Below, piece by piece: positions 1 through 35,208 of a stretch of 35,208 bases of DNA. The position numbers were made by a program, and so were the translations under genes. The notes under the pieces were generated by a model. The model was given only the letters and a program-made list of their open reading frames with translations. It was not told the DNA's origin and made no database searches. The stretch is from Hydrogenothermus marinus (GTDB taxonomy: Bacteria; Aquificota; Aquificia; Aquificales; Hydrogenothermaceae), in contig NZ_REFO01000018.1 of NCBI RefSeq assembly GCF_003688665.1, positions 1-35,208 on the forward strand, given 5' to 3'. The stretch's first letter is position 1, and each line of letters starts with the position of its first letter.

Positions 1-1
1 G

Positions 2-94
2 GTGCCAGTAGCAATAGAAGAGCAAATGAGATTTGCTATTAGAGAAGGTGGAAGAACTGTTGGTGCTGGTGTTGTTACTGAAATTATTGAGTAA
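2..94 (+). CDS. tuf: Elongation factor Tu, C-terminal end (partial)
   Basis: Only the last 30 codons are in the window. The reading frame begins at base 2 and ends at TAA 92-94. The visible residues, including [19 protein letters not shown] and the end VVTEII-Glu, match the closing beta-strand region of EF-Tu domain 3. EF-Tu is the GTPase that delivers aminoacyl-tRNA to the ribosome. It lies 10 nt before rpsJ, the usual junction of the str genes (rpsL-rpsG-fusA-tuf) with the S10 genes, so the rest of the str operon is expected upstream. Whether the genome has a second tuf copy cannot be judged here. Confidence 0.95.
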
Positions 95-104
95 GAGGTG
101 AGAG

Positions 105-416
105 ATGGAGCACGAAAAAATTAGAATTAAATTAAAAGCTTTTGATCATAATGTTTTAGATCAATCTGTAAAACAGATTATAGATACAGTTAAAAGAAGT
201 GGAGGCCTTATAAAAGGGCCTGTTCCACTTCCTACTTCTAAAAAAAGATGGTGTATTCTCAGATCTCCACATAAGTTTGAACAATCAAGAGAACATTTTG
301 AGATGAGAATACACAAAAGATTAATTGATATAGAAAATGCAACACCTCAAACGATAGAAGCTTTAATGGATATTAGCCTTCCTGCAGGTGTTGATGTAGA
401 AATAAAATTAAGCTAA
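105..416 (+). CDS. rpsJ: 30S ribosomal protein S10
   Basis: The product is 103 aa, normal for S10. It carries the typical loop KGPVPLPT (about residues 38-45) and the segment [20 protein letters not shown]10 sits in the head of the small subunit and, in bacteria generally, also partners NusB as NusE in antitermination. The ATG follows AAGAGGTG at 93-100. It is the first S10-operon gene, 10 nt after tuf; no promoter fits the gap, so it is probably read through from tuf. Confidence 0.97.
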
Positions 417-429
417 AGGAGTGAGAAAG

Positions 430-1113
430 ATGCCTACAGGCATAATTGGAAAAAAAGTTGGAATGACAAGAATTTTTAAAAATGGAAAAGCAATACCAGT
501 AACTGTTATAGAAGTAGAGCCAAACTATGTGGTTGCTTTAAGAACAGAAGAAAAAGATGGATATAATGCAGTAGTTTTAGGGACTGGTGCTAAAAAAGAA
601 AAAAGAACTCCAAAACCTCTTTTAAAAGTATTTGAAAAAGCGGGTTTAAAGCCTTTAAGAGTTTTAAAAGAGTTTCCTTTAAAAGAAGGAGAACAATTAG
701 AATTAGGACAAGAGATTAAAGTGGAAAATGTTTTTGAAGTTGGAGATTTAGTTGATATAGCTGGTAAATCTAAAGGTAGAGGTTTTGCATCTGCAATGAA
801 AAGATGGGATTTTGGAGGATTTCCTAAATCTCACGGTTCTAGATATCATAGAGCAGTTGGTTCCATAGGTGCTTGTGAAGAACCTGGTAGAATCTGGAAA
901 TCAAAGAGAATGGCAGGACATTATGGAAATGAAAGAGTTTCTGTTCTTGGACTTGAAGTTGTAGACATTATTCCTGAGAAAAATGTAATTTTAGTAAAAG
1001 GTTCTATTCCTGGAGCTCCAAAATCATACGTAGAAATAAAATCTTCAGTAATAGCAAATAGAAGAAAAGGAAAAAGAAAATTAGAAAGAGCAAAAGCAAC
1101 TTATGCTTCTTAA
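430..1113 (+). CDS. rplC: 50S ribosomal protein L3
   Basis: The product is 227 aa. An in-frame GTG at 421 would add three residues, but it lies inside the Shine-Dalgarno AAAGGAGTG (415-423), so ATG 430 is preferred and gives the normal start MPTGIIGKKVGMT. The central loop that reaches toward the peptidyl transferase centre is present: GRGFASAMKRW, then HRAVGSIGACEEPGR and KRMAGHYGNE. L3 is an early-assembly 23S rRNA binder. The basic C-terminus (RRKGKRKLERAK) is typical of thermophile versions. It lies 13 nt after rpsJ. Confidence 0.96.
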   Translation: MPTGIIGKKVGMTRIFKNGKAIPVTVIEVEPNYVVALRTEEKDGYNAVVLGTGAKKEKRTPKPLLKVFEKAGLKPLRVLKEFPLKEGEQLELGQEIKVENVFEVGDLVDIAGKSKGRGFASAMKRWDFGGFPKSHGSRYHRAVGSIGACEEPGRIWKSKRMAGHYGNERVSVLGLEVVDIIPEKNVILVKGSIPGAPKSYVEIKSSVIANRRKGKRKLERAKATYAS

Positions 1114-1139
1114 GTAAATAGAAAAGAGGTGAGAAATAA

Positions 1140-1763
1140 ATGGAAGTAAATGTAATAAATACAAAAAATGAGGAAGTTGGAAAAATATCTTTAAAAGATG
1201 AGATTTTCAATACAGAAGTAAAAGAGCATACTGTATGGGAAGTGGTAAAATGGCAACTTGCTGCAAGAAGAGCAGGAACTGCATCTACAAAAACAAGAGC
1301 AGAAGTTAGAGGTTCAAGGAGAAAAATACTTCCTCAAAAAGGAACAGGGAATGCAAGACATGGTGATAGAAAAGCTAACTTAATGGTTGGTGGTGGTATT
1401 GCCCATGGACCAAGACCAAGAGATTTTTATTACCCACTTCCTAAAAAAGTAAGAAAAAAAGCATTAAAAGGTGTATTATCTACAAAATTAAAAGATGGTG
1501 AAATAAAAATAATTGAAGATTTTCGCTTTGATACACCTAAAACAAAAAATGCAGTAGAAATATTAAAAAATCTAGGATTAGAAAATTCTAAGGTATTACT
1601 TGTAATAAATGAAAAAGATGAAAATATTATTAAATCATTTAGAAATCTTCCAAATGTGAAAGTGTTAGTTGTTGATGGATTAAACACATATGATCTTTTA
1701 AATGCTCAGCAGGTAATAATTACAAAATCTGCTGCTGAAAAAATTAACGAGAGGTTAGGATGA
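1140..1763 (+). CDS. rplD: 50S ribosomal protein L4
   Basis: The product is 207 aa, normal for L4/L1e. The long basic loop that lines the exit tunnel is recognisable from about residue 35 to 100: LAARRAGTAS, RGSRRKILPQKGTGNARHG and AHGPRPRDF. The ATG follows GAGGTG. The TGA stop (1761-1763) overlaps the first ATG of rplW, implying translational coupling. In proteobacteria L4 also represses the S10 operon; nothing in this sequence shows whether that control exists here. Confidence 0.96.
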   Translation: MEVNVINTKNEEVGKISLKDEIFNTEVKEHTVWEVVKWQLAARRAGTASTKTRAEVRGSRRKILPQKGTGNARHGDRKANLMVGGGIAHGPRPRDFYYPLPKKVRKKALKGVLSTKLKDGEIKIIEDFRFDTPKTKNAVEILKNLGLENSKVLLVINEKDENIIKSFRNLPNVKVLVVDGLNTYDLLNAQQVIITKSAAEKINERLG

Positions 1764-2056
1764 TGAAAAATCCTTACGATATATTAATTCGTCCTGTAAT
1801 TACAGAAAAAGCAGTAAAACAAAACGAAAAAGAAAATAAACTTGTTTTTGAAGTTGCAAAAGATGCAAACAAAATAGAAATAAAAAAAGCTGTAGAGCAA
1901 GCTTTTGGTGTAAAAGTAAAATCTGTAAGAACTTTAATTGTTAAACCAAAGAAAAAAAGAGTTGGCTTTGGAAAAGCTGGATATACTAAACAATGGAAAA
2001 AAGCCATTGTTACAGTACAATCTGAAGAACCAATTAATATAGCTGAATTAGTTTAA
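1760..2056 (+). CDS. rplW: 50S ribosomal protein L23
   Basis: The product is 98 aa, normal length. It starts with the family signature [18 protein letters not shown] and has the extended basic loop [20 protein letters not shown] (about residues 62-81). L23 sits at the exit-tunnel mouth and docks trigger factor and the SRP/Sec machinery. Two consecutive ATGs (1760 and 1763) are possible starts. The first overlaps the rplD stop. The Shine-Dalgarno GAGGTTAGG serves either, so the start is uncertain by one codon. Confidence 0.96.
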
Positions 2057-2067
2057 GAGGTGTGAAA

Positions 2068-2895
2068 ATGGGTGTAAAAAAATTAAAACCAGTAACAAAT
2101 GGAACAAGACATGCAATTTTATATGACTTCTCAGAAATAACAAAAACTGAGCCTGAAAAATCTTTATTAGCACCATTAAAAAAGAAAGCAGGAAGAAATA
2201 ATCAAGGAAGAATAACTGTTAGACATAGAGGTGGTGGACATAAAAGAAGATATAGAATTATAGATTTTAAAAGGGATAAATGGGGTGTACCTGCAAAAGT
2301 AGCTTCTATAGAATATGATCCAAATAGAAGTGCAAGAATAGCTTTACTTCATTATTTAGATGGTGAAAAAAGATATATTATTTGGCCAGAAGGATTAAAA
2401 GTAGGAGATACTGTAGTTGCTGGTCCTGATGCGGAAATTAAAGTAGGAAATGCACTTCCTCTTGAAAATATACCAGTAGGTACATTTGTACATAATATAG
2501 AGTTAACACCAGGTAAAGGTGGACAGCTTGCAAGAGCTGCTGGAATGTCAGCACAAATACTTGGAAAACAAGGAGATTATATCCAACTTAGACTTCCTTC
2601 AAATGAAATAAGACTTGTACATAAAAAATGCATGGCTACAATTGGAGTGGTAGGTCTTGCAGAACACGAACTTGTAAAACTTGGAAAAGCAGGTAGAAAA
2701 AGATGGCTTGGAATTAGACCTACAGTAAGGGGTACTGCTATGAACCCTGTTGATCACCCTCATGGTGGTGGTGAAGGTAAAACATTTGGTAAACATCCAG
2801 TTTCTCCTTGGGGACAACCAACTAAAGGATATAAAACAAGAAGAGGTGCTAAATACTCTGATAAATTCATAATAAAACGCAGAGGTAAAAAATAA
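2068..2895 (+). CDS. rplB: 50S ribosomal protein L2
   Basis: The product is 275 aa. An in-frame GTG at 2062 is part of the Shine-Dalgarno AAGAGGTG, so ATG 2068 ([15 protein letters not shown]) is preferred. Diagnostic segments are [19 protein letters not shown] near residue 55 and [15 protein letters not shown] near residue 225, with the conserved His close to the peptidyl transferase centre. L2 is needed for subunit association and peptide-bond formation. The stop TAA shares one base with the ATG of rpsS. Confidence 0.97.
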
Positions 2896-3194
2896 TGGGA
2901 TACAAAGGAAAATGGAATGAAAGAAATAAAAATCCTTATGTAAATGAAAAAATACTTAAAAAAATAAGAAAAATGAATGAAACTGGAGAAAGAAAAGTAA
3001 TAAAAGTATGGGATAGAGCTTGTACTATTACAGAAGAAATGGTTGGCCATACAATAGCTGTTTATAATGGTATGAAATTTATTCCAGTATATATACAACC
3101 TGAAATGGTTGGCCATAAACTTGGAGAATTTTCTTTAACAAGAACTTTTAGAGGCCATCCTGATAAATCTGCAAAAGCAATAAAGAAAAAATAA
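2895..3194 (+). CDS. rpsS: 30S ribosomal protein S19
   Basis: The product is 99 aa, a few residues longer than the usual 90-95 because of a charged N-terminus and a KKK end. The family core is clear: [37 protein letters not shown] and the C-terminal [14 protein letters not shown]19 lies in the 30S head next to S13 and contacts the 5S/L5 bridge region. The ATG overlaps the last base of the rplB stop, with AGAGGT upstream. Confidence 0.96.
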
Positions 3195-3207
3195 GAGGTG
3201 AAAATAG

Positions 3208-3555
3208 ATGGAAACTACAGTAAATGAAGCAAAAGCAATACACAGATACGCAAGAATTTCACCTACAAAAGTAAGGCAAGTCATAAATTTAATTAGAGGG
3301 AAAGATGTAGGTGTAGCTTTAGCAATTCTTCAAGAGTTAAATAAAAGAGCAGCAAGAATAGTTGAAAAACTTTTAAAAAGTGCAATTGCAAATGCAGAAA
3401 ATAAAGGCATGGATATTGACAACTTATATATCAAAGAAATAAAAGCAGATGATGGTCCTATGCTTAAAAGGTATATGCCAAGAGCTTATGGAAGAGCTAC
3501 AATGATAAGAAGAAGATATTCTCATATAACAATTAAATTAGCTGAAAGGCAGTAA
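3208..3555 (+). CDS. rplV: 50S ribosomal protein L22
   Basis: The product is 115 aa. The globular domain has the typical ARISPTKVRQVINLIRGKDV, and the C-terminal hairpin (about residues 85-108, MLKRYMPRAYGRATMIRRR) forms the tunnel-lining loop where macrolide-resistance changes are known in other species. The ATG follows AAGAGGTG, 13 nt after rpsS and 15 nt before rpsC. Confidence 0.96.
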   Translation: METTVNEAKAIHRYARISPTKVRQVINLIRGKDVGVALAILQELNKRAARIVEKLLKSAIANAENKGMDIDNLYIKEIKADDGPMLKRYMPRAYGRATMIRRRYSHITIKLAERQ

Positions 3556-3570
3556 AAGGAGGAAATAAAA

Positions 3571-4251
3571 TTGGGTCAAAAAGTACATCCAGTTGGATTA
3601 AGATTAGGAATTACATCTGATTGGCAATCAAAATGGTATACAGACAAAAAAAATTATTCTAAGACTCTTCATGAAGATATAAAAATAAGAAAATTCATTA
3701 AAGAAAAATATAAGGCTGCTGGTATATCTAAAATACAAATAGAAAGGCTTGGAGAAAAATTAAGAGTAAAAATTCTTGCAGCAAGACCTGGTATCGTTAT
3801 TGGTAGAAAAGGTGCTGAAGTTGAAGAACTTAACAAAGTGCTTTCTCTTTTAACAGATGCAAAGGAAGTTACAGTAAATGTAGATGAAGTTAAAAATCCA
3901 GAAATAGATGCTCAGCTTGTAGCGGAAGATATAGCTTTACAACTTGAAAGAAGGGTATCCCATAGAAGAGCAATGAAAAGAGCTATATTTAATGCAATGA
4001 AGGCAGGTGCAAAAGGAATTAAAACTCAAGTTGGTGGAAGAATAGGTGGTATTGATTTAGCAAGAAAAGAATGGATACTTGAAGGAAGAATGCCTCTTCA
4101 AACTTTAAGAGCTATTATTGATTATGGATATGCAAGGGCATATACAAAATATGGAATTCTTGGTGTTAAAGTTTGGATTTACAAAGGAGATAAATTAGAA
4201 GCTCAAAAAGAAGAAGTACTTAACAAAATAGAAGAAGAACTTCATACTTAA
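3571..4251 (+). CDS. rpsC: 30S ribosomal protein S3 (TTG start)
   Basis: The product is 226 aa, usual length. It starts at TTG 3571, placed 7-8 nt after a strong AAAGGAGG, and gives the conserved N-terminus [13 protein letters not shown]. The KH RNA-binding domain has [14 protein letters not shown] (about residue 74), and the C-terminal domain has [14 protein letters not shown] and [11 protein letters not shown]3 forms part of the mRNA entry channel and helicase with S4 and S5. No upstream ATG in frame competes with the TTG. Confidence 0.96.
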
Positions 4252-4273
4252 AAATTAATAGGAGGATTATATA

Positions 4274-4693
4274 ATGTCCCTTTTACAACCTAAAAAGATA
4301 AAATGGAGAAAGCCTCAAAGAGGCAGAATGAAAGGAAAAGCTTCAAGAAGAAATAAAGTAGCATTTGGAGAATATGGACTTCAAGCTTTAGAGCCTTGCT
4401 GGCTTACTTCAAGACAAATAGAAGCTGCTCGTATTGCTATTGTAAGAGAAGCTAAAAAAGGTGCTAAAGTTTGGATAAGAGCATTTCCTCATAAAGCAGT
4501 TACAAGAAAACCTGCAGAAACCAGAATGGGTAAAGGAAAAGGTGATTTAGACCATTTTGTTTCAGTAGTTAAACCTGGACATATACTATTTGAACTTTCA
4601 GGGGTACCTGAAGATGTTGCTGCAGAAGCTTTCAGAAAAGCAGGTCATAAATTACCAATAAAAACAAGACTTGTAAAAGCAGAAGGGGTGTAA
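4274..4693 (+). CDS. rplP: 50S ribosomal protein L16
   Basis: The product is 139 aa, normal for L16/L10e. The N-terminus [19 protein letters not shown] and the segment [18 protein letters not shown] (about residues 73-90) are diagnostic. The latter reaches toward the A-site tRNA and the peptidyl transferase centre. The ATG follows TAGGAGGA, 22 nt after rpsC, and rpmC starts 2 nt after the stop. Confidence 0.97.
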
Positions 4694-4695
4694 AA

Positions 4696-4896
4696 ATGAA
4701 AGCGAAAGAACTTAGAAATTTAACAAATGAAGAGCTCAAAGATAAGTTAATAGAATTAAAGAAAAAATTAATGCAATTAAGGTTTCAAAATACAATTGGT
4801 GGATTGGAAAAACCATCAGAAATTAGAGAAACTAAAAGAACTATAGCTAGAATTCTCACAATTCTCAAAGAAAGAGAAAAATCGGAGGTTAAATAA
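4696..4896 (+). CDS. rpmC: 50S ribosomal protein L29
   Basis: The product is 66 aa, the normal two-helix protein: [18 protein letters not shown], then [21 protein letters not shown]29 sits beside L23 at the tunnel exit. The ATG follows AAGGGGTG that overlaps the rplP stop. The stop codon shares a base with the ATG of rpsQ, so translation of the three genes is probably coupled. Confidence 0.95.
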
Positions 4897-5165
4897 TGTC
4901 TACTGTTAAGACAAGAAGAAAGGAACTGGTAGGGACTGTAGTTAGTGATAAAATGGATAAAACAATTGTTGTTCTTGTAGAAAGACAGTTTCCTCATCCT
5001 TTATATGGAAAAAGAATAAAAAAATCTAAAAGATATTATGCACACGATCCTGAAAATAAAGCAAAAATTGGAGATGTAGTAAGAATCAGAGAAAGCAGAC
5101 CTTTATCTAAATTAAAAAGATGGACTCTTGTTGAGATTATCTCTTCTACAAAAAATGATTCTTGA
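4896..5165 (+). CDS. rpsQ: 30S ribosomal protein S17
   Basis: The product is 89 aa with the OB-fold signature: [30 protein letters not shown] and [17 protein letters not shown]17 is a primary 16S rRNA binder of the 30S body. The ATG follows TCGGAGGTT. As in E. coli, it is the last S10-type gene, and the longest gap in the ribosomal block (73 nt) follows it. Confidence 0.96.
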
Positions 5166-5190
5166 TTTTAATACTAATTAGTTATAAAAT
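5162..5190 (+). promoter_or_regulatory. Candidate promoter for the spc genes
   Basis: TTGATT (5162-5167), a 17-nt spacer and TAAAAT (5185-5190) resemble a sigma70-type promoter. It lies at the end of rpsQ and in the only sizeable gap of the ribosomal block, exactly at the S10/spc operon boundary known from other bacteria. The rplN Shine-Dalgarno AAGGGGT follows about 33 nt downstream. In such AT-rich DNA chance matches are common, so this is tentative. Confidence 0.4.
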
Positions 5191-5238
5191 ATTATTTTGT
5201 CCCTATTCTTCAATTAAAAAATTAAGGGGTACATAGAT

Positions 5239-5619
5239 ATGATACAAAGAGGAACTTATTTAAATACAGCTGATAATTCAGGTGCTAAAAAAGTACAATG
5301 TATAGGAATACCTAAAAAAGCAAATTTTGGTGCTCAAAAAGACGTAGCAACAGTAGGTGATGTCATAACTGTTACTGTTAAATCGGCTTTACCACAGGGT
5401 ACAGCCAAAAAAGGAAAAGTATATAAAGCAGTAGTTGTAAGAACTGCAAAAGAAGTTAGAAGACCAGATGGAAGTTATGTAAAAGCTGATGATAATGCGG
5501 TAGTTTTATTAAATAACAACTTAGAACCTATAGGAACTCGTATCCTTGGACCTGTTGCAAGAGAAATAAGAGCAAAAGGATTTTACAGAATTGTTTCGTT
5601 AGCACCGGAGGTAATTTAA
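5239..5619 (+). CDS. rplN: 50S ribosomal protein L14
   Basis: The product is 126 aa, slightly above the usual 122. It has the N-terminus [20 protein letters not shown] and the family core [19 protein letters not shown] followed by [14 protein letters not shown]14 forms an intersubunit bridge and is the docking site of the silencing factor RsfS in other bacteria. It is the first spc-type gene. The stop is directly followed by the ATG of rplX. Confidence 0.97.
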
Positions 5620-5976
5620 ATGGTAAAAACTAAATTAAAAACTGGTGATAATGTTATTGTAATTACTGGCAAAGAAAAAGGAAAAACAGGAAAAATTAAA
5701 AAAGTTTTAAGAAGACCTAATAGAGTGATGGTAATTGTTGAAGGTATAAACATAGGTAAAAAACATTTAAAACATATAGAAAATGTTCAAGAAGGTGGAA
5801 TAGTAGAAATAGAAAGACCTATTGATATATCAAATGTTGCATTAATAGATCCAAAAACAGGACAACCTACAAGAGTAGGATACAAAATAATAGAAGAAGG
5901 AAATGTAATTAAAAAAGTAAGGGTTGCAAAAAAAAGTGGTGAAATAATAGATACTGTTTGGGAAAAAACTAAGTAG
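5620..5976 (+). CDS. rplX: 50S ribosomal protein L24
   Basis: The product is 118 aa, longer than the usual 100-106 because of a C-terminal extension after the conserved core. The KOW motif is clear (about residues 6-35, [18 protein letters not shown]), followed by [12 protein letters not shown]24 starts large-subunit assembly. The Shine-Dalgarno CGGAGGT lies inside the end of rplN, with no intergenic base between the two genes. Confidence 0.95.
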
Positions 5977-5988
5977 AGGTAAAAAGAA

Positions 5989-6549
5989 ATGACTGTTAGT
6001 ACTTATACACCAATTTTAAAAGAAAAATATGAAAAAGAAGTTGCTCCTAAATTAATGGAAAGATTTGGATATAAATCACCAATGGAAATTCCAAAAATAA
6101 AGAAAATAGTAGTAAATATGGGTGTAGGAGAAGCTACCCAAGATATAAAACAGCTTGATAGAGCTGTGGAAGATTTAACATTAATAACAGGTCAAAAACC
6201 AGAAATTAGAAGAGCAAAAAAATCAGAAGCAGGATTTAAATTAAGAAAAGGTCTTCCAGTAGGAGCAAGGGTTACACTTAGAAAAGAAAGAATGTGGGAC
6301 TTTTTATATAAATTAATAGCTGTTGCTCTTCCAAGGGTTAGAGATTTTAGAGGATTAAATCCAAGATCTTTTGATGGAAGAGGAAATTATGCATTTGGAA
6401 TAAAAGAACAAATTATATTCCCTGAAATTGATTATGACAAAGTAGATAGAATTAGAGGAATGGATATTATTATAGAAACATCAGCAAAAACTGATGAGGA
6501 AGCTAAATATTTACTTGCATTACTTGGGCTTCCTATCAGAGGATCATAA
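5989..6549 (+). CDS. rplE: 50S ribosomal protein L5
   Basis: The product is 186 aa, normal length. Signature segments are [33 protein letters not shown] and [21 protein letters not shown]5 binds 5S rRNA with L18 and contacts P-site tRNA. The ATG follows TAGAGGT, 12 nt after rplX. Confidence 0.97.
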
Positions 6550-6563
6550 GGAGGAAATAATAA

Positions 6564-6752
6564 ATGGCAAGAAAAGCATTATGGGCAAAATCTTTTTTAA
6601 AAGAGCCTAAATACAAAACAAGAAAACACTCAAGATGTCCTCTTTGTGGAAGACCAAGAGGTTATATCAGACAGTTTAATATGTGTAGAATATGTTTTAG
6701 AGAATTAGCTTACAAGGGAGAAATCCCTGGTGTAAAAAAGGCAAGCTGGTAA
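6564..6752 (+). CDS. rpsN: 30S ribosomal protein S14, zinc-binding type
   Basis: The product is 62 aa, the short zinc-containing (C+) S14. A Cys4 ribbon is visible: C25-x2-C28 (RCPLCGR) and C41-x2-C44 (MCRICF). The rest is the normal C-terminal half ([16 protein letters not shown]). S14 sits in the 30S head. A strong AAGGAGG precedes the ATG, and rpsH follows after 13 nt. The longer zinc-free paralogue seen in some bacteria is absent here. Confidence 0.97.
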
Positions 6753-6765
6753 GGAGGATAAATAA

Positions 6766-7176
6766 ATGGTAACAGACCCTATAGCAGACATGCTCGCAAG
6801 AATTAATAATGCAATAAAATCAAGGAAATCAGAAGTTTATATTCCAAATTCAAAAATAAAAGAGCAAATAGCAAGAATCTTAAAAGAAGAAGGTTATATA
6901 GATGATTATATGGTTTCTGACAAAAATAAAAAAGGAACTCAAAATACATTAATAATTAAATTAAAATATCTTGATGAAAGAAATAAAAAACCTGTAATTG
7001 AAGGATTGAAAAGAGTATCTAAACCAGGTCTTAGAAAGTATGCTGGTGTTTCTGAAATACCTTATGTAAGAAAAGGATTAGGAACTGCAATTTTATCTAC
7101 TAATAAAGGCATTATGACAGATGCTCAAGCAAGAAAAGAGAGAGTTGGCGGAGAAATTCTCTGTTATATCTGGTAA
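6766..7176 (+). CDS. rpsH: 30S ribosomal protein S8
   Basis: The product is 136 aa. The N-terminus [19 protein letters not shown] and the C-terminal signature [20 protein letters not shown] with the end LCYIW are diagnostic. S8 binds the central domain of 16S rRNA and, in E. coli, represses the spc operon by binding its mRNA. No comparable mRNA site was identified here. The ATG follows AAGGAGG. Confidence 0.97.
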
Positions 7177-7198
7177 AGAAAAAGTAGGAGGCAAATAA

Positions 7199-7744
7199 AT
7201 GTCCAGGATAGGTAGAAAACCAATAGAAATACCAAATGGTGTTGATGTTCAAATAAGTGAAAATAATTTTGTTAAAGTAAAAGGCCCAAAAGGAGAGCTT
7301 TCCAATACTTTTCATCCTGCTTTGAAAATAGAAAAAGAAGATAATGTAATAAAAATAGAAAGACCAAGTGATGAATCATTTATGAGAGCAATTCATGGAA
7401 CAACTAGAGCTCTACTTGCAAATATGGTAAAAGGTGTTACAGAAGGATTTACAGTAGAATTAGAAATTGTTGGTATTGGTTATAGAGCTGCAATGAAAGG
7501 GAAAAAATTAGAACTTCAGCTTGGATATTCTCATCCTATAGAATATGAGCCACCAGAAGGAATTCAAATTTCTGTAGAAGGAAATAATATAATTAAGGTT
7601 TCTGGTATTGATAAACAACTTGTTGGTCAGGTTGCTGCAGAAATTAAAGAGTTTAGAAAACCTGATCCATACAAAGGAAAAGGTATTAGATATAAAGGTG
7701 AACAACTTAAACTTAAACCAGGAAAATCTGTAGGTAAAAAATAA
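7199..7744 (+). CDS. rplF: 50S ribosomal protein L6
   Basis: The product is 181 aa with the two-repeat architecture of L6: an N-terminal repeat starting [17 protein letters not shown] and a C-terminal repeat ending in the conserved [14 protein letters not shown]. It binds near the sarcin-ricin loop and the factor site. The ATG follows GTAGGAGG, 22 nt after rpsH. Confidence 0.97.
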
Positions 7745-7760
7745 TAAAAGGTGAGGAAAG

Positions 7761-8132
7761 ATGGCAGTAAAAACAAGAAGAGAAAAAAGAATAATAAGAC
7801 ATAAAAGAATTAGAAAAAAAGTGTTTGGAACTGCAGAAAGACCAAGAATGGCTATTTATAAAAGTTTAAACAATCTTTTTGTTCAAATTATAAATGATGA
7901 AGAAGGTAAAACATTAGTTAGTGCTTCAACTATAGATAAAGATTTTGTAGAAAAATATGGATTTAGAGGTGGGAAAAATATAGAAGTAGCTAAAAAACTT
8001 GGTGAATTTATTGCAGAAAAAGCTTTAGCAAATGGAATAGAAAATGTTGTTTTTGATAGAGGTGGTTTTATTTATCATGGAAAGATAAAAGCTTTTGCAG
8101 AAGCAGCTAGAGAAAAAGGATTAAAGTTTTAA
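7761..8132 (+). CDS. rplR: 50S ribosomal protein L18
   Basis: The product is 123 aa. The highly basic N-terminus binds 5S rRNA; the body shows [20 protein letters not shown] and the C-terminal [20 protein letters not shown], which is family-diagnostic. The ATG follows AAGGTGAGG, 16 nt after rplF. rpsE starts 12 nt downstream. Confidence 0.97.
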
Positions 8133-8144
8133 GAGGAGTGAAGT

Positions 8145-8729
8145 ATGGGATATAGAAAAATTGAAACATTAATAGAAGAGAGAATAAAAGAAAATCCAAT
8201 TGATGTAAATAGCTTAGAATTAGAAGAAAAAGTTGTTGAAATTAGAAGAACAACAAGGGTTGTTGAAGGTGGAAGAAGATTTTCATTCTCTACTCTTGCA
8301 GTTGTAGGAGATAGAAATGGACATGTAGGATTTGGTCATGGAAAAGCAAATGAAGTACCTCCTTCAATAGCTAAAGCTATAGCAGAAGCAAAGAAACATG
8401 TAATAAAAGTTCCTTTAATAGAAGGAACTATCCCCCACGATGTAATTGGGGAATATGAATCTGCAAAAATATTATTAAAGCCTGCAAGAAGAGGTACTGG
8501 GGTGGTTGCAGGTGGGCCGATGAGACCTGTTTTAGAATTACTTGGAGTTACAGATGCTCTTGCTAAAATTATAAGCAGAACAACAAATCCTAATAATATA
8601 GTTAGAGCAGTGTTTGATGCACTTCTTAAACTTAAAGCACCAGAAGATGTTGCAAAAGTTAGAGGAGTTGATGAAGATAAATTAAGAGCTTCTTACAGAA
8701 TTTACGCTGGAGGTGTTCCTATAAAATGA
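8145..8729 (+). CDS. rpsE: 30S ribosomal protein S5
   Basis: The product is 194 aa, longer than the roughly 165-aa E. coli protein because of an N-terminal extension, as in many thermophiles. The double-stranded-RNA-binding fold is seen in FSTLAVVGDRNGHVGFGHGK (about residues 46-65), and the C-terminal domain has ARRGTGVVAGGPMRPVLELL. S5 affects decoding accuracy and mRNA unwinding. The TGA stop overlaps the ATG of rpmD. Confidence 0.96.
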   Translation: MGYRKIETLIEERIKENPIDVNSLELEEKVVEIRRTTRVVEGGRRFSFSTLAVVGDRNGHVGFGHGKANEVPPSIAKAIAEAKKHVIKVPLIEGTIPHDVIGEYESAKILLKPARRGTGVVAGGPMRPVLELLGVTDALAKIISRTTNPNNIVRAVFDALLKLKAPEDVAKVRGVDEDKLRASYRIYAGGVPIK

Positions 8730-8905
8730 AATTAAAAGTAAAACTTGTTAGAGGACTTGCAGGTAAGAAAAAATTTCAAAAAGAAGCAATTAGATCTCTT
8801 GGTTTAAGAAAAATAAATGATGAAAGAATTTTAGAAGATAATCCTATGGTTAGAGGAAATATAGAAAAAGTTAAACATCTTATCCAAGTGGAGGAAGTTA
8901 AATAA
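8726..8905 (+). CDS. rpmD: 50S ribosomal protein L30
   Basis: A 59-aa reading frame fills the gap between rpsE and rplO exactly. It starts at ATG 8726, overlapping the rpsE stop as ATGA, and its TAA shares a base with the ATG of rplO. The sequence has the L30 pattern: [20 protein letters not shown], the SLGLRKIN motif, a central [12 protein letters not shown] and C-terminal [10 protein letters not shown]. Position between S5 and L15 is the standard spc order. It has no strong Shine-Dalgarno, so coupling to rpsE is likely. Confidence 0.95.
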
Positions 8906-9357
8906 TGGGCTTTAAATTACATGAATTAAAACCTGCTAAAGGTGCTACACATAAAGAAAAAAGAGTTGGTAGAGGTATAGGTTCAGGTCACGGTAAGACT
9001 TCTACAAGAGGACATAAAGGTCAAAAATCAAGAAGAGGATATGGAGATTTACCTGCATTCTTTGAAGGTGGACAAACTCCATTTATAATGAGAATTCCTA
9101 AAAGAGGTTTTATAAATCCAAATAAAGTTGAGTATGAAATAGTAAATATTAAAGTATTAGAAGAAAGATTTGAAGATGGTGTAGAAGTTAATCCAGAAGT
9201 TTTAAAAGAAAAAGGAATTATAAAATGCACTGAAAGAGTAAAAATTCTTGGTGAAGGTGATTTAACAAAAAAATTAATTGTAAAAGCTCATAAATTTTCA
9301 AAATCTGCTGAAGAAAAGATAAAATCTGCAGGTGGCTCAGTAGAAGTTTTAGGTTAA
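8905..9357 (+). CDS. rplO: 50S ribosomal protein L15
   Basis: The product is 150 aa, normal length. The N-terminal extended tail [20 protein letters not shown] (residues 21-40) is diagnostic. The globular C-terminal domain (about residues 75-150) ends [12 protein letters not shown]15 binds 23S rRNA late in assembly. GTGGAGG within the end of rpmD provides the ribosome-binding site. secY follows, as in the classical spc operon. Confidence 0.97.
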
Positions 9358-9370
9358 GAGGAAATAGTTA

Positions 9371-11289
<1,919 letters not shown>

Positions 11290-11295
11290 ATTGTT

Positions 11296-12054
11296 ATGAT
11301 TGAACTTAAGACTAAAGAAGATATTGAAAAATTAAGAGTTGCTAATAAAATTGTAGCAGAAATTTTACAGAAGGTAAAAGAAGCTACAAAACCTGGAATG
11401 ACAGGTATTGATTTAGATAGGATAGCAAGAGAGGAAACAGAAAAAAGAGGTGTTAAACCTGCTTTTTTAGGTTTATATGGATTTCCTGCAGCATTATGTG
11501 TTTCTATAAATGAAGAGATAGTACATGGTATACCAAAAGATAAACCAATAAAAGAAGGAGATGTAGTTAGTATAGATTTTGGTGTTGTTTATGAAGGTTG
11601 GTATGGAGATGCTGCAATTACATATGTTGTAGGGAATAAAATAAGTGAGAGAAAAAAAAGATTGTTAGAAGGTGTTGAAAAGGCATTAATGGCAGGAATA
11701 GAAAAATGTATTCCTGGAAATAATATAAAAGATATCGCGGCTGCAATAGAAGGCACATTAAAGGAGTACCGTCTTGCCCCTATTTGTGATTATGGTGGGC
11801 ATGGAATAGGAAGAAAACCCCACGAAGAACCACATGTTTCAAACTGCATAGCAAATGCAGAAGATGTGGTTTTAAAAGAAGGTATGGTATTAGCCATTGA
11901 ACCAATGGCTACTCTTGGTAAAAGAGCTAACTATTACAGAAAGTTAAAGGATGGATGGACAATTGTTTCTAAAGAAAAGGCTATAGCAGCTCATTTTGAA
12001 CATTCTGTAGCTATTACAGAAAATGGTCCAGAAATACTTTCAAAATTAGATTAA
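11296..12054 (+). CDS. map: Methionine aminopeptidase, type I
   Basis: The product is 252 aa. It removes the initiator Met from nascent proteins. The five metal ligands of the pita-bread fold can be assigned: D94 and D105 ([16 protein letters not shown]), H169 (GGHGIG), E202 (AIEPMA) and E235 ([12 protein letters not shown]), with H77 (IVHGIP) at the substrate site. There is no N-terminal zinc-finger extension and no type II insertion. No convincing Shine-Dalgarno precedes ATG 11296, so coupling to adk, whose stop is 6 nt upstream, is likely. Confidence 0.96.
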
Positions 12055-12064
12055 GGGTTGGAAA

Positions 12065-12304
12065 ATGGCAAAGAAAAAGAAAGAGAAAAAAGAAAAAGAG
12101 AAAGGGATTGTAGTAGAAGGAACTGTAGAAGAAGCACTTCCTAATGCTATGTTTAGAGTTAAACTTGATACAGGGCATGAGGTTTTAGCTCATGTATCTG
12201 GTAAAATGAGAATGCATTTTATTAAAATTTTACCAGGTGATAGAGTAAAGGTTGAGCTTTCACCTTATGATTTAACAAGAGGAAGAATCATATTTAGAAT
12301 GTAA
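12065..12304 (+). CDS. infA: Translation initiation factor IF-1 with Lys-rich N-terminal tail
   Basis: The product is 79 aa. The OB-fold runs from about residue 14 ([20 protein letters not shown]) through [20 protein letters not shown] to the end [11 protein letters not shown], all typical of IF-1. IF-1 blocks the A site during initiation. The unusual part is the N-terminus: where most IF-1 proteins have about four or five residues, this one has a tail of Lys and Glu only ([14 protein letters not shown]). It lies between map and rpmJ. Confidence 0.94.
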
Positions 12305-12327
12305 AAAAATATTGTGAGGTGATAATA

Positions 12328-12441
12328 ATGAAAATAAAAGCTTCTGTTAAAAAAAGATGTGAAAAATGTAGAATAATTAAAAGAAATGGAAGAGTTATGG
12401 TAATTTGTGAAAATCCAAGACACAAGCAAAAACAAGGATAA
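12328..12441 (+). CDS. rpmJ: 50S ribosomal protein L36, zinc type
   Basis: A 37-aa frame between infA and rpsM starts at ATG 12328 after GTGAGGTG. It has the complete L36 zinc site: C11-x2-C14 (CEKC), C27 (VICEN) and H32 (PRHKQKQG). The start [14 protein letters not shown] is family-typical. L36 is the smallest large-subunit protein, and infA-rpmJ-rpsM is the usual gene order. It is the zinc-binding (C+) form. Confidence 0.97.
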
Positions 12442-12453
12442 TAGGAGGATATT

Positions 12454-12816
12454 ATGGCACGTATAGCAGGTGTAGATTTACCAGATAGAAAAAGATTAGA
12501 AATAGCTCTTACATATATTTATGGAATAGGAAAAACTAGAGCGAAGGAAATACTTCAAAATACTGGAATAGATGGTATGAAAAGAGTAGGAGAATTAACT
12601 CCTGATGAATTAAATGCAATAAGAAAATATATAGAGCAAAATTATAAAGTTGAAGGTGATTTAAGAAGGGAAATAAATATAAATATTAAGAGATTAATGG
12701 ATATGGGATGTTATAGAGGAATTAGACATAGACATGGACTTCCAGTAAGAGGACAAAGAACTAAAACAAATGCGAAGACAAGAAGAAGATTTACTGGAAG
12801 AATCAAGAGAAGATAA
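12454..12816 (+). CDS. rpsM: 30S ribosomal protein S13
   Basis: The product is 120 aa. It has [20 protein letters not shown] at the start, the helix-two-turn-helix [12 protein letters not shown], and the C-terminal [20 protein letters not shown] followed by a basic tail. S13 sits in the 30S head and makes the B1 intersubunit bridges. The ATG follows ATAGGAGG, 12 nt after rpmJ; it opens the alpha-type gene set. Confidence 0.97.
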
Positions 12817-12835
12817 TTAACAGGAGGAAAAAAAG

Positions 12836-13231
12836 TTGGCAAAAAAAAGAAAAAGAACCACTAAAAAGAAAGCAAAAAGAACGGTTCCTTATGCAATAGC
12901 TCATATACAAGCTACATTTAATAATACAATTGTTACTATTACAGATAAAGAAGGTAATACTTTAACTTGGGCTTCTGGAGGAACAGAAGGTTTTAAAGGT
13001 ACAAGAAAATCAACTCCTTATGCAGCACAGATAGCTGCACAAAAAGCTATTAAAAAAGCAATGGATGAATTTGGTGTAACAGATGTGGAAATATGGGTTA
13101 AAGGTCCAGGAGCAGGTAGAGAGTCTGCAATAAGAACAATTGCATCTTCTGGCGTTAATGTTAAAGTTATTAAAGATGTCACTCCAATACCTCACAATGG
13201 ATGTCGTCCACCAAGCAAAAGGAGGGTTTAA
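12836..13231 (+). CDS. rpsK: 30S ribosomal protein S11 (TTG start)
   Basis: The product is 131 aa. It begins at TTG 12836, placed 7-8 nt after CAGGAGG; no in-frame ATG lies between that site and the coding body. The basic N-terminus is followed by [40 protein letters not shown] and the end [16 protein letters not shown], which are S11 signatures. S11 lies on the platform near the mRNA exit and E site. rpsD starts 3 nt after the stop. Confidence 0.97.
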
Positions 13232-13234
13232 TCT

Positions 13235-13861
13235 ATGGGTAGATATATTGGTCCATTAACAAAAGTTAGTAGAAGACTTGGAACATTTGTAGGTGGAAAT
13301 TTAAAAGCTTTTAAAAAGAGAAATTTTCCACCAGGACAACATGGTAGAACACAAGGAAGAAAAAAACTTTCTGATTATGCAATTCGTCTTCAAGAAAAAC
13401 AAAAATTAAGATATTTATATGGTGGTTTAAGAGAAAAGCAGTTTAAAAAGTATTTTGATGAAGCAGTTAGATTAGCTGGGGTTAAAGGTGGTAATACTGG
13501 AGATATTCTCTTACAACTTTTAGAAAGAAGATTAGATAATGTTGTTTATAGAATGGGTTTTGCTAAAACTAGACTTCAAGCAAGACAGCTTGTAAGACAT
13601 GGGCATTTTTTAGTTAATGGAAGAAAAGTAAATATTCCTTCTTTCCAAGTAAAACCAGGAGATATAATAGAACTTAAAGAAAAAAGTAAACAATCTCCGT
13701 TATTTAAAGAAAATTTAGAAAGCAGAGACATTAAATCTATACCTTCTTGGCTTGAAGTAGATAAAGAAAACTTTAGAGGAAAAGTATTAGAAATACCTGA
13801 GAAAGTAGAACTTGAAATACCTGTTAATGTTCAGCTCATTATTGAGTACTACTCTGCTTAA
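13235..13861 (+). CDS. rpsD: 30S ribosomal protein S4, zinc-free type
   Basis: The product is 208 aa, normal length. The S4 RNA-binding domain is at about residues 98-160 (ERRLDNVVYRMGFAKTRLQA and RQLVRHGHFLVNGRKVNIPS). The N-terminal region lacks the Cys4 zinc site found in some S4 proteins; the protein contains no cysteine. S4 starts 30S assembly and in E. coli represses the alpha operon. The ATG follows AAAGGAGGG inside the end of rpsK. Confidence 0.97.
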   Translation: MGRYIGPLTKVSRRLGTFVGGNLKAFKKRNFPPGQHGRTQGRKKLSDYAIRLQEKQKLRYLYGGLREKQFKKYFDEAVRLAGVKGGNTGDILLQLLERRLDNVVYRMGFAKTRLQARQLVRHGHFLVNGRKVNIPSFQVKPGDIIELKEKSKQSPLFKENLESRDIKSIPSWLEVDKENFRGKVLEIPEKVELEIPVNVQLIIEYYSA

Positions 13862-13881
13862 TTAATCGGAGGTTATATAAT

Positions 13882-14859
13882 ATGCCTTATTTAGAATTTA
13901 TTACTCCTGATAAAATTTATTGGGATGAAAAAACAAAAACTGATACATATGGTAAACTTTATGTAGAGCCTCTTGAAAGAGGATATGGAATAACTATTGG
14001 AAATGCTCTTAGAAGAGTTTTACTTTCTTCTTTAGAAAGTGCTGCTATTACCTCAGTAAAAATACAAGGGGTATCTCATGAATTTGCAACTATAGATGGT
14101 GTTTTAGAAGATGTTGCTGAAATAATTCTAAATTTAAAAGAAATAAAATTTAAGATGGATGAAAACTTAGATAGTGAGTTTGCTATATTAGAAGTAAAGG
14201 GTCCTACAAAAGTATATGCTAAGGATATAAAATTACCTGCTGGTGTTGAACTTGTTAATCCTGATGTATATATTGCAACTATTGATTCTGATGCAGAATT
14301 AAAAATGGAACTTAAAGTAGAAAAAGGCCGTGGATATGTTAGTGTAGAAGATATGGAAAAGCCTTCAGAGATAGGATGGATTCCTATAGATACTGCTTTT
14401 TCTCCAATAAGAAAATGTGCTTTTCATGTTGAGCCAACAAGGGTTGGAGAAAAAACAGATTATGATAAATTAATTATTGAGATTTATACAGATGGAAGTA
14501 TAACTCCAGATGAAGCTTTAACAAAAGCTTCTAAAATTTTAATAGATCATTTCACATTATTATTATCTCCAACAACTAGAAAACTTGAGGTAGTTGTAGA
14601 AGAACAAACAAGTTCTGTAGCAGAACAGATAAAGAAAGATAAACTTGCTCTTGCTATTGAGGAGTTAGATATATCTTCAAGAGCTATGAACACATTAAAG
14701 AAACTTGGAATTAATACTATTGGTGATTTAGTCAAAATGACTGAAGAAGATTTAAAAGAAGCTAAAAGTATTGGAAGAAAAACTCTTAAAGAAATTAAAA
14801 CAGCTTTAGCTGATTTAGGATTAGAATTAGCTCCTTCTCCAACTTCAGAAAAACAATAA
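13882..14859 (+). CDS. rpoA: RNA polymerase alpha subunit
   Basis: The product is 325 aa, normal length. The N-terminal dimerisation and assembly domain (about 1-230) has FVEPLERGYGITIGNALRRV-like sequence (here YVEPLERGYGITIGNALRR) and AFSPIRKCAFHVEPTRVGE. A linker of about 15 residues leads to the C-terminal domain (about 250-315) with two helix-hairpin-helix motifs, including LGINTIGDLVKMTEEDL and SIGRKTLKEIK, which contact UP elements and activators. The ATG follows TCGGAGG, 20 nt after rpsD. Confidence 0.97.
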   Translation: MPYLEFITPDKIYWDEKTKTDTYGKLYVEPLERGYGITIGNALRRVLLSSLESAAITSVKIQGVSHEFATIDGVLEDVAEIILNLKEIKFKMDENLDSEFAILEVKGPTKVYAKDIKLPAGVELVNPDVYIATIDSDAELKMELKVEKGRGYVSVEDMEKPSEIGWIPIDTAFSPIRKCAFHVEPTRVGEKTDYDKLIIEIYTDGSITPDEALTKASKILIDHFTLLLSPTTRKLEVVVEEQTSSVAEQIKKDKLALAIEELDISSRAMNTLKKLGINTIGDLVKMTEEDLKEAKSIGRKTLKEIKTALADLGLELAPSPTSEKQ

Positions 14860-14874
14860 AAGAGGTGAAAACAG

Positions 14875-15249
14875 ATGCGTCATAGAGTAAAAACTAAAAG
14901 TTTTCATAGACCAAAAGAACAAAGGGAACATTTATTTGTAAATTTAGCTTGTGCTTTAATAGAAAACGGAAGAATTGAAACTACTCTTCCAAAAGCTAAG
15001 GCATTAAGACCATTTATTGAAAAATTAATAACTTTAGCAAAAAAACAGGATATTCCTTCAAGAAGACTTTTAAATGCAAGACTAAAAATGAATAAAAAAG
15101 CAGCTGATAAATTATTTAAGGAAATTGCTCCTTTATATGCAGAAAGAAATGGTGGATATACTAGAATATATAAATTAGATAAGAAAAGAAGAGGCGATGA
15201 TGCCCAAATGGCAATAATAGAACTGGTAGACTATCCATTTGAAGATTAG
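14875..15249 (+). CDS. rplQ: 50S ribosomal protein L17
   Basis: The product is 124 aa. The start MRHRVKTKSFHRPKEQREHL and the segments NLACALIENGRIETTLPKAK and the C-terminal GYTRIYKLDKKRRGDDAQMA are diagnostic. L17 lies at the tunnel exit. The ATG follows AAGAGGTG, 15 nt after rpoA, closing the alpha-type set. The next gene (YggT family) follows after 2 nt. Confidence 0.97.
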   Translation: MRHRVKTKSFHRPKEQREHLFVNLACALIENGRIETTLPKAKALRPFIEKLITLAKKQDIPSRRLLNARLKMNKKAADKLFKEIAPLYAERNGGYTRIYKLDKKRRGDDAQMAIIELVDYPFED

Positions 15250-15251
15250 TC

Positions 15252-15560
15252 ATGTTTATAATAGCAAATTTACTACAGGCGGTGGCCAAGATATTGGACA
15301 TCGCCCTTACTTTATATATGTGGATAGTTATTATATCTGCATTGTTAACATGGGTAAATCCTGATCCTCATAATCCTATAGTTAAATTTTTAAGAAATGC
15401 TACAGAACCTGTTTATAAGAAAATAAGAAAATTTATACCTACTTATTTTGGTGGTATAGATATAGCTCCACTTATTGTAATTCTTATAATAATATTTTTA
15501 CAATATTTCTTAGTTAATTCTTTATACGATTTAGCTTATAGGCTTAAGTCTTCTTTTTAA
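15252..15560 (+). CDS. YggT-family small membrane protein
   Basis: The product is 102 aa with two hydrophobic segments (about residues 6-33 and 69-92) around a conserved loop, SALLTWVNPDPHNPIVKFLR with PVYKKIRKFIP after it. This is the YggT/YlmG pattern, linked in other bacteria and plastids to cell division, nucleoid or membrane organisation; the exact role is not established. It starts 2 nt after rplQ without a clear Shine-Dalgarno, suggesting coupling. Its last 30 nt overlap the end of the convergent gene on the opposite strand. Confidence 0.85.
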   Translation: MFIIANLLQAVAKILDIALTLYMWIVIISALLTWVNPDPHNPIVKFLRNATEPVYKKIRKFIPTYFGGIDIAPLIVILIIIFLQYFLVNSLYDLAYRLKSSF

Positions 15561-16379
15561 TAAATCGTTTTCTAAAACTGTTTTTAAATAATAAAAAATG
15601 TTTATATTTTCAATTAAGGATTCATCGTCGTAGAAAAAATAAATTAATTTATTTAATTCTTCATCATATATAGGCAAAACTAAAATATACTCATTATCTT
15701 TTCTAAAATAATAAATCTTATCATTTGCATATTTTAAAAGTTCTTTATCACAACTACTATTTCCAATATGGATACATTTATTATTTTCAATATCAAATAT
15801 TGAGATGCCTTTTGTATTCAAAATATTATGTAATGATACTATTAATTTTTTAATATCTTTTAGATTTATGTTTTCAAACTTAGATATATCAATTAATTCT
15901 TTTTCTTTTAGAATTTCATCATATTTTGCAGTAATATCTAAAAGTCTTGCTTTGTAGTCTAATGTTCTTCTTCCTTCATTTTGTATATGTATATAGTAAA
16001 GATAAGAAGATATATAAAAGCCAATAAATATAAAAATAAGTGTAAAATCATAATAACCTGTAAGATAATAAGAAAAAATCAAAGGTAAAAGAAAAGAAAT
16101 ATAAGCAAATAATAATGTTTTCCAATTAACAATATAAAATGGTAAAAATAATGTTATAAACAATGATATATATGGATTTCCTGTTAAATAAGTAATTGCT
16201 ATAATGTATAAGGCATCTAATATTATAAAAAAGTATTTATTTACTATACTCTTTAATAAGAAGTAGATAGTTATATAAAAGGAAGGCAATACATAATAAA
16301 ATTCTTTGTATTCTATTTCTAAAAATAAACCTGGTAAAAAAGAAACAAAAACTAAAATAATTCTGTATATATTTTCCAT
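15531..16379 (-). CDS. Unrecognised membrane protein with a soluble GAF-like C-terminal region
   Basis: The product is 282 aa. I do not recognise the family. Residues 1-125 contain about five or six hydrophobic helices. A charged helix likely to form a coiled coil follows (about 130-165, with YKARLLDITAKYDEILKEKE). A soluble domain of about 115 residues ends the protein; its strand-helix pattern, including GISIFDIENNKCIHIGN and EYILVLPIYDEE, loosely resembles a GAF sensor domain. No kinase, cyclase or other output domain is present. It starts 4 nt after the upstream gene without an obvious Shine-Dalgarno. Its end overlaps the YggT gene by 30 nt in convergent orientation. A signal-sensing role is only an inference. 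Confidence 0.6.
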   Translation of the reverse strand: MENIYRIILVFVSFLPGLFLEIEYKEFYYVLPSFYITIYFLLKSIVNKYFFIILDALYIIAITYLTGNPYISLFITLFLPFYIVNWKTLLFAYISFLLPLIFSYYLTGYYDFTLIFIFIGFYISSYLYYIHIQNEGRRTLDYKARLLDITAKYDEILKEKELIDISKFENINLKDIKKLIVSLHNILNTKGISIFDIENNKCIHIGNSSCDKELLKYANDKIYYFRKDNEYILVLPIYDEELNKLIYFFYDDESLIENINIFYYLKTVLENDLLKRRLKPIS

Positions 16380-16383
16380 AAAA

Positions 16384-17268
16384 TTATTTTAACAGATATT
16401 TTGGTAAAGTATTTATAAGACTATAAATTAAAGAAGATTTTTCCTTTACTGTTTTTTCAGAAAGTTCAAACTCATAATCATTAATATAAGGATTTATCCA
16501 TATTAACTTATTTTTATAAGTTAACTGATCAAAATCTATAGATGTTAAAAAATTTATTTCATATCCAAAATGATTTTTTATATCTAATATAGAATTGAGT
16601 ATACTTTTATTAAAGAGAAAAAATCCATTATATTTATATAAGATTTTCATATTTCCTATGATATTTCCATCAATTATGATTGAAACTTTTGGTTTTTTTA
16701 GAAAATCTATTATTTTTTCTATATCAGATTTAAATTTTATTTTTGCAAAAATTAATCTTACTCTTAATCCTTTTGGATATCCAAGATTTACTATATTACT
16801 AAGGAAAGATTTAATAAAACTATCATAATTATAATTCTTCTTACCTTCCCAAAAAGGAAAAAAAATATTCATAAATTCTGGACCAAAGCCTATATCAGAA
16901 TAAATAAATTTTAATTTTCTCTTTATTTTCTTTGTTTTATAGTTAATTTGTATATTATTATTTTCAAAATTAAAATTATCAGAATAAAGAATCGGTATAT
17001 TATCTGAAAAAAAATCTTTTTTAATTATGTTATTGGTTATTATTAAATCTATTTTACTTAAATTAACAAAAGAAATATCTGTAGGATTTAATTTATTAAA
17101 AAATTCTATATTTAACTTTTCTTGTTTTTCTTTAAAATCATTTAATCCTACAGATTTTAGTTTTAGACCATTTAACTTTATAAAAGTTAAATGATTATAA
17201 TTTATACTTAAACTTTCTTCTTTGTAAGTGAGTTTATATTCTTTTAATAAATTTTTAAATTTCTTCAA
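16384..17268 (-). CDS. Unrecognised protein, 294 aa (TTG start)
   Basis: No known family is apparent. The protein is extremely rich in Lys, Asn, Ile and Phe and has no signal peptide or clear membrane segment. A mid-protein stretch (about residues 135-190) has SDIGFGPEFMNIFFPFWEG and GYPKGLRVRLIFAKIKF, which look like the best-ordered part. The predicted start is TTG 17268 and overlaps the end of ilvE by 14 nt; the ribosome-binding site is weak (CTGGA, very close). No ATG is available near the start. It is followed after 4 nt by the membrane protein gene, so ilvE and these two genes probably share a transcript. Coding is supported by length and tight packing only. Confidence 0.55.
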   Translation of the reverse strand: MKKFKNLLKEYKLTYKEESLSINYNHLTFIKLNGLKLKSVGLNDFKEKQEKLNIEFFNKLNPTDISFVNLSKIDLIITNNIIKKDFFSDNIPILYSDNFNFENNNIQINYKTKKIKRKLKFIYSDIGFGPEFMNIFFPFWEGKKNYNYDSFIKSFLSNIVNLGYPKGLRVRLIFAKIKFKSDIEKIIDFLKKPKVSIIIDGNIIGNMKILYKYNGFFLFNKSILNSILDIKNHFGYEINFLTSIDFDQLTYKNKLIWINPYINDYEFELSEKTVKEKSSLIYSLINTLPKYLLK

Positions 17269-18160
17269 TCCAGTGTTTATATTTATCTATTTTTCCTCTT
17301 ACTGCATCAAAATACACTTTTTGAATTTCTTTTGTAATTTTCCCTGGTTTACCATCAGCTATTTTTTTATTATCTATTTCTACAACTGGTGATATTTGAG
17401 CGCCTGTTCCACAGAAAAATACTTCATCTGCAATATAAAGCTCTGTTCTTGTAATACTTCTTTCTATTACTTCATATCCTAAATCTTTTGCAATTTCCAT
17501 AACTGCCCATCTTGTAATTCCTTCTAATATATCATCAGATACAGGAGGTGTAATTAGTTTTCCATCTCTTACAATAAATATATTTTCTGCAGAACCTTCT
17601 GATACATATCCATTTTTATTTAAGAATATAGCTTCATCTGCACCTTTTAATATTGCTTCTGTTTTTGCTAAAGCACTATTTACATAAGCTCCAGATACTT
17701 TTAATCTTGGTGGAATCATATTATCATTTAATCTTGTCCATGAAGAAACAATAGCTTTAACACCTTTATTAATATCTATATAATCTCCAAGAGGATAAAG
17801 ATAAATTGCTATTTTTGCATTATATCCAAGAAGTTTTGGGCCTATTTCAAGGTCTGAAAAATAAACGATAGGTCTTATATATATATCATTTTTAATGTCA
17901 TTTTTTCTAATAAGTTCCTTTGTTATTTCAACAAGCTCATCTATACTTTCTTCTATCTCCATATTTAAAAATCTCATATTTTTGAAAAGTCTTTGATAAT
18001 GTTCTTTAAAGAATAAAGCAAATATTTTGTTCTGCTCTTTATCATAATAAGCTCTTATTCCTTCAAAAACTGCAGTTCCATAGTGGAAAGAGTTAGTTTT
18101 TATACTTATTTTTGCTTTTTCCTCAGGTACTATTTCCCCTTCAAAATATACATATTCCAA
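17255..18160 (-). CDS. ilvE: Branched-chain amino-acid aminotransferase (TTG start)
   Basis: The product is 301 aa, the usual size of fold-IV PLP aminotransferases acting on Leu, Ile and Val and their keto acids. Landmarks are FHYGTAVFEGIRAY (about residues 25-38), the PLP lysine K154 in RLKVSGAYVNSALAK, and YVSEGSAENIFIVRDGKLIT (about residues 185-204). TTG 18160 is chosen because AAAGGAGG lies exactly 7 nt upstream (18168-18175) and the family N-terminus YVYFEGEIVP follows. An in-frame ATG at 18202 would add 14 unrelated residues and include the Shine-Dalgarno. The product could also be annotated as D-amino-acid transaminase-like, but the BCAT motifs fit better. Confidence 0.93.
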   Translation of the reverse strand: MEYVYFEGEIVPEEKAKISIKTNSFHYGTAVFEGIRAYYDKEQNKIFALFFKEHYQRLFKNMRFLNMEIEESIDELVEITKELIRKNDIKNDIYIRPIVYFSDLEIGPKLLGYNAKIAIYLYPLGDYIDINKGVKAIVSSWTRLNDNMIPPRLKVSGAYVNSALAKTEAILKGADEAIFLNKNGYVSEGSAENIFIVRDGKLITPPVSDDILEGITRWAVMEIAKDLGYEVIERSITRTELYIADEVFFCGTGAQISPVVEIDNKKIADGKPGKITKEIQKVYFDAVRGKIDKYKHWIEEI

Positions 18161-18167
18161 ATTTCTT

Positions 18168-18175
18168 CCTCCTTT
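18168..18175 (-). promoter_or_regulatory. Ribosome-binding site that fixes the ilvE start
   Basis: On the minus strand this reads AAAGGAGG, the strongest Shine-Dalgarno match in the neighbourhood, 7 nt from TTG 18160. It argues against the upstream in-frame ATG at 18202. Confidence 0.8.
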
Positions 18176-18192
18176 AAGTAGCTTCATATTAT

Positions 18193-18222
18193 ATATTAGC
18201 ACTTTTGAAAATAAATTTTCAA
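18193..18222 (-). promoter_or_regulatory. Candidate ilvE promoter
   Basis: On the minus strand, TTGAAA (18217-18222), an 18-nt spacer and TAATAT (18193-18198) form a sigma70-like promoter about 35 nt before the ilvE start. Its -35 box overlaps a palindrome, so repression or activation at this site is possible. In AT-rich DNA this remains a prediction. Confidence 0.45.
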
Positions 18223-18230
18223 TTGAAAAT
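18215..18230. promoter_or_regulatory. 16-bp perfect palindrome overlapping the ilvE -35 box (possible operator)
   Basis: ATTTTCAATTGAAAAT is a perfect 16-bp inverted repeat without a spacer. It covers the -35 box of the candidate ilvE promoter, a common place for a dimeric regulator to bind. AT-rich DNA produces such palindromes by chance, so the call is weak. Confidence 0.35.
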
Positions 18231-18430
18231 TATATTATTAAAATAAGAAAAAACAGGGATTTAATTAGTTGTATAGTATTATTTCAGTAGATATTTTTAA
18301 TATTTAAATAGCATTGGCATTGGTAAGCTTTTCTATTTCTTCTAAAGAAGAAACTTCATAAATAGGAAAAGATTTATACTATAGTTTAAAATTTAAAGAT
18401 GCTTCCGAGGATATCGTTAAATAATAGCTA

Positions 18431-19387
18431 TCACAAATTTTTATTTAGTATGAAATCTATTATTGCCCCGTGTCTTAATCCCCAATCACTAACTATAATT
18501 TCTTCTTTGTTGAAAACTTTCATTGATACTTTAAAAATTAAAATTCCTGATAAAATTACTTCAGCTCTTTTATCTTCAATTTGAGGTATTTTTTTCCTTT
18601 CTTCTACAGGTATTGATGATAGTTTATTTAGCCATTTATTTATTTGAGTATAGCTAAGTCTTTGTTTATGAACTTTTTCTGAAGAGTATGGAAATATTTT
18701 CTTTTCAAGGGCTACTAATGTTGTAATTGTTCCGCCAAGACCAATCAGATAATAAGTATCCTTCATTTTTTCATAGGCTTTTTCTATATCTTTTCTTATA
18801 AAATCTTCAAGAGCTTTTAATTCTTCTTTTAATGGTGGATCATGTTTTATAAATCTTTCTGTAAGTCCAACTATTCCAAATGGAAATGAAATACTATCTT
18901 TTAATTTAAAAGAATCTCCTTCTTTTATCCCATAAGCATATTCAGTACTTCCACCACCTTGATCTATCATTACAAAACTATTATCAGGATAAACTCCATA
19001 AGCAGTAGCTAAAAATGATAAGTATGCTTCTTTTTTTCCATCTATTATTTCTACATCTATTCCTATAGCTTTAACTTTTTCAACAAAATCTTTTCCATTT
19101 TTAGCTTCTCTACAGGCTTGAGTTGCATAAGCTTTTACATAATCAACTTTATATTCATCAATTATCATTTTGTATTCTTTTAAAACAGATAATGTTTCAT
19201 CTATAGCATCTTTTTGAAGATATCCAGTTTCTTTTAATTTTCTTCCTAAGGATGTAATTTTACCTGTTGAAAATATATCTTCAACAGAGTTAATTGTTTC
19301 AATTATAGAATTTTTTTTATGAATAGCAGATATAAGAAGGCGTGTAGAGTAAGTACCTATATCTATTATTGCTATTTTTTTTACCAA
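18431..19387 (-). CDS. Ppx/GppA-family phosphatase (exopolyphosphatase / pppGpp phosphohydrolase)
   Basis: The product is 318 aa, matching the two ASKHA-fold (actin-like) domains of Ppx/GppA without the extra C-terminal HD-type domains of long forms. Landmarks are IAIIDIGTYSTRLLI (residues 5-19, phosphate loop 1), KAYATQACREAKNG, and MIDQGGGSTEYAYG (phosphate loop 2). The family hydrolyses polyphosphate and/or pppGpp, linking phosphate and stringent response; sequence alone does not separate the two activities. It starts at TTG 19387, 6 nt after GGAG. It lies 3 nt after the NIL-domain gene, probably in the same operon as thrC. Confidence 0.88.
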   Translation of the reverse strand: MVKKIAIIDIGTYSTRLLISAIHKKNSIIETINSVEDIFSTGKITSLGRKLKETGYLQKDAIDETLSVLKEYKMIIDEYKVDYVKAYATQACREAKNGKDFVEKVKAIGIDVEIIDGKKEAYLSFLATAYGVYPDNSFVMIDQGGGSTEYAYGIKEGDSFKLKDSISFPFGIVGLTERFIKHDPPLKEELKALEDFIRKDIEKAYEKMKDTYYLIGLGGTITTLVALEKKIFPYSSEKVHKQRLSYTQINKWLNKLSSIPVEERKKIPQIEDKRAEVILSGILIFKVSMKVFNKEEIIVSDWGLRHGAIIDFILNKNL

Positions 19388-19390
19388 TAC

Positions 19391-19633
19391 CTACTCCATA
19401 AAAATCTGTCCTTCAAGAGGTGAAACTTCAACTCCATTTTGCTTTAGAAATTCTATAGCCTTTTCTATTTCATCTTCTTTTCCAATAAGTTCAAGTTCAA
19501 GCCAACCTACATTTTCTTGTACATTTGCTTTCCTAATATTTATGTCAACATCAAATGTTTTGCATACTTTACTTAAGATAGGCTCTTTTATTTTTTCTTC
19601 TGGATAAATAAGCTTTAACTTCATTGAGTTCAT
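19391..19633 (-). CDS. NIL-domain protein
   Basis: The product is 80 aa and consists almost entirely of a NIL domain: KLKLIYPEEKIKEPILSKV, a central VDINIRKANVQENVGWLELE and IEKAIEFLKQNGVEVSPLEG, which is the ferredoxin-like ACT-type fold also found at the end of methionine transporter ATPases (MetN) and beside ferredoxin domains in sulfur metabolism. It has no Cys, so it is not itself an iron-sulfur protein. The ATG at 19633 overlaps the stop of the MoaD-like gene; a second ATG three codons on is possible. Together with thrC and the sulfur-carrier-like protein it suggests a sulfur amino-acid function. Confidence 0.85.
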   Translation of the reverse strand: MNSMKLKLIYPEEKIKEPILSKVCKTFDVDINIRKANVQENVGWLELELIGKEDEIEKAIEFLKQNGVEVSPLEGQIFME

Positions 19634-19914
19634 TATTTTCCTCCAGCAATAGCAGGAATAATTGCTACAATATCTCCATCTTTAAGTTCTGTATCTTTAC
19701 CTTTTAAAAATCTTATATCTTCATCATTTACAAAAAAGTTTACAAATTTTCTTATTTCTCCATTTTCTTCAACAAGTCTTTCTTTAATTCCAGAAAACTC
19801 TTTATCTAAGTTATCTATAAGTTCTGCTATTGTAGATGCCTCTATTTCTACTTCTCCTTGACCTTGAGTAACTCTTCTTAATGCAGTAGGTATTCTAACT
19901 ATAACTTTTGCCAT
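19633..19914 (-). CDS. MoaD/ThiS-family sulfur-carrier-like protein ending in GGK
   Basis: The product is 93 aa, a ubiquitin-like beta-grasp protein. It has VIVRIPTALRRVTQGQGEVE, the spacing FVNFFVNDEDIRFLKGKDT, and the C-terminal ELKDGDIVAIIPAIAGGK. Family members carry sulfur as a C-terminal thiocarboxylate on Gly-Gly. Here one Lys follows the Gly-Gly pair, so the tail would have to be trimmed, as known for QbsE and HcyS, or it is tolerated. Placement 10 nt after thrC and upstream of a NIL-domain gene resembles CysO-type amino-acid sulfur carriers more than MoaD of molybdopterin synthesis. A clear AAGGAGG precedes the ATG. The last two Gly codons double as the Shine-Dalgarno of the next gene. 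Confidence 0.88.
   Translation of the reverse strand: MAKVIVRIPTALRRVTQGQGEVEIEASTIAELIDNLDKEFSGIKERLVEENGEIRKFVNFFVNDEDIRFLKGKDTELKDGDIVAIIPAIAGGK
19639..19644 (-). promoter_or_regulatory. Ribosome-binding site of the NIL gene inside the Gly-Gly codons
   Basis: On the minus strand the six bases GGAGGA are at once the two C-terminal Gly codons of the sulfur-carrier gene and a good Shine-Dalgarno, 5-6 nt before the ATG of the NIL-domain gene. It supports ATG 19633 as the start. Confidence 0.75.
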
Positions 19915-19924
19915 TTTTTCCTCC

Positions 19925-21169
19925 TTATTTATTTATTGTTTGACCTATAACTTTTTCTTTAAACTCTGTTAAGCTTGGTTTTATATGAATAGGCTGTTTT
20001 AAATGCCCTTCAAGCACTTCCATTGTTTTGTATCCATTACCGGTAATATATGCAACAACAATTTCATCTTTATCAAATACACCTTTTTCTGCAAACTTTT
20101 TAAGTACTGCTATTGTTGTTCCACCTGCAGTCTCTGTAAATATACCTTCTGTTTTTGCAAGTAATTTCATTCCTTCTATTATCTCTTCATTAGTAGCTAT
20201 TTCCATATCTCCATTACTTTCTTTTGCTACTTTTACAGCATATGGACCATCTGCAGGATTTCCTATAGCTATTGATTTTGCTATAGTATCAGGTTTTTCT
20301 GGTGTAATCCAATCTCTTCCTTCTTTAAAAGCTTTATATATAGGACTACATCCTGCTGCTTGAGCTCCATACATTCTTGGCATTTTCTCATTTTCATTTA
20401 GTATTCCAACAGTTTTAAATTCATTAAATCCTTTCCAAATTTTTGTATATAAAGAACCTGATGCCATAGGTGCTACTACTGCATCTGGCGCTTTCCAACC
20501 AAGTTGTTCTGCAACTTCAAAAGCAAGGGTTTTTGAACCTTCTGAATAGAAAGGTCTTATATTTATATTAACAAAAGCCCAGCCAAACTCATTTGCAATT
20601 TCTGAAGATAATCTATTAACATCATCATAATTTCCTTCTACTGCAACAACAATAGGATTAAAAACAAGGGAACCTATTATTTTATTTGTTTCAAGATTTG
20701 CAGGAATAAAAACATAACAATTCATTCCAGCAGATGCACTATGTGCAGCTACAGCATTTGCCAAGTTTCCTGTTGAAGCACATGCTGCAGTGTCAAATCC
20801 AAATTCTTTAGCTTTTGATAAAGCAACTGCTACAACTCTATCTTTAAAAGACAAAGTTGGATGATTTACTGAATCATCTTTTATATAAAGATTATTTAAG
20901 CCAAGTTCTTTTCCAAGATTTTCTGCTTTTATTAATGGAGTAAAACCAGAGGATAAACCCACTTGAGGTTCTTCTACTGGTAATAAATCTATATATCTCC
21001 ATAGACTTTTAGGGCCTTTTTCTATCTTTTCTCTTGATATATTTTGTTTTATATAATCATAATCATACTCAACTTCTAAAGGACCAAAACAAAATTCACA
21101 TACATGAAGAGGTTCTATCGGATATTCTCTTCCACATTCTTTACATTTAAGAGCTTTAATTTTTGCCAT
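19925..21169 (-). CDS. thrC: Threonine synthase-like PLP enzyme with N-terminal zinc ribbon
   Basis: The product is 414 aa. Residues 1-35 form a zinc ribbon with C9, C12, C24 and C27 (LKCKECGREY, HVCEFCFGPL). The fold-II PLP domain follows: GFTPLIKAENLGKELGL, the Schiff-base lysine K109 in HPTLSFKDRV, CASTGNLANAVAAHSA, and C-terminal ETAGGTTIAVLKKFAEKG. This matches bacterial and archaeal threonine synthases of the short type, which convert O-phosphohomoserine to threonine. Because the downstream genes encode a sulfur-carrier-like protein and a NIL protein, a sulfur-inserting beta/gamma-replacement activity, as in CysM/CysO, is an alternative. GGAGG lies 11 nt before the ATG. Confidence 0.88.
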   Translation of the reverse strand: MAKIKALKCKECGREYPIEPLHVCEFCFGPLEVEYDYDYIKQNISREKIEKGPKSLWRYIDLLPVEEPQVGLSSGFTPLIKAENLGKELGLNNLYIKDDSVNHPTLSFKDRVVAVALSKAKEFGFDTAACASTGNLANAVAAHSASAGMNCYVFIPANLETNKIIGSLVFNPIVVAVEGNYDDVNRLSSEIANEFGWAFVNINIRPFYSEGSKTLAFEVAEQLGWKAPDAVVAPMASGSLYTKIWKGFNEFKTVGILNENEKMPRMYGAQAAGCSPIYKAFKEGRDWITPEKPDTIAKSIAIGNPADGPYAVKVAKESNGDMEIATNEEIIEGMKLLAKTEGIFTETAGGTTIAVLKKFAEKGVFDKDEIVVAYITGNGYKTMEVLEGHLKQPIHIKPSLTEFKEKVIGQTINK

Positions 21170-21244
21170 TTATTTATTAGCCTCCAAATTATGAATAAAG
21201 GATTAAATAATTATAATATAAAATATGCTCTTTATAAAAATAAA

Positions 21245-21273
21245 TTTAAAAGTTTTTACAATAGTTTTATAAT
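21245..21273 (+). promoter_or_regulatory. Candidate promoter of the PqqD/ATP-grasp operon
   Basis: TTTAAA (21245-21250), a 17-nt spacer and a consensus TATAAT (21268-21273) lie 35 nt before the first gene of the operon, in the 138-nt divergent gap with thrC. The -10 box is perfect, the -35 weak. Confidence 0.5.
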
Positions 21274-21307
21274 ATTAGCATAATAAATATATATTAAGAG
21301 GATAATA

Positions 21308-21544
21308 ATGAATAGAATTTCACAAATTGCCATTAATGATGAAGGATTTTTATTTGATCCTTTAACTGGTGAAAGCTTCACAGTTAATCAAACAGGTTTA
21401 GAAATAATAAAAGGTTTAAAAGAAAGTAAATCAGAAGAAGAAATCATTGAATCTCTAACTGAAAATTTTGAAATTGATGAGGAAACAGCTAAAAGAGATT
21501 TTACTGATTTTATAGAAAAACTTAGAAGTTATAAAATTTTATAA
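21308..21544 (+). CDS. PqqD-family peptide-binding protein (RRE-like)
   Basis: The product is 78 aa. The PqqD winged-helix pattern is visible: FLFDPLTGESFTVNQTGLEI near residues 15-34, then EIIESLTENFEIDEETAKRD and a final helix FIEKLRSYKIL. PqqD-type proteins bind leader peptides of ribosomally made, modified peptides (RiPPs) and present them to an enzyme. There is no PqqE radical-SAM gene or PqqA-like gene next to it, so this is not PQQ synthesis. It is first in an eight-gene operon, 11 nt before an ATP-grasp gene. The ATG follows AAGAGGA. The likely partner peptide is discussed under the decarboxylase. Confidence 0.88.
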   Translation: MNRISQIAINDEGFLFDPLTGESFTVNQTGLEIIKGLKESKSEEEIIESLTENFEIDEETAKRDFTDFIEKLRSYKIL

Positions 21545-21555
21545 GGAGATAAAAA

Positions 21556-22593
21556 ATGGAGCTTAAAGTTGCTATTTCTGGTATAAATGCAGTTGATAAT
21601 CCAGGGCCAGGTATTGGAGTTGCAAAAAGTATAAAAGAAGATAAAGAGTTAAACGCAAAAATAATTGGCCTTGCTTATGATGCTATGGAACCAGGTATAT
21701 ATATGGATTGGATAATTGATAAAGCATATATAATGCCATATCCTTCTGGAGGTTATGAAGCTTACATAGAAAGACTTTATTATATAAAACAAACTTATGG
21801 GCTTGATTTTGTAATGCCTGTGTTAGATGCAGAACTTCCTATATATATAAAATATCAACAGGAACTTGAAAGAAATGGGATAAAAACTTTTTTACCTTCT
21901 TTAGAGCAGTTTAAACTTAGAGGAAAAGATAAGCTTGAAGAGATTGCTAAAAATATAGGTATAGATTCTCCAAAATCAGAAGTAGTTTCTTCTTATGAAG
22001 AACTTACAAAAGCTATAGAAAAAATTGGTCTTCCAATAATGGTAAAAGGAGCTTTTTATAAAGCATACAGAGCTTATACATTCCAAGAGGCTACAAGCTA
22101 TTTTAATAAAATTGTTGCTGAATGGGGTTATCCTGTAATTGTACAGCAAGTAGTTAAAGGTGAAGAGATGAATGTTGTAGCTGCTGGTGATGGAGAGGGA
22201 AATTCTCTTGGTATGGTTGGTATAAAAAAGATGTGGATAACAGAACTTGGTAAAATCTGGACAGGTGTAACTATAAAAAATAAAAAGATGTTAAATGCAG
22301 CAGAAAACTTTATAAAAAAGTATAAGTGGAAAGGTGCTTTTGAACTTGAATGTATAGTAGATATTGAAAATGATAAAGTTTATTTAATAGAAATAAATCC
22401 AAGATTTCCTGCTTGGTCTTATTTTTCAACAGGTGTTGGAGTAAATATTGCATCAAATATTATTAGAAAAGCATTTGGTTTAGATATAGATATTAAAGAT
22501 TACGAAGCTGGAAAGCTTTATGTTAGATATACAGATGATTTAATAACAGATATGGATAAATTCCAAAAAATAATTATAAGAGGTGAAAATTAA
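21556..22593 (+). CDS. ATP-grasp carboxylate-amine ligase-like protein
   Basis: The product is 345 aa. An N-terminal Rossmann-like pre-ATP-grasp domain (about 1-105) starts KVAISGINAVDNPGPGIGVA. The ATP-grasp domain (about 110-300) has LPIMVKGAFYKAYRAYTFQE, VVKGEEMNVVAAGDGEG and the metal-binding end YLIEINPRFPAWSYFSTGVG. Such enzymes activate a carboxylate as acyl-phosphate and join it to an amine or thiol. The layout resembles carbamoyl-phosphate synthase-like ligases, but residues alone do not give the substrate. Its place between a PqqD-like protein and a PLP decarboxylase suggests it acts on an amino acid or peptide presented by PqqD. AAGGAG precedes the ATG; its stop overlaps the next start by one base. 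Confidence 0.88.
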   Translation: MELKVAISGINAVDNPGPGIGVAKSIKEDKELNAKIIGLAYDAMEPGIYMDWIIDKAYIMPYPSGGYEAYIERLYYIKQTYGLDFVMPVLDAELPIYIKYQQELERNGIKTFLPSLEQFKLRGKDKLEEIAKNIGIDSPKSEVVSSYEELTKAIEKIGLPIMVKGAFYKAYRAYTFQEATSYFNKIVAEWGYPVIVQQVVKGEEMNVVAAGDGEGNSLGMVGIKKMWITELGKIWTGVTIKNKKMLNAAENFIKKYKWKGAFELECIVDIENDKVYLIEINPRFPAWSYFSTGVGVNIASNIIRKAFGLDIDIKDYEAGKLYVRYTDDLITDMDKFQKIIIRGEN

Positions 22594-23945
22594 TGAAGAA
22601 AAAATATGAAAAACCTGTAATTACTAAAATAGAAACTGGGTTTATGAATAAATTTGGTAGTTCTCCATATTATGCAAGAAAAATAAGAAAAGATATAGAT
22701 GGTATAACTATAGATGAGCTTGTTAATAAGTATGGTTCTCCTCTTTTTGTTATATCAGAAAGAAAACTTAGAGAAAATTATAGAAAAATGTATAATGCTT
22801 TTGCATCTCGTTATCCAAATGTTCAGTTTGGTTGGTCTTACAAAACAAACTATTTACAAGCTGTATGTGCTATATTACATCAAGAAGGAGCTATTGCAGA
22901 AGTAGTTTCTGCTTTTGAGTATGAAAAAGCAAGAAAACTTGGAATAGAAGGTAAAGATATTATATTTAATGGTCCTCATAAACCTATAGAAATACTTGAA
23001 ATAGCGGCAAAAGAAGGGGCAATGATAAATATAGATCATTTTGATGAAATATTAGATTTAGAAAAAGTAGCTGATAAACTTGGCAAACAGATAAAAGTAG
23101 CTATAAGACTTAATATGGATACAGGAATTCATCCTCAATGGAGTAGATTTGGATTTAATCTTGAAACAGGACAGGCAATGGATGCAGTAAAAAGAATTGC
23201 TGCTGGTGGAAAATTAATACTTAATGGTCTTCACTGTCATATAGGAACATTTATTATTGAACCTGAAGCTTATGCTAAAGAAGTTGAAAAAATGGTTAAA
23301 TTTGCTTATGAAATAGAAAACAATTTTGGATTTAAAATTGAGTATCTTGATATAGGTGGTGGATTTCCATCTAAAAATAGATTAAAAGGTACATATTTAT
23401 CTCCAGATGTTTTAATTCCTTCAATAGATGAGTACGCAGAAAAGATAACAGAAGCTCTTTATTCAAATCTTCGTCCAGGAGATTTTCCTAAGCTATTCAT
23501 TGAATCTGGAAGAGCAATTATTGATGAAGCTGAGTACTTAATTACAACTATTTTTGCATCAAAGAGACTTCCAGATGGTAGAAAAGCTTATATAGCAGAT
23601 GCAGGAGTTAATCTATTATTTACTGCATTTTGGTATAAATTTAATATTGAAATAGATAGAGAAGTATATGGTGCAAACGAACCAAGTGTAATATATGGTC
23701 CTTTATGTATGAATATTGATGTAATAGAGGAAGGAACATCTCTTCCGCCTCTTGAAAGAGGAACAAGACTTATATTCTCACCAGTTGGTGCTTATAACAA
23801 TACCCAATGGATGCAGTTTATAGAATATAGGCCAAATATTGTTATGATTATGGAAGATGGAACTGTTGAAGTTGTAAGAGAAAAAGAAGATTTAACAGAT
23901 ATTGAAAATAGAGAAAGATTACCAGAGAAACTAAAAATTAAATGA
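22593..23945 (+). CDS. Fold-III PLP decarboxylase-like enzyme with a RiPP-leader-like N-terminal tail
   Basis: The product is 450 aa of the DAP/ornithine/carboxynorspermidine decarboxylase group. The alanine-racemase-type barrel has the PLP lysine K84 in QFGWSYKTNYLQAV, NGLHCHIGTF (211-220), LDIGGGFPS (252-260) and FIESGRAI (302-309). The C-terminal beta domain has IYGPLCMNIDVIE, whose Cys372 matches the active-site Cys, and SPVGAYNNTQWMQF. The first ~45 residues are extra: MKKKYEKPVITKIETGFMNK begins with YEKPVI, which fits the YxxPxL-type motif that PqqD-like domains bind in lasso-peptide leaders. It is unlikely to be plain LysA, because of this tail and operon. It overlaps the next gene by 4 nt. 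Confidence 0.87.
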   Translation: MKKKYEKPVITKIETGFMNKFGSSPYYARKIRKDIDGITIDELVNKYGSPLFVISERKLRENYRKMYNAFASRYPNVQFGWSYKTNYLQAVCAILHQEGAIAEVVSAFEYEKARKLGIEGKDIIFNGPHKPIEILEIAAKEGAMINIDHFDEILDLEKVADKLGKQIKVAIRLNMDTGIHPQWSRFGFNLETGQAMDAVKRIAAGGKLILNGLHCHIGTFIIEPEAYAKEVEKMVKFAYEIENNFGFKIEYLDIGGGFPSKNRLKGTYLSPDVLIPSIDEYAEKITEALYSNLRPGDFPKLFIESGRAIIDEAEYLITTIFASKRLPDGRKAYIADAGVNLLFTAFWYKFNIEIDREVYGANEPSVIYGPLCMNIDVIEEGTSLPPLERGTRLIFSPVGAYNNTQWMQFIEYRPNIVMIMEDGTVEVVREKEDLTDIENRERLPEKLKIK

Positions 23946-26026
23946 AACAATATATTCTCTATCTGAAAGCTATACTAAATAGTTATTCTGAAATACTTTT
24001 CCTACAAGGATTTATAACTGGAGCTATAATTCTCCTTTCTACTTTTATAAATCCTTCTATTGGTATTGCAGGATTAATATCTGTTTTATCTGCTTATTTT
24101 ATAGCTAGATTTTTAAATATGGGAAGGGAATTTCTTGAATCAGGATTTTATACATATAATGCTTTATTAGTTGGACTTTCTATAGGTTATTTATTTAAGA
24201 TAACCCCTTTAACTATCTTTTTTACTATCATAGCAGGAATTTTAACCTTTATATTTTCAGTTATGCTTTATAAAATTTTTTCTTATTATTTAGCTTTACC
24301 AATTTTAAGTATACCTTTTGTTGTAATTAGCTCTATTTTATATCTTTCTGCATATTCATATTCCAATCTTTTTGTTGATTCTTTATATCCTCATTCTCAT
24401 TTTGAATTTTTAGAAGATATATTTCCTTTATGGTTAAGTGGATATTTTAAATCTCTTGGCGCAATTTTATTTTTACCAGATGTATTTATTGGAATTATTT
24501 TTTCTATTTTACTATTTTTTAGCTCAAGAATACTTTTTTTATTATCTATTATTGGATATATTACAGGTAGCTTATCTCTATATTTCTTAACAGGTTCCTA
24601 TTCTCAAGCTTTTTCAGATATTACTAATTTTAATTTTATCTTAATTGCTATGGCTTTAGGAGGAATATTTTTAATTCCTTCTATAAAATCTTATTTTATA
24701 GCTTTAATTGGAGTAATAACCTCTACGATAGTACTTTCTGCAACAAAAACTTTTTGGTCTTTTTATGGAATACCAATATTTACATTTCCATTTAATTTCA
24801 CCACTTTATCTTTTATTTATGTTCTTGGTGCTTTAGGTTTTCCACTTTTAGCAAAGATTATAAGAAAAAATCCTGAAGAGACCTTAGACTACTACCTCAC
24901 AACTCAAAAAAGATTTAGTGGTACTACAAGAGGTATATATCTTCCTTTTTCTGGTGAATGGACAGTTTGGCAAGGGTTTAACGATGAATGGACCCATAAA
25001 GGAAATTGGAAATATGCTTATGATTTTGTAATTACAGATGAAAATGGTAAAACCTATAAAGGAGATGGCCTTAATCTTACAGACTATTATGCATTTAAAA
25101 AACCTGTTTTATCACCAGTTAGAGGAAGAGTAGTAAAAGTAGTTTCAAATTTACCAGATAATCCTATAGGAACAGTTGATAGAGAAAATAATTGGGGAAA
25201 TTATATTGTAATTTATGATTTTAGAGGATTTTATGTAGAACTTTCTCATTTTGCTCAAAACTCAATAAAAGTTAAAGAAGGAGATTGGGTAGAAATTGGC
25301 AGTTTTTTAGGGCTTTGTGGAAATTCTGGATATTCACCTCAACCACATATACATATTCAAGTACAAGCTACAGAAGAAGTAGGTAGTTTAACATTACCAT
25401 TTAGTTTTATAAGTTATATATCAGGTAAACAATTTTTTTCAAATAATCTTCCTAAGAAAAAAGAAAAGGTTAAGCCTGCTTATCCAGATATTTCTATAAA
25501 AAATAAACTTTCTTTTTATCTTGATAATCAGTTTATATACGAAATTTATAAAAATAATCAAAAAATAGATGAATTTTCTATGAAAGTTAAGATGGAAATA
25601 GATGGGACATTTTATTTTGAAACAGAAAAAGGAAAACTTTATTTTGGAAAAGATGAAAGCAGTTTTTATTTTTATAGTCTTAAAGGAGATGATAAATACT
25701 TAAAAATTATATTTAGAGCTATACCTAAAATTCCTTTAATTTCAGAAAAAGATATAAAATGGATAGATTTTATTCCTTTTGATATAGCTTTTAATAATCT
25801 TTTTAAAAACCTAATATTGTTTATAGCATCTTTTAATCATTCAATAGGATTAGTTAAGTATGAAGGAAAGATTATAGATTATGGAAAATTTGAAGGATTA
25901 ATAAAAAATCCATTTTCAAAAAAAGAGTATAAATCTTATGTGATTTTAGATGAAAATTTAGGATTCAAAGAGATAAAAATTGATTCTATAAAATTTGTTT
26001 TAAAAAAGATAAATTATGGAGGTTAA
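23942..26026 (+). CDS. Urea-transporter-like membrane domain fused to an M23 (LytM-type) peptidase
   Basis: The product is 694 aa. Residues 1-305 are a polytopic membrane domain resembling urea transporters: ESGFYTYNALLVGLSIGYLF (66-85), YYLALPILSIPFVVISSILY (115-134) and a second half ending LGALGFPLLAKI. A periplasmic M23 metallopeptidase domain follows (about 330-490): GEWTVWQGFN, candidate ligands H352 and D361 (THKGNWKYAYDF), PVLSPVRGRVVKV, HFAQNSIKVKEGDWV and the HxH pair H469/H471 (PQPHIHIQ). M23 enzymes cut peptide cross-links in peptidoglycan or other peptides. Residues 490-694 are beta-rich and unrecognised. The ATG overlaps the decarboxylase stop (ATGA) with no separate Shine-Dalgarno. 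Confidence 0.85.
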   Translation: MKQYILYLKAILNSYSEILFLQGFITGAIILLSTFINPSIGIAGLISVLSAYFIARFLNMGREFLESGFYTYNALLVGLSIGYLFKITPLTIFFTIIAGILTFIFSVMLYKIFSYYLALPILSIPFVVISSILYLSAYSYSNLFVDSLYPHSHFEFLEDIFPLWLSGYFKSLGAILFLPDVFIGIIFSILLFFSSRILFLLSIIGYITGSLSLYFLTGSYSQAFSDITNFNFILIAMALGGIFLIPSIKSYFIALIGVITSTIVLSATKTFWSFYGIPIFTFPFNFTTLSFIYVLGALGFPLLAKIIRKNPEETLDYYLTTQKRFSGTTRGIYLPFSGEWTVWQGFNDEWTHKGNWKYAYDFVITDENGKTYKGDGLNLTDYYAFKKPVLSPVRGRVVKVVSNLPDNPIGTVDRENNWGNYIVIYDFRGFYVELSHFAQNSIKVKEGDWVEIGSFLGLCGNSGYSPQPHIHIQVQATEEVGSLTLPFSFISYISGKQFFSNNLPKKKEKVKPAYPDISIKNKLSFYLDNQFIYEIYKNNQKIDEFSMKVKMEIDGTFYFETEKGKLYFGKDESSFYFYSLKGDDKYLKIIFRAIPKIPLISEKDIKWIDFIPFDIAFNNLFKNLILFIASFNHSIGLVKYEGKIIDYGKFEGLIKNPFSKKEYKSYVILDENLGFKEIKIDSIKFVLKKINYGG

Positions 26027-26030
26027 AGTT

Positions 26031-26900
26031 ATGAAAAAATTTCTTATAGGATTATTTATATTTGCACCTTTATCAACATCAATAGCAAGTAATATTGGTT
26101 ATTTTAGTAGCGTAATTTACGGAACTCCTTTAATTTATAATAACTCTTCAGTTAAAGATAATGGTTATTTTACAGGAGTATATTTTTCTTATAAAACACT
26201 AAATTTATTAAATCTTTTTGAAACAGCTATAGACCATACATATATAAAATACAAAGATAATACTCATTTAAATCAGAATGATTTTACTTTTGCATATACA
26301 AACTATATGATTAGAGAAATTAAGTTAAAAGCTGGAGCCCATTATATATCTTCAGATGATAAAAATACCGATAAAGGATTTGTAATTTTTGGAGAAATAA
26401 CAAAATATAGACTTTATCAATGGAATTATGGTTTAGAAATGTATTTTTCAAGATATAAAGATTATCCAACTATCAAAAATAAAGGTTTGAATGTTTATCA
26501 GATAAATCCAAAATTTGGCTTTTATCTTGGAAATTATTACAAAGGTGGTCGTTATTATATTCAGATTAAACCTTATTATATTCATTTATCTGAAGATTTA
26601 ACTGGAGTTAATAAAAATTCCTTTTCTACAGAAGGACTTTTATCTTATTTTATTAAAAATTGGACAATTTCTTTAAAAGGTTATGTAGGTGATCAGGCTT
26701 TCCCAGTTAGAGATGGAGGTTTTACAGTTTATAATTTATCAGAAAAAAGAAAATATGGATTTGGTGGTTCTGTAAAATATATATTATCTCGTAATTTTAG
26801 TTTAACCTTATCTGCATTTAGAGATTATTTTAATGATATAGGTACAAATAAAACTGCTTCTACAACAACTGCTATACTTATACTTGGTGCATCTTTTTAA
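26031..26900 (+). CDS. Predicted outer-membrane beta-barrel protein
   Basis: The product is 289 aa. A signal peptide is visible (KKFLIGLFIFAPLSTSIAS, cleavage probably near residue 20). The rest alternates polar and aromatic residues in amphipathic strands and ends in LILGASF, with the C-terminal Phe expected for Bam-dependent barrels. An upstream in-frame ATG at 26016 is rejected: GGAGG (26018-26022) sits between it and ATG 26031 and the latter starts a proper signal peptide. I cannot name the family; a YaiO-like barrel is one possibility given the TPR gene that follows. It lies 4 nt after the membrane peptidase gene. Confidence 0.75.
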   Translation: MKKFLIGLFIFAPLSTSIASNIGYFSSVIYGTPLIYNNSSVKDNGYFTGVYFSYKTLNLLNLFETAIDHTYIKYKDNTHLNQNDFTFAYTNYMIREIKLKAGAHYISSDDKNTDKGFVIFGEITKYRLYQWNYGLEMYFSRYKDYPTIKNKGLNVYQINPKFGFYLGNYYKGGRYYIQIKPYYIHLSEDLTGVNKNSFSTEGLLSYFIKNWTISLKGYVGDQAFPVRDGGFTVYNLSEKRKYGFGGSVKYILSRNFSLTLSAFRDYFNDIGTNKTASTTTAILILGASF

Positions 26901-26912
26901 CAGGAGAGAAAA

Positions 26913-27539
26913 TTGGTAAAGAAAATAATATTAATTTTATTAGCAATATTTAATTTTTCCTTTGGCATGTCTTTTGAAGATATAAAAAAGGCATACCATC
27001 TTTCTTATCAATATGAAAAAATGCAAGATTATAAAGATGCAATAAAAGTTTTAATTCCTATATATAATAAATATCCTACAGGATATACAGTCAATCTTAG
27101 ACTTGGTTGGCTTTATTATTTAAATAAAAATTATGCAAATTCTAAGTTCCATTATGAAAAGGCAATAAAAGCTTTACCTTATTCTATAGAAGCAAAACTT
27201 GGATATACATTGCCCCTTTTAGCTCAGGGAAAATTCTCAGATGTAGAAAAAGTGTGTTATTCAATAATAAGTAAAGATTATTATAACTATTATGCTAATT
27301 TAAGACTTTCTTATGTATTAAGAAAAGAAAAAAAGTTTGAAGATGCTCAAAAAATTGTGAATAAAATGCTCTTAGTATATCCAACAGATGTAAAATTTCT
27401 TACTGAGTTAGCATTAATAAAATATGCTTTAAAAGATTACAAAACTGCAAAAAAGATTTTTCAAGATATAATAATTTTAGATCCAGAAAATATATTAGCT
27501 AAAAATTATTTATATAAAATTATTGAGAGGGAAAAATAA
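26913..27539 (+). CDS. Periplasmic TPR-repeat protein (TTG start)
   Basis: The product is 208 aa. A signal peptide (MVKKIILILLAIFNFSFG) is followed by about four tetratricopeptide repeats: QYEKMQDYKDAIKVLIPIYN, LGWLYYLNKNYANSKFHYEK, LRLSYVLRKEKKFEDAQKIV and LALIKYALKDYKTAKKIFQD. Such repeats bind partner proteins. It starts at TTG 26913 after AGGAGAG. The end overlaps the ATG of the aldo/keto reductase by one base. Pairing with an outer-membrane barrel suggests that the two assemble at the outer membrane. Confidence 0.82.
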   Translation: MVKKIILILLAIFNFSFGMSFEDIKKAYHLSYQYEKMQDYKDAIKVLIPIYNKYPTGYTVNLRLGWLYYLNKNYANSKFHYEKAIKALPYSIEAKLGYTLPLLAQGKFSDVEKVCYSIISKDYYNYYANLRLSYVLRKEKKFEDAQKIVNKMLLVYPTDVKFLTELALIKYALKDYKTAKKIFQDIIILDPENILAKNYLYKIIEREK

Positions 27540-28546
27540 TGGAATATAGAAATTTAGGGAATACAGGTTTAAAGGTTTCTGTTATATGTCTTGGAGCAAT
27601 GACTTTTACAGAAAAAGGTTGGAGATCTGCTGGAAGTATGCCTTTTTCAGAAATTCAAAAAGTAGTTGATTATGCAATAGATAACGGAGTTAACTTTTTT
27701 GATACTGCAGATATATATGCTTACGGAGAAAGTGAAGAGCTACTTGGAAAAGCCCTTGGAAATAGAAAAAATGATGTGATAATTGCAACAAAAGTTAGAG
27801 GTGTTATGGATGAAAATGATCCAAATAAGAGAGGATTATCAAGACATCATATTTTTAAATCCGTAGATGAATCTTTAAAAAGACTAAAAAGAGATTATAT
27901 AGACCTTTATCAAGTTCATTGGTGGGATAATCATACACCAATAGAAGAAACCGTAGAAGCTTTAAATGATTTAGTAAGAATAGGAAAAGTAAGATACATA
28001 GGAATATCTGATTTTGCAGGTTGGCAGATTACAAAATCTGTTTTACTTCAACAGATGAAAGGATACTCAAAATTTGTTTCTGCTCAGATGTATTACTCAA
28101 TTCTTGGAAGAGATATAGAGTTTGAAGTTGTTCCTGCTTGTGAAGATCTAAAGATAGGAATATTGCCTTGGAGTCCTTTAGCTGGTGGCTTTTTAACAGG
28201 AAAATACTCTAAGGATAATCCTCATCTTCAAGATAGCAGATATGCAAGAATGGAAAGACCTTTCTTAAGATTTGATTTTGAAAAAGCATATTTTATAGTT
28301 GATGAACTTAGAAAGATAGCTGAAAAATATGATGCTACAGTTTCTCAAGTTGCATTAAACTGGTTGAAAGCAAAACCTTTTGTAAGCTCAATAATCATAG
28401 GTGTTAGAAATTTAAAGCAGTTAAAAGATAATCTTGGAGCTGTAAATTGGAACTTAAAACAGGAAGATATTGATTATATAGACGAGATTTCTGCACCAGA
28501 AAGACCTTATCCTCAATGGTTTTTGGATATGTTTGCTGATCTTTGA
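27539..28546 (+). CDS. Aldo/keto reductase
   Basis: The product is 335 aa, a cytoplasmic NADPH-dependent oxidoreductase of the (beta/alpha)8 AKR fold. The catalytic tetrad is complete: D55 and Y60 (FFDTADIYAYGESEELLG), K85 (IIATKV) and H127 (LYQVHWWD). The cofactor-binding C-terminal segment SSIIIGVRNLKQLKDNLGAV is present. It groups by pattern with the YajO/Tas-like AKRs. There is no signal peptide, so it acts before export. GAGAGGG precedes the ATG. The substrate is unknown; operon context suggests it may reduce the same product made by the ATP-grasp/decarboxylase pair. Confidence 0.92.
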   Translation: MEYRNLGNTGLKVSVICLGAMTFTEKGWRSAGSMPFSEIQKVVDYAIDNGVNFFDTADIYAYGESEELLGKALGNRKNDVIIATKVRGVMDENDPNKRGLSRHHIFKSVDESLKRLKRDYIDLYQVHWWDNHTPIEETVEALNDLVRIGKVRYIGISDFAGWQITKSVLLQQMKGYSKFVSAQMYYSILGRDIEFEVVPACEDLKIGILPWSPLAGGFLTGKYSKDNPHLQDSRYARMERPFLRFDFEKAYFIVDELRKIAEKYDATVSQVALNWLKAKPFVSSIIIGVRNLKQLKDNLGAVNWNLKQEDIDYIDEISAPERPYPQWFLDMFADL

Positions 28547-28554
28547 GAAGATAG

Positions 28555-30324
28555 ATGCAGTTAAGCTGGAATTATATATTTAATCAGATAAAAAAATATA
28601 AAAAGCAGTTAATTATAGGCAATATTATTGCTATTTTAGCAACTTTAATTAGTATTCCAACACCTTTATTTATTCCTTTTTTAGTTGATGAAGTTTTACT
28701 TGGTAAAGAAGGAATTTTTATCCACACTTATCAAAAAATATTTGGACAAGGAAATACTATTTCTTATGTTTTAACAGCTTTATTAATAGTACTTTTTATG
28801 AGAACAGCATTTTTTCTTCTTTCTGCCTTACAAACAAAAATATTTACTGAAATCTCTAAAAATATTACTTACAAAATTAGAGAAAAGGTTCTTTTACATA
28901 TAAAAGATATATCTTTATCTGATTTTGAGATAGAAGGAAGTGGAAAAATTGCATCAAAATTAATTACAGATATTAATACAATAGATACTTTCTTAGGAAA
29001 AACAATTGGAAGATTTATAATATCTATTTTAATAATAATAGGTGTTTGTATTGTTCTTCTTATTATTAACTGGAAGCTTGGATTTTTAATAATTCTTTTA
29101 AATCCAATAGTTGTTTATTTCACAACTGCTATAGGAAGAAGAGTTGGAAAACTAAAAAAAAGAGAAAATAAAGCAATAGAGATTTTTCAAGAGGCTTTAA
29201 TTGAAACATTAGATTTATTTAGACAGATAAAAGCAGCAAATAGAGAGGTTTTTTTCTTATCAGAGCTTTTAAATGAAGCTAAAAAGGTAAGAGATACATC
29301 TATCAATTTTAGTTGGAAAAGTGATGTAGCTACCAGATTTTCAATGCTTATTTTTTTAGGTGGATATGAAATTTTTCGCTCTGTTTCAATTTTATTTGTT
29401 GCTTATTCTGACCTTTCTATAGGAATGATGCTTGCTATTTTTGGATATTTATGGGTTATGATGACACCTATTCAAGATGTTTTAGAAATTCAGTATGCTT
29501 TCCATTCTGCAAATGTTTCTCTTATGAGAATAAATGAGATTTTATCTTTAAAAAAAGAACCTATTTATCCTCATTTAAAAAATCCATTTAAAAATAAAGA
29601 TACAGTATCAATTAAATTAGAAAATGTTTGGTTTTCTTATGATAAACAAAATTATGTTCTTAAAAATATTAATATGAATATTCCTAAAAAATCTAAAATA
29701 GCCATTGTTGGTGCTACAGGTTCAGGAAAAACAACAATAGCTAATATAATAGCAGGACTTTATCCAATAGATAAAGGTGATATTTTTTATGATGGAATAT
29801 CTGTAAAAGAGATAGGCCTTGATGTTATAAGAGCTAATGTATATATGGTTCTTCAAAATCCACAACTTTTTAATAATACAATAAGGTTTAATCTTACTCT
29901 TGGCAAAGAAATACCTGAAGGTGAAATATGGCAAGCTTTAAAAATAGCTCAGCTCTATGAAGTAATACAAAATCTTCCAAAGAAACTTGATACTCTTGTA
30001 GGTAAAAATGGTATAAGACTTTCCGGTGGTGAAAGACAAAGGCTTGCAGTAGCAAGAATGATTCTTGCAAGTCCAAAAGTTGTAATATTAGATGAATCAA
30101 CATCAGCTCTTGATTATCAAACAGAAGAAAGATTAATGAAAGCTTTAGATAATTATTTAAAAGATAAAACATCTATATTAATAGCCCATAGATTATCAAC
30201 TGTAAAAAATGCAGACTACATATATGTTATAGATAAAGGGAAAGTTGTAGAAGAAGGAACCCATAAAGAACTTCTTGAGAAAGAAGGAATATATACTCAA
30301 TATATAAGAGCTTTTAGAAAATAA
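28555..30324 (+). CDS. ABC exporter, fused membrane and ATPase domains
   Basis: The product is 589 aa. Residues 1-325 form a six-helix type-I exporter domain; residues 345-589 the ATPase with Walker A GATGSGKTT (about 386), Q-loop VLQNPQLF, signature LSGGERQRLAVARM (about 489), Walker B VVILDEST and switch AHRLST (about 544). It resembles MsbA and peptide or lipid exporters. There is no N-terminal C39 peptidase, so it would not cleave a double-glycine leader. It likely works as a homodimer. It closes the operon 8 nt after the reductase. Its stop is only 2 nt from the convergent symporter gene. Confidence 0.92.
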   Translation: MQLSWNYIFNQIKKYKKQLIIGNIIAILATLISIPTPLFIPFLVDEVLLGKEGIFIHTYQKIFGQGNTISYVLTALLIVLFMRTAFFLLSALQTKIFTEISKNITYKIREKVLLHIKDISLSDFEIEGSGKIASKLITDINTIDTFLGKTIGRFIISILIIIGVCIVLLIINWKLGFLIILLNPIVVYFTTAIGRRVGKLKKRENKAIEIFQEALIETLDLFRQIKAANREVFFLSELLNEAKKVRDTSINFSWKSDVATRFSMLIFLGGYEIFRSVSILFVAYSDLSIGMMLAIFGYLWVMMTPIQDVLEIQYAFHSANVSLMRINEILSLKKEPIYPHLKNPFKNKDTVSIKLENVWFSYDKQNYVLKNINMNIPKKSKIAIVGATGSGKTTIANIIAGLYPIDKGDIFYDGISVKEIGLDVIRANVYMVLQNPQLFNNTIRFNLTLGKEIPEGEIWQALKIAQLYEVIQNLPKKLDTLVGKNGIRLSGGERQRLAVARMILASPKVVILDESTSALDYQTEERLMKALDNYLKDKTSILIAHRLSTVKNADYIYVIDKGKVVEEGTHKELLEKEGIYTQYIRAFRK

Positions 30325-30326
30325 TC

Positions 30327-31511
30327 TTATTTTATAAATCTACTAATTACTTTAGCTCCTATTAAATCTCCCCATACATTTGTTGAAGTTCTAAACATAT
30401 CTAAAAATCTGTCAACTGCAACAATTAAAGCTATTCCTTCAAGAGGAAGTCCTACAGAAGAAAATACTAAAGTCATTGTAATGAGGCCTGCACTTGGAAT
30501 TGCAGCAGCTCCTATTGATGCAAGGGTTGAAGTAATTACTACTATTATCTGTTGTAGTAGTGAAAGTTCTATACCAAAAACATGAGCAATAAATAAAGCG
30601 GCAACTGCTTCATATAAAGCAGTACCATCCATATTTATAGTAGCTCCAAGAGGTAAAACAAATCCTGCCACTTTCTTAGGGATTTTAGCCTCTTTTTCAG
30701 CAACTTCTAAAGAAACTGGCAATGTGGCAGAACTAGAGCATGTAGAAAAAGCTACTAATATAGCTTCTTTAACTTTATTAAAATATTCAACTGGATTTAC
30801 TTTTCCTACTAAATAAGCTATTAAACCTAAATTTACCGCAAAATGCCATATTATACCTATTAAAACAATAAGGACATATTGCCATAAATCAATAATTACT
30901 TTTATTCCTTTTTCTGCAACAATAGAAGATATTAAAGCAAAAACTCCTATTGGAGATAGATATATTATCCATTTAGCTATTAATAAAAATGCATCATTTA
31001 AACCATCAAAAAGATTTACTATTAATTGCTTTTTTTCTTGTTTTATATATAAAACTGCTATAGCAAGTAATATGGAAAATATAATTACATGTATAGATTT
31101 TCCTTCAGCGAAACTTTCAAAAATATTAGAAGGTATTAAATTATTTATAAAACTTTCAAAAGTAAGTTTTTTTATATCTACAGAATTTGAAGAAAGATTT
31201 ATATCAGATATAGAAAAAGGAAAAATATTAGCAACTAAAAGACCAGTAATAACTGCTATTGTAGTTGTTGCTAAATAATATAAAAAAGCTTTAATACCTA
31301 AATCTTTAAAATCATTTGCAGAACTTAAAGTAGAAATAGATACAAAAATAGATACAAAAATAAGTGGAATAACTATCATTTTAAGTAAGTTTAAAAAGAT
31401 ATCTCCTAATATTTTAAGATTTAATGCTAATTCAGGGATATAAATTCCAACTAATATTCCAAGTATAATCCCTAAAATAGTTAAATTTTCTATTGATAGA
31501 AATTTTTTCAT
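30327..31511 (-). CDS. Dicarboxylate/amino-acid:cation symporter (DAACS family)
   Basis: The product is 394 aa, an inner-membrane carrier with about eight helices and two re-entrant loops, importing glutamate, aspartate or C4-dicarboxylates with Na+ or H+. Landmarks are the serine-rich loop CSSSATLPVSLEVAEKEAKI, GATINMDGTALYEAVAALF with the NMDGT cation site, and DRFLDMFRTSTNVWGD near the C-terminus. Pattern alone does not separate GltP, GltT and DctA. The ATG follows AAAGGAC. It is convergent with the ABC exporter, with a 2-nt gap and no terminator, and divergent from clpB. Confidence 0.92.
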   Translation of the reverse strand: MKKFLSIENLTILGIILGILVGIYIPELALNLKILGDIFLNLLKMIVIPLIFVSIFVSISTLSSANDFKDLGIKAFLYYLATTTIAVITGLLVANIFPFSISDINLSSNSVDIKKLTFESFINNLIPSNIFESFAEGKSIHVIIFSILLAIAVLYIKQEKKQLIVNLFDGLNDAFLLIAKWIIYLSPIGVFALISSIVAEKGIKVIIDLWQYVLIVLIGIIWHFAVNLGLIAYLVGKVNPVEYFNKVKEAILVAFSTCSSSATLPVSLEVAEKEAKIPKKVAGFVLPLGATINMDGTALYEAVAALFIAHVFGIELSLLQQIIVVITSTLASIGAAAIPSAGLITMTLVFSSVGLPLEGIALIVAVDRFLDMFRTSTNVWGDLIGAKVISRFIK

Positions 31512-31547
31512 ATTTGTCCTTTTTTGTTTAAAAACTTTTTGATAAGT

Positions 31548-31553
31548 ATTATA
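31548..31553 (-). promoter_or_regulatory. Candidate -10 box of the symporter gene
   Basis: On the minus strand a perfect TATAAT stands about 37 nt before the symporter start codon. No good -35 is found at 16-18 nt, so an activator or a chance match are both possible. Confidence 0.3.
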
Positions 31554-31577
31554 CCTAATTTAAAGAAGAAAAAATTA

Positions 31578-31606
31578 TTGACTAGAATAGGTTTAATATC
31601 TATTGT
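31578..31606 (+). promoter_or_regulatory. Candidate distal clpB promoter
   Basis: TTGACT (31578-31583), a 17-nt spacer and TATTGT (31601-31606) form a weaker sigma70-like promoter upstream of the main candidate. Two promoters would fit a stress-inducible gene, but nothing here resembles a known heat-shock sigma site. Confidence 0.3.
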
Positions 31607-31626
31607 TAAATATATATTAAAAAGAC

Positions 31627-31655
31627 TTGACATTTTGATAAAATAATTATAAATT
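31627..31655 (+). promoter_or_regulatory. Candidate main clpB promoter
   Basis: A consensus -35 TTGACA (31627-31632) is followed after 17 nt by TAAATT (31650-31655); TATAAA (31648-31653) at 15 nt is an overlapping alternative -10. The clpB Shine-Dalgarno AAGGAGGG (31682-31689) is about 27 nt further on. Confidence 0.55.
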
Positions 31656-31697
31656 TATCTAACAATAATTGACTAAAATTTAAGGAGGGTATTTTAA

Positions 31698-34685
31698 ATG
31701 TTTAGCGAGAACCTATTAGACAAAAAATCAAAAGATATTTTAGAAGATGCTAAAGCCAAGGCAAAAGCAAGAGGAGATAGACTTACAGATACAGATCATC
31801 TACTTCTTGCATTAATTTCAAGAAAAGATTCACCTCTTGCTAAGGTATTAGAAAAAAGAGGAATAGATACTAAAGATTTAGTAAAAAAAGTGCAAGAATA
31901 TCTAAATGATTTATATTCTCAAGTAGATAAATCTACAAGAGAGTATATAAACTACTTAAAAGATTTGCAAAATCAGTTATCTCAAGTTAAAGGTAGTATT
32001 AATCAATTAGTTGCTGAACTTCAAAAAGTAGCAAAAGCAAAAAAAGAAGTAGAACAAGAATTAAAATATGAAGAAAGTAGTTTTTGGGGAGGATTTGGTA
32101 GTTCTGCAAGACTTGAATACGAAAGACTTCAAAGATATGAAAATCAGCTTAAATCACAATTAAATCAGATTAAAAACTCATTACTTCAAGTAATGGATAA
32201 TGAAACTGCAGATGCATTTTTAAATGGACAAGCAAGTCTTTCATCTGTCTTATACAAGATAATAGAAAATTCAGATTTAGTAAAACAGCTAGATGAACTT
32301 GGAATATCACCAGATAGAGTTGTAATAAGAATTGCTGAAGAAGTACTTGGAACTAAAAGTGGTAAAATTTATTCAAATAAATTAGTAAAAGTATTAGAAA
32401 AAGCAGAAAAGCTTGCTTTAGAAAAAGGGGAGTCAGCAGTATCCCCAGTATATATAGCTACCGCACTAATAGATTCTAAAGATACAATTGCAGGAAAAAT
32501 ATTAGAACAAATATTAACAGGAGGAAAGGAAAAGATGAATGGAGAAAACATTCAACAAGAAATGGCAGAAGAAGAAAAATCAGCACTTGAAAAATATGGT
32601 GTAGATTTAACAGAACTTGCTAAACAAGGCAAGTTAGATCCAGTTATTGGAAGAGAAAAGGAAATACAACAAGTAATAGAAATTCTTTTAAGAAGAACTA
32701 AAAACAATCCAGTACTTGTTGGGGAAGCAGGAGTTGGTAAAACAGCAATAGTTGAAGGTTTAGCACAAAAAATAGTAAATAAAGAAGTACCAGAAGATTT
32801 ATTTGATAAAAGAATTATTGCTCTTGATATGGGAGCATTACTTGCAGGTACAAAATATAGAGGAGAGTTTGAAGAAAGATTAAAAGCCATAATTGATGAA
32901 GTAAAAAAATCTGAAGGGGAGATTATCTTATTTATAGATGAGCTTCATACTATTGTTGGTGCTGGTGCTACAGAAGGTTCTACAGATGCAGGAAACCTTT
33001 TAAAACCAGCACTTGCAAGAGGAGAGCTTAGAGTAATAGGTGCTACAACTTTAGAAGAATATAGAAAATATATTGAAAAAGACCCTGCTCTTGAAAGAAG
33101 ATTCCAACCGGTATTAGTAGAAGAACCAGATGTAGAAACTACTATAGAAATATTAAAGGCACTAAGACCAAAACTTGAAAAACATCATGGAGTTAAAATT
33201 GATGATTCTGCTTTAGAAGCAGCAGCAAAACTTACTGATAGATATATACAAGATAGAAGATTACCAGATAAGGCTATAGATGCTTTAGATCAAGCATGCG
33301 CAAGAAAAAAATTAAAACTTGTATATGCTCCACCTGAAGTTATTGAACTTGAAAGAAAGATAAAACTTTTAGATGAACAAATAATGCAAGCTTCCTTAGA
33401 TGGTGATTATGAAAAAGAAGCTCAATTAAAGATTGAAAAAGCTAATTTAGAAAAACAACTAAAAGAGCTTATGATGAAATCTGATAATGAGCATGTGAAA
33501 TTAGAACAACTAAGAAAACAGTTAGAAGAGATAGAAAGACAGATAGAAGTTGAAGCAGAAAAAGGTAATTATGAAAAAGAGGCTGAATTAAAAATAGAAA
33601 AAGCAAAATTAGAAAAAGAGATAAAAGAAATTGAAGCTAAAATAGCAGAAAAAACTGTAGTTAGCGAAGATGATGTTGCTGAAGTAGTATCAGATTGGAC
33701 AGGAATTCCTTTATCTAAACTTAAAGAAGAAGAAATGGAAAGACTTTTACATCTTGAAGAAGAACTTCATAAAAGAGTTGTTGATCAAGAGCATGTAATA
33801 AAAACAGTTGCTGAAGCTATAAGAAGAGCAAGAGCAGGACTTTCAGATCCAAGAAAACCTCTTGCATCATTTATGTTCCTTGGACCAACAGGAGTTGGTA
33901 AAACAGAAACAGCAAAAGCTTTAGCTGAGCTTTTATTTGGTGATGAAGATGCATTAATAAGACTTGATATGTCAGAATTTAAAGAAGAACATTCTGTAGC
34001 TAAATTAATAGGTGCACCTCCAGGATATGTAGGATATGAAGAAGGAGGAAAACTAACAGAAGCAGTAAGAAGAAAACCATATTCAGTGTTGCTACTTGAT
34101 GAGATAGAAAAAGCTCATCCAAGAGTGTTTGATATATTCTTACAAGTACTTGATGATGGAAGATTAACAGATGCACAAGGAAGAACAGTAAGCTTTAGAA
34201 ATACAATAATAATAATGACTTCAAACATAGGTAGCCAATACTTAACAATTATACCTTTTGATGCTGATGAAAAAACAATAGAAAAAGAGTTTGAAAATGC
34301 AAAAGAAAAAGTTTTAGAGGAAGTTAAAAACTATTTCAGACCGGAATTTTTAAACAGATTAGACGAAATACTTGTATTTAAACCATTATTCAAGAAAGAA
34401 TTATTACAAATTGTTGATCTTATGCTTAAAGGACTTAATGCTAGACTTCATGATAGAGAAATACAGATTGAAGCTACAGACAAAGCTAAAGAGCTTATTG
34501 CGAAACTAGGTTATGATCCTGTTTATGGAGCTAGACCTTTAAGAAGAGCAATACAAAAATATGTAGAAACTCCACTTTCTGAATTAATACTTAAAGGTGA
34601 AGTTAAATCCGGAGATATTGTATTAATAGATGAAGAAAATGGTGAATTAAAATTTGTGCCAAAGAAAAAAGAAGATAATAAATAA
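31698..34685 (+). CDS. clpB: ClpB-type AAA+ disaggregase with enlarged N-terminal region
   Basis: The product is 995 aa against about 860 for usual ClpB. It unfolds and rescues aggregated proteins with DnaK. Two Clp_N half-repeats are separated by a coiled-coil-rich insert (about residues 72-190). NBD1 has Walker A GEAGVGKT (342-349) and Walker [15 protein letters not shown] coiled-coil M domain follows (about 550-650), then NBD2 with [16 protein letters not shown] and [20 protein letters not shown], and the C-terminal domain with [15 protein letters not shown]. The M domain and lack of a ClpP-binding loop favour ClpB over ClpA/ClpC. Strong AAGGAGGG before the ATG; a terminator follows. Confidence 0.93.
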
Positions 34686-34695
34686 TTAAAAATCT

Positions 34696-34729
34696 GGGGA
34701 GGGAGCTTTCCCTTTCCCCTTTATCTTTA
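34696..34729 (+). terminator. Likely intrinsic terminator after clpB
   Basis: Ten nt after the clpB stop, GGGGAGGGA pairs with TCCC-TT-TCCCC (two-base bulge, loop GCTT), followed by the T-rich TTTATCTTT. A G+C stem of this strength stands out in the AT-rich surroundings. It may also mark the edge of the mobile-element remnant that follows. Confidence 0.6.
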
Positions 34730-34774
34730 GCGGGCGAGAAGACTCCTTCCGTAAGGGAGGGGATGAAAGCCCGT
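34730..34774 (+). ncRNA. omegaRNA-like double hairpin near the TnpB remnant
   Basis: An outer stem CGGGC (34731-34735) pairs with GCCCG (34769-34773). Inside it, CTCCTTCC (743-750 of 34xxx) pairs with GGGAGGGG (755-762) around a GTAA loop, with two G-T pairs. The layout GAAGACTCC...GGGAGGGGATG resembles the 3-prime hairpin of TnpB guide RNAs (omegaRNA/reRNA), in which a G+C stem is followed by GGATG and then the target-specific guide. Here it lies about 25 nt before the tnpB start instead of after the gene, so it might be a right-end remnant of another copy or a left-end hairpin. The assignment is by pattern only. Confidence 0.4.
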
Positions 34775-34797
34775 ATATAGAATGATACAATAAACCT

Positions 34798-35208
34798 ATG
34801 AAAACAAAAAAAGCTATTTCATTTGAGCTTAATAACAGGTTAACTGACTAGCAACTGATAATAATTGGACACTTAACCTAATCTTCCTCATAGGACAATC
34901 ACCTGGGACAAGACAGGTTTTAAGATAGTAGGAAGTGTAATAAGGCTCTCCCTCTCAAAGAGTTTAAAGGAATACTTAAAGAGCAAATTCAACATAGAAA
35001 CTGACTACCTCTGGATAGAAACAGGCTATAAAAGGTTAAAAGAATTAAGAGTTCTTAACATTCAATTAGTTCCATACAAGGCTTATGGACATCTAAGCTA
35101 CAAACTGGTAGTAGTATATGAAGAGGCAATACCAAAAGTAGAGGTTAAAGGAAGTAGAGTTTTAGCCATAGATTACGGAATAAACAACTTCGCAGCCTGT
35201 ATAGTAGA
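34798..35208 (+). pseudogene. tnpB: Decayed tnpB (IS200/IS605-type RNA-guided nuclease), partial at window end
   Basis: ATG 34798 opens MKTKKAISFELNNRLTD, then an in-frame TAG (34849-34851) and QLIIIGHLT before TAA. A second piece in another frame is open from 34877 to the window end and shows the TnpB wedge and RuvC start: GYKRLKELRVLNIQLVPYKA, YKLVVVYEEAIPKVEVKG and VLAIDYGINNFAACIV, in which the Asp (codon 35171-35173) is the first RuvC catalytic residue. Only about 124 codons separate the ATG from this Asp, against roughly 190 in intact TnpB, so part of the N-terminal region is deleted. Stop, frameshift and deletion together mean it is not functional as written. No tnpA is visible. Confidence 0.75.

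Follow-up and report, generated by a model that had tools for sequence, protein, structure and literature searches.

The window, that is, the whole stretch of DNA that was analysed (35,208 nucleotides), contains an operon in which the genes of a small PqqD-like protein and an ATP-grasp ligase are followed by that of a PLP decarboxylase (DEC), encoded by the open reading frame at 22593-23945 on the forward strand. The features of this region are as follows.

21308..21544, forward strand: PqqD-like discrete RRE of 78 aa, the proposed tail-binding protein, with Asn27 and Asp64 as predicted YxxP contacts
21556..22593, forward strand: ATP-grasp ligase of 345 aa, PRK12767/CarB-like, the proposed partner enzyme
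22593..22694, forward strand: N-terminal tail of DEC, residues 1-34, delimited by sequence and family alignment and disordered in the AlphaFold2 model
22605-22622, forward strand: predicted docking motif YEKPVI, DEC residues 5-10, recognised by family conservation
within the DEC tail, forward strand: second, laxer block formed by G16 and N19-K20-F21-G22
22695..23945, forward strand: DEC catalytic domains, fold-type III PLP decarboxylase (Orn_Arg_deC_N, PF02784, and Orn_DAP_Arg_deC, PF00278)
23942..26026, forward strand: fusion of a urea transporter (UT, PF03253) and an M23 peptidase (PF01551), conserved operon member
26016..26900, forward strand: porin-like outer-membrane protein, conserved operon member, named from its sequence (no Pfam match)
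26913..27539, forward strand: TPR protein with a signal-like N-terminus, conserved operon member

The stand-alone PqqD-like gene and the ATP-grasp gene are present as the earlier note had it, and the PqqD-like product matches the Pfam family PqqD (PF05402) with 56.4 bits against a gathering score of 23.4. The two Pfam domains of DEC score 123.2 bits (Orn_Arg_deC_N) and 43.4 bits (Orn_DAP_Arg_deC), which places the enzyme in fold-type III, and the catalytic-type residues K84 and C372 are conserved in the family. With the LysA model TIGR01048, DEC reaches 218.2, below the cut-off of 297.9; a separate LysA-like gene is present in genome G000. The ATP-grasp protein belongs to its superfamily according to PF02786 (36.0 bits, cut-off 19.8) and stays below every equivalog cut-off shown. 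In the UT/M23 fusion, the catalytic His and Asp of the M23 domain are kept in 59 of 59 family members. The same protein (23942-26026) has a cysteine, C459, that is invariant in the 59 members, and positive charges after its last membrane helix.

The start codon of DEC shares one base with the stop codon of the ATP-grasp gene (TAATG). The product opens MKKKYEKPVITKIETGFMNKFGSSPYYARKIRKDIDG, and its first ten residues, MKKKYEKPVI, lie upstream of the barrel. The extension was earlier put at about 45 residues; a length of 31-34 was measured instead, because solved decarboxylases align from DEC residue 32-35 onward and order in the AlphaFold2 model begins at approximately residue 31. The pLDDT of the tail is 39-55, compared with more than 90 across most of the body. 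Such a pairing of conservation with predicted disorder is what docking peptides typically show; however, the model is a monomer, in which packing of the tail on a second DEC subunit would be invisible.

To describe this conservation, 78 tails were compared, including divergent members with 44-53% DEC identity. Pro8 occurs in 78 of 78 and Tyr5 in 75 of 78 (Phe, Phe and Leu in the others), while residue 10 is hydrophobic throughout, being I, V, L, F or M in all 78. The motif bound by discrete lasso-peptide RREs is [Y/W]xxPx[L/V/I/F/A] (PMC13381572). The earlier note had read YEKPVI as such a leader motif with Ile for Leu, and had made its proposal depend on conservation of the tail in homologues; the family keeps both the pattern and the tail. 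In the order (61 genomes, the window's genome included), 18 of 18 full-length DEC orthologues carry MKKxY(E/Q)KP(V/I)I or a near form, and the LysA paralogues are without such a tail. Beyond the order, the tail is found in essentially all of the 80 loci described below. The second block, G16 and N19-K20-F21-G22, is common among the 78 tails without being strict. Tyr is encoded by both of its codons and Pro by all four of its own; therefore, the constraint on the motif acts on the protein. Constraint from an overlapping gene was rejected, since no more than a single base is shared between DEC and the ATP-grasp gene and synonymous codon choice varies.

The YxxPx(I/L) motif by itself is at chance level: the 1.6 Mb genome has 27 matches to the corresponding DNA pattern, compared with 28 for a reversed control. 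Consequently, the case is built on conservation, which is far above chance, and a chance motif as an explanation is countered by its retention in the 78 tails. Matches of the tail profile to a tryglysin RiPP (E 0.038) and to DUF5972 (E 0.041), and PDB matches to PRP22, were set aside as too weak. In three Thermodesulfatator-type loci (L140, L141 and L161), YQKPTI is kept and the NKFG block is lost, so that the two conserved parts of the tail are separable.

With the ATP-grasp protein as query, 80 loci were recovered from 85,000 species genomes. In nearly all of them, PqqD lies directly upstream and DEC downstream of the ATP-grasp gene, and UT-M23, porin and TPR genes then mostly follow DEC. 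The pqqD–ATP-grasp–DEC–UT/M23 operon is spread over approximately 20 phyla by record title, where titles of metagenome bins can be wrong. These include Aquificota, Bacteroidota-type lineages, Calditrichota, Verrucomicrobia, Planctomycetota and Gemmatimonadota, with further carriers in Desulfobacterota, Thermodesulfobacteria, WOR-3, Nitrospinia and Proteobacteria; cultured carriers are Thermodesulfobacterium hydrogeniphilum and Thermodesulfatator autotrophicus. Among the 61 genomes of the order, a pqqD orthologue is present only where DEC or a piece of DEC is present, the one exception being an 83%-complete genome whose pqqD lies at the end of a contig. In another phylum (198 genomes), a PqqD match accompanies DEC in 10 of 10 genomes, and four more genomes have weak PqqD matches only. 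In one Aquificota family, pqqD and the ATP-grasp gene are unlinked from DEC, and the tail is still kept. Searches for the ATP-grasp orthologue on plasmids and for the PqqD orthologue in phages found none. Extra copies were observed in two cases: a tandem partial duplication, comprising pqqD and the ATP-grasp start, upstream of an intact operon (L111:188-2825), and a Desulfofervidaceae genome that has the pqqD-ATP-grasp-DEC operon twice (G068, contigs C9 and C14).

The operon was also said to contain no small precursor gene, and the wider comparison agrees: no conserved small YxxP ORF was found near it in the 80 loci, which speaks against a hidden precursor gene beside the operon. Other YxxP ligands encoded in the operon were likewise rejected, because the [YWF]xxP sequences at conserved positions of the ATP-grasp and UT-M23 proteins sit inside folded domains. 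A precursor could instead be located away from the operon and be served there by PqqD, with the DEC tail imitating its leader as a competitor or regulator. Several YxxP peptides can be bound by one RRE, as in the case of FusB1 (PMC13381572). Such an arrangement is nevertheless very improbable, given the missing small ORF and the fact that this pqqD, the only PF05402 gene of the genome, tracks DEC across genomes.

The PqqD-like protein has the features expected of a reader of the tail. Its closest solved relatives by sequence are TbiB1 and TfuB1. The AlphaFold2 model (pLDDT 93) adopts the winged-helix RRE fold, and its best structural matches are leader-bound TbiB1 (5V1U/5V1V) and TfuB1 (6JX3), with Z of approximately 11. 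In the family alignment, Asp64 is present in 78 of 79 members and Asn27 in 60 of 79, with Ser in the other 19. Both positions align without gaps to positions 33 and 70 of TbiB1, and their spacing of 37 residues is equal to that of N33 and D70 in LppB. In LppB bound to LppA, the Tyr hydroxyl of the leader is bonded by Asp70, and the kink at Pro is held in place by Asn33; the D70A substitution lowers complex formation with the leader, and N33A nearly abolishes it (PMC13381572). The Asn and Asp residues that hold YxxP are thus found in the PqqD-like family.

Natural variants provide a further view of the proposed contact. In three divergent loci of the Verrucomicrobia phylum (L164-L166), the tails read FEPPRL, LEPPRL and FEAPRI; the Tyr5 hydroxyl is gone, and Pro8 and the hydrophobic residue 10 are retained. 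The PqqDs of these loci have Gly, Ser and Ala in place of Asp64 and retain Asn27. When tails and PqqDs are paired, Tyr occurs with Asp 70 times and with another residue twice, whereas Phe or Leu occurs with Asp in no case and with another residue in three (Fisher p 1e-4, uncorrected for shared ancestry). The joint change is probably one event in one clade, seen at three loci. Tyr5 is kept without Asp64 in L088 and L180.

A different variant is found in a distant relative, L167, where PqqD and a first ATP-grasp are followed by a small ORF, then by another ATP-grasp and a DEC that has no tail. The small ORF encodes 64-70 aa (EGYEKPMVKRH...), so that the motif, as YEKPMV, is off the enzyme and on a separate peptide. 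This ORF (L167:8048-8263, reverse strand) may be a free precursor or a scaffold peptide of a related pathway. L167 is a single case, and its order contains one genome; a search of its class (288 genomes) for more split loci gave only L167 and one weak match (6.8e-61), which appears to be the tailed L090 locus. On plasmids, the L167 decarboxylase found LysA-like genes only. At L160 (1783-3920), pqqD and a tailed DEC flank a tandem pair of different ATP-grasp genes, which suggests that some versions of the pathway include two ligation steps.

Of the two roles that the earlier note allowed for the tail, a bound partner of PqqD or a substrate of the ATP-grasp protein, the first is favoured. Comparative evidence strongly supports DEC as the predicted partner of the PqqD-like protein, namely tail conservation, the RRE pocket, co-occurrence, the Tyr5/Asp64 covariation and the L167 peptide, with the modified tail as the alternative to be weighed against it. 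As a substrate, the tail would be RiPP-like in cis: PqqD would present it, the ATP-grasp protein would modify it, for example within TGxMNKFG, and the M23 peptidase would perhaps trim it. The second block (G16, N19, K20, F21) does lie at a core-like distance from the motif, the operon supplies both an ATP-grasp ligase and an M23 peptidase with intact catalytic residues, and the free L167 peptide bears the motif. However, modification is less likely than docking because nothing after Pro8 is invariant. Several lineages have P, T or E in place of Lys20 (L164-L166 and L088 have P), a few lack Asn19, and NK is missing from Thermodesulfatator-type loci, which have REKKS. Moreover, no match of the PRK12767/CarB-like ATP-grasp protein to a graspetide-ligase model was seen. 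The tail does resemble a RiPP precursor in having its recognition motif near the N-terminus (78 tails); such a precursor is, however, a short peptide with a separate core, whereas here the motif is fused to a 415-aa enzyme and no core residue is invariant. Taken together, modification of the tail is not supported, and a substrate role is doubtful.

A more elaborate version would make DEC its own substrate. PqqD would hold the tail, the ATP-grasp protein would build a product on it, DEC would decarboxylate that product in cis, and M23 would release it. The polypeptide would then be both an enzyme and a RiPP-like precursor, born by capture of a stand-alone, L167-like precursor. This scheme is considered unlikely.

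The tail could also order itself on a DEC dimer. Decarboxylases of fold III form dimers whose active sites are shared between the subunits, and the tail might be a structural or regulatory arm of the homodimer, such as an active-site lid, with PqqD binding something else. Packing of the NKFG block against the other subunit would be compatible with the monomer model. Such an arm would nevertheless leave unexplained the YxxPx(I/L) match with its invariant Pro, the conserved grip residues of the RRE, the joint change in L164-L166 and, in L167, the occurrence of the motif on an ORF of its own; the surroundings of the operon yielded no further conserved candidate for a ligand. An arm of this kind has a low probability.

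The reading adopted here is that the DEC tail probably docks, in the manner of a leader peptide, on the stand-alone RRE of its operon, which is predicted to act as an enzyme-enzyme adaptor tethering DEC to the ATP-grasp protein. In this mechanism, DEC residues 5-10 would be added as a strand in the alpha3/beta3 cleft of PqqD, where Asp64 would bond the Tyr5 hydroxyl and Asn27 would fix the Pro8 kink. PqqD would then tether DEC, which is usually dimeric and would therefore carry two tails, to the ATP-grasp ligase. The latter is the most likely second partner because the pqqD, ATP-grasp and DEC genes travel together, an assignment drawn from gene order only. Tethering would couple the ligation and decarboxylation of one substrate, and the UT/M23, porin and TPR proteins would then handle the product. 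The RRE would thus serve as an adaptor between enzymes instead of presenting a peptide that becomes the product.

RRE-leader recognition itself is well known; its proposed use on an enzyme tail across many phyla is the part that seems new. No publications on this operon or on RRE recognition of an enzyme tail were found in a search conducted mostly outside subscription journals. In RRE surveys, many PqqD-like proteins turn up in neighbourhoods that lack the expected RiPP machinery; such orphans have been left aside as either potential false positives or representatives of RiPP classes yet to be characterised (RRE-Finder, PMC7470986). One large and widespread group of them now receives a specific predicted ligand in the N-terminal tail of an enzyme from the same operon, and it seems that a recognition system of peptide natural products has found a second use in tethering enzymes to each other. 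If this is true, proteins outside RiPP biosynthesis also dock through RRE-leader recognition, which is then a general device, and RRE-guided genome mining should seek tagged enzymes too. The system also offers a portable tag/reader pair of thermophile origin (approximately 10 and 78 residues) and gives access to an uncharacterised operon common to approximately 20 phyla.

Among known systems, the lasso RREs TbiB1 and TfuB1/FusB1 are the closest by sequence and structure, and they share the RRE fold, the leader motif class and the predicted contacts of the Tyr hydroxyl with Asp and of Pro with Asn. In contrast to their YxxPxL leaders, the ligand here is the N-terminus of a 450-aa enzyme. Neither a lasso cyclase nor a leader peptidase is among the identified operon genes and, unlike in lasso B1 systems, a precursor gene is also missing, so the locus does not qualify as a lasso cluster. 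In the LPP RiPP family (LppB-LppA), a YxxPx leader is held by Asn33 and Asp70, comparable to Asn27 and Asp64 with equal spacing; LppA is, however, a short precursor peptide, the product is linear and phosphorylated, and the family is confined to Bacillota (PMC13381572). For DEC, the nearest enzyme by sequence and fold is the N-citrylornithine decarboxylase FslC, although identity is only 32-33%, the score with NCBIfam model NF041039 is 225.9 against a cut-off of 500, and no tail is aligned. BtrK, the L-glutamyl-[BtrI carrier] decarboxylase of butirosin biosynthesis, is a possible chemical precedent: it is also a fold III PLP decarboxylase and acts on a protein-tethered amino acid, but it uses an acyl carrier protein in place of an RRE and is only a moderate match to DEC. 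The partner of BtrK, BtrJ, is an ATP-grasp ligase. Finally, in PqqD-PqqA-PqqE and TclI-type RRE scaffolds, a small stand-alone RRE likewise coordinates enzymes via a held peptide; there the peptide is the substrate, whereas here it is proposed to be an enzyme tag.
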